Source: Planctomycetaceae bacterium
GTDB taxonomy: Bacteria > Planctomycetota > Planctomycetia > Planctomycetales > Planctomycetaceae
NCBI GenBank assembly: GCA_019636285.1
Contig: JAHBXV010000009.1
Span: forward strand, 1 to 64,000
Direction: 5' to 3'
DNA: 64,000 nt
In this document: positions 1 through 64,000 of the stretch, piece by piece
Layout: each line of letters starts with the position of its first letter
Numbering within the stretch: position 1 is the stretch's first letter
Translations under genes and position numbers: made by a program
Notes under the pieces: model-generated
Told to the model about the DNA's origin: nothing
Seen by the model: the letters and a program-made list of their open reading frames with translations, nothing else
The model's database searches: none

Positions 1-87
1 GCTCCGCCAGTGCCTCTTTTTGTGAATGAAAGACTTAAGGCACACTGGCGGAGCCAGTGGCACACGAAAACCAGGCACTGACAAATC
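1..87. repeat. Family A palindromic repeat, copy 1 (cut by window edge)
   Basis: This is the first of three related elements in the window (others near 5155 and 11184). The right arm CTGGCGGAGCCAGTGGC lies at 45-61. The facing left arm, which ends GCTCCGCCAG at 1-10, is truncated by the window start. The spacer and the tail after the right arm also match the copy at 11184-11279 closely, so this is a dispersed sequence family and not only a hairpin. It lies just beyond the stop of polA and could act as its transcription end. Confidence 0.75.
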
Positions 88-104
88 ACTCGCCGAAGCC
101 GGTG

Positions 105-2897
105 TCACTCGGCCGGCTCATAGTCGACCTGATCGAGCCAGTTTTCGCCGGTCGAGACGTCGACCACCAGGGGAACCCCCAAGGGCAACGCGTGCTCCAT
201 TTCCTCGTGAATCAGTTCCACGAGGCGTGGAATCGACTCGTTCGGCGCTTCGAAGACCAGTTCGTCGTGAATCTGCAGCAGCATTTTCCCTGGGTGGCCT
301 TCCTTCCGCAAACGCGCCGAAACCCCCAGCATGGCCCGTTTGATGAGATCGGCCGCCGAGCCCTGAATCACCGTGTTAATCGCAGTTCGTTCGGCCATGT
401 TGCGATTGCGATTTCGCTGTCCCGCAGGCCGGATTCCCTCGATACGGCGTCGTCGTCCCAGCAGCGTGCGGGCGTAACCGTCGGCATGGCAACGATCCAG
501 GAGTTCTTCCAGAAACGCAGTGACCTCGGCGTACTGCTTGAAATAGCCCTCAATGAAGCTGGCGGCCTCCTCGTTGGAGATCCCGAGTGCTGCGGCCAGT
601 CCATACGAACTTTGTCCGTAGAGCACGCCGAAGTTGACCGCTTTCGCGACTCGCCGTTGTTCAGAATCGACGTCTGCCAGCGGAACCCGATAGACGTCGG
701 AAGCGACCGCAGCGTGAATGTCGATTCCGTCCGCAAACGCGCGGTGCAGCGCCAGGTCGCCGCTGAAGTGTGCCAGCATTCGCAATTCAATCTGCGAATA
801 GTCGGCACAGACCAGCTTCCATCCGGGTTCACCGGCCCGAAACGCGCGACGAATGCGGCGTCCTTCCTCGGTCCTGATGGGAATGTTCTGGAGATTGGGA
901 TCGCTGGAACTGAGTCGTCCCGTGGCGGCGACCACCTGATTGAACGACGTATGAATCCGTCCCGTCACGGGATGGACGAGTGTCGGCAGCGCGTCGAGAT
1001 AGGTGCCCTTCAATTTGGTCAGTTGGCGGTGTTCGATGATCTTTGCCGGAAGTTCATGGAGCGTGGCCAGTTCTTCCAGGACGTCCTGATCAGTACTTGG
1101 ACCGGTTTTCGTCTTCTTCTTGACCGGAAGTTTCAGTTCATCGAAGAGAATCTTCCGGAGTTGCAGCGGCGAGTCGATGTTGAATTCCCGTCCTGCCAGG
1201 CCGTGAATGACCCCCATCAGATCCTGCAGTTTCCGGCCGGCTTCAGCGCTTTGCCGGCTGAGTTCCTCGGCATCCACGCGAATCCCGCGTTCTTCGAGAT
1301 CGGCCAAAACGGGAATCAAGGGGCGTTCGAGATCCCAGTACAAGTCCCATAAGCCTTCGGACTTGAGTTGCTGGCCAATCACTTCCGCCAGTTCCCAGGC
1401 GGCCTCCGCATCTTCGGAGGCGTACTCGGCCACCTTGCGGACCTCGACGCAATCCATCGTGATCTGGTTCTTGCCGGTGCCGATCAGCGTGCTGATGGAA
1501 ATCCCCTGGCGACCCAGGTACTTCATCATCAGGACTTCAAGGTTGTGCGACCGCGCGCCGGCATCGAGCAGGTAGTCGCCCACCATGGGGTCGACGCCCA
1601 GGCTGGCCGGTTCAATGCCCACGCCGCGCAGCACGATCAGGTCGTACTTGAGGTTCTGGTTGACCCACTCCAGTTCGGGATTTTGCAGCAGCGGTCGAAA
1701 GCCGTTGACGACACGAACAGGGTCCAGCAGCGGGCATCCTTCTGGGCCACGCACTGGAATGTATGCCGACTCCTGGTCATTCCAGGCAATGGCCCAGCCG
1801 ACAATCTCGCACCGCAGCGGATCGACACTCGTTGTTTCCAGATCGAGGGCGAGACGACGAACGCCACGCAATGTTTCCAGGAGCCGGTCAAATTCGTCAG
1901 CGGTGTCGATGACTTTCCAGTCACGTTCTCTCGCCGTTGAGAGCCCGCCGGGAGTCGAAGCGACCTCACTCGTCGAGGACGCGTCCTCCTGGGGCGAATC
2001 GGAATCGTCAAACAGCGACCGTTGCCCGTTGCCTCGTTTCGGCGTGACCGTTTCCGCTTCGTCGATCATCCGCCGAAACCCGAGACCGCGAAAGAGTTCC
2101 TGGAGCTTCGGAACATCGAACGGCTGAAGTCGACAGTCGTCCCACCGCAGTTCCAGCGGTAGGTGCTGATTGAGACGGACCAGCTTTTCGCTGGTACGGG
2201 CCTGTTCGGCATAGGTGACGAGGTTCTCGCGCAGCTTGGCCCCGGGGGCTTCGGCGGCATGGGCCAGAACGCCTTCGAGCGTGCCCCAGGTCTGGAGCAA
2301 CTGCGCGGCCTTCTTGGGCCCCACCAAGGGGATTCCCGGTACGTTGTCGACAGCGTCTCCCACGAGCGACTGAAAATCGACGACCTGCTCGGGCAGAACG
2401 CCCCAGTCTTCGCGCAACCCCTCGACCGTTAGAACCGAGTTCTTGCGAAGGTTCAGAATCTCGACGGAGGGGCCGAGGAGCTGCCGTGCGTCCTTGTCGG
2501 ACGTGACGATCCGGACGAGAAAGCCGCGGTCGACCGCATGGCGAGTCAGCGTGGCGATCACGTCATCGGCTTCCCATCCCGGAGCTTCCACGACCGGGAC
2601 TCGAAAAGCAGTCAGAAGGTCTTTGAGCAGCGGAATCTGCGGACGCAGGTCTTCCGGCATTTCGGTGCGATTGCCTTTGTAGGCCGGGTAAATCTCGTTG
2701 CGCAGATTCGGCCCTTCGGAATCCATCGCGCAAATGAGCCAGTCTGGTTTGCGGTCGCGGACCAGCGATAAAATGTCCCGGCTGAATCCGAACAGGGCGT
2801 TGGTCGGCTGTCCGGCGGGACCGGTCATCGGCGGAATGGCGTGAAAGACCTGGAAAAGGAGCGAAAACGTATCGATCAGGTAGACGGTTTGCGGCAC
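105..2897 (-). CDS. polA: DNA polymerase I
   Basis: 930 residues, the usual size for a full bacterial Pol I with all three domains. The N-terminal 5' nuclease (about 1-280) shows YKGNR at 73-77 and the acidic EADDVI near 109. A Ser/Asp-rich linker (about 290-325) follows. The 3'-5' exonuclease domain keeps its catalytic set: DLE at 352-354, N415 to D419, and Y492 with D496, so proofreading is expected to work, unlike in Thermus or many Gram-positive enzymes. The polymerase domain has motif A (DYSQIELR from D699), motif B (RRVAKAVNFGVLYG near 748) and motif C (HDE at 877-879). It fills Okazaki and repair gaps. The start is GTG. The gene stands alone, with a repeat on its downstream side and a long gap upstream. 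Confidence 0.98.
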   Translation of the reverse strand: MPQTVYLIDTFSLLFQVFHAIPPMTGPAGQPTNALFGFSRDILSLVRDRKPDWLICAMDSEGPNLRNEIYPAYKGNRTEMPEDLRPQIPLLKDLLTAFRVPVVEAPGWEADDVIATLTRHAVDRGFLVRIVTSDKDARQLLGPSVEILNLRKNSVLTVEGLREDWGVLPEQVVDFQSLVGDAVDNVPGIPLVGPKKAAQLLQTWGTLEGVLAHAAEAPGAKLRENLVTYAEQARTSEKLVRLNQHLPLELRWDDCRLQPFDVPKLQELFRGLGFRRMIDEAETVTPKRGNGQRSLFDDSDSPQEDASSTSEVASTPGGLSTARERDWKVIDTADEFDRLLETLRGVRRLALDLETTSVDPLRCEIVGWAIAWNDQESAYIPVRGPEGCPLLDPVRVVNGFRPLLQNPELEWVNQNLKYDLIVLRGVGIEPASLGVDPMVGDYLLDAGARSHNLEVLMMKYLGRQGISISTLIGTGKNQITMDCVEVRKVAEYASEDAEAAWELAEVIGQQLKSEGLWDLYWDLERPLIPVLADLEERGIRVDAEELSRQSAEAGRKLQDLMGVIHGLAGREFNIDSPLQLRKILFDELKLPVKKKTKTGPSTDQDVLEELATLHELPAKIIEHRQLTKLKGTYLDALPTLVHPVTGRIHTSFNQVVAATGRLSSSDPNLQNIPIRTEEGRRIRRAFRAGEPGWKLVCADYSQIELRMLAHFSGDLALHRAFADGIDIHAAVASDVYRVPLADVDSEQRRVAKAVNFGVLYGQSSYGLAAALGISNEEAASFIEGYFKQYAEVTAFLEELLDRCHADGYARTLLGRRRRIEGIRPAGQRNRNRNMAERTAINTVIQGSAADLIKRAMLGVSARLRKEGHPGKMLLQIHDELVFEAPNESIPRLVELIHEEMEHALPLGVPLVVDVSTGENWLDQVDYEPAE

Positions 2898-2937
2898 GGA
2901 GAGCAGTCCTTGCGGGAAGCGTGCTGGGGACGGGAGG

Positions 2938-3000
2938 ACGCTTCAAAACCGGATTGGCGGTTCGAGGATGTCGAAAAATCTCAGGGGAACAGCCGTCTTC
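2938..3000. repeat. Family B element, degenerate relic
   Basis: The stretch beginning CTTCAAAACCGGATTGGCGG resembles the end of the 76-base elements at 8326, 11075 and 53885 (compare CGTCAAAACCCGGTTGGCGG). A further patch around GAAAAATCTCAGGGGAACA recalls their centre. The opposite terminal repeat is not recognisable, so this looks like a decayed copy. Confidence 0.4.
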
Positions 3001-3326
3001 CGGTTGGTCGTGAAGTCACCTGAGAAAGTTGGCGAAACGGGCGAGGTCCGTCGGAGGGGCGCGAACGGCGGACAATGGAGCGCCCGCGCGATCGGCACCG
3101 TCCGAAAGGGCGCCACAACCGGAAGTCCCTACGATCGTTCCGTTCGGTACGTTCCGGTCACGAGTATGGTCCGTGAGGAACGGAATAACCAGCAAGGGGG
3201 TCACACGGCCTATCGGCGGCGGAAAGATGCCCGGGGGCAGGCCGAGTCCGGGAATCGACTGCGGCAATTCCGGCCCGTTCGTCGAAAACGAATGTCGCTG
3301 GCGCGCCCGGGGAGCGGGGAAACTCC

Positions 3327-3354
3327 TTGACTCCCGTGGTGCCCTCTTTAGACT
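3327..3354 (+). promoter_or_regulatory. Candidate sigma-70-type promoter
   Basis: TTGACT (3327-3332), a 16-base spacer, and TAGACT (3349-3354). It matches the consensus at five of six -35 bases and four of six -10 bases. It would give a leader of about 135 bases before the ATG at 3496. The call rests on pattern match only. Confidence 0.5.
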
Positions 3355-3495
3355 AATAGAATCGCGTAAAACTTTCGTGGGAAACGACCCGAGTCGCGGG
3401 TTGGTTCCTCTCTGGCAATTTCTGTTCGCCGATTTTCTGTTTGACGGTCTCTCAACCGCCTGGCATCGTCGGGCAGAATTCGAGGAAGACAGCTC

Positions 3496-5031
3496 ATGGC
3501 TGCAAGCAAGCCGACAGCGATTCACTACTGGCTGATGGCCTTTGTGGTGTTGGCGATCATCTTTGGCATTACCACTTACTCGTTTCAGCGCGAGTATGCG
3601 AACGCCCTCGTGAAGCTGCAGAAGGCAGAGGGCGATCTGTCGACCGAAAAGCGGCTGTCGAAGAACCTGGACGACGACGTTCAGGCTCTGAAGAACGTCC
3701 TCGGTATTCGCCTGGAAGTCGTCGAAGACCGGCAGAACCCGAATAACCCGACCACGGTCGTGGGTGCGACGCGTCTTGCCATGCAGAACTACGGCATGGA
3801 GCAGGCCGGCACGACGGTGGAAGACACGCTCAAGACGATGCGGGAAGCCATCAATACGACGCTCGCCGATCGAACGGCCCTCAAGACGCAGTTCGATACC
3901 CAGACCGCGGAACTGTTGGCTCTGCGAACTCGCTACACGCAGACGGCGGACGAGCACGACAATGCCAAGAAGAAGGCCGAAACCGATCTGCGGACCGTGA
4001 CCGGCACGCAGGATGAAAAGCTGAACGCCAAGGACACGCAGATCGCGCAGCTTCGCCAGGAACGGAACAACGTCGAAACCGAACTGGCGGAAGAACGAGC
4101 CGCCCGAACCAAGGAACGACAAAAGCTGGAAGCGGAAAAAGGCCGCCTGGAACTGATTAACGACAGTCTGCGGGAACGTCTGGAACGGATCGAAACCGTG
4201 TCGTTCGAAGTCCCCGATGGGCAGATCACGCGGGTGGAAAACGCCGTCAAACTGGTCTGGATCAACCTCGGTTCTTCCGACTTCCTTCGCGAACGGATGA
4301 CGTTCAGCATTTATGAAAAGAACGTCGCCGGCGTCGGCCGCGGACCGGAAGATGTGAAGGGGACGATCGAAGTGACTCGCGTGGTGGGTCCGAATTCGGC
4401 CGAAGCCCGCATCACCTCTTCGGACCTGTATCGCCCCATCGCTCCCGGCGATCTCATTTACACGCCAATGTGGAGCCCTGGCCGGTCGGAAGCGTTCAGC
4501 TTCGTGGGTCTGATCGACCTCGATGGCGATGGACGCGATGATCGCGATCAGTTGCACAACATCGTCGGTTCGGCTGGTGCCGTGATTGACAACGAAGTTG
4601 ACGACAAAGGGAACTGGATCCTGGAAGGTGGCCGGAAGGAAGGAAAGATCAGCGAAGCGACCAAGTTCCTGGTCCGCGGCAAGCTGCCGGACCCGGCGGA
4701 ACTGGTCAACAAGGATGAAATCGCCGCCGCCCTCGAAATCAACAAGAAATGGGAAGACCTGTCGAACCAGGCCAAGCAGTATGGCGTGCGGATTGTCACG
4801 CTCAATGACTTCCTGTCGTATGTCGGCTACAAAGCCCGTCGTCGTCTTTTCCTGCCGGGTCAGGCCGCTCCTTACACGTTGCGGGCCGGTGCTGCCAGCA
4901 GCAGCACGAATGAGGATCTGGGCGGCCGCGAGTCGTCGGGAGCGGTTTCGGGGCGCTTCAGCCCGAATCAGACGCTCCCGCCGGCCACCTCGACCGGTAC
5001 GACAAGCAAGCTCTTCGGCGGCTCCAAGTAA
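3496..5031 (+). CDS. Membrane-anchored coiled-coil protein of unknown function
   Basis: 511 residues. One hydrophobic segment near the N-terminus (about 13-30) should anchor it in the membrane. Residues about 35-240 are rich in Lys, Glu, Gln, Leu and Arg in heptad style and should form a long coiled coil. The C-terminal part (about 245-450) is globular, with an acidic patch DLDGDGRDDRD that recalls a calcium-binding loop. A stretch ending QYGVRIVTLNDFLSYVGY resembles the end of a BRCT fold, but only weakly. The tail is Ser/Thr/Gly-rich. GAGGAAG lies 7 bases before the ATG. A promoter lies upstream and a strong terminator downstream, so it is probably transcribed alone. I do not recognise a named family; the architecture fits a spacer or tether across the periplasm. 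Confidence 0.85.
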   Translation: MAASKPTAIHYWLMAFVVLAIIFGITTYSFQREYANALVKLQKAEGDLSTEKRLSKNLDDDVQALKNVLGIRLEVVEDRQNPNNPTTVVGATRLAMQNYGMEQAGTTVEDTLKTMREAINTTLADRTALKTQFDTQTAELLALRTRYTQTADEHDNAKKKAETDLRTVTGTQDEKLNAKDTQIAQLRQERNNVETELAEERAARTKERQKLEAEKGRLELINDSLRERLERIETVSFEVPDGQITRVENAVKLVWINLGSSDFLRERMTFSIYEKNVAGVGRGPEDVKGTIEVTRVVGPNSAEARITSSDLYRPIAPGDLIYTPMWSPGRSEAFSFVGLIDLDGDGRDDRDQLHNIVGSAGAVIDNEVDDKGNWILEGGRKEGKISEATKFLVRGKLPDPAELVNKDEIAAALEINKKWEDLSNQAKQYGVRIVTLNDFLSYVGYKARRRLFLPGQAAPYTLRAGAASSSTNEDLGGRESSGAVSGRFSPNQTLPPATSTGTTSKLFGGSK

Positions 5032-5074
5032 ACCGGTGTTGCCCTCACGATTTGCTCATCGATAGAAATCAAAC

Positions 5075-5110
5075 AAACGGGCGTCGCCAGTGAATTGGCG
5101 ACGCCCGTTT
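5075..5110 (+). terminator. Intrinsic terminator after the coiled-coil gene
   Basis: Perfect 15-base inverted repeat (arms 5075-5089 and 5096-5110, loop GTGAAT). The stem core is GC-rich and the right arm ends in TTT followed by CGTTTC. It lies 44 bases after the stop codon. Confidence 0.75.
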
Positions 5111-5154
5111 TCGTTTCAAACCTCATACATTGTCAATGTTGAGGACAGGGATGC

Positions 5155-5246
5155 GTGCCACTGGCTTCGCCAGTGCATCTTGTTCTGCGAAATCAATTAA
5201 GGGCACACTGGCAGAGACAGTGGCACACGCAGATGAGGCCTGGCAA
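5155..5246. repeat. Family A palindromic repeat, copy 2 (diverged)
   Basis: GTGCCACTGGCTTCGCCAGTGC at its left end and CTGGCAGAGACAGTGGCACAC near 5208-5228 are the two facing arms, with several substitutions relative to copies 1 and 3. The spacer has drifted and the tail resembles the others loosely. It lies between the terminator above and the stop of aspS. Confidence 0.65.
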
Positions 5247-5277
5247 AACGTGAAGCGGCCGGTCAGGCCACTCCGGC

Positions 5278-7050
<1,773 letters not shown>

Positions 7051-7256
7051 GGAAGCGAATCCTTCAGTCCGAATCGTTTAACCGGGACTCGCGCCCGAAC
7101 CTGGGCCAGCCCGAATGGTCCCACACTATAGTCGCCCTCGTTCCCTGCGGGAAGGAGTGCCAGAATCGGAGCATCCGTTCACGTCAAACAGCAGTTGTTC
7201 GTCTGGTATCGGTTCGACCCCAGAGGATACAACTCGCCAGCATCAGAGGTTTGATT

Positions 7257-8318
7257 GTGGCCCGACAGAATCTTCCGATCATCGATACCGGCCCGCCGAT
7301 CCGCGCGGTCCGTTCGCCAATTCGTCCCGCGAAAGGCAGTCTGCTGCTGGCGCTGTGCGCCGGGCTAGTTGCGGGCTTCCCCGGCGCCGCGGGGTCGGCG
7401 GAATTCCTGGGACGCCTGACGAGTGTCGCGCCCTTGGCGTCGGCGGAGGAGGCCCCCCTGCTACTCGGGGACGAAGACCTGTTTGTTGACAATCGGTCGT
7501 CACATTTCGTGAGTGATGAAACCGTCTATACTCCGCATTCGCCCCCCGGCGCAGAGTCTTGGGACTGGTGGCTGCTGCCAGAAGGGTTGTTGTACAAGTC
7601 GTACATCGCCGGGGAGAAAGAACCCCGCTTTTCGACGGCGTTTCTCGCTGAAAAAGGGGGCGACGTCCTGTGGGATACGGTTCTCGGCGGCCGTGTCGGC
7701 GTGGTGCGCTACGGCACCGAGCGGGGCATTCAACCCGAAGGGGTTCAGCTCGACCTGGAAGGGGGTGCGTTCGTTCGCCTGCTTCCGCAGGACGAACGGG
7801 ACGTCAACGCGGTCGATTTCCGGTTTGGAGTGCCGCTCACGTACCGGGAAGGTCCGTTCCAGGCAAAATTCGGCTACTACCACATCAGTTCCCACCTGGG
7901 GGACGAGTACCTGTTGAAGAACCCGGGGATCGACCGGATCAATTATGTTCGCGACGCGCTCGTCCTGGGGATTGGCTATTTTCCGATCGACAGCGTGCGG
8001 CTGTACGCGGAAACAAGCTGGGCGTTCTTCACGGGCCGCGAAAGCGCCCCTTGGGACTTCCAGACGGGTCTGGAATGGAGCGAAACCCATCCGACGGGGA
8101 TTCACGGAGCGCCGTTCTTCGCGATGAATATTCACCTGCGGGAAGAGACCGACTGGAGCGGCAGCCTTAATATTCTCGCCGGCTGGCAATGGCGCGGCTT
8201 CGTCTCGGATCACGTCTTCCGCGCGGCGCTGCAGTATTACACCGGTAAGAACAACCAGTATTCGTTCACGCAGGACAACCAACAGCTCATTGGTCTGGGA
8301 ATCCGGTACGACTACTAA
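7257..8318 (+). CDS. DUF1207 family outer-membrane protein
   Basis: 353 residues. A hydrophobic signal segment (about 28-48, ending GSA) precedes the mature part. The body matches my memory of DUF1207: WWLLPEGLLYKSYIAGEKEPR, then alternating beta strands (RVGVVRYG, FRFGVPLTYREG, AKFGYYHISSHLGDEY, LYAETSWAFF) and a final strand ending in an aromatic residue (IRYDY). This is the pattern of a beta-barrel protein of the outer membrane. Function is unknown. The GTG at 7257 was chosen because AGAGGT (7245-7250) lies 6 bases before it; a TTG at 7251 is the alternative. Confidence 0.85.
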   Translation: MARQNLPIIDTGPPIRAVRSPIRPAKGSLLLALCAGLVAGFPGAAGSAEFLGRLTSVAPLASAEEAPLLLGDEDLFVDNRSSHFVSDETVYTPHSPPGAESWDWWLLPEGLLYKSYIAGEKEPRFSTAFLAEKGGDVLWDTVLGGRVGVVRYGTERGIQPEGVQLDLEGGAFVRLLPQDERDVNAVDFRFGVPLTYREGPFQAKFGYYHISSHLGDEYLLKNPGIDRINYVRDALVLGIGYFPIDSVRLYAETSWAFFTGRESAPWDFQTGLEWSETHPTGIHGAPFFAMNIHLREETDWSGSLNILAGWQWRGFVSDHVFRAALQYYTGKNNQYSFTQDNQQLIGLGIRYDY

Positions 8319-8325
8319 TGGAGTG

Positions 8326-8401
8326 CCGTCAAAACCCTCTGGACGCCCGAAACGCACCTGATTTTGAGGCGGCCTCCGAGGCGCCAACCGGATTTTGACG
8401 G
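8326..8401. repeat. Family B 76-base inverted-repeat element, copy 1
   Basis: Starts CCGTCAAAACCC and ends GGATTTTGACGG, so 11 of 12 terminal bases are complementary. The interior matches copies at 11075 and 53885 near both ends (CTCTGGACG...CCAACCGG) and diverges in the centre. It begins 7 bases after the stop of the DUF1207 gene. Confidence 0.8.
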
Positions 8402-8443
8402 AGACTCAATGGCTGTCTCACACTGACTGGGGGCAGGCGCAAA

Positions 8444-8476
8444 AAAACGGTCGGCGCATTGAGCACCGACCGTTTT
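8444..8476. terminator. Bidirectional terminator between DUF1207 gene and rpsR
   Basis: Arms 8444-8457 and 8463-8476 pair over AAAACGGTCGG with one mismatch near the loop. Seven A residues precede the left arm (a T run for the minus strand) and TTTT closes the right arm. It lies between two convergent genes and could serve both. Confidence 0.75.
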
Positions 8477-8504
8477 CGTTTGTTGTCGCAGGCTGCGGCC
8501 TGGT

Positions 8505-8786
8505 CTATTCCTCGGCGACGTACGGCAGCAGGCCCATGAAGCGGGCTCGCAACACGGCCAGACGGACGGCGCGCTGATACTTGGCGCAGGTGCCCGTCTT
8601 GCGGCGGGAGAGCAGGTTCCCTTCGCGATCGATCATGGATCGCAGGGTCTTCAGGTCTTTGTAATCGACAAAAATCGGCCGCGGCGGATGCTTCGCATTG
8701 CCAGTGAACCGGCAGCGGAGTTTCTTTTTCAGCCGCGCACGCTTCTTACGCAGCTTCTTGATGTCGGCCTTCGTGTACTGACTCAT
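8505..8786 (-). CDS. rpsR: Small ribosomal subunit protein bS18
   Basis: 93 residues with a very basic N-terminus ([18 protein letters not shown]) and the conserved S18 core: [28 protein letters not shown], then [21 protein letters not shown]. It binds bS6 in the 30S platform. In most bacteria rpsR sits between rpsF and rplI; here neither is present, which is common for planctomycetes. ATG at 8786; the terminator at 8444-8476 follows. Confidence 0.97.
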
Positions 8787-9001
8787 GCGTTTTCAATCCT
8801 CTGATGGCGATTCCGAAAATCGGAACCCGTCTCGCTCGCGGCGAAACGCAAAGGGACATATTCGCTCACCATGAGCGACCATCCCGGAAGAAGCCCGAGA
8901 TTATTGCAGACGTCTGTCCGTGCTGCAACCGAGCGATCAAACCGCTCGTTTCGCGTTTTTCAGTCCCCAAGTTCGTCGCAACGCCCTTTCCTGCTGGATG
9001 T

Positions 9002-9958
9002 TCAGTCAAACAGATAGCTGACCGATTCGTTGCGATGAATGCGCCGGATGGCTTCTCCCAGGAGGGGGGCCACGGTGACCACGCGCAGATTGGGCAACTG
9101 GCTGGCCTGCGGGATGGGAAGACTGTTGGAGACGACGATTTCTTCGACGTTCGCCTTCTGCAACCGTTCGATCGCACTTCCGCACAAAACGGCGTGCGTG
9201 GCGCTGATGAAAATCCGGCTGGCGCCATGCTGCCGAATCACTTCGACGGCTCCACACATCGAGCCGGCGGTCGTCATCATGTCGTCAAAAATGATGGCTG
9301 CCTTGCCGGTGATGGGCCCGCCGATGAGATTCTCCTGGCGGGTCTCCAAGGCATTCGATCGGCGTTTGTCAACGATCGCGAAGCTGCCGCCGAGGTGTTC
9401 GACATGCTGGAGCGAGCGTTTGATGCTCCCTTCGTCGGGGCTGACAATCACCAGGTTGTCTTTGGGCAGATTCAGGGAGCGAAAGTAGTCGTCGATCACC
9501 GGCGCCGCGTACAAATGGTCGACGGGGCAGTCGAAAAATCCCTGAATCTGGGCCGCATGCAGATCGAGGCTGAGGACGCGGTCCGCTCCGGCCTTGGTGA
9601 TGAGGTTCGCGACCAGTTTGGCGGTGATCGGCACCCGCCCCATGTCCTTACGGTCCTGGCGGGCGTAACCAAAGTACGGGACGACGGCCGTGATGCGCGC
9701 GGCACTGGCGCGCACGCAGGTGTCGATCAGGATCAACAGTTCCATCAGGTTCGCATTCACATCCGGCCCGGTGGGCTGGATGAGAAAAACGTCGCAGCCG
9801 CGGACGTTTTGCAGCAGGCGGACGGACGTTTCGCCGTCGGGAAAGTTTCCCAGCTCGACCGCGCCGAGTTCCAAGCCGAGATAGCTGGCGATTTCCTGAG
9901 CCAGGGCCGGATGCGAGCGACCACTGAGCAGACAGAGCTGATCCACAATCAAAACCAA
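9002..9958 (-). CDS. prs: Ribose-phosphate pyrophosphokinase (PRPP synthetase)
   Basis: 318 residues, full family length. It makes PRPP from ribose 5-phosphate and ATP for nucleotide, His and Trp synthesis. Visible signatures: GNFPDGETSV, the ATP-loop region VPYFGYARQDRK, DLHAAQIQGFF in the metal/ATP site, and the PRPP-binding loop IIFDDMMTTAGSM. The longest frame starts with TTG at 9958; a GTG at 9946, giving MDQLCLLSGRSHP, fits the family N-terminus about as well. The TruB gene lies upstream in the same direction, about 200 bases away. Confidence 0.96.
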   Translation of the reverse strand: MVLIVDQLCLLSGRSHPALAQEIASYLGLELGAVELGNFPDGETSVRLLQNVRGCDVFLIQPTGPDVNANLMELLILIDTCVRASAARITAVVPYFGYARQDRKDMGRVPITAKLVANLITKAGADRVLSLDLHAAQIQGFFDCPVDHLYAAPVIDDYFRSLNLPKDNLVIVSPDEGSIKRSLQHVEHLGGSFAIVDKRRSNALETRQENLIGGPITGKAAIIFDDMMTTAGSMCGAVEVIRQHGASRIFISATHAVLCGSAIERLQKANVEEIVVSNSLPIPQASQLPNLRVVTVAPLLGEAIRRIHRNESVSYLFD

Positions 9959-10161
9959 TCAGCGGAACAGGAAAGTATTGAATGCGTCCGGCGCGGGTCG
10001 CCACTCCGCCAGCGGGACGCCGCCGCCCGTCCCAACCGGTACAAGGAAGAACCTGTCTGTCGAGTCGGGGGCAGCGGGAAGTCGTTGGTCGCCCCATTCG
10101 ATGCTCTGCACCGACGAAAAGCAAGCCGGAGTTTTCAAGCAGGCACATTGGATAGTGGCGG

Positions 10162-11043
10162 TCAATCGACCTCGGGAGGAAAAACGAGTTTTGGCCTCCA
10201 CCGCCCCGGCTCGGGAGTGGAAATCGCGATCGCGACCAGATGATCCTGGTCATTCGTCAGCACGAGTTCCTCGGCAGGGGGATGTTCGATGGAAATGGTC
10301 TTGCCCTGCCGGACCGCTACCACATCGTCCTCGGAAATGTGGGCACGCGGCAGATCGGCCAGTAACGTCAGGGGGCTGAGCAACTCGTTTCCGAGAGTCG
10401 CGCGATCGAGTTCCTCCGGATTCCGCGCGGTCTCCTGGGTACAAGCCCCCACTGCTGTCCGGACCAGGGCCGTCATGATGGCACCAACGCCCAGTCGCTC
10501 GCCGAGATCGCGTCCTAGACTGCGAATGTAGACGCCGCTGCCGCACTCCACGTCGAGTTGAAAGTGAGGCGGCGACCAGTCCACGAGCCTGATGGCATGA
10601 ACTTCGACTTCTCGCGGCGCCAGATCGAAATCCTCGCCGCGACGGGCCAGATCGTAGGCCCGTTCTCCCTGCACATGGACGGCGGAGTATTTGGGCGGCG
10701 TCTGAGAAATTGTTCCCACGAACTCGGGGAGCAGCGATTCAAGTTGCTCGCGCGTGACAGCCTCTGCTGGTCGCCGCGCGAGGACTTCTCCGTCGCTGTC
10801 GTCCGTGGTCGACGTCAGTCCGAGTGTGAATGTAGCCAGATAGCGCTTCCGGCCGCGTTGCGCATACTCGATCAGTCGAGTTGCCGGCCCCACGCAAACA
10901 ACCAGCACTCCCTCCGCCAGAGGATCGAGGGTTCCTGCGTGACCGATTTTTGTACGACGTGGCGCAAGACGCTGCACATGATTGACGGCGTCGCGCGACG
11001 TCCAGCCTCGGGGCTTCCAGAGGTTCAGGACGCCGCGCCACAT
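10162..11043 (-). CDS. truB: tRNA pseudouridine-55 synthase
   Basis: 293 residues. It converts U55 of the T-loop of tRNA to pseudouridine. The catalytic motif GHAGTLDPLAEGVL carries the Asp nucleophile. KPRGWTSRDAVNHVQR near the N-terminus and the KRYLATFTLGLTSTTDDSDG segment are typical. The C-terminus (about 235-293) is PUA-like. In many genomes truB follows rbfA and infB; here it stands alone between repeats and prs. ATG at 11043. Confidence 0.96.
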   Translation of the reverse strand: MWRGVLNLWKPRGWTSRDAVNHVQRLAPRRTKIGHAGTLDPLAEGVLVVCVGPATRLIEYAQRGRKRYLATFTLGLTSTTDDSDGEVLARRPAEAVTREQLESLLPEFVGTISQTPPKYSAVHVQGERAYDLARRGEDFDLAPREVEVHAIRLVDWSPPHFQLDVECGSGVYIRSLGRDLGERLGVGAIMTALVRTAVGACTQETARNPEELDRATLGNELLSPLTLLADLPRAHISEDDVVAVRQGKTISIEHPPAEELVLTNDQDHLVAIAISTPEPGRWRPKLVFPPEVD

Positions 11044-11074
11044 TGTGTTTCACCCACACACGTGCTTTGTAGTA

Positions 11075-11150
11075 CCGTCAAAACCCTCTGGACGTCCGAA
11101 GTGTTCCTGAATTTTCAGGGGTCTTCGAGCCGCCAACCGGGTTTTGACGG
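11075..11150. repeat. Family B 76-base inverted-repeat element, copy 2
   Basis: Begins CCGTCAAAACCC and ends GGGTTTTGACGG, a perfect 12-base terminal inverted repeat. A small internal hairpin CCTGAA-TT-TTCAGG lies at 11106-11119. It lies 31 bases upstream of the truB start codon and only 33 bases from a Family A copy. Confidence 0.85.
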
Positions 11151-11183
11151 AGGCTCTTGTCAAAGTCAAACATTCGAGAGTGG

Positions 11184-11279
11184 GCCACTGGCTCCGCCAG
11201 AGCATCTTTTTGCGAATGAGAGACTTAAGACGCACTGGCGGAGCCAGTGGCACACGAAAATCAAGCCCTGACAAAGCAC
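11184..11279. repeat. Family A palindromic repeat, copy 3
   Basis: The arms GCCACTGGCTCCGCCAG (11184-11200) and CTGGCGGAGCCAGTGGC (11235-11251) are perfect reverse complements (17 bases), and each arm is itself partly palindromic. The 34-base spacer and the tail are close to copy 1. Confidence 0.85.
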
Positions 11280-11325
11280 GATGCCAATGTCGCCCTCGAC
11301 GGGCGACCGATTGCCACCCGGCACG

Positions 11326-11988
11326 TTAGAGGACGCCGTATTTCTCGTACGCGGCAACCGCCTTCATGCCCGCGCGGATCGCGTCGCGGGTGATGTTCTC
11401 GGCGTGAACCTTGTCCCAGGCGCGGCCGATGGCTTCCTGCTCGACCTCACGGGGGACGACGACAATGCCATCGCGATCCGCGAAGACCAGGTCGCCGGGG
11501 GCGAAGCGGACGCCGTCGATCTCGACGGGGATATCGAGATCGACCACTCGCTGGCGATTCTGACTGTCGTACACGCAGGTTCCCCGCGCGAAGACGGGAA
11601 AGTTCATGGCGGCGATTTTGTCGACGTCGCGAATGGCGCCATCGACAACGGCTCCGACACAGCCGCCATTGCGGGCCGCGGTGGTGAGGAGTTCGCCCCA
11701 GATTCCGGAGCGCATGGATCCACCGGCCGCCGCGATGAGAACATCGTCCGGCTGGCAGGCATCGACCGACCGCAGTTCGAGATCGTAGGGCTTCGGATCG
11801 ACGTGGTACATGTCGACCCACAAGGTAGTGCGGCAGCGGCCGACGAGCAGCCCCGGTTGCGTGAACGGAGAAAAGGGCAGGCGCGGCGACTGGTGGGGCA
11901 GCCCCAGGCTGTCGAGAGCATCGCTCACCACGGCCGCATACAGGGATTCCCTCATCATCGGCAGGGTAATTTCACTTGGTCGCGTCAC
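11326..11988 (-). CDS. RraA-like / HMG aldolase-family protein
   Basis: 220 residues. The family core is clear: WGELLTTAARNGGCVGAVVDGAIRDVDKI, then FPVFARGTCVYDS, and DLVFADRDGIVVVP. Members include the RNase E regulator RraA and 4-hydroxy-4-methyl-2-oxoglutarate / oxaloacetate aldolases; many were once misnamed menaquinone methyltransferases. The R...D spacing in DGAIRDVDKI fits the metal-dependent aldolase group, so a small oxo-acid lyase is more likely than an RNase regulator. I chose GTG at 11988 because AAAGGAA (11998-12004) sits 9 bases before it; a longer frame from an ATG at 12033 has an implausible N-terminus. Confidence 0.85.
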   Translation of the reverse strand: MTRPSEITLPMMRESLYAAVVSDALDSLGLPHQSPRLPFSPFTQPGLLVGRCRTTLWVDMYHVDPKPYDLELRSVDACQPDDVLIAAAGGSMRSGIWGELLTTAARNGGCVGAVVDGAIRDVDKIAAMNFPVFARGTCVYDSQNRQRVVDLDIPVEIDGVRFAPGDLVFADRDGIVVVPREVEQEAIGRAWDKVHAENITRDAIRAGMKAVAAYEKYGVL

Positions 11989-12537
11989 GACGCATGGTTC
12001 CTTTGAAAGGCACGTTGTCCCGTCGCATTCCATTCGAGGGTGGAATTCTGATCGGTGGGTGCTAGCATAATCATTGGGGTGCGTTGTTGTGGATCGACTG
12101 ACCCCGGCAAATTTTCCGACGGGTCAAACTCGCATGTCGCGGAGTCGACAACGGGGCATAATTGCTTCGGGAAAAATGCCTGGAACTCTCCGAGATGATC
12201 GAGTTCCGCCTGAAGGACTCGCGCGCGGAACGCGCCGATTTTGTCTCTCTTGAACGGCTCCCAAGTCGATGCCGGTTGTTGGTCGCTGAAGTGACAACGT
12301 GGTGGCTGAGTGATCGTCGGGTGTCGCTTGCTCATCTGCCGAGCTGACCATTTTCTGATCGCATGTGTGCTGATACCCAACGAATTCTGCTCGCCATTAG
12401 TTGTAGAGCACGGCGTTGCAGTGATCTCAAGGCTTCGGCTCGTGAAGCATGTAGCGGTGGTCCGGAAATTGCAGAATCGGACCGGCACTGAGTGGTTCCA
12501 CTTTCCGAGACACTTCTTGACTTTGCGGAACATCATC
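11989..12537. other. 549-base gap between divergent genes
   Basis: The gap separates the leftward RraA-like gene and the rightward SnoaL-like gene. A minus-strand open frame (11985-12539) spans it but shows no domain, no good start and mixed composition, so I treat it as chance. No convincing promoter, hairpin or RNA gene was found by eye. Confidence 0.5.
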
Positions 12538-13725
12538 ATGCCCCGACGACATCTCGCTGTAATTCTGACCTTGAGTTGCCTGGGACAGTCCCTTTACGGG
12601 CAAGAGTCTCAAGCCCCCCCGAAAGCTCAAGAGCCGCAGAAATCCCAAGAGGCTCAGGACTCGCAGAAATCACCGGAGTCGAAGAAGGCAGAAGACGCCA
12701 AGAAGTCGCCGGCGTCCAAGGAGCCCGGGGTCACCGAGAAGTCACCACAGTCCAAAGAGGCGAAGGACTCCGACAAGACACCACCTTCCCAGGAACTTGT
12801 GGATACGGAGCAGACGTCGCCAGAGTTCGCCGAGTACCAGACGGCCGTCTGCGCGTCCGCTGAAAAGTTCGTGGAAGCCTTTAATGAACAAGACGCGGAG
12901 AAGATCTCCCAACTCTTCACGGAAGCCGGCGAGTCGGTCGACGTCGAAGGAACCGTCTTTCTGGGGCGTGAGGCCATCGCGGACGAGTACATGGCCCATT
13001 TCGAGGCGGATGCCAACCAGACACTGGCCCTGGATATCCATTCCATTCGGCCCGTGGCACCCGGCGTGCTAATTGAAGATGGGATGTCGTACATTCGACA
13101 CAGCGAGACGAACCGCCTCCTGTCCTATGGCCGCTATTCCGCGACGCATGTCCGGCAGGAAGATGGATCCTGGCTGCTGGCCAGCGTTCGCGAAGTGACG
13201 AATGAAGTCACCGCCGCCGGGAGGTTGCAGCCACTGTCGTGGCTTGTCGGCAAATGGATCGATGAATCGAACGACATGATCGTGAAAACCGAATGGTCGC
13301 TGGACGAGAGCGGCAGCTTTCTTGACGGAAAGTTTGAAGTTCATTCGAGCGATGACGGCCTGATTGCCGGGACGCAGCGAATTGCCTGGGATCCTTCCAA
13401 TAATCGGTTCCGCCACTGGCTGTTTACGAATGACGGTGGATTCGGCGAGGGCTATTCGTACCTGTCGGATGATGAAGACTGGGTTGTTCACAGCCAATCG
13501 ACGGCTGCCGACGGCAGAAGCATGCAGTCGATTCTGAAGTACCAGCGAACCGGTGAGGATGCCGCCGTCATCGAACAGACGGATCGTTGGATCGGCGCTG
13601 ATCGCCTGCCCGATCGATCCGTTCGGATCGTGCGAGCGGCGCCTGCTCCCGGTGAATTTGATGCGTCCGAGGCAGTTTCTGAGGCACGTCCCGCCCAAGA
13701 GGCCGCCGAAGACTTGCAGAAGTAG
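12538..13725 (+). CDS. Secreted SnoaL-like / DUF4440-type protein with charged linker
   Basis: 395 residues from the ATG at 12538, which puts a signal peptide (MPRRHLAVILTLSCLGQSLYG) at the very start; the frame extends 76 codons further upstream without such a feature. Residues about 20-95 are a low-complexity Ser/Lys/Glu/Pro linker. A SnoaL/NTF2-like domain follows (about 105-225: FVEAFNEQDAEKISQLFTEA, then FLGREAIADEYM). A second beta-rich domain lies at about 230-360 (LVGKWIDESNDMIVKTEWS, FEVHSSDDGLIAGTQRI). This two-domain layout is common in secreted planctomycete proteins annotated as SgcJ/EcaC family. Ligand and role are unknown. Confidence 0.85.
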   Translation: MPRRHLAVILTLSCLGQSLYGQESQAPPKAQEPQKSQEAQDSQKSPESKKAEDAKKSPASKEPGVTEKSPQSKEAKDSDKTPPSQELVDTEQTSPEFAEYQTAVCASAEKFVEAFNEQDAEKISQLFTEAGESVDVEGTVFLGREAIADEYMAHFEADANQTLALDIHSIRPVAPGVLIEDGMSYIRHSETNRLLSYGRYSATHVRQEDGSWLLASVREVTNEVTAAGRLQPLSWLVGKWIDESNDMIVKTEWSLDESGSFLDGKFEVHSSDDGLIAGTQRIAWDPSNNRFRHWLFTNDGGFGEGYSYLSDDEDWVVHSQSTAADGRSMQSILKYQRTGEDAAVIEQTDRWIGADRLPDRSVRIVRAAPAPGEFDASEAVSEARPAQEAAEDLQK

Positions 13726-13912
13726 CTCTGAAATGGGTCGAAAGTGTGTTCGGCCCCAAGTCGTGAGTACCCGATTTAGCGGCGGTTGGAGTTTTGAATC
13801 AGTCTGATCGTGTGACGCATGGAAGGGCAGGACGATTCACAAGTTGCCCGCCCTGCTATGAGCCGACAACCGAGATTTTCAAGAGGCTGCGAAAGCCCAT
13901 AGCCTGGAGACG

Positions 13913-16255
13913 ATGATGAAACGACATTCCCTGAAGCAACTGCTGGTGGCGGCGATGGTCGCCACAATGATTGCCGGCCCGGTGCCCGAACTGTGGGCTC
14001 GCGGCGGACTAGGAGGCGGACGCGGCGGAGGTGGTGGAGGAGGCGGTGCCAGAATTGGCGGCGGAGGCGGAGGCGGCGCTCGCATTGGCGGAGGAGGCGG
14101 CGGTGCCCGCATTGGCGGCGGCGGGGGTGGTGCCCGTATCGGCGGCGGCGGTGGCGCGAGGAGCGGAGGCGGCGGCTTCTCTGGCGGTGGATTCCGTCCG
14201 GGCGGAGGTGGCGGCGCAGTCTCCCGGCCGAACACCGGTGGATCGCTCCCCTCGTTCAATCGCCCCGCGGCGCGACCATCGGTTCCGCCGGGCGGCAGTC
14301 GCCCCGGCATTTCGATCGGCAGCGGCAATCGTCCGAACATCGCTCCGGGAAACGTGACGAGTGGAAACCGCCCGAGCCTGGGAAACAGCAATCGTCCCAA
14401 CATCGGCAGCGGCAACCTGGGCGGCAATCGGCCAAACCTGTCGACGAATCGGCCGCAGATTATCGATCTGCCGCGGTCGGGCAACACCGTGAACCGACCC
14501 GATCTGAGCCCGGGCAATCGACCGAACATCGGCGATGGCAATCGTCCTAACATTACTCCGGGAAATCGCCCCAGCATTGGCGATGGCAATCGTCCGAATC
14601 TCGGGAATCGTCCCAACATTGGTGACCGACCGAATCTTGGCGATCGGCCAAACATCGGAAACCGTCCGAACCTCGGGAACCGACCGAACCTCGGCGATCG
14701 TCCGAACATTGGGGACCGACCTAACATTGGCGATCGACCTAATCTTGGTGATCGACCTAATCTTGGTGATCGACCGAACCTCGGAGACCGTCCCAACCTG
14801 GGCGACCGGCCGAACTTTGGGGATCGACCCAATATTGGCGACCGACCGAATCTCGGTGACCGAAACAACTTTCTTCCGGGCATCGGGAACAATCGACCGG
14901 GACTTCGTCCGGGCAATGACGGCCGATTCGACTTCGGTAACCGAATCGGCGACAACACCGTCGGACGCAACTGGTTAAGCAACAATAATATCGACATCAA
15001 CAACATCAATCGCGGCGACTGGATCAACCAGCGGCACACGAATATCCAAAATCAATGGACCAACTATCGCCAGAACTGGAACAACGGTGGCAACTACTGG
15101 CACAACCACTACCAGAACAACTATGACTGGAATAACTGGCGATACCCCGCTTATGCGTATCACCGAGGCTGGTACCATGGCTACTGGGCCGGCGTGAACA
15201 GCGGACCCTGGGGATACAATGCCTGGGGCAACCCCTGGGGCTACTGGTGGAACAACTATCCTGGATGGGCCGCGTTTGGGGTGACGATGTGGGGACTGAA
15301 CGCCCTCACGGGAGCATTCGGTCTCGGTGGGTATTACAACCCATATTACACGCAGCCGTACTATGCCTACGGGACGTATCTCAACTATGCCCAGCCGATT
15401 TCGTACGTGCAGTACGTGGTGGCGGATGACACCTCTTACGTGGCCCAGGCGACTCCTCCCGAGCCCGACCAGGCCGTGCTGAGCACGTTCGACCAGGCCC
15501 GCCAGGCGTTCTATGATGGAGACTACGAGGCAGCCCTTGCCTCGACCGACCAGGCCCTGTCGAAGACTCCGTACGACGCCGCGATGAACGAGTTCCGGGC
15601 GCTCTGCCTGTTCTCGCTCCAGCGGTATCCCGAAGCGGCCGCGGTCATGAACTCGGTGCTTGCCGCCGGTCCGGGCTGGGATTGGACCACGCTGTCCGGG
15701 CTGTATCCGCAGGCCAGCGTTTACACGACCCAGCTTCGCGCTTTGGAAAACGCGGCGAAGGCCGCTCCGACAGCCGCCGATCTGCGGTTCCTGCTGGCCT
15801 ACCACTACCTCACGTGCGGCCATACGGACGTGGCGGTCAGGCAGTTGAGGAAGGTGGTCGAACTGGAACCGCGCGACACGGTGGCCGTGCAACTGCTGAG
15901 GATGTACGCCCCCGATCAGGCGGACTCGTCGGCTCAAGCGGCAGTGGAACCGCCGCCGCCGCCGCCCGCGGACGAACCGATTGCGCCGATCAGCAAACTG
16001 ACGGGCGTCTGGAAATCGAGTGGGAGCGGGGCTGCCTACGAACTGACGCTGAATGAGTCGAATGAGTTCGTGTGGAGCTTCGAAAAGGACGGCAAGAAGC
16101 AGGTTGTGAAGGGTGCCTTCGACATTGAGGGCGACAACCTCGTCATGGAACCGGACTTTGGCGGCGTCATGCTCGCCCAGATCGCTCTTCAGAGCGACAA
16201 TGAACTGACGTTCGCGGTTTCCGGAACCAATGAAAAGCTGACGTTCAACCGGTAG
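13913..16255 (+). CDS. Large secreted repeat protein with Gly-rich, RPNxGD and TPR regions
   Basis: 780 residues. A signal peptide (about 1-26, VAAMVATMIAGPVPELWA) leads into a Gly-rich tract of GGGGARIGG-like units (about 27-105). Next come Asn/Arg/Pro-rich spaced repeats (about 130-225), a strict 15-unit RPN[IL]G[DN] array (about 227-316), an Asn/Trp/Tyr-rich segment (about 345-500), and a TPR-like helical part (about 520-675). After a poly-Pro linker the last 85 residues form a small beta domain (LTGVWKSSGSGAAYELTLN...). GGAG precedes the ATG by 6 bases. The layout is that of an envelope or surface protein; function is unknown. A strong terminator follows. Confidence 0.85.
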   Translation: MMKRHSLKQLLVAAMVATMIAGPVPELWARGGLGGGRGGGGGGGGARIGGGGGGGARIGGGGGGARIGGGGGGARIGGGGGARSGGGGFSGGGFRPGGGGGAVSRPNTGGSLPSFNRPAARPSVPPGGSRPGISIGSGNRPNIAPGNVTSGNRPSLGNSNRPNIGSGNLGGNRPNLSTNRPQIIDLPRSGNTVNRPDLSPGNRPNIGDGNRPNITPGNRPSIGDGNRPNLGNRPNIGDRPNLGDRPNIGNRPNLGNRPNLGDRPNIGDRPNIGDRPNLGDRPNLGDRPNLGDRPNLGDRPNFGDRPNIGDRPNLGDRNNFLPGIGNNRPGLRPGNDGRFDFGNRIGDNTVGRNWLSNNNIDINNINRGDWINQRHTNIQNQWTNYRQNWNNGGNYWHNHYQNNYDWNNWRYPAYAYHRGWYHGYWAGVNSGPWGYNAWGNPWGYWWNNYPGWAAFGVTMWGLNALTGAFGLGGYYNPYYTQPYYAYGTYLNYAQPISYVQYVVADDTSYVAQATPPEPDQAVLSTFDQARQAFYDGDYEAALASTDQALSKTPYDAAMNEFRALCLFSLQRYPEAAAVMNSVLAAGPGWDWTTLSGLYPQASVYTTQLRALENAAKAAPTAADLRFLLAYHYLTCGHTDVAVRQLRKVVELEPRDTVAVQLLRMYAPDQADSSAQAAVEPPPPPPADEPIAPISKLTGVWKSSGSGAAYELTLNESNEFVWSFEKDGKKQVVKGAFDIEGDNLVMEPDFGGVMLAQIALQSDNELTFAVSGTNEKLTFNR
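14591..14860 (+). repeat. Coding tandem array, 15 x 18 bases
   Basis: Fifteen consecutive 18-base units, each encoding RPN-[I/L]-G-[D/N] (one unit has Phe). Some neighbours are identical at the DNA level (the unit with CGACCTAATCTTGGTGAT occurs twice in a row), showing recent slippage or unequal exchange. Other units differ only at third positions, showing selection for the peptide. Confidence 0.9.
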
Positions 16256-16289
16256 TCGCGGAGAACGACCGAGAACTGGTGAAGTGACG

Positions 16290-16329
16290 ATCCCTCGAGA
16301 GGGCGAACCCCTCTCGAGGGATTTTTTTT
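16290..16329 (+). terminator. Strong intrinsic terminator
   Basis: Perfect 14-base arms (16290-16303 and 16309-16322, core CCCTCGAGAGGG), 5-base loop, and eight T residues (16322-16329). It ends the repeat-protein gene, and it lies 39 bases before the stop of the convergent proB gene. Confidence 0.9.
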
Positions 16330-16367
16330 GGCTTGCTGATGAAACGCGGAAAGCCGTGTCGGAGAGA

Positions 16368-17504
16368 TCAGTTGGTCACGACCAGGTTGTCGCGGTGAAT
16401 GACTTCCTCGTACGGAATGCCGCCAAACACGCGCCCAATTTCTTCGGATCGCTGACCGGCGATGCTGCGGGCCGTCGTCACGTCGTAGTTGGAGAGACCC
16501 CGGGCGAATTCCTGACCGTCAGGGCCAATCAGGGCAACGACCTCCCCTTTGTCAAAGACTCCCTCGACGGCAGTCACGCCAATGGCAAGCAGCGACCGTC
16601 CGTGTTCGCGAACCGCCCTGCTCGCTCCCGCGTCGACAATCAGTCTTCCTTTCGGCGGCATCGTGTAGGCAATCCACCGTTTCCACGCGGGGAGGGCTTC
16701 CTGTTCCGCGAGGAAAAGCGTTCCCAAATCCTCGCCCTCCATCAGACGGTCGAGGATGCGGTCCTGGCGGCCATCGGCGATCACCACGTTGGTCCCCACG
16801 GCGGTCGCCGTGCGGACGGCCTCGAGCTTGGACCGCATGCCACCGGTCCCCCGGCTGCTCTTCGACGCTGTCGCCAGGCTCAGCAAGGAGGCATCGACCC
16901 GTTCCACGAGCGGAACCCGATGGCTGGCCGGGTCGCTGGGGTCACCGGTCATCAGACCATCCACGACGGACAAAACGATGAGGAGATCGGCCGGCAGCAG
17001 GTTTGCCACCATGGCGGCGAGCCGGTCGTTGTCGCCGAGTTTAATTTCCTCGGTGCTGACCGTGTCGTTTTCATTGATGATGGGAATCGCCGGGTATTCG
17101 GCGAGTGTCAGCAGGGTATTGCGGACGTTCAGGTAGCGGGCCCGGGTTTTGAAGTCGTTGGCGGTCAGCAGCAGTTGGGCGGCGTGGTAACCATGTGGAC
17201 GCAGATGAACGTCGTACAGATGAATCAGATGGGCTTGTCCAGTGGCGGCGGCGGCCTGGAGGTGAGAGAGGTCGGTGGGGCGCTTCTTGAGGCCCAGGAG
17301 CGTCATACCCGCGCCGATTGCCCCGCTGGAGACCAGAACGACTTTTCGTCCCGTCTGCACGAGCCGATGCAATTGCTCGGCGAGCGAGGAAATGCGGGCG
17401 GGGTCCAACTGGTCGTCGGACCGCGAGAGAACATTTGTCCCCACCTTGACCACCAGGGTGCGAACGGAATCGAACACGGACCGGCGGGAACTCGCGGAGG
17501 ACAT
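16368..17504 (-). CDS. proB: Glutamate 5-kinase
   Basis: 378 residues. It catalyses the first step of proline synthesis (glutamate + ATP to glutamyl 5-phosphate). The amino-acid-kinase domain begins RTLVVKVGTNVLS and includes LVSSGAIGAGM and PIINENDTVS. A C-terminal PUA domain (about 285-378, RLIVDAGASRAV) gives the long E. coli-like form. ATG at 17504 was chosen because it places the beta strand VVKVGTNVL at the expected distance; the frame runs 66 codons further upstream with basic, low-complexity sequence. proA is not adjacent. Confidence 0.95.
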   Translation of the reverse strand: MSSASSRRSVFDSVRTLVVKVGTNVLSRSDDQLDPARISSLAEQLHRLVQTGRKVVLVSSGAIGAGMTLLGLKKRPTDLSHLQAAAATGQAHLIHLYDVHLRPHGYHAAQLLLTANDFKTRARYLNVRNTLLTLAEYPAIPIINENDTVSTEEIKLGDNDRLAAMVANLLPADLLIVLSVVDGLMTGDPSDPASHRVPLVERVDASLLSLATASKSSRGTGGMRSKLEAVRTATAVGTNVVIADGRQDRILDRLMEGEDLGTLFLAEQEALPAWKRWIAYTMPPKGRLIVDAGASRAVREHGRSLLAIGVTAVEGVFDKGEVVALIGPDGQEFARGLSNYDVTTARSIAGQRSEEIGRVFGGIPYEEVIHRDNLVVTN

Positions 17505-17772
17505 TTTTGTAAGTGCTGCCCGAAGTTTGCGGGATGGGGTCGTATTGACGGTGACGCTGCCATCACCGGGACACTTCGCAGAATTCTGCCCGGATCGTCC
17601 GTGACACGCAATTGCGGGTTTTCGACGCGGAATTGCTGGATTCCGGAGGGGAGTCGCCCGTGGCGTGATTGCCAGTCTTGAGAGGACTTCGGCTCCCGGC
17701 ACTGGCGAGATTGCCTCCGGAAGGTATCATGGAACTTAGTTGGCTGAATACTCCAGGCCACGAAGGACTGAA

Positions 17773-19362
17773 ATGGCGGACCTGTTTCACGAGTGCGGCA
17801 TTGCCGCGGTCTACCAGTTGCCTGGCGAAATCAGTCCGCTGGTTTCCGGCGGGAAATCGGAAAATGCAGCGCGGATGATTCCGCGTCTGCTCATCGAAAT
17901 TCAGAACCGCGGCCAACTGGCGGCGGGCATGACGAGCTATCGCCCCGACAAAGACCAGTTGCTCGAAACGCACAAGGACGTCGGGTCGGTCTCGGAAGTG
18001 TTTCACATTTCCCGGCAGCTCGAATTCGAACCGCTCATGGAGTCGCTTTCCGGCCCGGCGGCGATCGGCCATGTGCGCTACGCGACCTGCGGCCGCGACG
18101 ACCGGAACTACGCCCAGCCGTTCGAGCGTTCACACATTGAAAAGACGAAGTGGTTCAGCTTTGCCTTCAACGGGCAATTGTCGAACTACCGGGAGCTGCG
18201 GGATGAGATTCTGTCGCGGCGGAATTTTCATCTGTCGCGCGACACCGACACCGAAATTCTGATGCACCTGATCTGCGAGCAGTTGTCCGGGGACCGCCAG
18301 CCGCGTCTGCACCAGGTGTTGTCGGCTCTCGCGCAGCAACTCGACGGCGCGTACAACATTGCGTTTCTCAATTCCCGCGGTGACATGTTCGTGGCCCGCG
18401 ATCCGCTGGGACTGCGGCCGTTGTGTTACTCGATTGAGGACAACCTGTTTCTCGCCGCGAGCGAAAGCGTCGCGCTCGCGAACCTGGGGGTGCCCCGCGA
18501 TCGGATTTATAACCTCGAACCGGGTCATGCGATCATCATCGAGGACGGCCGACTGCGAAAGGTGGCCTTCGCCGAGAGTCCCGGATCGGCCCATTGCTTT
18601 TTTGAGTGGATCTACTTCGCCAACGTCGCCAGCGTCCTGGATGAGCGGAGCGTCTACCTGACTCGCAAGCGGCTGGGAGAAGCGCTGGCCCACCAGGAAA
18701 CCTTGACGTGCGACGATCAAACGATTGTCGTGCCGGTGCCGGATACCGCGAAGGCGGCCGCCGACAGCATGGCGTTCGAGTTGAAAGTTCCCAGCCTCGA
18801 GGGCCTGATTCGCAACCGGTATGTCGGCCGAACCTTCATCGATGGGGCGAACCGGGCCGACAAGGTACGGATGAAGTACACGCCGCTGCCGGAAGTTCTG
18901 CGCGGAAAGCGAGTGCTCCTCGTCGAGGATACGATCGTCCGGTCCACGACGATGAAGGCTCTCATCTCGCAGATTCGCGAGCGGGGCGAGGCCAAGGAAA
19001 TTCATGTTCGGGTCGCCTGCCCGCCGATCATCGCTCCCTGCTTCTACGGGATCGATATGTCGACCGTGACCGAGTTGTTCGCGCCCAAGTATCTGGACGG
19101 CCACAGCGGACGTCTCACCCCCGAGATCGAAGCGCGGATGGCATCCGACCTAGGGGCTGACAGTCTGCGGTTCCTCGATCCGGAAGCCATCGCCCATAGC
19201 GTGGGGCTGCCGGCCGAGCGACTCTGTCAGGGTTGCATCACGGGAGATTATCCAACGCCGACCGGACAGCGGCTCTATCAATTGGCGCTGGAAAAGTCGG
19301 TGTCGCCCTCCAATGGGAGCGGCCGTATCTTTGATGAGCCGTTGTCGCTGGCCGTGAAGTGA
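17773..19362 (+). CDS. PurF-type amidophosphoribosyltransferase
   Basis: 529 residues from ATG at 17773. The N-terminal Ntn glutaminase starts near Cys8 ([11 protein letters not shown]), so a 7-residue propeptide would be removed. The phosphoribosyltransferase domain shows the PRPP loop [13 protein letters not shown]. Cysteines in [17 protein letters not shown] and [12 protein letters not shown] sit where the B. subtilis-type enzyme binds its 4Fe-4S cluster. The likely reaction is PRPP + glutamine to phosphoribosylamine, the first step of purine synthesis. Spacing and glutaminase segments such as the insert around [12 protein letters not shown] are somewhat unlike textbook PurF, so a second paralogue elsewhere is possible and I leave the symbol blank. 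Confidence 0.88.
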
Positions 19363-19420
19363 CCGCCAAGACGGTGAAATCGCGTCGCCCCGTCCGGCGA
19401 TGGCCCCGAGGACTTCGTGA

Positions 19421-19825
19421 GTGCTGACCGAACACACTATTGAAATCCGGGTTCGCTACTGCGAGACCGATGCCATGGGCTTTCTGCACCATGGCAATTT
19501 CGCGAACTACTACGAAATGGGACGAACCGAACTGCTGCGGGCGCAGGGGGGGAACTACCGGGAGATCGAGGAATCCGGGTTGTTTCTGGTGGTGGTCCGA
19601 CTCGACTGCCGCTTTCATTCGCCGGCGAAGTATGACGATCTGCTCGCGCTCACCACGCGTGTCGACCGCGTGACTCCCGTCAAAATCGAGCACGCCTACG
19701 AGCTACGCCGCGACGGGCTGTTACTGGCATCCGCGAAGTCGACGCTGGCATGCGTCGACCGCGAGGGACGAATCCAACGCGTCCCCGAGAGCCTGGGGAC
19801 ACCGCCACGGAAATCGTCCGAGTAA
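19421..19825 (+). CDS. YbgC-like acyl-CoA thioesterase (hotdog fold)
   Basis: 134 residues. The 4HBT signature is clear: RVRYCETDAMGFLHHGNFANYYEMGRTE, with the Asp of ETDAMG as the expected catalytic residue. These enzymes hydrolyse acyl-CoAs; in E. coli YbgC is linked to the Tol-Pal system, which is not seen here. GTG start at 19421 is supported by GAGGA at 19408-19412. It lies 58 bases after the PurF-type gene and may be co-transcribed with it. Confidence 0.9.
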   Translation: MLTEHTIEIRVRYCETDAMGFLHHGNFANYYEMGRTELLRAQGGNYREIEESGLFLVVVRLDCRFHSPAKYDDLLALTTRVDRVTPVKIEHAYELRRDGLLLASAKSTLACVDREGRIQRVPESLGTPPRKSSE

Positions 19826-19841
19826 CCGGCCGGCCGTTCCC

Positions 19842-20294
19842 TTAGGAGGGAATCGTACGGTCGCGATTTGTTTCGAGCGCCAGCGCGATTGTTTTACCGA
19901 ACAGTCGTTCGATCAATTGCGAGGCGCTCTCGCTCGACTCTTCCTTGCGTTCGCGAAATTGGTCGAGATGGACGGGATTCACGAACACTTCGAGAGGATC
20001 GCGCACGCGCTGCGACTGGGCGACCTGTCGTAACAACCGCTCGTCCTCCCCCGACAGATGATGGGCTCGGACCAGTTCATCCCAGGGAAGTCGGCTTTCG
20101 AGAACGGCCGCCCGTTCGGAGGAGAGCTTGTCCAGCACCGTCACGATCAGCCAGAGGACGCCGACAGCCAGCGTGGCGATCCAGAACACGCTGCCAAATT
20201 GCGAGGAGATTGGCCGGTTCAGATATTGGCCGGCGGATTCGAACGGGCTGACCTGTGCCAGAACCCACGCGGCGGGAAACGATGAGTGGATCAC
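19842..20294 (-). CDS. Small single-pass membrane protein
   Basis: 150 residues. One transmembrane segment (about 36-56, FWIATLAVGVLWLIVTVLD) is followed by a charged cytoplasmic domain (WDELVRAHHLSGEDERLLRQVAQ...). The start is GTG and overlaps the stop of the HEAT-repeat gene by four bases (GTGA), so the two are translationally coupled. I do not recognise the family. The ERLLRQVAQ helix is reminiscent of PilZ-adjacent or DUF-type regulators but gives no firm lead. Confidence 0.75.
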   Translation of the reverse strand: MIHSSFPAAWVLAQVSPFESAGQYLNRPISSQFGSVFWIATLAVGVLWLIVTVLDKLSSERAAVLESRLPWDELVRAHHLSGEDERLLRQVAQSQRVRDPLEVFVNPVHLDQFRERKEESSESASQLIERLFGKTIALALETNRDRTIPS

Positions 20295-21886
20295 GGGAGG
20301 AACTCCCCGGTGGACGCGGCCGTATCGAGGCGCTGCTCGGCAAGAACACTTCGGACGCGGGGACTGGGATCGCCGCGCATCGCTTCGAGCGTCTGCCGGG
20401 CCAGCGGCGTTTGAACCGTCAACAGGACTTCCGCGGCGACGCGCCGGAACAGGGGATCGGGGTCGCTGGCCATTTCCAGCAGTTCCGCCTCCACGCTGGA
20501 AGCGAGCCCCAGTTTGAGAGCCGCCTGCGCGCCCTTCAGGCGGCGGTGGCGGACGGGGGAACTCATTTCCCGATGAAGCTTGGGAATCGCTTCGTGATCG
20601 ACCTTGAGCATCAGTCGCGCGGCTTCGCGGGCCGCGCCGGGATCGAGTCGTTCAATCAGTTCGAGGACACGCTCCAGATTGAAGTCGGCCAGTTCGCGGC
20701 GGGCGGCGTCGCGAACCTCGGCGATTGGACTGTCGAGCCGCTCGATCAGCAGGTTCCACCCTTCAGGCAGGTGGGCCTGGCGCACCTGGGACAAGGCCCA
20801 GACCTGCACTGACGTGTCTTCCGATTCCAAACCATCGAGCACGACGGACTGGACGAGTTGTTCATCGAGCGTGGTGGCTCGCTGCAAAGCTGCCGCCCGT
20901 CCGTCGGCCGACCCGTGACGGAGAATCCATTCGTCGATGGACTGTTTGAGGTCCGAAGGAATCTTCGTGGCATGCGCGAATGCGACGAACGCGGGTTGCA
21001 GCCCGGCCGGAAGATCATTGAGGACGACATCGTAATCTGTCAGAAAGCCGACCTTCGTGAACTGGCGAAGGTTTTGCGACATGATCTGTGACAGGTTGGC
21101 CGGGAGCTGCGACAGAAAAAAGGCGACAAACTCCAGATCTCGACGCTGTTGCACGATTTCGAAGGCGCGTGGGTGAGGATAGTTCTGCCCGAACGCGTCG
21201 ACAATCTGCCGCATGACGGCGGGATGGACGCTTTGCTCCAGAAGGCGGCTCGCCATCGCGCGCAAATCGGCCGGCCCCTGCCACAGCGCGGCGCGCACGC
21301 AGGGATGGGTATGACGGCCAAGGATCAGAGCCGTTTCGACGTATGGTTCCAGGCAGGCGATCTGATTGGTCCGGTTGAAGGCTGACGCCAGTTCCCGCAG
21401 GACAGCCTCGGTGGCGCCTCGCACATGCTCGCGAGTCTCGACGTCGTGAGCGGTCGACTGCGCCTGGTCATGCAGCCGATCGGCCATGACCAGCAAAGTT
21501 TCCCCGGCCGATTGAGAAATTCCGGCGTGCGTCGACTGGGAGAGTCCCACGAGCAGCGGCGCGAAGGTCCAGGCATCGAGCAGTTGCATGGTCAACAGCA
21601 GATCGTTGATCTGCTCGGAATTGCCGTTGTAAAGACCGTGGTGAAACGCGAACCGAAGCGTCGGCAACCGTTCGGCAACGGCTTCGACTACCGCCGAGCG
21701 GCATTGCGGCAGTCGTTGCAGAAGGGCGATGTTGTCTCGATTGGAACCGCGAGCCAGGACGGTGCAAGCGGCACGGACGGCGATCTCGTCGAATTCGTCG
21801 AGAACGGCCGCGAGAATGACGTCGGCCACTTCCGAAGTCGCCGAGTCGCGCAGAACGCGAAAGGTGACATCCAGGGGTTCGGTCAT
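20291..21886 (-). CDS. HEAT-repeat protein
   Basis: 531 residues, almost entirely paired helices. Repeats are visible throughout, for example SPVRHRRLKGAQAALKLGLASS, DPDPLFRRVAAEVLLTVQTP and DPSPRVRSVLAEQRLD at the C-terminus, and RERDAARRELADF-like units before. This is a protein-binding scaffold with no catalytic motif. No signal peptide is seen, so it is likely cytoplasmic, perhaps docking to the membrane through its coupled small membrane partner. ATG at 21886 is preferred to a GTG at 21931. Confidence 0.8.
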   Translation of the reverse strand: MTEPLDVTFRVLRDSATSEVADVILAAVLDEFDEIAVRAACTVLARGSNRDNIALLQRLPQCRSAVVEAVAERLPTLRFAFHHGLYNGNSEQINDLLLTMQLLDAWTFAPLLVGLSQSTHAGISQSAGETLLVMADRLHDQAQSTAHDVETREHVRGATEAVLRELASAFNRTNQIACLEPYVETALILGRHTHPCVRAALWQGPADLRAMASRLLEQSVHPAVMRQIVDAFGQNYPHPRAFEIVQQRRDLEFVAFFLSQLPANLSQIMSQNLRQFTKVGFLTDYDVVLNDLPAGLQPAFVAFAHATKIPSDLKQSIDEWILRHGSADGRAAALQRATTLDEQLVQSVVLDGLESEDTSVQVWALSQVRQAHLPEGWNLLIERLDSPIAEVRDAARRELADFNLERVLELIERLDPGAAREAARLMLKVDHEAIPKLHREMSSPVRHRRLKGAQAALKLGLASSVEAELLEMASDPDPLFRRVAAEVLLTVQTPLARQTLEAMRGDPSPRVRSVLAEQRLDTAASTGEFLP

Positions 21887-22184
21887 GACGACGCGTCCGA
21901 TCGCGGTTCGTTCAGTTTCCCGGGCGTTCACCAGCGCGCTGGAGAGGGTTCCGTCGACGGGAAGACCGATACCTCCCCGAAAGTCCGGATTTCTGCCCGA
22001 GCCTGGCAGACGCGACGCCTCACGACGTCACTTCAAACCTAGTATCGCTCGTCAGGGTCGGTCCTCGACAGAATTGCCGCTTCCGTCGATTCAGTTCGAC
22101 CAGGCGCCAGAATTGGAGTTGTTCGCATATCACCAAATCGCGCGAAGGCAACGATTGTGCCGGATTTGTCGGCCGTTTCGGCGA

Positions 22185-23039
22185 TCAGCCGCGAATAGAG
22201 TTCAGGGTCGCGGCGCGCCAGCCCGTTAACAGCCGGGCCGACTCTCGAACCATGTTGGGGCCATCATGGCCGTGCCGGCTCAGTTCCACATGCACACCGC
22301 CGTCGTAAGCAATCTCGGCCAAAGCGTCGAAGATCGGGGGAAAGTCGATCGAACCTTCCCCGAACGCCAGGTGCTCGTGAACATTCGGCAGCATGTCCTC
22401 GATATGGACGTTCCAGAGTCGCTCCCGCCACGTGCGAATGACCTCGGGAATGGAGCCGTCGTTCAGGCAGTGGATATGCCCCACGTCGAGCGTCAGGCCG
22501 AGATGCGGAGCGTCGCAACGATGGAGCAACTCGCGATACTCGTCCATCGTGGCGATGAGCATGCCCGGTTCTGGCTCGAAGGCAATGCGGACATCGCGCG
22601 GGGCGGCAAAATCGAGGACGCGACGCAGTTCCGCGACCAGGCGATTCATTCCTTCGTCGCGCGGAACATCGTCGTGCAAGATTCCCGACCACAGCGAGAC
22701 CGCGTCGGATTGAAAGTCTTCGGCCAGGCGAATGCAGCGTGCCAGGAATTCGACTCGATGCCGACGACCAGCCGACGTGGGGCTGACCAGCGTCGGCTCA
22801 TGCTTATGACGTGGATCTAGGAGGAATCGCGCGCCGGTTTCAATAACGCTGCGCAGCCCGAGTCGTTCCAACTCCGCCCGAACCGTCGCGACCTGCCCCG
22901 CGAACCCGTCAGAAAATGGGTCGAGGAAATGATGGTCGACGGTGATTGCGACCGATTCGAACCCGACTTCCGCGATCAGTTCGAGGGCATCGCGCCAGCG
23001 GTGGTTTGCCAGGCCGTTGGTGTTGTATCCGAGCCGCAC
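22185..23039 (-). CDS. Sugar phosphate isomerase/epimerase-like TIM-barrel protein
   Basis: 284 residues of the AP-endonuclease-2 / xylose-isomerase-like family. Metal-site motifs are in order: AFEPEPGM (Glu), LTLDVGHIHC (Asp/His), VHIEDMLPNVHEH (His), and HVELSRHGHDGP (Glu). It probably acts on a sugar or a keto-acid; the substrate cannot be read from sequence. GTG at 23039 is supported by AAGGAG at 23048-23053, 8 bases upstream. A hairpin repeat separates it from the large PVC-type gene upstream. Confidence 0.88.
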   Translation of the reverse strand: MRLGYNTNGLANHRWRDALELIAEVGFESVAITVDHHFLDPFSDGFAGQVATVRAELERLGLRSVIETGARFLLDPRHKHEPTLVSPTSAGRRHRVEFLARCIRLAEDFQSDAVSLWSGILHDDVPRDEGMNRLVAELRRVLDFAAPRDVRIAFEPEPGMLIATMDEYRELLHRCDAPHLGLTLDVGHIHCLNDGSIPEVIRTWRERLWNVHIEDMLPNVHEHLAFGEGSIDFPPIFDALAEIAYDGGVHVELSRHGHDGPNMVRESARLLTGWRAATLNSIRG

Positions 23040-23076
23040 CGCAGGGGCTCCTTATTGACGTAGTCCGATGGTCCGA

Positions 23077-23154
23077 GGTGGCACGCCCCTGAGTCTTCGA
23101 AGAGCGTGGCGAACAGGACCACGCCCTTTTGCAAAGCCTGCAGGGCGTGCCACC
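23077..23154. repeat. Hairpin repeat between the PVC-type gene and the isomerase gene
   Basis: GGTGGCACGCCCCTG (23077-23091) and CAGGGCGTGCCACC (23141-23154) pair with a single bulged base around a 49-base centre. A second, smaller hairpin (GCGTGG at 23104-23109 with CCACGC at 23119-23124) is nested inside. The sequence is palindromic and intergenic; it could end transcription from the leftward gene. Confidence 0.65.
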
Positions 23155-23221
23155 CGAACATTCAGCCGTGACAAAAGACTCCAACACTTGGAAGCTTGCC
23201 GGCAGATCCACTCCCCACGTC

Positions 23222-26218
23222 TTACTTTCCGGCGGGCGGCTGCTTGATGAATGCGAGGAGATCGGCCATCTGCTGCGGGGTGATGTCCTTTTCCAGCCCT
23301 TCGGGCATCAGGGACTGGCCCGTCGCAATCAGCTCATCGAGATTTTCACGCAGCACGATGTCTTCTCGCGCTTCGGCCCGACGCAGCGTCAGGCTGGCGG
23401 CGGACTCAGCCGCGACGAGACCCGTCAGCACTTGCCCTTGCAACGTCACGGCCGTGTAGGAGATGAAGCTGGGCTGCGCTTCCCGATTCGGATCGAGAAT
23501 CGCGATCAACAGGTCTTCCGGGGACTTGTTCTGCACCGACTGCATGTCGGGCCCGACGAGAAAGCCCTTGCCGGCCGCCCGGTGACACTGCGCGCATGTC
23601 TTGGCATAGACAGCCGCGCCGCGCTCGGCATCGCCGACCAGATCGAGAGACTTCTTGAAGGTTTCGACGACAGCGCGCCGATTCGCCGAAGCCGGATCTG
23701 CCAGGAGTTTCTCGGCGAGCTTTCGCACTTCGGCGTTCGGATGCTTGAGCAGTACCTGTCGCTTGTCACGTTCGAGTTCCGCAGCCTTCACGGATTGCGA
23801 CTCGACACCGGCCAGGAGTGCCCGAGCCCCCGATTCCGATTGCAGGAGGACATCGACGACGTCTTTCTTGGTGGTCGGACCGAGGCCGCGCCAGGGGGCG
23901 AGTAACCGGTTCGCCATTTCCGGCGTGCGGTGCTTGGCTGATGCCCGCACGACCGCCTGCTGAAGTTCGGGTCCGGTGGACGAGACCAGCAGGTCATCAA
24001 CGAGTTTTGCAACGACGCTTTCGGGAGCGAACTGCAACAGGCCTAAGGCATGCTGTCGTTCGGCCAAGGACGCACTGTCCGAGGTTGCTTGTTCAGCGGC
24101 TTTTGCGAACAGCACGGCGAGTGCGTCCTGTTCTCCCGCGCGCTCGGCAACCGGCACCAGCGACTCGCCACGGCGCGAAAGACCGTCCGAGAAGGCGACG
24201 AGCAGGTTGAGGCGACGCGACGCAGCGAAGTCGGGCGACAGCACCATCTTCAGCCACGGTGCCACATCCGGCGACGGCGGCAGCGTTCCCAGAAGGCGGG
24301 CGAGTTCGAGTTGGAATCCGCTTCCGCCGACATTACGTTCGACGGCCAGCCTGGCCATGGCTCCCCCATGGTTTGCCAGCGACGACATGACCGCGGGTAC
24401 CAGGTCAGGCTCCTTCGGGAAATAGGCGGCACAGCGCAGCAGTCCTTCGACGGCTTCGGACGAATCGAGTTCTCCCAGTGAGAAAGCAACCTGCCAGCGG
24501 ACTCGCGGCGCATCCTCGGTCAGCAGGTCCAGCCAGCGGGTACGAATTTCGACGGACTCTGCCGCGAATGGTTCCGACAACTTGACGGCTTGCTCGCGAA
24601 CTGAGGCATCTGGGTCGCGGAGAGAAACAAGGCATTCGTCCGCGCTCAGCGCTCCCAGACCCTGAAGTGACCAGAGGGCATGTATGCGAGACTGGGGAGT
24701 CGCACCGTTTTCGACCAAGGCTCGTAGCGGTGCGATGGCCGACTTGTCCTGACGTTCCCACAACAGGCGGTGGGCCGTTTCGCGAACCCACGGCTTACCC
24801 GATTCCAGTGCAGCCACCAATTGCGGAATCGATGCTGCGGAGAGCTTGGGGGTCTTCGGGCGATTCCAGTCCGGTGACACGAGTCGATAGATGCGGCCGC
24901 GGTCGTAGCCGCTTTCGAGGTCGACGTGTTCCTTGATGTCGTCCGGAATTGAGAAGGGGTGTTCGATGGTTTCACGATACATGTCGAGGACATAGAGAGT
25001 GCCGTCCGGGGCATTGATGAAGTTGACCGGGCGGAACCAGTTGTCTGGCGACGCGATAAATTCGCAGTTCTCTTCCTGCCGGATCGCGGAGAAGCTGACA
25101 CCCTTGGGCTCCAGTTTCTTGCGATGGACCAGATTCCCGCCGACGTCGCCAATGAACGCGTTCCCGAAGTATTCGGGCGGATAGGCATCGCCGCGATAGA
25201 TGGTGATGCCCGTTGCCGACGTGAAATAGCCGGTGGCGACGAGTTCCGTTTGCGGCGCGCGGCTGGCGAAGGCCGGGTCGGCGGCGCGCCGTGCCGTGCG
25301 GATCACGCGCCACGGTTCGGGAGGACTGATGCGAAACACCAAGGCAGCCGAGCCTTCGGCGGCAATGCTCCGCAGCACGGGGGGCGGAACGAAATGAGGG
25401 TTGCGGTCGAGGTAATTTGACGGAAACACAACATGCTCGATGTGGTTCGAGTTGTTGCAGACGAACCGGTTGCCGAAGTCATCGACACCGTGACCAAACT
25501 GTTCGCCGCCTGAAACCAGTTCGAGCTTTTCCCGCATGGGGTCGAGCCGCAGATCGCGACGGCCCGGAGTCAATTCGGTTCCGTCCTTGAACTTCACGCT
25601 GCCGCCGGCACGACCGGAGGGGAACCAGAGTCCGTGGTCGAGTCCCCAGAGAAAGCCGTTCGCCAGGCCCTGCACGTTGGACTGGCTGAAACCGGTGGCC
25701 CACTCTTCCCGCAAATCGGCGACGCCGTCCTGATTCGTGTCCTTAAGGTAGAGCAACTGGGGCGGCGCCAGCACGAAGACGCCTCCCTTGTAACAGGCGA
25801 CCGATTGCGGCCAGCGGAGTTTGTCGGCGAAGACGGTGCTTTTGTCCATCTTGCCGTCGTCGTCGGTATCAACCAGGAGGCGAATACTTCCCCAGGTCTC
25901 CGGTCGCTGAGCCACATACTTCGGCGCCCGCTGATCGGGCAGGAACGGGTAGTCGCTCATCTGCACGACGTACATCCGGCCATCTTCGTCGAAGGCCGCG
26001 GCGATGGGATCGACCACGTCCGGCTCCGCGGCGACGAGTTCCAGCCCAAAGCCCTTCTGAAGCTGAAACTGCTTCAGGGCCTCGGCGGGGGATGTCGCGG
26101 GAATTCGCGGCATTTTCTCCGCCAGCGAGGGTTCAGCCGCGGCAGCCAGCGAAACGCAGAGGAACGAAACGAGAAAGGCGGGAAGAAACGACGGCGGGAG
26201 GACAGACTGGCGGATCAC
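23222..26218 (-). CDS. PVC-type membrane-bound dehydrogenase / HEAT / heme-binding protein
   Basis: 998 residues with a signal peptide (about 10-27). The N-terminal half (about 40-480) is the planctomycete 'putative membrane-bound dehydrogenase' domain, a beta-propeller of the NHL/glucose-sorbosone dehydrogenase type (QKGFGLELVAAEPDVVDPIAA, YVVQMSDYP, FIGDVGGNLVHRK). A HEAT-repeat middle (about 500-830) follows. The C-terminal cytochrome c domain binds heme through CAQCH, with PDM as likely distal Met (VGPDMQSV). These proteins probably oxidise sugars or related substrates in the periplasm and pass electrons to heme; no member in my memory has a proven substrate. GTG start. Confidence 0.9.
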   Translation of the reverse strand: MIRQSVLPPSFLPAFLVSFLCVSLAAAAEPSLAEKMPRIPATSPAEALKQFQLQKGFGLELVAAEPDVVDPIAAAFDEDGRMYVVQMSDYPFLPDQRAPKYVAQRPETWGSIRLLVDTDDDGKMDKSTVFADKLRWPQSVACYKGGVFVLAPPQLLYLKDTNQDGVADLREEWATGFSQSNVQGLANGFLWGLDHGLWFPSGRAGGSVKFKDGTELTPGRRDLRLDPMREKLELVSGGEQFGHGVDDFGNRFVCNNSNHIEHVVFPSNYLDRNPHFVPPPVLRSIAAEGSAALVFRISPPEPWRVIRTARRAADPAFASRAPQTELVATGYFTSATGITIYRGDAYPPEYFGNAFIGDVGGNLVHRKKLEPKGVSFSAIRQEENCEFIASPDNWFRPVNFINAPDGTLYVLDMYRETIEHPFSIPDDIKEHVDLESGYDRGRIYRLVSPDWNRPKTPKLSAASIPQLVAALESGKPWVRETAHRLLWERQDKSAIAPLRALVENGATPQSRIHALWSLQGLGALSADECLVSLRDPDASVREQAVKLSEPFAAESVEIRTRWLDLLTEDAPRVRWQVAFSLGELDSSEAVEGLLRCAAYFPKEPDLVPAVMSSLANHGGAMARLAVERNVGGSGFQLELARLLGTLPPSPDVAPWLKMVLSPDFAASRRLNLLVAFSDGLSRRGESLVPVAERAGEQDALAVLFAKAAEQATSDSASLAERQHALGLLQFAPESVVAKLVDDLLVSSTGPELQQAVVRASAKHRTPEMANRLLAPWRGLGPTTKKDVVDVLLQSESGARALLAGVESQSVKAAELERDKRQVLLKHPNAEVRKLAEKLLADPASANRRAVVETFKKSLDLVGDAERGAAVYAKTCAQCHRAAGKGFLVGPDMQSVQNKSPEDLLIAILDPNREAQPSFISYTAVTLQGQVLTGLVAAESAASLTLRRAEAREDIVLRENLDELIATGQSLMPEGLEKDITPQQMADLLAFIKQPPAGK

Positions 26219-26451
26219 TCAACAACTCCAGGTCGTGGCGGCATACGGGGACTTGCTACCGGTGAAGCGAGGATCGCACTTCGCCCGGCAAGTCACCGGC
26301 AGCAGCCGTTGTCCAAAACAGGTCGCGGCATGAGCGTTGTCGCGAACAAATCAGCACTCGTTGAAATTATAGGGTGGAGATTCGCCGCTTGCGACCATGC
26401 GGCCGACGCGGAATTACACCCTCGGCAGCGAGGTCGCTACCGAGCCGATTC

Positions 26452-26712
26452 TCATCCCCCGCCAATGGCCGGGAGGATGTGAATTTCATCGTCCTCGTCC
26501 ACCGAGTCGAGCAGGCGTGCTCCCATGCGAGAGCCGACGGCGAGCATGAGGCCGGGTTGAATCGACGAGCCTGCGAACAAGCGATCCCGAATGCCGGGGT
26601 ATTGTTGATCCAGATCCTCGAAGACCTCGCGCACGGTTTTCCCGCGCGCGACAACGGGAGAGTTGCCTCCCGAAAACATTTGCAAAGCCTTGGGGAGGTA
26701 AACGACAGCCAT
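26452..26712 (-). CDS. MoaD/ThiS family small sulfur-carrier-like protein
   Basis: 86 residues ending in Gly-Gly (PAIGGG at the C-terminus), the mark of a ubiquitin-fold sulfur carrier. The fold's middle motif VREVFEDLDQQYPGIRDRLF and the final EDDEIHILPAIGGG fit MoaD-like proteins. It sits 32 bases behind the molybdopterin subunit gene, consistent with a role in making or sulfurating the cofactor for that enzyme. ATG at 26712 is preceded by a GTG in frame. Confidence 0.88.
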   Translation of the reverse strand: MAVVYLPKALQMFSGGNSPVVARGKTVREVFEDLDQQYPGIRDRLFAGSSIQPGLMLAVGSRMGARLLDSVDEDDEIHILPAIGGG

Positions 26713-26744
26713 CACACGGCTTCCGCGATGTCAGAGAGCGAGGC

Positions 26745-29036
26745 TCAATGAGGCTGGCCGTTTCCGGGACGCGACTTCGCCAGGATCGCCGCCATGACTT
26801 TGTGCGGCGCCATGGGAAGCTCGGTCATCCGTACACCGGCCGCCTGGGCTATGGCGATCGCAATGGCCGCCGGCGGCGGACAGATGGGGACTTCGCCCAC
26901 ACCTCGCACGCCATAGGGGTGAGACGGATCGGGAACTTCCACCAGGATCGGCTCGATCATCGGCAGGTCGTAGCACGTCGGAAGACGGTAGTCGAGAAAG
27001 GTCGCGTTTCGCATCGAGCCGCGATCGTCGTACCAGTACTCTTCGTTGAGCGCCCAACCGATCCCCTGCCCGACCCCGCCCTGAATCTGTCCTTCGACAT
27101 AGCTGGGATGAATCGCGGTCCCCACGTCCTGGGCGGCCGTGTATCGCAGAATTTGGACCTTACCGGTTTCGGGATCGACCTCGACGTCGACCAGATGCGT
27201 TGCGAACGCACCGGCCTGATTCGCCTTGCCCGATGTGCCGCGACCGACGAGCGGCTCGCCTGTTTCGTGCAACTCGGCGACGAGTTCCTTGAAGGTCGCC
27301 TTGTGTCCCGGGGCGGTCATCACGCCGTTGGTATAGCAAACCTGGTCGGCGGGCACGTTCCAGAGTTCCGCCGCCCGTGAGACAAGTTGCCGTTCCAGAT
27401 CGCGAGCCGCTTCGACAGCCGCAATGCCTGTCGAGAAGGTGACGCGGCTACCGCCCGTGACGTCGGTGTAGCCAACGCTGTCGGTATCGGCGACGGCGGG
27501 ATGGACGTCTTCGACAGGAATCCCGAGGGTCTCGGCGAACTGCATGGCGATGCTGGTACGGGTGCCGCCAATGTCGGGCGAACCTTCCACCAGCGCGACT
27601 TTTCCATCGCAACCGATCGTGGCCGTGACGGACGATTTCAGGCCGACGTTAAACCAGAATCCCGATGCCATGCCGCGTCCGCGGTTCGGGCCACCAGGCG
27701 GGCTCTTGTAGTGTTCGCTATTACCAATTGCTTGGAGCGTTTCGACCAACCCCACCCGCGAAAAGACCGGGCCATCGACGCGCCGGGTCCCTTCACTCGA
27801 GGCATTCTTCAGGCGAAACTCAAGCGGATCGAGCTTGAGTCTCTGGCAAATTTCGTCGACGACAGTTTCGACGGCGAAGGCGGCCTGCGTCGATCCCGGC
27901 GCGCGATAGGCATTCGTGCGGGGTTTATTGACGCAGACATCGAAGCCTTCCACGCGTGCGTTGGGAATGTCGTAGCACGCGAAAATACACATGCAGCCGG
28001 CGCCGACGGGCGAGCCGGGATAGGCCCCTGCCTCGTAGGCCAGCCAGGCATCCGCTGCCACAAGCTTGCCTGATTCATCGGCCCCGAGTTTGACACGAAT
28101 GACGCCGCCGGGAGTCGGGCCGGTCGCCTCGAAAACGGCCGCGCGATCCATCACGATTTTCACTGGCCGCCCGGTCTTGCGGGACAGAATGGCCGCAACC
28201 GGCGGAAGATAGACCGAGATTTTGCCGCCGAAGCCGCCGCCGATTTCCATCGGAGTGACTTTGACGTCCGACACGGGAATGCGGAGCAATTCCGCCGTTT
28301 GCTGCCGAGCCGTGAACGAACCCTGGGTACTCATCCAGACGGAGACTTTGCCGTCGGCATGCCAGAGAGCCGTCGCGTTGTGGGGTTCGATGTAGCCCTG
28401 GTGGACCGTCGCCAGGTGAAACTCGCGTTCCACCACATGCTTGGCCCGCGCGAAGCCTTCGTCGAGATTGCCTTTTTCAAAGAGAAAATGCTTCGCGACG
28501 TTGGAGGGCTTCGACTCGGCGAGAGCTTCCGCGTTCCCAGCAGGTTGCGTCACCACATCGTCGTTCAGAAGGGGAGCGCCGGCGCGCATCGCCTCGGTCA
28601 CGGTCATGACCGGCGGCAAGGGTTCGTAGTCGACCCGAATGAGCTTGAGCGCTTCCTGGGCGATGTGAATGTTATCTGCCGCCACGGCGGCAACGGCGTG
28701 CCCCTTGTACAGCACCTTGTCGTGCGCGAGGACGTTCGCGCTCAGGTGCCGCATGTTGACGCTGCCTTCGCCCAGTTCGACCATCCGCGATCCCTGGTCG
28801 GGAAGGTCGCGGGCAGTGGCCACGGCCCGAACGCCCGGCAACGCCTCTGCCGCCGACGTGTCAATCGACCGGATTCGCGCATGAGCGTGCGGGCTTCGCA
28901 GCACCGCGCCGGCCAGCAGGCCGGTCAGCATGACGTCGGCGCCGTATTTCGCGCGACCGGTCACCTTGTCAACGCCGTCGTGACGAATGGGCCGCGTGCC
29001 AATCACTTTGTACGAGCGTTGTGCGTTGTCTGGCAT
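26745..29036 (-). CDS. Xanthine-dehydrogenase-family molybdopterin-binding subunit
   Basis: 763 residues. Typical segments run in order: GRAKYGADVMLTGLLAGAVLRSPHAHARI, MEIGGGFGGKIS (cofactor site), NAYRAPGSTQAAFAVET, and GVGEVPICPPPAAIA, whose Glu (about residue 715) is the catalytic base. It binds the Mo-molybdopterin centre and hydroxylates an aldehyde, purine or similar compound. The FAD and 2Fe-2S subunits are encoded upstream, so the enzyme is a three-subunit form. Substrate is unknown. ATG at 29036 follows an in-frame GTG. Confidence 0.93.
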   Translation of the reverse strand: MPDNAQRSYKVIGTRPIRHDGVDKVTGRAKYGADVMLTGLLAGAVLRSPHAHARIRSIDTSAAEALPGVRAVATARDLPDQGSRMVELGEGSVNMRHLSANVLAHDKVLYKGHAVAAVAADNIHIAQEALKLIRVDYEPLPPVMTVTEAMRAGAPLLNDDVVTQPAGNAEALAESKPSNVAKHFLFEKGNLDEGFARAKHVVEREFHLATVHQGYIEPHNATALWHADGKVSVWMSTQGSFTARQQTAELLRIPVSDVKVTPMEIGGGFGGKISVYLPPVAAILSRKTGRPVKIVMDRAAVFEATGPTPGGVIRVKLGADESGKLVAADAWLAYEAGAYPGSPVGAGCMCIFACYDIPNARVEGFDVCVNKPRTNAYRAPGSTQAAFAVETVVDEICQRLKLDPLEFRLKNASSEGTRRVDGPVFSRVGLVETLQAIGNSEHYKSPPGGPNRGRGMASGFWFNVGLKSSVTATIGCDGKVALVEGSPDIGGTRTSIAMQFAETLGIPVEDVHPAVADTDSVGYTDVTGGSRVTFSTGIAAVEAARDLERQLVSRAAELWNVPADQVCYTNGVMTAPGHKATFKELVAELHETGEPLVGRGTSGKANQAGAFATHLVDVEVDPETGKVQILRYTAAQDVGTAIHPSYVEGQIQGGVGQGIGWALNEEYWYDDRGSMRNATFLDYRLPTCYDLPMIEPILVEVPDPSHPYGVRGVGEVPICPPPAAIAIAIAQAAGVRMTELPMAPHKVMAAILAKSRPGNGQPH

Positions 29037-29097
29037 CACTGTCTCGCGCGAGAAAATTGCTTCACGGATCGATCAATACAATTCGTCGGCAATGCGA

Positions 29098-29598
29098 CTA
29101 TTCGGCAGCCGGCTTCGCAGGCGGAGCTTCCCGCTTCAAACTGTCGGCACATTTGCGGAGTTTGGGACCAGCGGTCTCCCATTGTTCTTTGGTCGCGGTT
29201 GCCGTCACCAGAACGACGCGTCCGTCATTCAGCAGACTGCGCGAATAGAACCGCAAATCACGCCCCTGCAAGGAGCCCTGAAATTCCAGAATGACGACGT
29301 TTTCTTCGACCTTGGGCTCGCCGATCAGTTCGAGGTCGTTCTTTTCCAGATCTTTGAGGTTCGCGGCCACGTACTCGTCGACCGTTCCGGCAAACGGCTG
29401 CACGCGGACGTTGACGTTCGGCGCGAAACCCTGGGTCGCTGGCGCGAACAAAATCACGGACTGAAACGGCTGATCCGGCAGCTCATCGTCCAGCCCTTCG
29501 ATGGAATACCCGGCATTCGGGAAAACCAGTCGGGGCGGATCCTCGGCCAGAAGCGATGCCGAAATCAGGCAGGCAACAGCAAAGACCATCGATCTCAT
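29098..29598 (-). CDS. Small secreted protein inside the molybdoenzyme operon
   Basis: 166 residues. ATG at 29598 puts a signal peptide (MRSMVFAVACLISASLLA) at the start; the frame extends 21 codons upstream without one. The mature part is an alpha/beta protein (FPNAGYSIEGLDDELPDQPF, VRVQPFAGTVDEYVAANLKDLEKND, FYSRSLLNDGRVVLVTATATKEQW). I recall similar short 'DcrB/PsbP-like' folds of this layout in Planctomycetes, but the match is only by shape. It lies between the 2Fe-2S gene and the molybdopterin gene and is the only exported product of the operon, so a link to the enzyme is unproven. Confidence 0.75.
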   Translation of the reverse strand: MRSMVFAVACLISASLLAEDPPRLVFPNAGYSIEGLDDELPDQPFQSVILFAPATQGFAPNVNVRVQPFAGTVDEYVAANLKDLEKNDLELIGEPKVEENVVILEFQGSLQGRDLRFYSRSLLNDGRVVLVTATATKEQWETAGPKLRKCADSLKREAPPAKPAAE

Positions 29599-29657
29599 GA
29601 TGTCTCTCCAGGTTCCGGGAACCGAACAGCTTCCACACCGGACTTGTTCTCTCACGC

Positions 29658-30152
29658 TCACTTCGCCGCCTCAGCCGTCATACGACGCTTGCGGGCTGCC
29701 GACAGGACCGCGCGAACAATCTTGTCGTAGCCGGTGCAGCGACACAGATTGCCGGCGAGATAAAAGCGAACTTCTTCTTCCGTGGGATCGGGGTTTTCGG
29801 CAAGCAGGGCTTCGGTCTGCATGATGAAGCCCGGCGTGCAGATGCCGCATTGCAGCGCCGCTTCCTCAAGGAAAGCCTGCTGCACTTCATCGAGAGCCGA
29901 TCCCCTCGCGACCCCTTCGATGGTTCGCAGGTCCGCCCCTTCCGCTTCCACGGCAAGGACCAGACAACTGGTCACGGGACGGCCATTCATCGAGATCGTA
30001 CACGACCCGCAGTTTCCGTTGCCGCAACCTTCCTTGGTGCCGGTCAGATGGAGCGTGTCGCGGAGGACTTCGAGGAGCGTCTGTCGCGGCTCGCAAAGGA
30101 ACTCCGTCACGTCGCCATTGATCGTGGTTGAGACGATTCTCTTCTTTGCCAT
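29658..30152 (-). CDS. 2Fe-2S iron-sulfur subunit of xanthine-dehydrogenase-family enzyme
   Basis: 164 residues. The N-terminal plant-ferredoxin domain has the cluster cysteines in GCGNGNCGSC and a fourth in VTSC. The C-terminal helical domain has CGICTPGF and NLCRCTGY for the second cluster. It passes electrons from the molybdenum site to FAD. No signal peptide or Tat motif is present, so the enzyme is cytoplasmic. ATG at 30152. Confidence 0.96.
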   Translation of the reverse strand: MAKKRIVSTTINGDVTEFLCEPRQTLLEVLRDTLHLTGTKEGCGNGNCGSCTISMNGRPVTSCLVLAVEAEGADLRTIEGVARGSALDEVQQAFLEEAALQCGICTPGFIMQTEALLAENPDPTEEEVRFYLAGNLCRCTGYDKIVRAVLSAARKRRMTAEAAK

Positions 30153-30211
30153 GGTCTCATGTCTTCCTGAGAAGTTGCTTCCAAATGTGGGGCTCAGAAG
30201 CGGAAAGCAAA

Positions 30212-30275
30212 GAGCGGAGAGCGAAAAGCCAGAGGCTTTGTCGAATGGACAGGTCTGGCTTTTCGCTTTCCGCTC
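30212..30275. repeat. Near-perfect 22-base inverted repeat within the operon
   Basis: Arms 30212-30233 (GAGCGGAGAGCGAAAAGCCAG plus A) and 30254-30275 pair with a single mismatch around a 20-base loop. It lies between the FAD and 2Fe-2S genes, so the hairpin would form in the shared mRNA. A/G-rich direct repeats (GCGGAAAGC, GCGGAGAGC) precede it. Confidence 0.8.
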
Positions 30276-30335
30276 GGGTCATTCTAGAAACATCTTGCGA
30301 GAAGTCGGCCGCTCGAAACTCGGTCTCGCAATCGC

Positions 30336-31232
30336 CTACCAGCCGGGACGGTGATCGACCTTCCCGCCACGCGCACGAGTCACAGCGGCGGACAAAACTC
30401 GCCGGGTGAGAACTTCTGTCAAATGCTTGCGATAGTCGGCTGTTCCGCGCATGTCGGAAATGGGAGCGGCCAACTCTCGGGCGGCAGCGGCAGCCGCAGC
30501 GATAGCATCGTCGTTGACGGGTTTACCGATCAACTTCGTGCTCGCCTCTTCCGCCAGCAGCGGTGTCGGCCCCACGGCGCCCAGCGAGATTCGTCCGGCC
30601 ACGAACTGGCTGCCATCAGCCGACAGCGTGACCGCAGCCGCGACGCCGACCACGGCGATATCCATTTCATTTCGCGGGATAAACCGCCGGTAGTGCGATC
30701 CGCTGTGAGCGGCGGGCTTCGGGAACCGGATTTCGACGAGCAGTTCGCCCGGCTTCAGGACATTCTTTCCCGGAGCGACGCAGAATTTCTCGACCGGCAC
30801 TTCGCGAAGACCGTCTGGCCCCGCGATGACGCAGATCCCCGACAGGGCGACCATGCTGGGGATTGAATCCGCCGCCGGACCGGAATTGCACAGATTGCCG
30901 CCCAGGGAAGCCCGGTTCTGGATTTGAATGCCGCCAATGATGGCCCCACTGTCGGCCAGAGCGGTGTAGTCCTGCTGGATCGCCGCATGAGCGCACACGC
31001 TGCGGCAGCAGACCGCAGCGCCCAGTCGCAACCCTTCGGGACCCGCTTCCAGAATCTGTAGTTCCGGCAGCTTTTTGACGTCGACAATCTGGCGAGCATC
31101 GATTCGACCGGTTCGCAGATGGTCGATCAGATCAGTCCCGCCCGCCAGGCAACGCACGCTCTCCCTGTTTTTTTGCAAAATCGCCACGGCGTCCGCGAGG
31201 GATGTCGGGGATTCGTAATCGATCTCGTGCAT
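30336..31232 (-). CDS. FAD-binding subunit of xanthine-dehydrogenase-family enzyme
   Basis: 298 residues from ATG at 31232 (MHEIDYESPTSLADAVAIL); the frame extends 38 codons upstream with unrelated basic sequence. The FAD_binding_5 domain shows LAGGTDLIDHLRTG and NRASLGGNLCNSGPAADS; the C-terminal domain (about 185-298) is the CO-dehydrogenase flavoprotein type. It is the first gene of the leftward cluster. It hands electrons from the iron-sulfur subunit to an acceptor such as NAD or a quinone. Confidence 0.93.
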   Translation of the reverse strand: MHEIDYESPTSLADAVAILQKNRESVRCLAGGTDLIDHLRTGRIDARQIVDVKKLPELQILEAGPEGLRLGAAVCCRSVCAHAAIQQDYTALADSGAIIGGIQIQNRASLGGNLCNSGPAADSIPSMVALSGICVIAGPDGLREVPVEKFCVAPGKNVLKPGELLVEIRFPKPAAHSGSHYRRFIPRNEMDIAVVGVAAAVTLSADGSQFVAGRISLGAVGPTPLLAEEASTKLIGKPVNDDAIAAAAAAARELAAPISDMRGTADYRKHLTEVLTRRVLSAAVTRARGGKVDHRPGW

Positions 31233-31495
31233 GGGCAGCCTCACCAGCGGGCGGTGGAGTGGGGTGTTTCGTCGGCGGTCCGCGTCAGTACTTTGCACAC
31301 GCATCATGCTTTGCCGTCGCGTTGTCCGCAACAGACCGCGCCGCACGATTGCCGCGCGATATTTCCGTTGGTCAGCGGGGAGAGGGCAGCGCTCCCCTGC
31401 GGGTCGCGGCTAAGGGGATACCCGTGAATTGAAAACGGCTCCTTTTGGCCGGCGGGATGTGATATAAATCAATGCCCGCTGTTGAGTTCGCCCCC

Positions 31496-31502
31496 GGAGG
31501 TG
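31496..31502 (+). promoter_or_regulatory. Ribosome binding site deciding the DUF1549 start
   Basis: GGAGGTG, 6 bases before the ATG at 31509. It excludes the TTG at 31482 as the start and places a short signal peptide at the N-terminus. Confidence 0.8.
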
Positions 31503-31508
31503 TCGCCG

Positions 31509-34475
31509 ATGATCGCCTGGGCCTTGTGTTGTGCCATCTTCGGGCAGCCCGTCGAGCCAGCTCCGGCCCTCGACCCGGTTCAGAAAATCCTGCTGAATCG
31601 CTGCCTGGGTTGCCATGCGGGATCGCAGGCCGAAGGGGGACTGCGGCTGACCTCGCTGGAGGCCATGACGACCGGCGGCGACAGCGGCGCGGCCCTTGTG
31701 CCTGGACGGCCGGACGACAGTCCCCTCTTCACGCGCGTTCGCGATGGTGAAATGCCGCCCGAACATCCCCTCTCGGAGTCGGAAAAGTCCGCGCTCAAGG
31801 CCTGGATTGCCGATGGCGCCAAATGGGCGGGCGGTGAGATCGATCCACTTGCGTATACCACGTCAACGCGCGCGGGCTACGACTGGTGGTCTCTGCGGCC
31901 CATCAGTGCGTCACCTCCGCCGAATGTGCCCCACGCCGATGATCCGATCGATGCCTGGATTCGCCAACGACTTGAGCGGGACGGACTGGAGCCCAATGGC
32001 TCTGCCGATCGCCGTGAACTGATTCGCCGTGTCACCTATAACCTCATCGGCCTGCCACCGACGCCGGAGGAAATCGATGCGTTTGTGAACGATGCTCGCC
32101 CCGATGCCTTTGAGCAGATCGTCGATCGTCTGCTCGCACACCCTGGGTATGGCGAACGGTGGGGGCGACACTGGCTGGACGTTGTTCGCTTCGGGGAAAG
32201 CAACGGCTTCGAGCGCGATCTGCCGCGGCCGAATGCCTGGCCGTATCGCGACTGGGTCATTCGCCATTTGAACGACGACCTGCCGTACGATGAATTCGTT
32301 CGCCAGCAGCTCGCAGCCGACAGCCTGACCAGCGAGCAGGCCGAGTCGCTGCCGGCCCTGGGATTTCTAGTCGCCGGTCCGCATGACACGGTTATTCCCG
32401 TGGCGGAACGGATGCGTCAGACGATGCAGCAGGATGAATTGGAAGACCTCATTGGCACGATCGGGCAGACGTTTCTGGGACTGACGCTGAATTGTGCGCG
32501 CTGTCACGACCATAAATTCGATCCGGTCTCCCAGACCGAATACTACCAGTTGGTTTCGGTGCTCACGGGAGTGCGTCACGCCGAGCGCCAGTACTATCCC
32601 ACCGCCATCGCCGCGCGGATTAAAGTCCTTGAGGACCGACGCAAGCTGTTACTGGCGGAACTGCGGCGACAGGAGCAGCAGGCATATCCCGACAGCCAGA
32701 AGCCTGCGAATTCAGACAACGCTTCTCTTCCGCTGCCAATCGTCGCGATCAATCTCACTGAAGCTGCGGGTGGCCTTGCGGGGTTGGACGGAATGATCGT
32801 GCCGCAAGGCAAGGTCACCATGCGTCCCGAAGGAGCCGTCCTTGATGGAGAAACGGGTCACCTCGTCACACCGCCGCAAACAGAGCCCCTGATTGAAAAG
32901 ACGCTCGAGGCACGCGTTCGACTTGCCAATCGCGACCAGCGCGGCGGCGGTGTCTTGAGCGTGCAGACCCTCGACGGCGTGACGTTCGACGCGATCGTCT
33001 TCGGCGAGCAACAACCCGGACGATGGATGGCCGGCAGTAACAACTTTGCCCGCACGCAATCGTGGAATGGTCCTGAAGAGACGGCGAACGAAACCACCGA
33101 CGTGCATCTGGCGATCGTCTATCGGGCCGATGGAACAATCATCGGTTATCGCAATGGTAAGCCCTATGGAAAGCCGTATCAGTCGTCTGGCCCCGCACGG
33201 TTCGATGCCGGGGGTTGGCAAGTCTTGTTGGGAGTGCGTCATTCTCCAGCGGGGGGCAATCGTTTACTGAGCGGGACCATCATCTCGGCTCGCGTCTTTG
33301 ATCGAGCCTTGTCACCCGACGAGGTTGCGGTGGCGTACCAGACTCCGGTCGGTCGGACGGAAGCCGACGTGCTAGCACGATTGAACGACGCCGGTCGCCA
33401 ACTTCGCGAAGCCTGGAAGCAGGAACGAGCGAACATCGAGAAGGAGTGGAATCAACTCAAGACCGAGGGCCTGGTCAAGATTTACTCCGCCGAGTTCGCC
33501 GTCCCCGGAGTCACGCATGTGTTGCAACGGGGGAATGTTGGCGACCTGGGCGATGTCGTCCTGCCGCGGGGTCTGGCAGCCGTCAATTCACAGGCCAGCA
33601 ACTGGCCGTTGAGCGAGTCGGCCCCCGAGGCGGACCGCCGCCGCGCGCTGGCCGACTGGGTGGCTGATCCGCAGAACGCGCTGGCACATCGCACCATCGT
33701 CAATCGCGTCTGGCATTATCACTTTGGCGCGGGACTCGTCTCCACGCCAAACGACCTCGGCTTCAACGGGGGCGAGCCGAGTCATCCAGAACTTCTCGAA
33801 TGGCTGTCCGCCGAGTTTCTGCGAGGCGACCGTTCACTCAAGCGATTGCACCGCCGACTTGTCACTTCGGCTGCGTACCAGCGATCGAGTGCAGTCAGCG
33901 AGAACGCACGAAAACTCGATGCCGGCAATCGCCTGCTCTGGCGAATGTCGCCCCGTCGACTGTCCGCCGAGGAAGTCCGCGACACGATGCTGTTCGTCAC
34001 CGGTCGCCTGAACGACAGTCTGCACGGGACGAGCTATCAGGATTTCAATTCATATTTCAAGCTGGGGACGCAGTTCTACGAGCCGCAGTACGAAGAGACC
34101 GCGGATGTCTCGCGACGAACCGTCTACCGCATGTGGGCACGCGGCGGCCGAAATCCGTTCCTCGATACGTTCGATTGTCCCGATCCCTCGACAACGACTC
34201 CCGTCCGTTCCACCACCACGACGCCGCTCCAGGCTCTCAGTCTGCTCAACAATCAATTTTCGCTTCGTTCTGCCGGACATCTTGCGGAACGCGTGCGCGC
34301 GGAGTCATCCGGAAACGATGTCGCCGGTCAGATCGAGCGATTGTGGCGGCTCGCGTATGGGCGATCGGCCGAAAGCGAAGAAAGTACTCAGGCGGCCGAC
34401 TTCATCCGTCAGGCGGGACTGGCCGAATTGTGCCGCGCGGTCTTCAATAGTTCGGAGTTCGTCTATGTCGACTGA
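31509..34475 (+). CDS. PSCyt1-DUF1549-LamG-DUF1553 (PSD1) protein
   Basis: 988 residues with a short signal segment (MIAWALCCAIFGQP). PSCyt1 comes first, with CLGCH as heme site (about 28-32). DUF1549 follows (about 130-350; RRVTYNLIGLPPTPEEIDAFV, YGERWGRHWLDVVRFGESNG), with a second heme-like CARCH in LNCARCHDHKFDP. A LamG/concanavalin-like domain lies at about 440-610 (EARVRLANRDQRGGGVLS, IIGYRNGKPYGKPY). DUF1553 ends the protein (about 690-960; ALADWVADPQNALAHRTIVN, RWRMSPRRLSAEEVRDTML-like). The family is almost confined to Planctomycetes and relatives; its role is unknown but an extracytoplasmic redox or carbohydrate function is usually assumed. It overlaps the next gene by 11 bases. Confidence 0.92.
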   Translation: MIAWALCCAIFGQPVEPAPALDPVQKILLNRCLGCHAGSQAEGGLRLTSLEAMTTGGDSGAALVPGRPDDSPLFTRVRDGEMPPEHPLSESEKSALKAWIADGAKWAGGEIDPLAYTTSTRAGYDWWSLRPISASPPPNVPHADDPIDAWIRQRLERDGLEPNGSADRRELIRRVTYNLIGLPPTPEEIDAFVNDARPDAFEQIVDRLLAHPGYGERWGRHWLDVVRFGESNGFERDLPRPNAWPYRDWVIRHLNDDLPYDEFVRQQLAADSLTSEQAESLPALGFLVAGPHDTVIPVAERMRQTMQQDELEDLIGTIGQTFLGLTLNCARCHDHKFDPVSQTEYYQLVSVLTGVRHAERQYYPTAIAARIKVLEDRRKLLLAELRRQEQQAYPDSQKPANSDNASLPLPIVAINLTEAAGGLAGLDGMIVPQGKVTMRPEGAVLDGETGHLVTPPQTEPLIEKTLEARVRLANRDQRGGGVLSVQTLDGVTFDAIVFGEQQPGRWMAGSNNFARTQSWNGPEETANETTDVHLAIVYRADGTIIGYRNGKPYGKPYQSSGPARFDAGGWQVLLGVRHSPAGGNRLLSGTIISARVFDRALSPDEVAVAYQTPVGRTEADVLARLNDAGRQLREAWKQERANIEKEWNQLKTEGLVKIYSAEFAVPGVTHVLQRGNVGDLGDVVLPRGLAAVNSQASNWPLSESAPEADRRRALADWVADPQNALAHRTIVNRVWHYHFGAGLVSTPNDLGFNGGEPSHPELLEWLSAEFLRGDRSLKRLHRRLVTSAAYQRSSAVSENARKLDAGNRLLWRMSPRRLSAEEVRDTMLFVTGRLNDSLHGTSYQDFNSYFKLGTQFYEPQYEETADVSRRTVYRMWARGGRNPFLDTFDCPDPSTTTPVRSTTTTPLQALSLLNNQFSLRSAGHLAERVRAESSGNDVAGQIERLWRLAYGRSAESEESTQAADFIRQAGLAELCRAVFNSSEFVYVD

Positions 34476-35910
34476 AAATCTGTTCGCGCGGGCGATGGAA
34501 CGCCGCGAGTTTCTCGACTGGGGACGACAGGGCCTGTCAGCCACCGCGTTGGCAGCGCTGCTCTGTCGTGATCGCGTGGTGCATGCGAACGAGACCGCCC
34601 TGGAATCTTTGCACTTTCCCCCGAAAGTGCGGCGGGTGATTCACCTGTTCCTGTGCGGCGGGATGAGTCATCTCGATTCGTTCGACTACAAACCTGCGCT
34701 GGAGCGCTATCACGGCAAGCCGCTTCCCGGCTCCGAAAAGCCGGAGACGTTCTTCGGTCAGATTGGCCTTCTGCGCAAGAATGATTTCGAATTCCGGCAG
34801 CGCGGCGAATCGGGGCTGTGGGTGTCGGACCTGTTTCCCCATCTGGCGAACGTGGCTGACGAGTTGACCGTCATCCGCTCGATGGTCGCCGACTCGGCCA
34901 ATCACACGCCCGCGACGTTTCAGGCCAACACGGGGTTCCGGTTTAACGGATTCCCTGTCCTTGGGTCATGGTTGTCTTACGGTCTGGGTTGCGAAACAGA
35001 CAATCTGCCGACGTATGTCGTTCTGCCCGACAGTCGCGGCCTTCCGGCCGGCAGCACCATCAACTGGAGCAATGGCTTCCTCCCGGCGCGGCATCAGGGG
35101 GTCGCGTTTCGACCTACTGGCGATCCGCTCGATGATTTGTTTCCATCGGGTCGCCCATTCGACAACACACAGGAATCCAGAACGCGCGATTTCATCGCCT
35201 CGCTGAACGAACGGCATCTCGAAAACCACCCGGAAAGCGACCTCGCGGCACGCATCACCGCCTACCAGCTTGCCGCGCGGATGCAATTCGCGATTCCCGA
35301 GGTCGCCAACCTGGCTGCGGAAACAGCCGCGATGCAGGATACCTATGGGCTCAATCGTGAAGAGACCCAGGACTTCGGCCGTAGTTGTCTGCTGGGCCGG
35401 CGGTTACTGGAAGGGGGCGTCCGGTTCGTGCAGATCTTCTCGGGCGGCTCGTTCGGGTCACCCCGCATCAATTGGGATGGCCACGAAGACGTCCGGGCGA
35501 ATCATTCCCAGGAAGCGCTGCGGGTCGATCAGCCGATTGCCGCGTTGATTCGCGATCTCCGGCAGCGCGGCCTGCTCGACGACACGCTCGTGCTGATGAC
35601 GACCGAATTCGGCCGCACGCCGTTCACCCAGTCGCAGGCGAACACCGTTGGAACCGGCCGTGATCACAACATGTACGGCTTTTCGGTCTGCATGGCGGGC
35701 GGCGGCTTACGGCACGGCTTTGCCTACGGCAACACCGATGACATTGGCTGGAAGTCCGTCGACAAGCCAGTCTACTGGCACGACTTCCACGCCACCGTGC
35801 TGCGTCTATTGGGGATCGACCACGAGCGGCTGACGTTCTACCACAACGGCATCGAACGCCGATTGACGAACGTGCATGGCCACGTGATCCGCGAGATTCT
35901 CGACGCATGA
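34465..35910 (+). CDS. DUF1501 family protein (sulfatase-like fold)
   Basis: 481 residues. ATG at 34465 lies inside the end of the previous gene; the frame is open much further upstream but antisense-like. The N-terminus has a Tat-like signal (RREFLDWGRQGLSATALAALL). DUF1501 segments follow: VIHLFLCGGMSHLDSFDYKP, NHTPATFQANTGFRFNGFPVLGSWLSYG, and the C-terminal VLMTTEFGRTPFTQ...GRDHNMYGFSVCMAGGG, which mirrors the sulfatase metal/His site. The DUF1553-DUF1501 pair is a planctomycete hallmark; the two proteins are thought to act together outside the cytoplasm. Enzyme activity has not been shown, as far as I know. Confidence 0.94.
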   Translation: MSTENLFARAMERREFLDWGRQGLSATALAALLCRDRVVHANETALESLHFPPKVRRVIHLFLCGGMSHLDSFDYKPALERYHGKPLPGSEKPETFFGQIGLLRKNDFEFRQRGESGLWVSDLFPHLANVADELTVIRSMVADSANHTPATFQANTGFRFNGFPVLGSWLSYGLGCETDNLPTYVVLPDSRGLPAGSTINWSNGFLPARHQGVAFRPTGDPLDDLFPSGRPFDNTQESRTRDFIASLNERHLENHPESDLAARITAYQLAARMQFAIPEVANLAAETAAMQDTYGLNREETQDFGRSCLLGRRLLEGGVRFVQIFSGGSFGSPRINWDGHEDVRANHSQEALRVDQPIAALIRDLRQRGLLDDTLVLMTTEFGRTPFTQSQANTVGTGRDHNMYGFSVCMAGGGLRHGFAYGNTDDIGWKSVDKPVYWHDFHATVLRLLGIDHERLTFYHNGIERRLTNVHGHVIREILDA

Positions 35911-35950
35911 GGACATACCGTTCCAACCGTCCACAGGCGCCTCCAAAACG

Positions 35951-36014
35951 TAGTAACCCGACGCGTCAGCGAGGGAGAGAATCGAACATCCCTCGCTGAC
36001 GCGTCGGGTTACTA
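35951..36014. repeat. Perfect 26-base inverted repeat (bidirectional terminator-like)
   Basis: Arms 35951-35976 (TAGTAACCCGACGCGTCAGC plus GAGGGA) and 35989-36014 are exact reverse complements with a 12-base loop. It lies between the stops of two convergent genes, 40 bases after DUF1501 and 12 bases before the kinase stop, so it may end both transcripts. I recall this sequence as a widespread palindrome in planctomycete genomes. Confidence 0.9.
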
Positions 36015-36026
36015 AATTCAATCGGA

Positions 36027-36839
36027 TTAACGCGCGACGGCGGGCTTCGCGGCCGATGTCGTGGCTCGCTGGACCGGTTTGGCGTTCGCCAAAGGGAGTT
36101 TCAGCGTGAACATGGTTCCCACGCCGATGGCGCTTTCGACGCGAATTCGTCCGCCGTGGGTCTCCATGACGTCGCGAGCCAGCGACAAACCAAGTCCCGT
36201 GCCGCCTTGGCCGCGTTCGTCGGCGACCTTCGTGGTGAAAAACGGCTCGAAGATTCGCTGAAGTTTGTCCGCCGGGATGCCGGTCCCGGTGTCCTTCACG
36301 GAAATCTCCGCGACACTGTTGTCCGACGACGACTTGAGGCCCACGGTCAGCGTGCCGCCGTTCGGCATCGCCTGTCGGGCATTCACGATCAGGTTGAGCA
36401 GCACCTGCTGAATCTGCCCGGAGTTCACTTCGGCTTCCGGGCGGCCTTCAATCCGGGTTTCGAGCCGGATGCGGTAACGCTGCAAGTCCTTTTCCACAAG
36501 GATCAGAACATCCTGAATGAGCGTCGTCAGATCCATCCGCTCGCGGCGCTCGGACTGCTGACGGGCATAGGACAACATGCCGGTCGTGATTTTCGACGCG
36601 CGCTGGCTGGCGGTCAGAATTTTGTCGAATGCCTTGTCGCGCGTGGGCGGATCCTGGTGACGAACGCCCATTTTGGCGTAGTTGATGACCGTCGTGAGAA
36701 TATTGTTGAACTCGTGCGTGATGGACGACGCGAGTTCGCCAACCGTGCTCAGTTTCTGGGCTCTGAGAACTTCCTGCTGGAGCAGGCGTACCTGCTCGCG
36801 CAACTCACGAATCTCGGCCAGCATCTCTTGTTCAGTCAT
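36027..36839 (-). CDS. Soluble sensor histidine kinase
   Basis: 270 residues. A short coiled coil (about 1-35, LAEIRELREQVRLLQQEVL) leads into the dimerisation/phosphoacceptor domain with the His of SSITHEFNN (about residue 49). The ATPase domain (about 140-255) has the N box NLIVNARQAM, the G1 box DTGTGIP and the G2 box GGTGLGLS. There is no input domain or membrane segment, so it must sense through a partner or through the coiled coil. No response regulator is adjacent (orphan). ATG at 36839 was preferred because upstream in-frame sequence to 36965 is low-quality. Confidence 0.9.
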   Translation of the reverse strand: MTEQEMLAEIRELREQVRLLQQEVLRAQKLSTVGELASSITHEFNNILTTVINYAKMGVRHQDPPTRDKAFDKILTASQRASKITTGMLSYARQQSERRERMDLTTLIQDVLILVEKDLQRYRIRLETRIEGRPEAEVNSGQIQQVLLNLIVNARQAMPNGGTLTVGLKSSSDNSVAEISVKDTGTGIPADKLQRIFEPFFTTKVADERGQGGTGLGLSLARDVMETHGGRIRVESAIGVGTMFTLKLPLANAKPVQRATTSAAKPAVAR

Positions 36840-37152
36840 TGTCGTCGTCGTCTCGTCAGTGGCACCGCGAAGGAATCCACTGAGGAGATCGGACCAACCT
36901 TCCCGACTCCTGAAGTCCGGCCGAGAAAACCCGGCGACAAGACCCGAGACGCTGCCGCGATCCACCGGGAATAGACACTAGGAGACTCGCGGAGCCTGGG
37001 GAGACTTTGCCGACGAAAATGTTCGTGCTCGCGGGATTCTCGGCCCCTGCTGCTCTCGGAATCGCCACGGCCGCGCGCGGCAACCCGGTTTACGCCGTCG
37101 GAAAAGTCGGCAGAGTCGCCGGTGTTCTCCGTGGTCGCGCCATAGCGATCGC

Positions 37153-40014
37153 TCAGCGATTGACGCCGATGTAGAAGCTGAAGAGCTGTTCGTTGTCGCC
37201 AGCCACCTTCACGACGGGAACGGCCCAGTCGAGGGCGATGGGGACAGGGCCCATGGCGGGGATCTGGATGCGAAGCCCGCCGCCGACCGTCATGCGGAAG
37301 TTGTCGAGCGAGACGTCTTCGTCGATGGTTCCGAAGTCGGTGAAGGCCACGGCTCGAACCATTTCATTGGCTGTGATCGGCAGGCTGTACTCCAGCCCGC
37401 CCAGAAACCGCCATTCACCCCCGACGCGAATTCCGTTCTGGAACGGGCTCACGCCGCGGAAGGCATAGCCACGGAAGTCCTGAAAGCCCCCGGCGAAGTA
37501 GCGCTCGAAAATCGGCGTCCCGCTGTCGGTCCAGCCGATATCAGCCCGGGCGGTGACGATGTGTTTGCCATAACCATCGGGCCGTGAATAAGCCGTGAAG
37601 TACTGACGCCCTTCGACTTCCAGGCGCGGGTAGACGAATTGACCCACACCCTGCTCAACCCCGAACTCGACGAAGTGCCCTTCGCTGGGATTGAACGCGG
37701 CATCGCGCGTGTCGTGCGAGATGGTCCCGCGAAAGGTCGTGAGAAAGTTGCTGCCACCCACTTCGGACAGGATGGGCGGTGCATAGTACGGGAAGTCGCT
37801 GATATTCACGTTTTCAAAGCGAAACGCGAGCGACGCCGAGACCGTGTCGGTCAATTGACGTCCCACACGCACGCGACCGCCCAATCGCTCTTCATCCCAA
37901 GCTTCAAAGAAGCGCTGATAGTAGAAGCCGCTGACGCCCAGGTTGTAGTCGGAGTCGAGGAAGTACGGATCCTGCCAGTCAACCAGGTAACGGCTGACCT
38001 GCGAACCGGGCATCCCCTCGATGCGGAACCGTTGTCCCGCACCGCGCCAGGCCGAGCCGTTCCAGATGTCGGCCCAGCTCGTCGGCGGCCGCAGAATGTC
38101 GAAGTTATTTTCCTGGAAGACAATGTTTCCGACGACGCCGTTGTTGCTGTTCACGCCGACGCCGAACATCAGTCGGCCGGTCCGGGCTTCGGTGAGGTAG
38201 GCGTCAACGTCGATGAAGTCCGGCGGCGGCTGGTTGAAGAATTCGTCGGGAGCGCGAACGGGCGCGCCGAACGGGTCGCCCTGGGCGCTGTCGTCGTAGA
38301 TGTAGTTCTGCGGAGGCTGCAACGGGTCGCGGCTTTGGGCGCGAACAATTGACTGGTGTTCGATGAGGGCGGCCGTGTACGGGACGGGAAGCGAGTCGAC
38401 GGCGGCTTCCGCATTTTCGAGCCGCGTCGGCTCCGGAAATTCCTGCTCCGGAGTGACAGGCGTCTCCATGCTGACGGGCGGATAGGGGGGCCGGGCGACG
38501 CGTTCGGTGCCGCCTGGTGCCGTGTGACCACCGAATTTGAAGTTCCGTTGGATGACGGGACGATCTTCTCGCTCGTTTTGCCCGCGCGCCATTTCGACCG
38601 GGTCGGACACCAGCCAGTCGTCATCCTCGACACGGCTGATGTCGAGACGGACTCCGTTCTGGGGACCGGTTTCGAAGTATTGCGAGCCTTCCAGGCGGCT
38701 CTTCGTCAGGCGGATCTTGCGCGGGTCGGCAATGTCTCCCGGATGAATCTGGGAGATGTTGTTGACCAGGGTCGTCCGCGTATGGGGACTGTCTCCCACG
38801 ATGTGAACGCGAAACTCCCGTATCCGCCAGACCTTGTCCTCGTCGATTCGAACGTGGAGGTCGACTTCGCCGGGCTCTTCGAGAAAGCGAGGGACCACGT
38901 CGACTTTCGCGAACAGGCGGCCCAGTTCGCCGTAGTCGTCCTGAATCTTCTGAACGCTCATGCCGATCTTGCGACCGGAAAATGCCTCGCCCTCGTGAAA
39001 CTGAAGATGCTGCCGCAACTCATCCTCGGAGAAGATGTTGTTCCCGTGGAACTCGATATTGCGGATGTTGTAGCGCGGCCCTTCGTCGATGTGGTAGACG
39101 AATTCCACGCGCGCCTTGTCTTCGGTCCACCGCTGCTCGGCGTCGATCTTGACGCTGAAGAAGCCCAGACTGTGGTAATACTGCTCGATCGCGGCCAGGT
39201 CTTCATCAACGGTGGCAGGGTCGTATTTGCCGCCGAACAGCCACAGGATCCGCGTCTTTGAAATCTTCTTCGTTTGCAGAATCGCATCGGAGAAGAACTT
39301 GTTCCCCTCGAACTTCACGCGGGAAACCGCAACCTTGCGTCCCTCGTCGATGCGGAAGACGACCTCGCGGTCCTCCCTGGAGTTGCCTTTCTCCAGTTCG
39401 ACGGTGGCGAAGAAGTAACCCTTCTCCTTGTAGTGTTCCTCGATGCGACGGGCGCATTCGCGATTCGCGGCAACGTCGTAGGGGCTTCCCTCTTTCAGAT
39501 TGGTGAGCTGCTCGAGCTTGTACGTCTTGATCTTCTCGTTACCGACGTATTCAACCCGCCGGACAATCGGACGCTCGAGCACGCGATAAATGAGGACTGG
39601 GCCGTTCTCGCCGCGCTCGACGGACGGCTCGACAACCGCGAACCATCGCAAACGGACCAGCGTGTCGACGTCTTCTTTGATCTGCTGCTGCGTGACCGGT
39701 CGTCCGGGCCGCACTTTGACGTGCCGCGAAATCTCTTCCGTCGGAATCGTCACGTTGCCGACGATTTTCACGGAAGCCAGCGGCAAATCCAGAAACGCGG
39801 CCCCCGGCGTCGGCTGCGTGAAGGGTGGATTCGCATACCCGCGCGGACCTGATGCCGGAACATCGCCCTGGGCGAAAGCCACCGGCGCGACGGCTGCCGT
39901 GGCGATGGCCGTCGACAGGACGAGCCGCCAGACGGGTTTTCGCCGGCAACGATCCCGCTGGGGGCGTTCCCTCATCGGCTGCGGTCCTCGTGACGATGGC
40001 CGTTGTGGTTTCAT
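37153..40014 (-). CDS. bamA: Outer membrane assembly factor BamA
   Basis: 953 residues. After a basic N-terminus comes a signal segment (about 30-48, ending AFAQG). Five POTRA domains follow at roughly 81-150, 150-228, 228-312, 312-394 and 394-460 (markers VKIVGNVTIP, VEYVGNEKI, VKFEGNKFF, IEFHGNNIF, FRVHIVGDSPH). A Pro/acidic linker of about 130 residues (about 465-600) is not usual in BamA. The 16-strand barrel (about 605-953) contains FRGYAFRG (lid-lock RGF/Y motif), ISHDTRD, and ends FSFYIGVNR. It folds beta-barrel proteins into the outer membrane, so the organism has one. ATG at 40014; a downstream ATG at 39975 is also possible. Confidence 0.93.
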   Translation of the reverse strand: MKPQRPSSRGPQPMRERPQRDRCRRKPVWRLVLSTAIATAAVAPVAFAQGDVPASGPRGYANPPFTQPTPGAAFLDLPLASVKIVGNVTIPTEEISRHVKVRPGRPVTQQQIKEDVDTLVRLRWFAVVEPSVERGENGPVLIYRVLERPIVRRVEYVGNEKIKTYKLEQLTNLKEGSPYDVAANRECARRIEEHYKEKGYFFATVELEKGNSREDREVVFRIDEGRKVAVSRVKFEGNKFFSDAILQTKKISKTRILWLFGGKYDPATVDEDLAAIEQYYHSLGFFSVKIDAEQRWTEDKARVEFVYHIDEGPRYNIRNIEFHGNNIFSEDELRQHLQFHEGEAFSGRKIGMSVQKIQDDYGELGRLFAKVDVVPRFLEEPGEVDLHVRIDEDKVWRIREFRVHIVGDSPHTRTTLVNNISQIHPGDIADPRKIRLTKSRLEGSQYFETGPQNGVRLDISRVEDDDWLVSDPVEMARGQNEREDRPVIQRNFKFGGHTAPGGTERVARPPYPPVSMETPVTPEQEFPEPTRLENAEAAVDSLPVPYTAALIEHQSIVRAQSRDPLQPPQNYIYDDSAQGDPFGAPVRAPDEFFNQPPPDFIDVDAYLTEARTGRLMFGVGVNSNNGVVGNIVFQENNFDILRPPTSWADIWNGSAWRGAGQRFRIEGMPGSQVSRYLVDWQDPYFLDSDYNLGVSGFYYQRFFEAWDEERLGGRVRVGRQLTDTVSASLAFRFENVNISDFPYYAPPILSEVGGSNFLTTFRGTISHDTRDAAFNPSEGHFVEFGVEQGVGQFVYPRLEVEGRQYFTAYSRPDGYGKHIVTARADIGWTDSGTPIFERYFAGGFQDFRGYAFRGVSPFQNGIRVGGEWRFLGGLEYSLPITANEMVRAVAFTDFGTIDEDVSLDNFRMTVGGGLRIQIPAMGPVPIALDWAVPVVKVAGDNEQLFSFYIGVNR

Positions 40015-40252
40015 GGATGGGAAAATTCGGAAGACGTTGGGGGTTCGCGTCCTGCGACCTCCCGATCCGCCCGAGACGGACGGTGTGAAATAGTTCATTT
40101 CCACGGAAGCGGCAAGAGGGAAGCCCTGGCCCGGAGTCCCTGAATCCGACCGGGTTTCGGCGTGCCGAGTGCCCCTGAAAACCGGCACACGGGCGGCTTC
40201 TCGGCGGCCGATGACCCCCGTGGGACAACACCAACAAACCTATTCGAGGCAA

Positions 40253-40954
40253 TCAGTTAGAACCTGAAGCCTCATTGAGGTGGCGGGACGCGCGTGCGAA
40301 GACGGCATCGAACATCGGTTCGGTCAGACGTCCGGTGAACGTGTTCTGCTGACTGGGGTGGTACGATCCGATTAACAGTCGCCCACCGGCCAAATTCGCC
40401 TCTTGCCCGTGCGAGAAGCGGGGTTTTCGGCCGCTGAGCCAGCCGCGCCGCAGCAACTCTTCGACCGCGGCCTGCCAGGCGATCTGCCCCAACGCAATCA
40501 CGACACGGGTGGGCAGCAGGTCGAACGTCCGCGTCAACCAGTCGCGACAAGCCGCCTGCTCGTCCCGCGTCGGTAGATTCTCCGGGGGCGCGCAATGGCA
40601 CACGGCGGTAATGGCTGTCCGCCGTAAGGTGAGTCCATCATCTCGCGAGACCGATCCGGGCTGGCTGGCAAGGCCCGCCTCGTGGAGCGCCCGGTAGAGC
40701 CAGTCGCCGGAACGATCCCCGGTGAACATCCGCCCGGTCCGGTTCGCTCCATGCGCGGCCGGGGCGAGACCAACGATGAGGATCTCCGCGCGAGGATCGC
40801 CGAAATTGGGAACCGGCTTTCCCCAATACGTCCAGTCACGAAAGGCGGCCCGCTTCTCGGCCGCGACGTGCTGGCAGTGAGCCAGCAGCCGCGGACAGCG
40901 CTCGCAGGCCACAATGTCTTGGTTCAAGAAATTCCAACCGGTTGAATCGCTCAT
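40253..40954 (-). CDS. Uracil-DNA glycosylase, family 5 (UDGb)-like
   Basis: 233 residues. It removes uracil (and often hypoxanthine) from DNA. Motif 1 reads GLAPAAHGANRTGRMFTGD and motif 2 is GSYHPSQQNTFTGRL; the Ala/His pattern with no Asp in motif 1 places it with UDGb and not family 4. Cysteines CERCPRL near the N-terminus and two further cysteines (HCAPPENLPTRDEQAAC) are positioned for a 4Fe-4S cluster. ATG at 40954 lies 4 bases after the symporter stop, so the two genes form an operon despite unrelated roles. Confidence 0.88.
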   Translation of the reverse strand: MSDSTGWNFLNQDIVACERCPRLLAHCQHVAAEKRAAFRDWTYWGKPVPNFGDPRAEILIVGLAPAAHGANRTGRMFTGDRSGDWLYRALHEAGLASQPGSVSRDDGLTLRRTAITAVCHCAPPENLPTRDEQAACRDWLTRTFDLLPTRVVIALGQIAWQAAVEELLRRGWLSGRKPRFSHGQEANLAGGRLLIGSYHPSQQNTFTGRLTEPMFDAVFARASRHLNEASGSN

Positions 40955-40958
40955 GGCC

Positions 40959-42497
40959 TTAGCGGTCCCGGTCGTCGTTAATGGTCCACGCGTCGACGAG
41001 GACCTGGGCGTTGACGTTGGGGCGCCCACGGAAAAGCCACTGGCAGACACCGTATCCGATCAGCGCGGCCCCAAGGCCGTAAAATTCGGCGGGAATCGTG
41101 ACCACGTCCTTCAAAATGCCTCCCAACCTCCCGCTGAAATGGTCTCTCAGGAAGTCCCCGTACGCCAAGCCGGCTTGGGGACCGACGTCGGGAACGGTGA
41201 AGAAGAATTCCTCGGGCAACAGGCGCGCCAGGAAGAACGTCATGCCCAGCACCATCGCCGAGATGGCACACCATCCGGAGCGAGGTCTGGCATACAACCC
41301 CATCGCGATGGGCACGAACAATGAAACGAGCTGCATTGACACGGAGAATTCGAGCAGTGCCATGATCGACTTGCCGCGATTCGCCATGAAGAGACCGCCG
41401 ATGGATACCAGAACGACACAGAGTCGTTCCAGGAGCAGTTTATTGCCCTTCAGCAGGCCGGTCCGCCCGATCAGGTTGTGGCCCAGAATGGTGGCTGGCG
41501 CGAGAACCGCCGAACAACTGGTCGAAAGAACGATCGAAACGAAGGAAATCACGAAGACCACCGACAGGCCGGTGGTCAGATACTTCCCGGCCATGAGCTG
41601 AAGAATCTTCTCGCCGTCAGCCGCCGGATCCGTGATGCGGGACATCAGTCCCATCGCCACGGGAATCATCCCGAAGGCGAAATAGAAGACGCCCGCGAGG
41701 ATGCAGGTTGCTCGGGCCGTCCAGGCGTCCTTCGCGGCAAAGATTCTCTGATGCAAATCCTGACCGGAGACATTTCCCAGAACGCCCACCGTCCAGGTTC
41801 CCAGCCAGGCGAGAGTGGCTGCCGTCATGGCGGGCGGAACCAGGGAGAAAAGTTCGGGCGGCGTTTCATTGCGCAATCGGTCAATTCCGGCAAAGGCCGA
41901 ACCGTCGCCGAAGTGACTGAAGACGCTGTATCCGAGAATCAGCAGGCCGACAAACGCCACCGAAATCTGGAGCGTGTCGATCAGCGTGACAGACCACATG
42001 CCGCCGGCCAGCGTGTAAATCACGGTGACCAGACACGCGAGGAGAATCCCGTTTTCTCGAGAGATGCCGAAGTAAAGCTCCTGCACCTGGCCCAACGCGA
42101 TGTATTGAGCCGCGATCCAGCCGAAGTAAGCGGGAACCTGAATGCAGCTGGCAATGACCTCCGCGCTGGGACCGTACGCGCGGCGCATGAAGTCCCCGGT
42201 CGTCAGCAGTTTCATTCGCCACAAAGGCGCCGCGAAAAAGAGCCCCGTGAAAACCAGTGTCGCCGAACTGGCGAAGGGGTCGAGCACGACCCCGAGGAGT
42301 CCGTGGTTTCGTGCCTCCTCGGCGGCGCCGGTCATGGTGTCGGCACCGAACCAGGTGGCAATCAGCGATCCCCAGGCTAGAAACAACGGAAGCCGCCGCC
42401 CGGCCACCAGGAAATCTTCTTCGTTCTTGACCTTCCTGCTCGCAAAGACCCCAAGCAACAAGAGCGCGAGCATGTACAGGACAAGAGCGGTCGTCAC
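40959..42497 (-). CDS. Sodium:solute symporter family protein
   Basis: 512 residues from GTG at 42497, with about 13 transmembrane segments. Family cues: NEEDFLVAGRRLPLFLAWGSLIATWFGADT, GVLGNVSGQDLHQRIFAAKDAW, and STSCSAVLAPATILGHNL. It carries a small solute (amino acid, sugar, urea or similar) with sodium; the substrate cannot be read. The frame stays open 26 codons further upstream to an ATT at 42575 that has an ideal ribosome site; see the separate entry. It is coupled by a 4-base gap to the uracil glycosylase downstream. Confidence 0.9.
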   Translation of the reverse strand: MTTALVLYMLALLLLGVFASRKVKNEEDFLVAGRRLPLFLAWGSLIATWFGADTMTGAAEEARNHGLLGVVLDPFASSATLVFTGLFFAAPLWRMKLLTTGDFMRRAYGPSAEVIASCIQVPAYFGWIAAQYIALGQVQELYFGISRENGILLACLVTVIYTLAGGMWSVTLIDTLQISVAFVGLLILGYSVFSHFGDGSAFAGIDRLRNETPPELFSLVPPAMTAATLAWLGTWTVGVLGNVSGQDLHQRIFAAKDAWTARATCILAGVFYFAFGMIPVAMGLMSRITDPAADGEKILQLMAGKYLTTGLSVVFVISFVSIVLSTSCSAVLAPATILGHNLIGRTGLLKGNKLLLERLCVVLVSIGGLFMANRGKSIMALLEFSVSMQLVSLFVPIAMGLYARPRSGWCAISAMVLGMTFFLARLLPEEFFFTVPDVGPQAGLAYGDFLRDHFSGRLGGILKDVVTIPAEFYGLGAALIGYGVCQWLFRGRPNVNAQVLVDAWTINDDRDR

Positions 42498-42581
42498 CAG
42501 CGTCCGGGCGAAGGTCGAAAGATCAATCGCTGTCGTCGATTCGGCGACTTCCGCCAGAAGAAGCAGAGATGGAATGACAGG

Positions 42582-42590
42582 ATCTCCTCA
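42582..42590 (-). promoter_or_regulatory. Strong ribosome site pointing to a possible ATT start
   Basis: On the minus strand this reads TGAGGAGAT; the AGGAG core lies 8 bases before an ATT (42573-42575) in frame with the symporter. The 26 added residues (IPSLLLLAEVAES...TFARTL) are open and plausible. The GTG at 42497 has only a weak site. Confidence 0.4.
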
Positions 42591-42775
42591 TCATCAGGGG
42601 GACGAGTCATAAGTGCCGCCGGAAGCCCTCCCAGGTTGCCAAACCGGCGACACGATTGTGTCGAGAACTCGACGACGGAGCAAAGATTGAAGCGACCAGA
42701 ATAAAAAGTGTACACAAGAATCGTATTCCGAGTCCTTTTTGTCCTTCGGGTTCCTGAACTCCCCGCGCGGGACGG

Positions 42776-42804
42776 TTGACGATTGTTCGGCGATTTGCCA
42801 TCCT
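42776..42804 (+). promoter_or_regulatory. Weak candidate promoter for rpsD
   Basis: TTGACG (42776-42781), 17-base spacer, CATCCT (42799-42804). The -35 is good, the -10 poor (three of six). It lies in the 368-base gap (42498-42865) between the divergent symporter and rpsD genes, where I otherwise see only the ribosome site at 42582-42590. Confidence 0.3.
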
Positions 42805-42865
42805 ACGCGGCTCACTTGGATCAGGCTTCTGTTTGAAGGTGCCGCGAGCGCGGCCGGAGTGTGGC

Positions 42866-43474
42866 ATGGGTCGTTATACGGGTCCGAAAGGACGTGTGAA
42901 CCGTCGATTGGGCGCCATGGTGTTTGAAAACGCCGGGGCCGTGAAGGCGTTGGAAAAGCGTCCCAAACCGCCGGGGATGGCCGAGCGCCGCCGCAAGCAG
43001 AGCGTTTACGGCCTGGCTCTCGCCGATAAGCAGAAGATCAAGTACTATTACGGCTTGCGCGAAGCGCAACTGCGTCGGTATTTCGATGCCGCCCGCCGCA
43101 TGAAGGGGAACACCGGGGAAATCCTGCTGGTTCTCTGTGAACGTCGGCTGGACAACGTGATTCGCCGGGCTGGTTTCACCAAGACCCGCTTGCAGGCCCG
43201 CCAAGGCGTCGCGCACCGCCACTTCCAGTTGAACGGCCGGACCGTCGACAAGCCCTCGATCTTCGTGAAGCCGGGCGACGTCATTTCGGTCCGTAATCGA
43301 CCAAACCTCAAGAAGCTGTACGGCGAACTGGTCGATACCAGCGGCCGCCAGTCACTCGACTGGGTGTCGTTCGACGGCCGCGAGCTTGAAGCTCGTGTGC
43401 AGTCGTATCCGATCGCGAGCGATGTCAGCCTGCCGGTTGATATCGGTCAGGTCGTGGCGATGATGGCTCGGTAA
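42866..43474 (+). CDS. rpsD: Small ribosomal subunit protein uS4
   Basis: 202 residues. It starts MGRYTGPKGRVNRRLG; the S4 RNA-binding domain (about 93-155) is clear (CERRLDNVIRRAGF, ARQGVAHRHFQLNGR, VKPGDVISVR). The N-terminal region lacks the zinc-binding Cys set, so this is the C-minus form. It nucleates 30S assembly and can repress its own operon in other bacteria. GGAG lies 8 bases before ATG 42866. It lies outside any ribosomal operon. Confidence 0.97.
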   Translation: MGRYTGPKGRVNRRLGAMVFENAGAVKALEKRPKPPGMAERRRKQSVYGLALADKQKIKYYYGLREAQLRRYFDAARRMKGNTGEILLVLCERRLDNVIRRAGFTKTRLQARQGVAHRHFQLNGRTVDKPSIFVKPGDVISVRNRPNLKKLYGELVDTSGRQSLDWVSFDGRELEARVQSYPIASDVSLPVDIGQVVAMMAR

Positions 43475-43505
43475 CCCGGGGGTCGCCCGTCATTGCATCC
43501 GCAAG

Positions 43506-43542
43506 ACAGCCATTTGCTCGACCACGAGCGAATGGCTGTTTT
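43506..43542 (+). terminator. Terminator after rpsD
   Basis: Arms 43506-43520 and 43525-43539 (ACAGCCATT-GCTCG) pair with one mismatch around a 4-base loop, followed by TTTT. It lies 32 bases after the rpsD stop. Confidence 0.8.
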
Positions 43543-43652
43543 CATTGGTGGAACGAATGACCGGCGCGACGGGTTTGAGCCCCCGCCGAGACTTGGCTAG
43601 CATCAGGTTTCCCGCGACGGATTTCCCGCGCGACAAAGTTTTTGAGGCGACC

Positions 43653-44285
43653 ATGTTCGACGGACGTTACCCGACCATCCTGCTGTTTGGCGCGCCGGGA
43701 GTTGGCAAAGGAACCCAGGGAACCGTCCTGGGCCATATCCCCGGCTTCTTCCATCTCGCCTGCGGCGATGTCTTCCGTTCGCTGAATATCAGTTCGCCCG
43801 AAGGCCGCGAGATTTACCAGTACAGTTCCAACGGCCAACTGGTGCCGGACGAATTGACGATTCGGATCTGGAAGAAGGCCCTCTTGGGCCACATTGCGAT
43901 TTCGCGGTATCGTCCGCCGGACGAGTTCCTGGTTCTGGACGGAATTCCCCGCAATCCCGGCCAAGTGGAGATGATTTCGGACACCATCAATGTCCTGCAC
44001 ATCATCCACTTGGTCTGCGCCGATATCGATAAGATGGTCGACCGTATCAAGCGACGGGCCATCCGGGACAATCGGGCCGACGACGCGAACGAGGAGGTCA
44101 TTCGGACCCGGCTCGAGGTCTACCGGCAGGAGACCGAGCCGGTCATCAACTGCTATCCGAACGAGTTGATTTCGTGCGTGGATGCGATGCGTTCACCCGC
44201 CGAAGTGCTGCACGACATTCTGGGCAAGCTGATTCCGGTCTATTCCGCCTGGAAGGAAAGCCTGCCTCCGGCTCCTCTGTCGTAG
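43653..44285 (+). CDS. adk: Adenylate kinase family protein
   Basis: 210 residues from ATG at 43653. The P-loop is GAPGVGKGTQG, the AMP-site region is HLACGDVFRSLN, and FLVLDGIPRNPGQVEM stands where typical Adk has DGFPRT. Arginines in KRRAIRDNRADDANEEVIRTRLEVY match the catalytic R...R pair; the LID is short with no Cys4 zinc site. It interconverts AMP + ATP and 2 ADP. The altered DGxPR region makes a sister nucleoside-monophosphate kinase possible. It is located between rpsD and csrA. Confidence 0.85.
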   Translation: MFDGRYPTILLFGAPGVGKGTQGTVLGHIPGFFHLACGDVFRSLNISSPEGREIYQYSSNGQLVPDELTIRIWKKALLGHIAISRYRPPDEFLVLDGIPRNPGQVEMISDTINVLHIIHLVCADIDKMVDRIKRRAIRDNRADDANEEVIRTRLEVYRQETEPVINCYPNELISCVDAMRSPAEVLHDILGKLIPVYSAWKESLPPAPLS

Positions 44286-44344
44286 GCTGATCACACGAAA
44301 AGGCCTGGAAAACGCCGCGATTCGAGAAACTCTCGGACAGACTG

Positions 44345-44372
44345 TTGACTTCCGCGAAGGGGCGGGCACAAT
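44345..44372 (+). promoter_or_regulatory. Candidate promoter for csrA
   Basis: TTGACT (44345-44350), 16-base spacer, CACAAT (44367-44372). It lies 60 bases after the adk stop and would give an 80-base leader before csrA. Confidence 0.5.
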
Positions 44373-44446
44373 CTGCACACCTGAACAGATTTTGTCGCCA
44401 GGTTGGGTCGAATTCGATTCCAACAGGCGATGATCCAGCAACAAAC

Positions 44447-44454
44447 AGGAGGTG
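44447..44454 (+). promoter_or_regulatory. csrA ribosome site overlapping a CsrA-type motif
   Basis: AGGAGGTG, 5 bases before the ATG at 44460, within AAACAGGAGGTG. The CsrA recognition core (A-N-GGA) overlaps the ribosome site, the usual arrangement for CsrA self-repression. Only one such core is seen in the leader. Confidence 0.6.
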
Positions 44455-44459
44455 CGGTC

Positions 44460-44696
44460 ATGCTGGTACTGACGCGGAGCCTGGGCGAAGGAATCGTGCT
44501 GGGAAACGGTGTGGAAATTCGAGTCTCGCGAATTTGCCGCGGCGAGGTGAAACTTGCCTTTTCGGGACCGCGAGAGATTCGGATTGCGCGCGAAGAGCAT
44601 TTGACCGCGCGCGACAAACCCGCCCCCACGCTGGCACGAGTGATTGTCGACCGTCAAACTGCGTGGCGGCTTCCCTGTGCGGGAAGCGTCGGCTGA
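44460..44696 (+). CDS. csrA: Carbon storage regulator CsrA
   Basis: 78 residues. MLVLTRSLGEGIVLGNGVEI and the second strand region GEVKLAFSGPREIRIAREE are typical; RNA-contact residues Leu4 (MLVLTR) and Arg44 (REIRIAREE, the R of VxVHREEIY equivalents) are in place. It binds GGA motifs in mRNA leaders and blocks translation. No fliW or flagellar gene is near. The start is fixed by a strong ribosome site. Confidence 0.92.
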   Translation: MLVLTRSLGEGIVLGNGVEIRVSRICRGEVKLAFSGPREIRIAREEHLTARDKPAPTLARVIVDRQTAWRLPCAGSVG

Positions 44697-44833
44697 GGTC
44701 GCTCTTTTTTTGGATGGGGCGGCATCGTATCCATCGCGACGGTCGAGGTGCCTCTGGACATCTTGGCTGAAGAAGCCGGCCAGTTTCCAGAGGAGCGCGA
44801 GAGCGTGCTTCTTGCCCAGCCGAGGAACCGTGC

Positions 44834-46159
44834 ATGTCTGCCGCGAAACCCTTCTCCGCATTGTCACGACGCGGATTTCTGGCGACGGCATCGGTCGCCG
44901 TTTCCGGCAGCGCGGCTTTAGCACCCGCGGCGGCACAGGCCGCATCGAATCCGCCGGCACATCGTCCGCTGCGCGTGGCGACGATCAACTCGATTTATCG
45001 ACTCCGGTCGCACGCCTACCACATCGCCGGACGGCTGATTCATGGCTATGAGTGGAACGGCTTTTACCGAGAGCCGGAATGCCGTGTCGTGCGGATGTAC
45101 AACGACCAGTCTCCCGAAAACGACCTCGGCCCCGAGGTCTGTGCGCGGCACGGAATCGAACTGTGCCGAACGCCGGAGGAAACTCTGGGACGGGACGGCG
45201 GCCTGGACGTGGATGCCGTGCTAATTATTGTCGAACACGGCGATTATCCGGTTAACGAGCTGGGCCAGATTCAGTATCCCCGCTACGAGATGTTCGAGCG
45301 GGTGATGAACGTCTTTCGCAAGAACGGGCGGAGTGTTCCGGTCTTTGTCGACAAACATCTTTCGTACGACCACACCAAGGCCGCCAAGATGATCGCCACG
45401 GCCAGGGAGTTGAAGGTTCCTCTCCTGGCCGGTTCCTCACTGCCGGTGACCTGGCGCCGACCCGACATCGAACCGCCGCTGGGCACTCGCTTCGAAGAAG
45501 GACTGGCCTGCTTCGGGTACGACCGGGGCCCCGCGGAAATCTACCTGTTTCACGCGCTGGAAGTGCTGCAAAGTCAGATGGAGCGTCGCCCCGGAGGCGA
45601 GACGGGCGTTCGTTCCGTCCAGGCGCTTTCGGGCGACGCTGTCTGGAAAGCGGGCGACGAGGGCCGGTGGTCGTGGGATCTGCTGAAAGCGGCTATCGCA
45701 AAATGCCCAAGCTCAAACGTCGGCCCCATTCGCGAAAACGTCAAGAATCCCCTCGCTTTCCTGGTCGAATATGCGGACGGCACTCGTGGAGCGGTCCTTA
45801 ACCTCATCGAACAGGTTTCGGACTTTGGCTTCGCGGCGAAGATTCGAGGCGTTTCGCGGCCGATGGCGACATATTTTCACCTTCCGCCTCCGCCCGGCGC
45901 GCGATTCTTCGATCCGTTGACGTGGAACATCGAGCGGCTGTTCCTGGATGGTCAGCCCCCCTACCCCGCCGAGCGAACCTGGCTGACATCGACCGTGCTC
46001 GATTGGGGATTGCGGTCGCTCGCGGCCGGTCAAATCTCCCAGACGGACGAGTCGCTCGCGATTCATTACCAACCGGCCGCGCTGTCCTGCCACGCGCGCG
46101 GCGTCGAGACTGATCTGGTTTCCACGTCGGCATTTGACGTTCCAGCCGTCCAAGGCTAG
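44834..46159 (+). CDS. Tat-secreted protein, weakly Gfo/Idh/MocA-like
   Basis: 441 residues. A twin-arginine signal (SRRGFLATASVAVSGSAAL, ending AQA) is at the N-terminus. The mature part starts with RVATINSIYRLRSHAYHIAG. The stretch DVDAVLIIVEHG followed by a candidate-Lys segment FVDKHLSYDHTKAAKMIATA has the order of a Gfo/Idh dinucleotide fold plus EKPxA-type motif, but the Gly-rich loop is not clear. Tat export would fit a protein that folds with a bound cofactor. Planctomycetes carry many exported Gfo/Idh proteins. The function is unknown. Confidence 0.75.
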   Translation: MSAAKPFSALSRRGFLATASVAVSGSAALAPAAAQAASNPPAHRPLRVATINSIYRLRSHAYHIAGRLIHGYEWNGFYREPECRVVRMYNDQSPENDLGPEVCARHGIELCRTPEETLGRDGGLDVDAVLIIVEHGDYPVNELGQIQYPRYEMFERVMNVFRKNGRSVPVFVDKHLSYDHTKAAKMIATARELKVPLLAGSSLPVTWRRPDIEPPLGTRFEEGLACFGYDRGPAEIYLFHALEVLQSQMERRPGGETGVRSVQALSGDAVWKAGDEGRWSWDLLKAAIAKCPSSNVGPIRENVKNPLAFLVEYADGTRGAVLNLIEQVSDFGFAAKIRGVSRPMATYFHLPPPPGARFFDPLTWNIERLFLDGQPPYPAERTWLTSTVLDWGLRSLAAGQISQTDESLAIHYQPAALSCHARGVETDLVSTSAFDVPAVQG

Positions 46160-46255
46160 CCTGACCCGGCTTTCAATACGACGAAAGTCGAGGGCCTTCC
46201 CCGAATTTCGGCGATACCGGCGGATCAATTCAACAGGGAAGCGAGTCTTCGCGGC

Positions 46256-48748
46256 ATGTTTTTCGAGCGACTCGGGCGATCGGTTGCGCGCTACTGGCTG
46301 CCCGTTCTGCTGGCTTGGATGGCAACTGTCATCGTGGCCGCTTCACTGGCGCCAGGGTTGGACGACGTCGTTGAAACAGGCGAGTTTTCGTTCCTGCCCA
46401 CCGATAGTCCAAGCCGCGAAGCGGAAAAACTCCTCGCCAAGGCATTTCCCAAGAACCTTCTTTCCAGCAGCGTGGTCATCGTGGCTCGGCGGACGAGCCG
46501 GGCCGAGGGTCTGAACGACGCCGACTGGGACTTCGTGGATGATGGAAAGGACTGGACGCCCGGCGAGAAGCCCCGCGATCTCGTCGACCATGTCCTCCAA
46601 ATCGCGAACGAGGAAGGGGGCCTCGCCGAATCGATCGACAGCCATGTGGCGGGGAACCGCTCCATTATCGCGGAAGTCAGAAGCTTTCGCGATCGCACGA
46701 TCGGCAACCTGCTGACCAGTGAAGACGGTCAGGCGACATTGGTTTTGATCGGCCTGACGACCGAGTTCATGGACGCCCGCAATGGCGAGACCATCGCGCG
46801 GCTGGAAGCCGTTCTCGGAAGCCGCGACATTCGTTACAGCATGCCGCCGGGCCTGGACCTCACGCTCAGCGGAGCGGCGGTGGTCGGTCGCGACATGCTG
46901 GTGGCGCAACGGCGCAGCGCCCAGGCCACGGAAAGCCTGACGGTCGTCCTGGTGGTGATCCTGCTGATCGCGATTTATCGGGCTCCACTCCTGGCGTTCA
47001 TACCGCTCCTGACGGTCTTCGTCTCGGTCCTGCTGACCATGTCGCTGCTCAAGATCGGGGCGCAGTGGGGCTGGGTGGTGCTGTTCAGCGGCATCGAGTC
47101 GTACGTCACCGTGCTGCTTTATGGTGCCGGAGTCGACTACTGTCTCTTCCTGATAGCCCGCTACAAGGAAGAGGTCGACGTGGGCCAGAGCCTGGAAGAT
47201 TCCTCGATTGGCGCCGTTGGTAAGGTTGGCGATGCGATCGCGGCAAGCGCCGGTACGGTGATCTGCGGGATTGGCATGATGATCTTCGCCGAGTTCGGCA
47301 AGTTTCATGATGCGGGAATCGCGATTGCCTTCGGACTGGTCATCGTCCTGATCGCTTCATTGACATTCACGCCGGCCCTCTTGCGAGCATCCGGTAAATG
47401 GGTCTTCTGGCCGCATCTCCCGCAAGAACGCATCGGCGGCGACGCCGGCTGGCTGCCGGCGGCCTCGTGGTCGAATCAGCTTCTGGACTGGCTGCGATCG
47501 ATCGATCTGTGGGACTGGATGGGCAAGCAGCTCTTGCGCCGGCCCGGCTTTATCTGGAGCCTGGCCGTTCTGTTGATGGTTCCCTTCGCGGTCGTGGGCG
47601 TCATTTTTTATACCCACCTCAGCTACGGGCTCCTCTCGGACCTTCCTTCCTCCGCGCCGAGCGTGACGGGAACGAGGGCCGTGCGCGATCATTTTCCGGA
47701 AGGGGCCACCGGCCCGGTCGTTGTCCTGCTTGAAGACCAGACGACGAACTTCGGGATCTCGGGCGAGAACGGGGCCTACGACGTGGCCCGCGACATTTCC
47801 GCCGCTCTGTACGAACGGCGGAAGGAACTGCAACTGGCCGATGTGCGCAGCGCCGCGTTTCCGTTTGGCGGCCCCGAGGACGTCGACGAATCGACCAGCG
47901 GCGCTCAGCGCCGCATCCTTCGCAAGGCAGCCATCGATCATTACGTCAGCCGCGTCGAACCCCACAACGGAACCGTCACGCGACTGGACCTGACGACCGA
48001 AGTCGACCCGTTTTCGCGAGACAGCATCGACCACCTCAATCGGCTTCAGGAGGAAATTCAGAAGACGATTCCGGAACGTCACAAGGCGACCATGACCGTG
48101 CGAATCGCCGGCCCGACCGCCAGCATTCGCGATTTGAAGGCGGTTACCGATCGGGATCAGATTCGTATCAACCTGCTTGTGATTGCGGGTGTCTATGTCA
48201 TTCTGGTCGTTCTGCTGCGGCGACCGGCCATCTCGGCCTACCTCATCGTCAGCGTGCTCTTCAGTTTCCTGGTCACTCTGGGACTGACCTATACCGTCTT
48301 CTGGGCGTTGGATCCTCAAGAGTTCGCGGGGCTGGACTGGAAAGTCCCCATGTTCCTCTTCACGATCCTGATCGCGGTCGGCGAAGACTACAACATCTTC
48401 CTGATGACCCGGATTCACGAGGAACAGGTTCGGCTGGGGCCGGTCAACGGGATCATTCATGCCCTGTCACGAACAGGTCGCATCATTTCCAGTTGCGGCA
48501 TCATCATGGCCGGTACGTTCGCCTCGCTGATGGCCGGAGAACTCCGGGGAATGACCCAGCTTGGCTTCGCGCTCGCATCGGGCGTGCTCATCGACACGTT
48601 CGTGATTCGCCCGATCGTGGTTCCGGCGTATCTGGTCATGCTGAACCAGGGACGATTTGGACCGCTCGGCCCCTGGCTCGGAGCGGAGCCCGCATCGACG
48701 GAGTCCACGCCGGACTCTCCGCCCATCGCGGGCGATTCGCAAGCGTAG
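46256..48748 (+). CDS. MMPL/RND-type membrane exporter
   Basis: 830 residues with about 12 transmembrane segments in two halves: one segment, a large periplasmic loop, then five segments, twice. Loop 1 is about 45-220; loop 2 about 445-640. Typical cues are ESYVTVLLYGAGVDYCLFLIARYKEE and AVGEDYNIFLMTRIHEEQ, whose Asp residues (VDYCLF, EDYNIF) lie in the proton relay. It probably exports a lipid or hydrophobic compound using the proton gradient, as mycobacterial MmpL or hopanoid HpnN proteins do. No membrane-fusion partner or regulator is adjacent. Confidence 0.9.
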   Translation: MFFERLGRSVARYWLPVLLAWMATVIVAASLAPGLDDVVETGEFSFLPTDSPSREAEKLLAKAFPKNLLSSSVVIVARRTSRAEGLNDADWDFVDDGKDWTPGEKPRDLVDHVLQIANEEGGLAESIDSHVAGNRSIIAEVRSFRDRTIGNLLTSEDGQATLVLIGLTTEFMDARNGETIARLEAVLGSRDIRYSMPPGLDLTLSGAAVVGRDMLVAQRRSAQATESLTVVLVVILLIAIYRAPLLAFIPLLTVFVSVLLTMSLLKIGAQWGWVVLFSGIESYVTVLLYGAGVDYCLFLIARYKEEVDVGQSLEDSSIGAVGKVGDAIAASAGTVICGIGMMIFAEFGKFHDAGIAIAFGLVIVLIASLTFTPALLRASGKWVFWPHLPQERIGGDAGWLPAASWSNQLLDWLRSIDLWDWMGKQLLRRPGFIWSLAVLLMVPFAVVGVIFYTHLSYGLLSDLPSSAPSVTGTRAVRDHFPEGATGPVVVLLEDQTTNFGISGENGAYDVARDISAALYERRKELQLADVRSAAFPFGGPEDVDESTSGAQRRILRKAAIDHYVSRVEPHNGTVTRLDLTTEVDPFSRDSIDHLNRLQEEIQKTIPERHKATMTVRIAGPTASIRDLKAVTDRDQIRINLLVIAGVYVILVVLLRRPAISAYLIVSVLFSFLVTLGLTYTVFWALDPQEFAGLDWKVPMFLFTILIAVGEDYNIFLMTRIHEEQVRLGPVNGIIHALSRTGRIISSCGIIMAGTFASLMAGELRGMTQLGFALASGVLIDTFVIRPIVVPAYLVMLNQGRFGPLGPWLGAEPASTESTPDSPPIAGDSQA

Positions 48749-48763
48749 CTGGACCTCGCATCG

Positions 48764-49549
48764 CTACGGCCGCGCTTCGCGAACAGTCAACAAATCGCGG
48801 TGCAGCCGCCCGACCTGCCACATATAGCGTGGGCCATAGCCGGCACGCGGCGCCCAGGTATTCGCGGCCGCGCGTTTCAAGGCGGGGAGCGCGGTTTCCG
48901 GTCGGCCTTCGACGTCTTCGAACAGGCCCACATACAGATCGATGTAAAAACTCTGCTGCATACGCTGCGCGGGAGTCAGCTCGCGAGCCGCGAATTCGTC
49001 CTGCAACTGTCGCGTGGTAAGCGATCCCTCGAACAGCCGGTAAATCACGGGAAAAGGTTCTCGGTCGTCTTTTTCATACTTGAGCAGTGTCTCGCGAGCG
49101 GCGGCCGCTCCGCGGGCTTTGTACAGACACAGAAATCGCCAGATGCCATTTTCGCGATCGACATTGTCGAAACTATGGTACGCCTCGAACTGCGCGGCGG
49201 CGGCTTCGTAGTTCTTGTCATAGAACAACGCGATTCCCCGCCGCCAATGCGATGACTTCAATGATTCGTCAAGCTTCAGCATCTCGTCGTAGTCAGCTAC
49301 GGCCCCGGAAAAATCGGCCGCGAAGAATCGGGCATCGCCCCGGCGGGAATACAGCTCCACGTTCTCGGGGTTGTCCGAGATCTGTTCAGTCAGCTTGACG
49401 ATGGTCTCGCGGTATCCCGTCAGCATTCGCGACTCATCGTCCATCGGGGGAGTCTCGTCGGCGGCAAGCCCCATGGAGGCGAGCACGATGCCAACCAGGA
49501 AACCGCTCACCATTTTCCGGCACAATGTGATGTCCGCTCTCTGGCTCAT
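48764..49549 (-). CDS. Secreted TPR protein
   Basis: 261 residues from ATG at 49549; an alternative ATG lies at 49513. A signal peptide (MVSGFLVGIVLASMGLAA) is present. Tetratricopeptide units follow: NPENVELYSRRGDARFFAADF, DYDEMLKLDESLKSSHWRRG and YDKNYEAAAAQFEAYHS. The C-terminal half is also helical (QSFYIDLYVGLFEDVEGRPE). It resembles the NlpI type of periplasmic scaffold. The gene converges on the MMPL gene with a 15-base gap. Confidence 0.82.
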   Translation of the reverse strand: MSQRADITLCRKMVSGFLVGIVLASMGLAADETPPMDDESRMLTGYRETIVKLTEQISDNPENVELYSRRGDARFFAADFSGAVADYDEMLKLDESLKSSHWRRGIALFYDKNYEAAAAQFEAYHSFDNVDRENGIWRFLCLYKARGAAAARETLLKYEKDDREPFPVIYRLFEGSLTTRQLQDEFAARELTPAQRMQQSFYIDLYVGLFEDVEGRPETALPALKRAAANTWAPRAGYGPRYMWQVGRLHRDLLTVREARP

Positions 49550-49646
49550 ATTCGCCCTCGCCGTGGCACTCGTTCTTCCGCCTCTTGCCGAGTAATCTGC
49601 CATGTGACCGGAGTGAGACCAAGTCCAGTTGAGCGGAATTTTACCC

Positions 49647-50414
49647 ATGCGTTTCCAGAATCGGGTCGTCATCGTGACCGGTGGCGCCAATGGGATTGGC
49701 GGCGGATGCAGTCGTGTTTTCGCGGGCGAAGGCGGCCGGGTCGCGATTCTCGATCGCGATGAACAAGCGGCATTCCAGTTGGCCGACGAGTTGACTGCCA
49801 CGGGGCCTGGTTCCGCGAAGGCTTATCGCTGCGACGTCAGCCAGCCCGATGAACTGCGCGCGACGATCGAACAGGTGGTCGCCGATTCGGGTCGCATCGA
49901 CTGCCTGATTAACAATGCGGGCATCCATCCGCCGTCGCTGTTGTTGAACGAAACCTCGCTCGACATTCTGGAGACGGTCTGGCGGGTCAATTTTGTCAGT
50001 ACGTTTGTCGCGAGCCAGTGCGCGGTTCCGCATTTGAAAATCACGCAAGGGACCATTGTCAACATCTCGTCGATGACAGCCGTGCTGGGGCAACACGGGT
50101 CGACGGCCTATGCCGCGACGAAAGCGGCCCAGGTCGGCTTCACCAAGTCGCTGGCGATCGAACTGGGACCGCATGGCGTGCGGGTCAATGCGATTCTTCC
50201 CAGCAACATCGACACTCCTTTGATGCATGAATGGGCCAACACGCTGGACGATCCGGCCTCAGCCCTCGACCGCGTTGCGAAGCTCCAGGTGTTTGGCCGC
50301 ATGGGAAGTCCCGAAGAAATTGGCCGAACCGCCTTGTTCCTCGCGACGGACGACTCGAGTTTTCTGACCGGCCAGGCGCTGGAAGTCGAAGGCGGGGCGA
50401 GCCTGGACTACTGA
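49647..50414 (+). CDS. Short-chain dehydrogenase/reductase (SDR), classical type
   Basis: 255 residues. The nucleotide loop is VTGGANGIGGG; Ser of NISSMTAVLG and Tyr/Lys of YAATK are the catalytic residues. LDRDEQ after strand 2 carries Asp, which favours NAD(H) over NADP(H). The C-terminus ends LEVEGGASLDY. The substrate is an alcohol, sugar or keto-ester; it cannot be read from sequence. ATG at 49647 was chosen over a TTG 18 bases upstream. Confidence 0.9.
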   Translation: MRFQNRVVIVTGGANGIGGGCSRVFAGEGGRVAILDRDEQAAFQLADELTATGPGSAKAYRCDVSQPDELRATIEQVVADSGRIDCLINNAGIHPPSLLLNETSLDILETVWRVNFVSTFVASQCAVPHLKITQGTIVNISSMTAVLGQHGSTAYAATKAAQVGFTKSLAIELGPHGVRVNAILPSNIDTPLMHEWANTLDDPASALDRVAKLQVFGRMGSPEEIGRTALFLATDDSSFLTGQALEVEGGASLDY

Positions 50415-50537
50415 TGATTCGTCAATGCTCAGTAGTCCCATCCCGCTTTCGAGGCGCTGATTGCGTTGTCGAGACCGTGCGGTTATCACAGGAGCACCTT
50501 TCGATGCGTGCTTCCATGATTCTCCACCGAGTTCGAC

Positions 50538-52172
50538 ATGACGTTGCCTCACGAAATCGACGATAACACCCTTCCCCCTTCGCAGGATCCGGAAGACCGT
50601 GAAGGGCAAGTCTCGGCCCCGTCGACGCTGTTTGGAAGCCTGGCCGCGATTGGCCCGGGGCTCATTATCGCGGGGAGCATTGTCGGGTCGGGCGAATTGA
50701 TCGCGACCACCAAGACCGGCGCTCAGGCCGGCATCTCATTGCTGTGGCTGATTATTGTCGGTTGCCTCATCAAGGTTTTCGTTCAGGTCGAGCTTGGTCG
50801 CTATACGATCAGCCATGGCGAATCGACTCTCGCGGCTCTCAATCGCATTCCCGGTCCGAAGCTGGTTGTCAACTGGCTGATCTGGTACTGGGTCGCGATG
50901 ATGATCGCCAGCATGGGGCAACTGGGGGGAATCGTCGCGGGCGTCGGACAATCGCTGGCGATTTCGTTTCCCATCACGGGAGATTACGCCCGCGCGATCC
51001 AGGTTCCCGCGGAGAAGGAAATCGCGGCCACCATCAAATGGCGAGATCTGAGTTCCGCTGAACGGGAACAGTTGCCGCCATCGGTGGTCGCACGGCGTGA
51101 CCGGGGAGCGGCGATTGTCGAGGCTCAGTTGGAGCGACTCGGCGCCACCGGAGCCGAGGCCCTGAAGACCGTGCGCGCCGGACTCCCGCTGAAAGATCCC
51201 AAGACGAAAGACCAGCGGATCTATGCGATTGGCTGTGCGATTATCACGGCGTTCGTGCTTTACTTCGGTCGCTACAACCTGATCCAGACGCTGACGACCG
51301 CGCTCGTGGTGGCCTTCACGTTTATCACAGTAGGTAACGTCATCTCGCTGCAGATGACCGACGCATATCACATTCCCCTGAAGGACATCTGGAAAGGCCT
51401 TTCATTCGGCTTGCCACCTTCTGAAGGAGGCGTCCGTCCTGTCGAGACGGCCCTGGCGACGTTTGGCATTATCGGAGTGGGAGCCACCGAGCTGATTGCC
51501 TATCCCTACTGGTGTCTGGAAAAGGGATATGCCCGATTCGCGGGACGGGCGCAACCCACTGACGACTGGGTGAAGCGGGCGCGCGGCTGGATTCGCGTGA
51601 TGCACCTCGACGCTTTCACGTCGATGATCGTCTACACGTTGGCCACAGTCGCCTTCTACTTGATGGGAGTCGCGGTTCTGTACAACGAGGGCCGCGATCC
51701 TGCGGGAATGCGAATGGTGAGCACGCTGGCGACGGCGTATGTGCCGGTGTTCGGCGATTATGCGCGGTGGCTATTCTTGATCGGCGCGTTCGCGGTGCTG
51801 TATTCGACTTATGTGGTGGCGAGTGCCGGGCACGCGCGAACGGTGGTTGATGCCCTGAAATTGTGCGGCGTGATCGATCGATTTCGAGAAGACGTCCATC
51901 GGCGGGCGCTCAATGCCATCAGCTTTGCCTTTCCGCTGATCTGTCTGGTGATGTACCTGACCGTGGGAGAAGACCCGGTCCAACTGGTTTTGTGGTCCGG
52001 TGTCATGCAGGCGCTGATGCTGCCCATGCTGGCCGCGGCCGCGCTCTATCTGCGCTACACTCGGACCGATCGTCGACTGGTCGACATTGGCTGGTGGGAT
52101 GTCGGGCTGATTGTTTCCTCGCTGGGGATGCTGCTGGCCGGGGGCTGGTTGATTTACAGCAAGCTGGCCTAG
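50538..52172 (+). CDS. Nramp-related transporter with altered metal motifs
   Basis: 544 residues, about 11 transmembrane segments. The start of the LeuT-type fold is visible (AAIGPGLIIAGSIVGSGELIATT). In true Nramp proteins helix 1 has DPGN; here that place reads VGSGE. The Met-Pro-His of helix 6 is replaced by IIGVGATELIAYPYW. A hydrophilic insert of about 70 residues (about 150-225) lies between helices. It is therefore a distant Nramp relative that probably carries something other than Mn or Fe. It lies between the SDR and the DUF4178 operon and may not belong to either. Confidence 0.82.
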   Translation: MTLPHEIDDNTLPPSQDPEDREGQVSAPSTLFGSLAAIGPGLIIAGSIVGSGELIATTKTGAQAGISLLWLIIVGCLIKVFVQVELGRYTISHGESTLAALNRIPGPKLVVNWLIWYWVAMMIASMGQLGGIVAGVGQSLAISFPITGDYARAIQVPAEKEIAATIKWRDLSSAEREQLPPSVVARRDRGAAIVEAQLERLGATGAEALKTVRAGLPLKDPKTKDQRIYAIGCAIITAFVLYFGRYNLIQTLTTALVVAFTFITVGNVISLQMTDAYHIPLKDIWKGLSFGLPPSEGGVRPVETALATFGIIGVGATELIAYPYWCLEKGYARFAGRAQPTDDWVKRARGWIRVMHLDAFTSMIVYTLATVAFYLMGVAVLYNEGRDPAGMRMVSTLATAYVPVFGDYARWLFLIGAFAVLYSTYVVASAGHARTVVDALKLCGVIDRFREDVHRRALNAISFAFPLICLVMYLTVGEDPVQLVLWSGVMQALMLPMLAAAALYLRYTRTDRRLVDIGWWDVGLIVSSLGMLLAGGWLIYSKLA

Positions 52173-52294
52173 TCGATACCGTTTGGCGGGCATGGATTCC
52201 GAAAAAAATTGTCGCCGTGACCGCTGGCGATGATCGATTTGAACGGAACTGCGTTTAGAGACGGGGACGATCAGTCAGATCACGGCGGGTGGTG

Positions 52295-53875
52295 ATGGCA
52301 ACGACGGCGAAAGTTCGACTGGCAAAGCGAATGGCCAACTGCCCGGCTTGCGGGGCAAAGGTCGAGTTTCGCGTCGGGACATCGCTGGTCACCGTCTGCG
52401 ATTTCTGCCAGAGCGCCGTCGCGCGCACCGACCGGGGCGTCGAAGACCATGGCAAGGTGGCGGACCTCGCGGAGACGGCCTCGCCACTGGCTCTTGGTCA
52501 AAAAGGAAAGTGGCAGGGCAAGACGCTGCGTCTCGTGGGACGGGTGCAGTATCGGCACTTTGCCGGCGGCGTGTGGGACGAGTGGTATGTTGCCCTGGCG
52601 AATGGCAAATGGGGCTGGCTGGCCGAAGCACAGGGGCAATTCTATCTGACATTGCATCGGAAGCTGTCGGATGCCAGTGCCATCCCGCCCATTGACGACC
52701 TGACGCCGGGCCAGACGATCACGCTGGGGGAAATTGGAGAGTTTACCGTCAACGAGACTGGTACTGCCGCATTTCATGCCGCGGAGGGGGAACTTCCCTT
52801 CGACCCTAGCAAGATCACGCTGCATCGTTATGCGGACCTGTCGGGTCCAAACGGTGCCTTCGCGACATTTGATTACAGCGACAGCCCGCCAGCCGTCTAC
52901 ACCGGCCAGAAGGTGACGCTGGATGAGCTGGAAATTCAGGGGCTGTCCCGCGAAGCAGTCGATACGGCCGTGGGCGCGTTGCAACTGAATTGCCCGCAAT
53001 GCGGGGGAACGCTGCCATTGCATGCGCCGGATTCGGCGCAACGGGCAACATGCCCCAGTTGCCGATCGTTGTTTGCAGTGGCGAGCGGCAAGCTGAGCTA
53101 TCTGCAAACCTTGCAGCCCCCGAAACCAGCACTGGTGATTCCGCTGGGAACGGTCGGCAAGCTCAAGAACATCGACTGGACCGTGATCGGCTACCTGCGG
53201 CGATACGTCACTTACGACAAACGCTATTATTGGGCCGAGTACCTGCTTTACCATCCGCGCGAGGGCTACCGCTGGCTGGTTCACAGCGACGATCACTGGA
53301 GTTTCGTCAGCCCGCTGCAACCGGGCGACGTCAAGGTCAGCGGAGATCGGGCGACCTGGAGCGGGCGGAGTTTTCGCTTGTTTCAATCGACCATTGTTAC
53401 GGTCAGCCAGGTGTATGGGGAATTTTATTGGGGAGTGAAGGCCGGCGAAGAAGTCCACGGCAAGGACTTTGTGAATGCTCCTGACATGATCTCGGTCGAG
53501 ACAAGCGATCCACGATTGACGGGAACCGAGGGGAAGGAAATCAACATTTCGCTCGGCGAATACCTTCCCCACGCCGAACTGGAGCAGGCGTTCGGCCTCA
53601 AGAATGTCCGCCGTGGGTGGGGCGTGGCGCCGAATCAGCCGTGCCCGGTCGGCAATGAAGTCTACGGGTACTGGCTGATCTTCGTCGTCTTCATCGCGGC
53701 TGCCTGGGGACTCTTGTCGAACATGCGTGCCAGCGGAGTCGACACGGCTTTGGGCGTCTGGGCTTTAATATTGGTCTCGTTGCAACCGATTGGCACGATG
53801 ATCTACAAATCGAGTTTCGAAGTCAGCCGCTGGAAAGACAGCGAGTTTAATCCTTACGCGAGTTCGGACGAGTGA
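52295..53875 (+). CDS. DUF4178 protein with two zinc ribbons
   Basis: 526 residues. Ribbon 1 has CPAC (16, 19) and CDFC (35, 38). DUF4178 domain 1 is about 60-130 (GKTLRLVGRVQYRHFAGGVW, DEWYVALANGKWGWLAEAQG). Ribbon 2 is about 232-256 (CPQC and CPSC). Domain 2 is about 280-345 (WTVIGYLRRYVTYD, YYWAEYLLYHPREGYRWLV). Two transmembrane segments lie at about 455-505. DUF4178 proteins often sit beside DUF350 and spermidine-synthase-like genes, as here. The role is unknown; a membrane-facing binding scaffold is a guess. ATG at 52295 follows GTGs in frame. Confidence 0.88.
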   Translation: MATTAKVRLAKRMANCPACGAKVEFRVGTSLVTVCDFCQSAVARTDRGVEDHGKVADLAETASPLALGQKGKWQGKTLRLVGRVQYRHFAGGVWDEWYVALANGKWGWLAEAQGQFYLTLHRKLSDASAIPPIDDLTPGQTITLGEIGEFTVNETGTAAFHAAEGELPFDPSKITLHRYADLSGPNGAFATFDYSDSPPAVYTGQKVTLDELEIQGLSREAVDTAVGALQLNCPQCGGTLPLHAPDSAQRATCPSCRSLFAVASGKLSYLQTLQPPKPALVIPLGTVGKLKNIDWTVIGYLRRYVTYDKRYYWAEYLLYHPREGYRWLVHSDDHWSFVSPLQPGDVKVSGDRATWSGRSFRLFQSTIVTVSQVYGEFYWGVKAGEEVHGKDFVNAPDMISVETSDPRLTGTEGKEINISLGEYLPHAELEQAFGLKNVRRGWGVAPNQPCPVGNEVYGYWLIFVVFIAAAWGLLSNMRASGVDTALGVWALILVSLQPIGTMIYKSSFEVSRWKDSEFNPYASSDE

Positions 53876-53884
53876 CAGGAGCCT

Positions 53885-53960
53885 CCGTCAAAACCCGGTT
53901 GGCGACTCGGACACCTCTACGAATTCAGGAACATTTCGTATGTCCAGAGGGTTTTGACGG
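53885..53960. repeat. Family B 76-base inverted-repeat element, copy 3 (inside operon)
   Basis: Same length as the other two intact copies but in the opposite orientation. Ends CCGTCAAAACCC and GGGTTTTGACGG pair perfectly. It lies 9 bases after the DUF4178 stop and 24 bases before the peptide start, so it would be transcribed within the operon. Confidence 0.85.
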
Positions 53961-53984
53961 TACAACGGAACGGGGCGTTTGGCG

Positions 53985-54161
53985 ATGTGGACGAAATCTT
54001 ATCTGGTAACGGGACTCTTGATTTCCGGGTGGTTCGCCACCGGGGCATTGGCGGGCTGGAAGGGCTGGGCGCCAAAACCCGGTCCTGGTGGTACATACTA
54101 CGGCACAAGCTACGGCGGTCATCGCAGCACGGGCTATGGCGGCTGGGGAGGAGGCAAGTAA
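53985..54161 (+). CDS. 58-residue exported Gly/Tyr-rich peptide
   Basis: Starts MWTKSYLVTGLLISGWF, a hydrophobic segment followed by ATGALAG, which looks like a signal-peptide cleavage site. The mature tail (about 33 residues) is Gly, Tyr and Trp rich with KPGPGGTYYGTSYGGH and ends GYGGWGGGK. Its TAA shares one base with the ATG of the DUF350 gene (TAATG). That coupling, plus the coding-like signal, supports it as real. I know no family. Tyr, Trp and Lys residues could be modified by the enzymes encoded next door; this is only an idea. Confidence 0.7.
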   Translation: MWTKSYLVTGLLISGWFATGALAGWKGWAPKPGPGGTYYGTSYGGHRSTGYGGWGGGK

Positions 54162-54439
54162 TGGCGGGTTTAGCGGGCATCACCCTTGGCGGAATTCTCG
54201 CGCAGGTGGGAACCGTTCCGACAGGCACGGACCTTTTGGTCGCACACCTCATCAGCGGCGTAATCTTTTCGGTGGTCGGACTGGCGGTCTTCCTCGCGGC
54301 CCTGTGGCTGATCGTGAAGTTCTCGCCGTTCTGCGTGGTCAAGGAGATCGAGGAAGATCAGAACACGGCGCTGGCGATCATCATCGGCAGCATTCTGATC
54401 GGGATCGCGATCATCATTGCGGCGGCGATTCAAGGCTGA
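54161..54439 (+). CDS. DUF350 membrane protein
   Basis: 92 residues with two to three hydrophobic segments ([21 protein letters not shown] and [21 protein letters not shown]) and the typical DUF350 features: short length, a [11 protein letters not shown] loop and DQNTALAI before the last helix. E. coli YjfL is a relative. Family members are found beside polyamine-type genes and PspA in other bacteria (from memory). Start codon overlaps the stop of the preceding peptide gene. Confidence 0.88.
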
Positions 54440-54476
54440 TCGTGTCCGGCGCGGCATAAGAACATCAGGTGATAAG

Positions 54477-56048
54477 ATGGAAGCAGATTCCGGGGTGGAA
54501 GAGCCGACTTCAGCCCCGGTTCCCATGAACCGTGCGCCGCTGTTCCTCTTGTACCTCAACGTCCTTGTCATCGCGACATGCGGGTTGATCTACGAGCTGC
54601 TCGCGGGGACGCTGGCCAGCTATGTGCTGGGGGACTCCGTCACGCAGTTTTCGCTGGTGATTGGAGTCTACCTGTCGGCCCTGGGAGTCGGAGCCTGGCT
54701 GTCGGGCTTCATCACGCGCGGGCTTGCAAGGTGTTTTATCGAAGTGGAACTGGGAGTAGCCCTCATCGGAGGCGCGTCCGCACCGCTCCTGTTTCTGACG
54801 TTCGCCCTGGCCGACTGGTTCGCGCCGATGCTGTATGGCATCGTCTTCGCCATCGGCACGCTCGTGGGACTTGAACTGCCGCTGCTCATGCGGATTCTGA
54901 AGTCGCACCTGGATTTCAACGATCTCGTCGCGCGCGTGCTGGCTTTCGATTACATCGGCGCGCTCGTCGCGTCGATTCTGTTTCCACTGCTCCTGGTGCC
55001 ACGGCTCGGCCTGGTCCGCACGTCGCTGGTCTTTGGTCTCTTGAATGCCGCCGTCGCGCTGTGGGGGACGTGGCTCTTACGTCCGTTGCTCTCGGAACGT
55101 GGGCTGGGGGGGTTGCGCGGCCGCTCGATCCTCGTCGCGGGGCTGCTCGTTGTCGGACTCATCAAGGCCGACTCCCTGACCCACTTTGCCGAAGAACAAC
55201 TCTTTACCAACCCGGTCGTACATGCCGAGACGACTCACTACCAGCGCATTGTCGTCACGCAATCGACCGAGTCGTTTCAACTCTTTCTGAACGGCAACCT
55301 GCAATTCAACTCGGCCGACGAATACCGCTATCACGAGGCGCTCGTCCATCCGCCCATGTTGTCCGCCGAGCGGCACGAACGCGTGCTCGTTCTGGGAGGA
55401 GGCGACGGATTGGGCGTTCGCGAAGTCTTGAGGTATCCGAGCGTCAAGGCGGTGACGCTCGTTGATATCGATCCGGCTATGACGGAGTTGTCAGCCAAGT
55501 TTCCGCCGCTGGCGGAACTGAATGGCGGCTCGCTGAGCGATCCTCGCGTCACGGTCGTCAACGACGACGCCATGCTGTGGCTGGAGCGAAGCGAAAGCCT
55601 CTTCGATGTCGTGCTGATAGATTTTCCCGATCCGAACACGTTTTCGCTGGGGAAACTTTATACGACGCGGTTCTATCGCCTGTTAAGGCGACGATTGACC
55701 GATCAAGCGGTGGTCTCATTGCAGTGTACTTCGCCTCTGGTGGCGCCGAAGTCCTATTGGTGCATCCTCAAGACGCTGGAATCCGCGGGGTTTTACGTCC
55801 GCCCGTATCATGCCAGTGTTCCGTCGTTCGGCGACTGGGGGTTCGCGCTCGCCACGATTCAGCCGCGGCCGATTCCTCGGACCATTCCGGACGAACTCGC
55901 CGCGTCGCTCCGATTTCTGGACAACGAGGCGCTCCCCGCCCTGTTCGCGATGTCGCGCGATCTTGCTCCTGTCGAAGTGGAGATCAATCGTCTCGATAAC
56001 CAGGCGCTGGTGCGCTATTACGAAGCCGAGTGGGACCGATGGAACTAA
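54477..56048 (+). CDS. Membrane-embedded spermidine-synthase-like aminopropyltransferase
   Basis: 523 residues. Residues about 20-235 hold about seven transmembrane segments; the rest is a spermidine-synthase domain. The S-adenosyl-binding loop is [14 protein letters not shown] (about 307), the acidic end of the next strand is LVDIDP, and the catalytic region is LIDFPDPN (about 381). [22 protein letters not shown], before it, carries the substrate-site Asp, Tyr and His. It should transfer an aminopropyl group from decarboxylated SAM to an amine, possibly at the membrane. ATG at 54477 follows AGGTGAT. The stop overlaps the next gene by 10 bases. Confidence 0.9.
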
Positions 56049-57673
56049 GTCGTCGGACCCTGCTGGCCGGCGCACTCGCGGCTCCGTTCGCCGGTTTGGC
56101 CGGCTGCGACGCGCGCTCGTCGCCACCGATTCGTGGCACGATCATCGGCCCCAATCGCACCGTTGGTCATCGACTGCGCGACGGTTGGCGGCCGATGGTT
56201 CCAGACGGTGCGTGGGAAGAAGTCGACGTCGTGATTGTCGGCGGGGGCGTCGCGGGGCTGGCGGCCGCGCGCGAACTTCGCCAGCAAGGCTGCGAGCGAT
56301 TCGTTGTTCTTGAACTGGAACTCGAAGTCGGAGGGACGTCGCGTGCGGGATCCGTTGGCGGGTTCGGCTGCCCCTGGGGCGCGCACTATCTGCCGCTGCC
56401 GCAGGCGCATCAGACCGACTTGATTGAATTTCTGAAAGAGATCGGCGTTGTCACCCATGTGGCAGCCGACGGAACGCCGAGCGTCCCCGAAGAAGCGCTC
56501 TGCCGCGATCCTGAAGAGCGCCTGTGGGTCGACGGCCGTTGGATGGAAGGCCTATACCCGTTCACCGGCGCGTCAGACGACGACCGACGGCAGTGGGACG
56601 AGTTCCTGCACGAAATGGCCAAGTGGGCCGCTTTCCGGGATGATGACGGCCATCCGGCGTTCGCGATTCCATCACGGCTCTGCTCAGCAGATGAGCGGGT
56701 GCTGGAGTTAGACCGACTGTCGTTCGCGGATTGGCTCGACGGCTTGGGTTATACATCGCTGCGGCTGCGCTGGGTCGCCGACTATTGCTGCCGCGATGAT
56801 TACGGTTTGCCCGCCTCCAGCGTGAGCGCGTGGGCGGGCGTGTTCTACTTCGCCTCGCGCTGGAATGGGAGCGAGGCACAGCCCTTATTGACCTGGCCCG
56901 AAGGTAATGGCTTTCTCGTGCGAAAACTTGGCGAGCCGCTGGCCGATCGACTGCGCTGTGGCTGGGCCGTGGCCTCGATTGTTCCGACGGGAGGCAGCGG
57001 ACCCTGCGAAGTGACTGCCGTGGATGTTGCGTCGGATGCGGCACATGGCTGGCGGGCGAAGCGGATAATCTTCGCGGCTCCGCAATTTCTCGCACCCTAT
57101 TTGATCGCCGGCTTTCGCAACGACGCGCGACGCATGGAGGCGGCGGGCCAGTTCACATACGGAAGTTGGCTGGTCGCGAATGTCGCCCTACGCGACCGAC
57201 CGCGCGAAACGGGATTTCCGCTGGCCTGGGACAATGTCCCTTACGAAAGTAATTCACTGGGCTATGTCGTTGCCACGCATCAACTGGGTCGCGACTTCGG
57301 TCCCACGGTCCTGACGTGGTATGAACCCTGGCATGGCGATGATGCCCGAAAAGTACGGCGCGAGCTGGAGGAACTGTCGTGGAATGAAGGAGCGGCCCGC
57401 GTGCTGGCCGATCTCACGCGGATGCACCCGGACATTGAACCCTTGATCGAGTCGATCGACCTGATGAAGTGGGGCCATGCGATGATTTCCCCGGTCGTCG
57501 GCTTTCGCGAAGGAGCGGCTCGAAGCATCGCCGCCGAGTCGTGGCAGGGCATTTTGTTCGCGAATACCGACCTCAGCGGGCTAGCCTTGTTCGAGGAAGC
57601 CTTCGACCACGGACAGCGCGCGGCCCGCGAGGTGATTGAGCAGTTGGCGGCTTCGCAAGATCGTCGCGGATGA
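56039..57673 (+). CDS. Tat-type lipoprotein flavin oxidoreductase (amine-oxidase-like)
   Basis: 544 residues. The N-terminus is a twin-arginine signal with a lipobox (SRRTLLAG...[12 protein letters not shown]), so it is exported folded and lipid-anchored. The FAD-binding motif is [19 protein letters not shown] (about 62-80), then [13 protein letters not shown] as in NAD_binding_8 / amino-oxidase proteins. C-terminal [22 protein letters not shown] is the second FAD contact. Substrate is unknown, but location after an aminopropyltransferase suggests a polyamine or modified amine. Overlaps the previous gene by 10 bases; last gene of the unit. Confidence 0.87.
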
Positions 57674-57755
57674 AAGCTGATAGTATTGGAAGCTCTCTCG
57701 GTAAGATAATCTCCACTTCCTGATAAGCCTCCCCGACGCTCAACGGATCAAAAAC

Positions 57756-58121
57756 ATGAAGAGCACCAGCCACCATGATGAGCGGATACGAACCATGACC
57801 TTCGCGTCGGTCTATCCCCATCTGGTCACGAAAGTGGAAAAGAAAGGCCGTACCACGGCCGAACTGCACCAGGTGATCGAATGGCTGACGGGCTTTAACG
57901 AGAAAACTCTCAAGAAGCACATCGACGAGAAGCTGACGTTCGAGCAGTTTTTTGAACGGGCCAAACTCAATCCCAACGCCCACCTGATCACAGGCACCAT
58001 CTGTGGCTATCGGGTCGAAGAAATCGAGAACCCACTGACGCAGAAGGTCCGGTATCTCGACAAACTGGTGGATGAACTCGCGAAGGGCCGGAAGATGGAG
58101 AAGATTCTGCGCGAGGGTTGA
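57756..58121 (+). CDS. DUF2200 family protein
   Basis: 121 residues. The hallmark [20 protein letters not shown] and [20 protein letters not shown], then [26 protein letters not shown], are nearly textbook for this family. It is a small cytoplasmic protein with no known activity. It stands 82 bases after the flavin gene; whether it is in the same transcript is uncertain. Confidence 0.9.
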
Positions 58122-58158
58122 GACGCGGCGGGTAGCATTTTCTGATGCGGATCACACC

Positions 58159-58587
58159 ATGAGCACGATTCTCGAACTCTCCGGCATCTGTGCCGAGCGA
58201 AATCCGGAGCCCGAAGATCAGCGGAAGCGAATCCTCGCGCTGCTCAAGGCCGGGGCCGACATTCATGCGACGGATAAGAACGGAGTAACCGCACTACACC
58301 ATGCCGTTCGGTTTCGGAATGTGGGTGCCGTGCGCACGCTGATCGAACACGGGGCGAACGTGAATCACGCGTGTCGCAAGTCCGGGTCGACGCCACTGCA
58401 CCGCGCCGTGACCTCGACCGGCGCGCCCGGTACGGCGGGGAAGCATACCGCGGCAATCGAAATCATTCGGCTCCTGAGGGCGGCCGGAGCCGATCCTTCC
58501 ATTGCGAATAAGTCTGGTCGGACACCGGCTGACTATGTGAAGGATGAAGAGATGGCATCGCTGCTTAGGAGTCGAAAACCCGGCTGA
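58159..58587 (+). CDS. Ankyrin repeat protein
   Basis: 142 residues. About three ankyrin units: LLKAGADIHATDKNGVTALHHAV, LIEHGANVNHACRKSGSTPLHRAV, LLRAAGADPSIANKSGRTPADYV. No signal peptide; likely a small cytoplasmic protein-binding module. ATG at 58159 was chosen from a longer frame because it starts just before the first helix. Confidence 0.88.
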   Translation: MSTILELSGICAERNPEPEDQRKRILALLKAGADIHATDKNGVTALHHAVRFRNVGAVRTLIEHGANVNHACRKSGSTPLHRAVTSTGAPGTAGKHTAAIEIIRLLRAAGADPSIANKSGRTPADYVKDEEMASLLRSRKPG

Positions 58588-58659
58588 GCCGGGCAACGCC
58601 CGGCAATTCACCGAACGACTGGTCATCCGCCATCCCCTTTCTCATGAAACCAAAGCCTC

Positions 58660-59319
58660 GTGAAAGCAGCCTCCTCTCCCATTTACCTGCTGCCTGGAAT
58701 GACTTCGGACTTTCCCGTCTATTCTCGCCTTATGCCACTGCTGCCAAACGCCGTCGTTGTTGACTTTCTTCCTCCCGAGCCGCGTGAGACCCTCGTGAGC
58801 TATTCCTCCCGAATGGCGGACCTGATTCCAAAAGACGCCTACATAGGCGGTGTCTCGTTCGGTGGAATCATCGCTCTTGAAATCTCGCGTCTCTTGCGCC
58901 CGCACGGATGCATCCTGATTTCGAGCATCCGTCACCCGTGCGAGCTTCCGCCCTGGTTTCGCATCTGGCGACCATTCGGCGGAAGATACTGCTCGGCCGT
59001 TCTGAGTACGATCGGCAGCGCGGCCTCTCTGGTTCCGCGATCAGTCCGCACAGACTCAACGATTCGCGCCACCAAACTTGCCAGTGATCGCGGCGCGTGG
59101 CATCGCTGGGCCACGGCAGCCGTTCTCGACTGGAAGCCCGAGCCCCTTGGCGACTTCTGCCCGATCCTTCAAATTCACGGCACCGGGGACACAACATTTC
59201 CGATGCGATATGTGCACCCCGACGTTTCCATACCCGGCGGAAGTCATGCCTTGCCGCTTTCGCATCCGAATGAAGTGGCGGCGGCGATACGATCGTTTGT
59301 CGAACAACAGAGAGGCTGA
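58660..59319 (+). CDS. Alpha/beta hydrolase
   Basis: 219 residues. The fold opens with IYLLPGMTSDFPVYSRL, a possible oxyanion region; the nucleophile elbow is GGVSFGG (Ser about 69); the late QIHGTGDTTFP carries the acid residue and GGSHALPLSHP the His. Substrate unknown: an esterase or lactonase. GTG start at 58660; the nearby ATG at 58643 is out of frame. Located between the ankyrin gene and an AT-richer orphan. Confidence 0.82.
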   Translation: MKAASSPIYLLPGMTSDFPVYSRLMPLLPNAVVVDFLPPEPRETLVSYSSRMADLIPKDAYIGGVSFGGIIALEISRLLRPHGCILISSIRHPCELPPWFRIWRPFGGRYCSAVLSTIGSAASLVPRSVRTDSTIRATKLASDRGAWHRWATAAVLDWKPEPLGDFCPILQIHGTGDTTFPMRYVHPDVSIPGGSHALPLSHPNEVAAAIRSFVEQQRG

Positions 59320-59435
59320 ATTGATCGAGCGACAGGACGTTGCACGAGGCGTGCGGCGATGGCAGAATTCCAAAGACTTCTCCTTCGCACACCTCCTTCT
59401 CTTTTTGCCCCACTTACACCCAAAGGCTTGCCACT

Positions 59436-60239
59436 GTGTTCGATTCATTCAAAGACGCCATACGACGCGACATTGAGGAGTTCGTTGCAACTGGATCGAT
59501 GCAGCAGGCCAAGGCATTGTCTTCCCAGACGAAGCAGCATTTCAATCACAACCAATACCCACTCTACTTCAACGGTGCGTTGGACTCCCGCATTGTGCTG
59601 ATCCATCTCAATCCGAGGCATGACAACACATACAACGATACGTACACTGGCGAACTGAAGCATAAGACGTTTGAAGACTACTTTGCCCATCACGAGTATC
59701 TGGGCCGCCAGTTCTACGGGCGCACATCAAAAAGAGATCACAAGTCACCTTTCGATCACAAGCAAATCCGATTTCTCAAACCTTTTGGTGTGATCGACTT
59801 CGTTGAAGAAAAGTCATCCGAAGATCGGTTCACGAATCTCGAGCGAGTTCTTGATCACAAACTGCAATTGGAGCTCATCCCATACAGCTCCGAGACTTTT
59901 CTGACCAAGGCATTTACCGCAGAGGTTGTGAAGCCGCACTTGGAACGGATTCTCGATGTGATTTGCGCTTGCCCGCGCGACTACGTGCTGTTCTGTGGCT
60001 CAGTCTTTGATGATATCTTTCACGACAGCATCGTCGGCCGTTGGACGTTCGAGCTTACCAAAAAAGATGGGCAAAGCACTCGAAACAAGGCGAGATTCTC
60101 CACTCTCCGTTTCTCGCACGGCGGGGATACCATCTACGCTGGGCTCGCACATTCGTTCGCTCAACAAGGTCTTCCGATGGAAGACTATGGGCGAAAGTGT
60201 AAGGAACATTATCCCAAAACGAGTGACTGCCTTCATTGA
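59436..60239 (+). CDS. Orphan protein of unknown function, AT-richer than its neighbours
   Basis: 267 residues from GTG at 59436. The sequence has IVLIHLNPRHDNTYNDTYTGE and VLFCGSVFDDIFHDS; the first resembles the LNPG motif of uracil-glycosylase-like folds, the second the late strand of such folds, but the catalytic set is not complete. By eye the base composition is nearer 50 percent G+C and less biased in third position than the flanking genes, suggesting recent arrival. The frame is open upstream to a TTG at 59340. No operon partner is evident. Confidence 0.7.
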   Translation: MFDSFKDAIRRDIEEFVATGSMQQAKALSSQTKQHFNHNQYPLYFNGALDSRIVLIHLNPRHDNTYNDTYTGELKHKTFEDYFAHHEYLGRQFYGRTSKRDHKSPFDHKQIRFLKPFGVIDFVEEKSSEDRFTNLERVLDHKLQLELIPYSSETFLTKAFTAEVVKPHLERILDVICACPRDYVLFCGSVFDDIFHDSIVGRWTFELTKKDGQSTRNKARFSTLRFSHGGDTIYAGLAHSFAQQGLPMEDYGRKCKEHYPKTSDCLH

Positions 60240-60354
60240 GAGCAAAATGTGTTGGGCCTCATGAAACATGTGGTCTCTATTTGGGACATCCAAAGCTAGG
60301 CCGAAGTACTCACCCCGATCCCCCAAGTTGCCTGACTCCGTCAAAACCGAATCA

Positions 60355-61452
60355 ATGTCGTCCATCACCGCCGAGCCCTCCAATCCGACATTTGGCCAGT
60401 CCGCATGGCTTTTCTCCCCCACCGTCGATCTCTGGACCTTCGGCGGCAGTGCCCTTTTGTCGCTAATCCTATTGCTCATCGGCTGGCAAGCCGGGTGGTT
60501 CAACCAGACGACGCCCGAATGGACGTGGGTCACTGGCGTGTTGCTGGTTGATGTTGCTCATGTTTATGCGACCGGGTTTCGCGTTTATTTTCTGCCGGGC
60601 GAGTTGGCGCGGCGGCCGTGGTTGTATGGGTTGACGCCGGTGCTGGCTTGCCTGGTTGGGTGGGCCGTGGCGAGTGAGAGCGAGCCGGTTTTCTGGCGGG
60701 TGCTCGCGTATCTGGCCGTGTTTCATTTTGTGCGGCAGCAAGCCGGGTGGGTGGCCTGGTATCGGGCTCGCGGCGGAGCGCGGGACTGGGCGTCGGCCGT
60801 GGTCGACTACTCGGCCATCTATCTGGCGACGATCTATCCGCTGATCTACTGGCACACGCATCTGCCGCGCGACTTCTGGTGGTTCCTGTCGGGCGATTTT
60901 GTGACGCTGCCGGTTCTTGTTGAGGAGATCACGTGGCCACTTTACGTGGCGGCGTTGACGGCCTATGTGGCGAGAGCGACGTGGCGGTACGTGAGTCGCG
61001 ATGCCCGATGGATCGGGCAGGATGTGGTCGTGGCGACGACGGCGGTCTGCTGGTATGCGGGGATCGTCGCGCTCAACTCGGATTATGCGTTTACGGTGAC
61101 CAACGTCTTCCTGCACGGCATCCCGTATCTGGTCCTTACCTACTGGTACGCGCGGCGAAGTTCGTCGGGTGGCTGGATGCCCGCGCGGCCGTGGCAGGCG
61201 ATCCTGCTGTTTCTGGCGACGGTCTGGCTGTTGGCCTATGCCGAGGAACTCTTGTGGGACCGGGCGATCTGGCAGGAGCGGGACTGGCTGATGGGGACGG
61301 GGTTTGAAGCGGGAGCCGCGCGGTCGTTTTTCATCGCGCTCCTGGCAACACCCCAGATCACCCACTATGTGCTGGATGGGTTCCTGTGGCGGCGATCGGG
61401 CAATCCGGAACTGGCGGAAGTCTTCCGGCAGCCGGCCGCTACCAGTGCATGA
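60355..61452 (+). CDS. Multi-pass membrane protein with conserved-looking histidines
   Basis: 365 residues from ATG at 60355, with about eight to nine transmembrane segments. Histidines in or near helices stand out: DVAHVYATGF, AVFHFVRQQAGW, IYWHTHLP, FLHGIPYLVLTYWYARR and ITHYVLDGFLWRR. This distribution resembles membrane di-iron or carotenoid-type enzymes, or heme-binding proteins, but I cannot assign it. Sequence just upstream (CTCCGTCAAAACC) is close to a Family B end. Its stop overlaps the convergent SDR gene by 14 bases. Confidence 0.78.
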   Translation: MSSITAEPSNPTFGQSAWLFSPTVDLWTFGGSALLSLILLLIGWQAGWFNQTTPEWTWVTGVLLVDVAHVYATGFRVYFLPGELARRPWLYGLTPVLACLVGWAVASESEPVFWRVLAYLAVFHFVRQQAGWVAWYRARGGARDWASAVVDYSAIYLATIYPLIYWHTHLPRDFWWFLSGDFVTLPVLVEEITWPLYVAALTAYVARATWRYVSRDARWIGQDVVVATTAVCWYAGIVALNSDYAFTVTNVFLHGIPYLVLTYWYARRSSSGGWMPARPWQAILLFLATVWLLAYAEELLWDRAIWQERDWLMGTGFEAGAARSFFIALLATPQITHYVLDGFLWRRSGNPELAEVFRQPAATSA

Positions 61453-62227
61453 CGAAGCCGCCATCGACATTCAGCGTCTGGCCGGTGATGTTGCGGCCGC
61501 GCGGTGAGGCCAGAAAGACGGCAAGCGCGGCGACGTCCTCCGGTTCCTGCCAGCGTTGCAATGGGACCACCTGCCGAATTTTGCGATCGGTCCACTCGTC
61601 ATAGGTTTCGGTGGAGTCGGCCGGCTGGCGGCTGGCCCAGGATTCATAGACCGAGCGGTTCAGCGGCGTGCGGACCATGCCGGGACACAGACAGTTGGCG
61701 CGAATCCCGAACGGGGCGAGATCTTTCGCCGTGCATTGCGTGAAGTTGATGACGGCTGCCTTGGCTGCCGAGTAAGGCGGGTCGGTCTGTGAACCAATCT
61801 GCCCGGCGACCGAGGCGACCGTCAACAATGTGCCATCGCCGCGTTCACGAAGCATGGGCTGAAACGCCTGGGCGAGATGCACCGTCCCCATGACGTTCAC
61901 CCGCCAGACGCGGTCCCAGGACTCGATGGGCACATTCCAGAACGGAAACCCAAAATGTCCCGAGCCGACGCCCGCCGCGCAGACGACGTGGTCGACGCGG
62001 CCGGCCTGGGTCGTGATCTCGTCGGCCCGTCGCTGGACGGCGCTAAAGTCGGTGACGTCGGTCAGCAGGGCCATGACATCACCGAATTCGCCCGGGGCGG
62101 CGATGGGTTGGCGATCGAGAACGTAGACCCGCGCCCCTTCTTGGCGGAATTCGCGGGCAATGGCCCAGCCGATTCCGGAGCTTCCTCCGCTGACAACAAC
62201 GACTTGGCCGCTCAGATCAAACTTCAT
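61439..62227 (-). CDS. Short-chain dehydrogenase/reductase
   Basis: 262 residues. VVVSGGSSGIGWAIAREF is the cofactor loop, LDRQPIA follows, SVAGQIGSQTDPPYSAAKAAV gives the catalytic Ser, Tyr and Lys, and the C-terminus has NITGQTLNVDGGFVMHW. The Asp after strand 2 suggests NAD. Substrate is unknown. ATG at 62227. It is the downstream neighbour of the TadE-like gene on the same strand but separated by a hairpin. Confidence 0.9.
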   Translation of the reverse strand: MKFDLSGQVVVVSGGSSGIGWAIAREFRQEGARVYVLDRQPIAAPGEFGDVMALLTDVTDFSAVQRRADEITTQAGRVDHVVCAAGVGSGHFGFPFWNVPIESWDRVWRVNVMGTVHLAQAFQPMLRERGDGTLLTVASVAGQIGSQTDPPYSAAKAAVINFTQCTAKDLAPFGIRANCLCPGMVRTPLNRSVYESWASRQPADSTETYDEWTDRKIRQVVPLQRWQEPEDVAALAVFLASPRGRNITGQTLNVDGGFVMHW

Positions 62228-62307
62228 CGGACTGTGGCTCCTGACTTTGGGTCAGCCAACAGTCTGACGAGCGGTGCGATTTCGGCAACCGTCAGTGGTG
62301 CGGGGAA

Positions 62308-62390
62308 GTCGAGAGTCGAGGGTCTAGAGTCGAGTGAAAGAGACGGAAGGTTCCCGTGTCTTGCTCGACTCTCGTCTCTCGACTCTCGAC
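62308..62390. repeat. Imperfect 27-base inverted repeat of GAGTCGAG motifs
   Basis: Left arm 62308-62334 and right arm 62364-62390 pair at 24 of 27 positions around a 29-base loop. Each arm has short internal direct repeats (GAGAGTCGAG). It lies between the TadE-like and SDR genes and may separate their transcripts. Confidence 0.7.
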
Positions 62391-62443
62391 TCAATCCACG
62401 CGTCGGCGTGCACGAACTGAAAGAGGCGATGCAACAGTTGATG

Positions 62444-62887
62444 CTACTCGTGGCGCATCGCGCTGCGGCCGATGAGGTTCTTCCCCTGGAGGAAGTCACC
62501 TTCGACGAGCGCCACTTTGGAGAAAGGAATTCGCACCTCGACCGTGATGAGATCGCGCGCCTGGGCATTGGCGCACTGATTGCCAGGGTTCGTGTTACCG
62601 GGAGCGGCCTGGATCGTGATGTTGGTCGTGATGTCGCCGCGAGCGACGCCGAGGCTGGCGACAAGGAAGTCTTCGACCGCCGTTTGAACCTGTGAATTGG
62701 TGGAGCCGTCGAGAATCGCCATGCGCGCCCCCTCGCGGGCGGCGTTCGTCACCATGTTGGCCACCATGAGCGCGCGGCCGAATTCGATGATTCCCAGCAC
62801 CAGGAGCAGGAAGACCGGCAGTACGAGGGCGGTTTCCACCATGGCGGCACCGCGACGACGCGAACCGGACGAGCGACGTGCGAGCAT
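62444..62887 (-). CDS. TadE-like pilus assembly protein
   Basis: 147 residues from ATG at 62887. RRRGAAMVETALVLPVFLLLVLGIIEFGRALMVANMV is the TadE signature: a basic N-terminus, then ETALVLPVFLLLVLGIIEFGR. NAAREGARMAILDGST follows. The remaining part is a beta-rich periplasmic domain. It would be a minor pseudopilin for a Flp/Tad pilus or secretion machine; no other tad gene is in the window. Confidence 0.88.
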   Translation of the reverse strand: MLARRSSGSRRRGAAMVETALVLPVFLLLVLGIIEFGRALMVANMVTNAAREGARMAILDGSTNSQVQTAVEDFLVASLGVARGDITTNITIQAAPGNTNPGNQCANAQARDLITVEVRIPFSKVALVEGDFLQGKNLIGRSAMRHE

Positions 62888-63118
62888 GGGAGACACCTGG
62901 GCTAAGGGGGATCGAACGATCGGCAACACCACGCTGGCAACCTAGTTCGCCGGGCCGAACGGTCAAATCGCCGTGAGAAATTTCCCCGCGTTTGTTTCGG
63001 ATTGCGGGCTTTGGTACCGTCCGCAGGGGTTGGTTGAGATTTGGCAACGGTTCAGGACATTTCCCTGGGCCGACCGAACCGGGCAACGGGAGCCGTGTCC
63101 TGCAAGGCGAGAGCAGCA

Positions 63119-63460
63119 ATGGCGAACACCATCTTCAAGAAGATCATCGACGGCGAAATTCCCGCGAAGATCGTCTATTCGGACGATCAGTGCCTGGCCT
63201 TTCATGACGTCAAGCCCCAGGCGCCGACGCACGTGCTGGTCATTCCCCGCAAGGAAATTTCGTCGCTGGCGGAAGCCGAAACCGACGATGCGGCCCTCCT
63301 GGGCCACCTGTTCCTGGTCGCCAACCGGATCGCGGTCGACCTGGGGCTGAAGTCGGGCTACCGAGTGGTGGTAAATTGCGGCGTTGACGGCGGCCAGACG
63401 GTCGATCACCTGCATGTCCATCTTCTGGGGGGACGCGGCCTGGGTTGGCCTCCCGGTTAA
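63119..63460 (+). CDS. HIT family nucleotide-binding protein
   Basis: 113 residues from ATG at 63119. It starts [20 protein letters not shown] and has the HIT active site HLHVHLLGG, preceded by [14 protein letters not shown]. The histidines cleave or bind nucleoside 5'-phosphoramidates or ADP-type substrates (HINT branch). Upstream codons of the longer frame add no recognised feature. Confidence 0.93.
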
Positions 63461-63568
63461 TTGACCGATCACCGTCTTCCTTCCTCGATCAAAGACGACT
63501 CACGCTTGCCGACCTGCCTGCCTTGAATGATCCGTGGCGGCGATTCCGCTGAAAGTAGCTCCGCAATC

Positions 63569-64000
63569 ATGTCGCGCGTCGAGTATCGGCCTTCGCTCGT
63601 CGACGCCGCGATGACTCACCCGGGCCGGACGCTGTTTCGCCTGGGACTGCCGATCCTCGCGCAGAACCTGCTCGAGTTCTGCGTCGGTTTCTATGACGTC
63701 TATCTCTCTGGCCAGATCGACGAGCGGGCCACTTCTGCGGTGGGCCTGGCCGCGTATATCGACTGGCTGGCCGCCCTGATCTTCAACCTCCTCGCCAGCG
63801 GCACGACGGCAATCGTCGCGCGAGAATGGGGGGCCGGGAACTTCGAATCAGCCACCAAGGTCGCGCATCGATCGCTGGCGCTTTCGCTGGGGCTCGGCTG
63901 GGTCGTTTTCGCATTTCTGCAAATCATCGCCCCGATTTCGCCATGGTTGTTGCGCATGGATGCAGAGACGACGGCGATCTCGGTCACTTATCAGCGGGTC
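63569..64000 (+). CDS. MATE-type multidrug efflux protein (N-terminal part)
   Basis: 144 codons to the window edge. The first helices are GRTLFRLGLPILAQNLLEFCVGFYDVYLSG and the conserved segment with LASGTTAIVAREWGAGNFE. It exports cationic drugs against sodium or protons in other bacteria. The gene is cut by the end of the window; the full protein should be about 450 residues. Confidence 0.85.
   Translation, partial: MSRVEYRPSLVDAAMTHPGRTLFRLGLPILAQNLLEFCVGFYDVYLSGQIDERATSAVGLAAYIDWLAALIFNLLASGTTAIVAREWGAGNFESATKVAHRSLALSLGLGWVVFAFLQIIAPISPWLLRMDAETTAISVTYQRV

Follow-up and report, generated by a model that had tools for sequence, protein, structure and literature searches.

A small exported peptide that ends in lysine is encoded in a five-gene unit of the window (the whole 64,000-nucleotide stretch of planctomycete DNA that was analysed), together with a spermidine-synthase-like enzyme fused to a membrane domain (SPD). 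A protein with the same terminal residue is present at all 104 loci that carry both SPD and DUF4178 (100 identified by rule, four by eye). On balance, we think that the operon serves to introduce and exploit a protein modification, in which SPD aminopropylates the C-terminal lysine of the peptide and an oxidase acts at a later stage.

The five-gene unit and its relatives

The first-pass annotation had described five co-directional genes with short gaps or overlaps, and indeed all five frames are present on the same strand (Table 1). The junction of the peptide and DUF350 reads TAATG, SPD and the flavin gene overlap by 10 nt, and gaps of 109 nt and 37 nt lie between DUF4178 and the peptide and between DUF350 and SPD, respectively. 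The DUF4178 protein (124.5 bits; 45.2 bits for DUF350; Pfam, NCBIfam) combines two CxxC...CxxC zinc-ribbon-like stretches with two DUF4178 repeats, and its C-terminal region contains two hydrophobic segments and an acidic end, while the peptide has no family match in Pfam or NCBIfam. Scanning the window for Rfam families and tRNA genes returned nothing. The SpeD gene of this genome is located on a separate contig (G000:C1). The peptide gene is missed by annotation or labelled hypothetical, e.g. WP_193828724.1.

Table 1. Features of the five-gene unit, with positions in the window
Feature	Position	Strand	Basis or remark
DUF4178 protein, 526 aa	52295..53875	+	Pfam
Lysine-tailed peptide, 58 aa	53985..54161	+	One hydrophobic segment, then Gly/Tyr/Trp-rich tail
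Peptide tail codons, last 12 residues ending GGGK	54123..54158	+	Lys58, proposed acceptor
DUF350 membrane protein, 92 aa	54161..54439	+	Pfam; start codon overlaps peptide stop
SPD, about 7 TM helices and spermidine-synthase domain	54477..56048	+	NF002956
Exported flavin amine-oxidase-like protein	56039..57673	+	Twin arginine and lipobox-like LAGC

The operon type is already published: the available parts of the paper describe a PspA-linked operon with SpdSyn-7TM, DUF350, DUF4178 and the Ctha_1186 lipoprotein, name AdoMet decarboxylase and polyamine oxidase in sister variants, and propose a role for such systems in monitoring polyamines or the aminopropylation of other substrates (Ravi 2024, PMC11237479). 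As far as these parts go, the published operon and the window are alike in the SpdSyn-7TM fusion, DUF350, DUF4178 and an exported extra protein, but DUF350 is short in the window and of the 8TM type in the published operon. The extra protein of the window is a 58-aa one-TM peptide, that of the published operon the Ctha_1186 lipoprotein. Neither PspA nor CesT/Tir was found in a Pfam scan of nine proteins between 50.5 and 59.3 kb, four of which are neighbours of the unit. A small peptide or a terminal lysine is not mentioned in the available parts of the published account (Ravi 2024, PMC11237479), and the other text matches to DUF350 in the literature were different words (DUF3509 etc.) or stood in other contexts.

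DUF4178, the small peptide, DUF350, SPD and the flavin protein recur together, often with SpeD and SPFH. The five-gene order is conserved in other planctomycetes and well beyond them, the operon being found in Acidobacteriota, Gemmatimonadota, Myxococcota, Proteobacteria and Bacteroidota, so that a planctomycete-specific unit is rejected, and the peptide and the oxidase, which the first-pass annotation had listed as additions to the known pattern, are standard operon parts and not peculiar to this locus. The SPD fusion is carried by 48/170 genomes of the window's order and by 79/146 genomes of the phylum to which an Archangium genome belongs; of 75 SPD loci with good coverage, 54 include SpeD. 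Within the window's order, 41 of the 170 genomes contain a match to a peptide profile; all 41 also have the SPD fusion, and no match came from the 122 SPD-less genomes (Fisher p 1.7e-32, with genomes that are not independent); here the SPD list holds matches stronger than 1e-50 plus a contig-end fragment of G103. Co-occurrence extends to unlinked genes, since G002 carries the five genes on five contigs. The linkage between SPD and the tail partly stems from sampling, because most loci were found through SPD; the converse search, from the peptide to SPD, was made in one order by the peptide profile.

The terminal lysine

At 90 of the 104 loci the lysine is on a gap peptide found by rule and at 10 on a DUF4178 protein with an HK end of its own, the other four being the cases recognized by eye outside the rule; in the background, 63 of 1368 frames end in Lys. 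The end is nearly always -GK or -HK, the terminal lysine is the sole Lys of the last 15 residues in 84/90 peptides, and Arg replaces it at none of the 104 loci. When a strict rule considered only the most hydrophobic frame of the gap, this frame had a terminal Lys at 85 of the 91 loci of the first set with any candidate, and the remaining loci failed because an overlapping spurious frame ranked on top. A second set, from Planctomycetota outside the family, gave a lysine tail at 32/33 loci (29 by rule, three after a relaxed look), with 1/145 in an opposite-strand control; these loci came from 32 of 39 matching genomes, four genomes being already in the first set, and G454, G374 and G298, where no more than 170 nt separate the match from the contig start, were left out. 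The third set consisted of 35 of the 79 SPD loci of Myxococcota, hand-picked for diversity, and under a looser criterion (either strand, anywhere in the locus, with a spurious frame inside SPD at L322 dropped) 27 of the 28 loci with SPD plus DUF4178 or DUF350 have the tail, while no lysine tail was found near the seven SPD-only loci. The single misses of the second and third sets are both loci cut by contig ends. In the first set, a further 32 loci have SPD but no DUF4178 nearby; of these, seven hold a lysine tail, 12 have it elsewhere in the genome and one is the unfused SpeE-like gene that the window's own genome also carries; for the remaining 12, the tail was not located or the locus not followed.

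The scaffold that presents the tail varies between loci, whereas the final lysine is constant: it is found on peptides of 45-75 aa, on the end of DUF4178 proteins after a TM segment (fusion), on lipoproteins of 230-260 aa and on anchored proteins of about 500 aa, and lipoproteins of the divergent planctomycete operons L266-L269 have the same end. The protein of the Corynebacterium/Mycobacterium DUF4247 variant, which does not enter the evidence here, may likewise have a terminal Lys. The tails make use of both Lys codons and of all three stop codons, and the downstream genes differ, indicating that the terminal lysine is not a DNA signal. Purifying selection on the peptide frame, set beforehand as a point on which the proposal could fail, holds in most pairs (dN/dS 0.05 to 0.71 by Nei-Gojobori, for pairs where it was computable); the interior of the tail varies freely in Rhodocyclales. 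In the window, GGAGGAGGCAAGTAATG overlaps the tail codons as well as the DUF350 start, as would be the case if this were an ordinary extra spermidine synthase operon with a tail that is a by-product of the DUF350 Shine-Dalgarno sequence (GGAGG ... TAATG). However, the tail is kept whether SPD, SpeD or an unrelated gene follows, 23/90 tails end in -HK without G-runs, and differences between planctomycete tails are almost exclusively synonymous, so that a Shine-Dalgarno origin of the GGGK codons is rejected and the ordinary-operon explanation is hardly credible.

The two enzymes

SPD matches the polyamine aminopropyltransferase model NF002956 over residues 15-522 of 523 (661.8 bits, cut-off 472) and Spermine_synth with 128.8 bits. 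The GGGDG..RE stretch, both Asp of DxxDP and Gln416 are kept in 35/35 sequences, and Asp281, Glu316, Asp382, Asp385 and Gln416, the catalytic and donor-side residues of a spermidine synthase, are invariant (n = 35) and were aligned with 3anx, 1uir and 1iy9. Charge bias, derived from hydropathy and charge counts, places both the SPD domain and the tail on the outer side, yet decarboxylated SAM is not expected there, so that we are unsure of the membrane side of both.

The flavin protein matches Amino_oxidase (PF01593) over residues 71-533 (65.7 bits, cut-off 19.8). RR and LAGC are evident in the sequence, in line with its annotation as a Tat lipoprotein-type protein, and the twin arginine is present in 83/87 family members. 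The nearest folds to its model in Foldseek are SpdH (7d9j), putrescine oxidase (2yg7) and MAO, the first two being the closest, yet with 17-20% identity; SpdH is also the best sequence-profile match, for the N-terminal FAD-binding part only. Protoporphyrinogen oxidase first appears at rank 31 (E 4.1e-22 vs 6.7e-25), and carotenoid enzymes are not among the best 50 matches. The profile match and the Foldseek ranking thus reject a carotenoid or protoporphyrin oxidase, a grouping that had been named as fatal to the original reading. Monoamine and polyamine oxidases have a conserved catalytic Lys; in the family alignments A2 and A4, whose positions were not superposed, Lys is not among the invariant or nearly invariant columns.

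The export of this protein and its nearest folds, together with the presence of SPD in 46 of the 48 genomes that encode it, would suit a lysine that serves as its substrate, yielding an aldehyde for cross-linking, with SPD catalyzing a separate polyamine step. However, the lysine tail is kept without a flavin gene at seven loci (L076, L084, L102, L103, L121, L142, L182) that hold SPD and DUF4178 and whose sequence extends at least 2.5 kb downstream, and in the divergent operons L077, L078 and L183 the tail is likewise kept and no flavin gene was seen. The lysine as an acceptor for the flavin protein alone is therefore rejected, we regard the substrate reading as very doubtful, and the oxidase seems more dispensable than the tail.

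The lysine as a candidate acceptor

The active site of spermidine synthase takes putrescine. In the proposed reaction, SpeD would provide decarboxylated SAM, from which SPD would move the aminopropyl group onto the C-terminal lysine, at its side-chain amine, with the flexible Gly-rich -GK/-HK end reaching into the SPD active site. DUF350, DUF4178 and (elsewhere) SPFH may form a membrane platform, and the exported flavin protein may act afterwards in the periplasm on the modified tail or a product thereof. In a rather unlikely version, extracytoplasmic and widespread among bacteria, the 7-helix domain would pass decarboxylated SAM across the membrane for a periplasmic SpdSyn to aminopropylate the tail lysine, the flavin lipoprotein would oxidize the product to an aldehyde that links the platform to the envelope, and the terminal residue (Lys, or Gly/Ser in the sister ligase operons) would code for the polyamine chemistry that is used. 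A SpdSyn-like membrane fusion with AdoMetDC, reported by Li in 2019, is said not to make spermidine, and an acceptor other than putrescine was reportedly proposed, with none apparently named in the abstract. That system has the same fusion type and SpeD linkage as SPD, and we propose the lysine-tailed protein as its acceptor. Lysine modification with a polyamine-derived group is known from deoxyhypusine synthase, and Braun's lipoprotein Lpp uses its terminal lysine as an exported attachment point; both are likened to the peptide by function alone, and no sequence relation is claimed.

A second class of operons presents a comparable arrangement. In RefSeq, YgiC and YjfC of E. coli carry the name peptide--spermidine ligase (ATP-grasp), and Pederick reportedly characterized them as such in 2023. 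As in SPD operons, a Gly/Ser/Arg-rich exported tail protein is encoded beside a polyamine-handling enzyme, and DUF350 is found beside YjfM/YjfC, but the enzyme is an ATP-grasp ligase instead of an aminopropyltransferase. Lys stands at the end of 0/30 tails of the DUF1190 type, which mostly end in Gly or Ser (YjfM ..GHWGG; YgiB ..SRSMGG), in a control of 30 loci in which at least four frames look wrong (L364, L370, L375, L378); the window peptide, with its GGGK, falls outside this end type. The last residue, as a rule Gly/Ser in ligase tails and Lys in SPD tails, matches the chemistry of the enzyme (carboxylate or amine). No paper was found that connects the C-terminal ends of YgiB/YjfM with spermidine, and none for Myxococcus. 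The earlier suggestion of the peptide as aminopropyl acceptor thus has strong circumstantial evidence in the terminal lysine and in the contrast with the ATP-grasp operons, from which we infer the transfer itself. Points against it are the SPD loci with neither DUF4178 nor a tail nearby, the free variation of the tail interior in Rhodocyclales, the outer placement suggested by charge bias, and the flavin family's lack of an invariant Lys.

The terminal lysine also resembles a diamine end and could dock in the SPD active site or on DUF350 as a pseudo-substrate or sensor, while SPD aminopropylates a small molecule or lipid; DUF350, SPFH and DUF4178 suggest a membrane-sensing complex, and a monitoring role was proposed in the available parts of the published account (Ravi 2024, PMC11237479). 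However, docking would not call for an invariant C-terminal lysine, never exchanged for Arg in the 104 loci, on four or more unrelated scaffolds, and ligase-operon tails switch their last residue with the enzyme class, so that we consider a scaffold or regulator unlikely. Even less probable is an anchor, in which an L,D-transpeptidase would link the lysine to peptidoglycan in analogy to Braun's lipoprotein, the operon would thereby be tethered to the wall, and SPD would have another target. The exported lipoprotein or one-TM forms with C-terminal Lys are consistent with it, but the strict co-distribution with SPD (41/41) and the Gly/Ser ends of the DUF1190 lipoproteins in the sister operons are left without a reason.

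For aminopropylation by SPD, the near-invariant terminal lysine of a co-encoded protein represents a concrete candidate acceptor that is ready for mass spectrometry. If true, this would answer the standing question of the purpose of SPD, and polyamine chemistry would modify exported proteins in many bacteria. Aminopropyltransferase and ATP-grasp operons would then share a logic, in which a disposable scaffold presents a C-terminal acceptor that suits the enzyme.

Gene order and occurrence of the operon

The first-pass annotation had described five co-directional genes between 52295 and 57673, and all five frames are present. The stop codon of the peptide contains the start of DUF350, and the 3' end of the gene for SPD, a spermidine-synthase domain fused to a seven-TM membrane domain (NF002956), contains the start of the flavin gene. 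SpeD of this genome is located on another contig (G000:C1:307272-307589), as is an unfused SpeE-like gene (C18). A DUF2200 gene (57756-58121, 178.4 bits) comes after the operon without a visible link to it.

Genes of the operon in the window
Feature	Position	Strand	Basis
DUF4178 protein	52295-53875	+	frame and family search
58-residue peptide	53985-54161	+	frame
DUF350	54161-54439	+	frame and family search
SPD, membrane spermidine-synthase fusion	54477-56048	+	frame and family search
Flavin amine-oxidase-like protein, twin arginine, lipobox-like motif	56039-57673	+	frame and family search

Among 170 genomes of the order Planctomycetales, SPD and the flavin protein are each encoded in 48, with 46 genomes encoding both, and in many relatives SpeD lies immediately upstream of DUF4178. 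A profile built from 19 peptides matches 41/170 genomes, all 41 with SPD, and none of the 122 SPD-less genomes, although these genomes are not independent. Seven SPD genomes have no profile match; in five a lysine-ended protein is recognized by eye (loci L063, L067, L163, L182, L183), and in two (G103, G111) contig ends break the operon. The genes lie apart in some genomes: in G002 the peptide, ending NFGK, DUF350, DUF4178, SPD and the flavin gene are spread over five contigs. In many planctomycetes the flavin gene is located away from the other four (L043, L045-L051, L053-L055, L058, L059, L062, L064, L066), yet both parts are retained per genome.

A genome scan seeded with a Gemmatirosa SPD gave, among the best 80 loci of a longer list, Gemmatimonadota, Acidobacteriota, Elusimicrobia, Leptospiraceae, Bacteroidota, Nitrospinota, Myxococcota and several Proteobacteria classes. 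For 75 SPD loci the covered flanks reach 4 kb or more upstream and 2.5 kb or more downstream; of these, 54 contain SpeD, 65 DUF4178, 66 DUF350, 62 the flavin protein and 40 SPFH. SPD is present in 79/146 genomes of the phylum of an Archangium genome. A Novosphingobium plasmid is annotated in the order SPFH, DUF4178, DUF4178, 48-aa hypothetical, DUF350, polyamine aminopropyltransferase, FAD-dependent oxidoreductase and SpeD.

The C-terminal lysine and its scaffolds

Between DUF4178 and the gene that follows sits a peptide with one TM, some 45-75 aa long, and a hydrophobic gap frame ending in Lys occurs in 90 of the 104 loci with SPD and DUF4178 that form the first set; as background, 63/1368 hydrophobic frames from the same loci end in Lys. 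Ten further loci (Variovorax, Polaromonas, Rubrivivax and similar) are without a separate peptide gene, and their DUF4178 protein has a TM and a tail, for example YRSSGGSYGGYSSGGGHK, at its own C-terminus. The last four (L102, L103, L129, L169) are Lys-ended too, but fall outside the rule. In the 90 gap peptides the terminal Lys is preceded by Gly (66), His (23) or Val (1), is encoded by AAA (53) or AAG (37), is followed by TGA (36), TAA (31) or TAG (23), and is the sole Lys among the last 15 residues in 84. Where the peptide gene is separate, DUF4178 often ends very acidic (DDDE, GDDD; e.g. L105, L125, L137, L142, L143, L147), an end that is missing where the tail is fused. In Solitalea agri (L149, 3440-6910) the DUF4178-peptide-DUF350 block is tandemly duplicated, both peptides ending SGYTRSYYHK. 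The gene after the peptide is SPD in Rhodocyclales and SpeD in Burkholderia, so that neither coupling to DUF350 nor a ribosome-binding site accounts for the lysine end.

The lysine end recurs out of sample. The test in other Planctomycetota covered 33 SPD loci, taken from 32 of the 39 matching genomes in a set of 392. In 29 of these loci the 4.5 kb upstream contain a hydrophobic frame on the same strand that ends in -GK or -HK, compared with 1/145 in the opposite-strand control. Of the others, L272 has a lysine-ended 507-aa protein between DUF350 and SPD, outside the rule owing to a wrong SPD start; L275 a lysine-ended 335-aa protein on the opposite strand; L264 a lysine-ended protein downstream of SPD instead; and L258, whose sequence stops 337 nt upstream, has no lysine-ended frame in what is covered. 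Of 35 SPD loci from the Archangium phylum, 28 contain DUF4178 or DUF350, and 27 of these encode a lysine-ended protein, the 28th (L341) being cut by a contig end; the seven SPD-only loci have none within the fetched loci. Nine first-set loci (eight that lack a nearby DUF4178, plus L145, which holds just the end of one) were followed genome-wide: DUF4178 is present in all nine genomes, with a lysine-ended protein beside it in seven, in an eighth (L321) on a wider fetch, while the ninth locus (L356) is cut by a contig end.

The scaffold varies and the lysine end is constant. Divergent operons encode lysine-ended lipoproteins of 230-260 aa (L183, L266-L269) or anchored proteins of about 500 aa (L067, L078, L271-L274), and 122-136-aa lysine-ended proteins adjoin SPD in L350 and L351. 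The L264 protein (6697-7713; 338 aa) combines a zinc ribbon and a TM with a Ser/Gly tail ending SGFGGK, in a locus without DUF350 or DUF4178 matches. On an Alteromonas mediterranea plasmid (L078) a divergent SPD operon with SpeD, a toxic anion resistance protein, DUF4178 and a long DUF350 also encodes a 536-aa protein ending SSGK.

Enzymes and membrane sidedness

By sequence and fold SPD is closest to polyamine aminopropyltransferases. In 35 family sequences it retains the stretch GGGDG..RE and the two Asp of DxxDP, and the family counterpart of PTYPSGLWTF in B. subtilis SpeE is PSFG[ED]WGF. The SPD model (pLDDT 91.3) places helices 19-51, 54-76, 83-111, 115-141, 147-200 and 207-229 before the domain, of which 147-200 was counted as two spans because of its length. 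Across 130 homologues, loops 2-3, 4-5 and 6-7 carry on average 2.7, 3.5 and 3.3 Lys+Arg, and loops 1-2, 3-4 and 5-6 carry 0.02, 0.8 and 1.5; this charge pattern tentatively predicts an N-in protein of seven spans with the catalytic domain outside. In the 90 peptides the N-terminal side of the TM is more positive in 61, equal in 22 and reversed in 7, and the lipoprotein scaffolds would likewise place the tail outside. The flavin protein has RR near its start in 83/87 sequences and a lipobox-like motif in 36/87, and the closest folds to its model (pLDDT 90.5) are those of SpdH, putrescine oxidase and MAO, in agreement with its first-pass reading as amine-oxidase-like. Should these assignments be correct, the tail, the catalytic domain of SPD and the oxidase would all face one side, and the donor would have to cross the membrane; alternatively, the tail could be modified before export.

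Sister ligase operons and the proposed substrate

DUF350 is also found in E. coli as YjfL, and RefSeq names YjfC and YgiC peptide--spermidine ligases, for which the source paper is reportedly Pederick 2023. The neighbouring YjfM ends GRSSSARGHWGG and YgiB ends SSRSMGG. At 30 proteobacterial loci of the ligase family, the last residue of the frame before the ligase is Gly in 18, Ser in 8, another residue in 4 and Lys in none, although at least four of the 30 frames look wrong. The tails resemble those of the SPD operons but differ in the terminal residue, mostly Gly/Ser versus Lys. Since a ligase requires a carboxylate and an aminopropyltransferase an amine, this fits a terminal residue that tracks the enzyme class.

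In the best-supported mechanism, SpeD would produce the donor, SPD would aminopropylate the terminal lysine of the tail, and the oxidase would act after this step. That the lysine is the acceptor of SPD is a reading towards which we lean slightly; the role of the oxidase, the membrane side and any cross-link are weaker suggestions. An acceptor other than putrescine is said to have been proposed by Li 2019.

The operon type has been published, with SpdSyn-7TM, DUF350, DUF4178 and a lipoprotein, and with AdoMet decarboxylase and polyamine oxidase in sister variants (Ravi 2024, PMC11237479). A search of literature that covers few subscription journals turned up no reference to a co-encoded protein ending in lysine. 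The operon is therefore of a known kind with a new constant part, and this lysine-ended protein points to its likely substrate.
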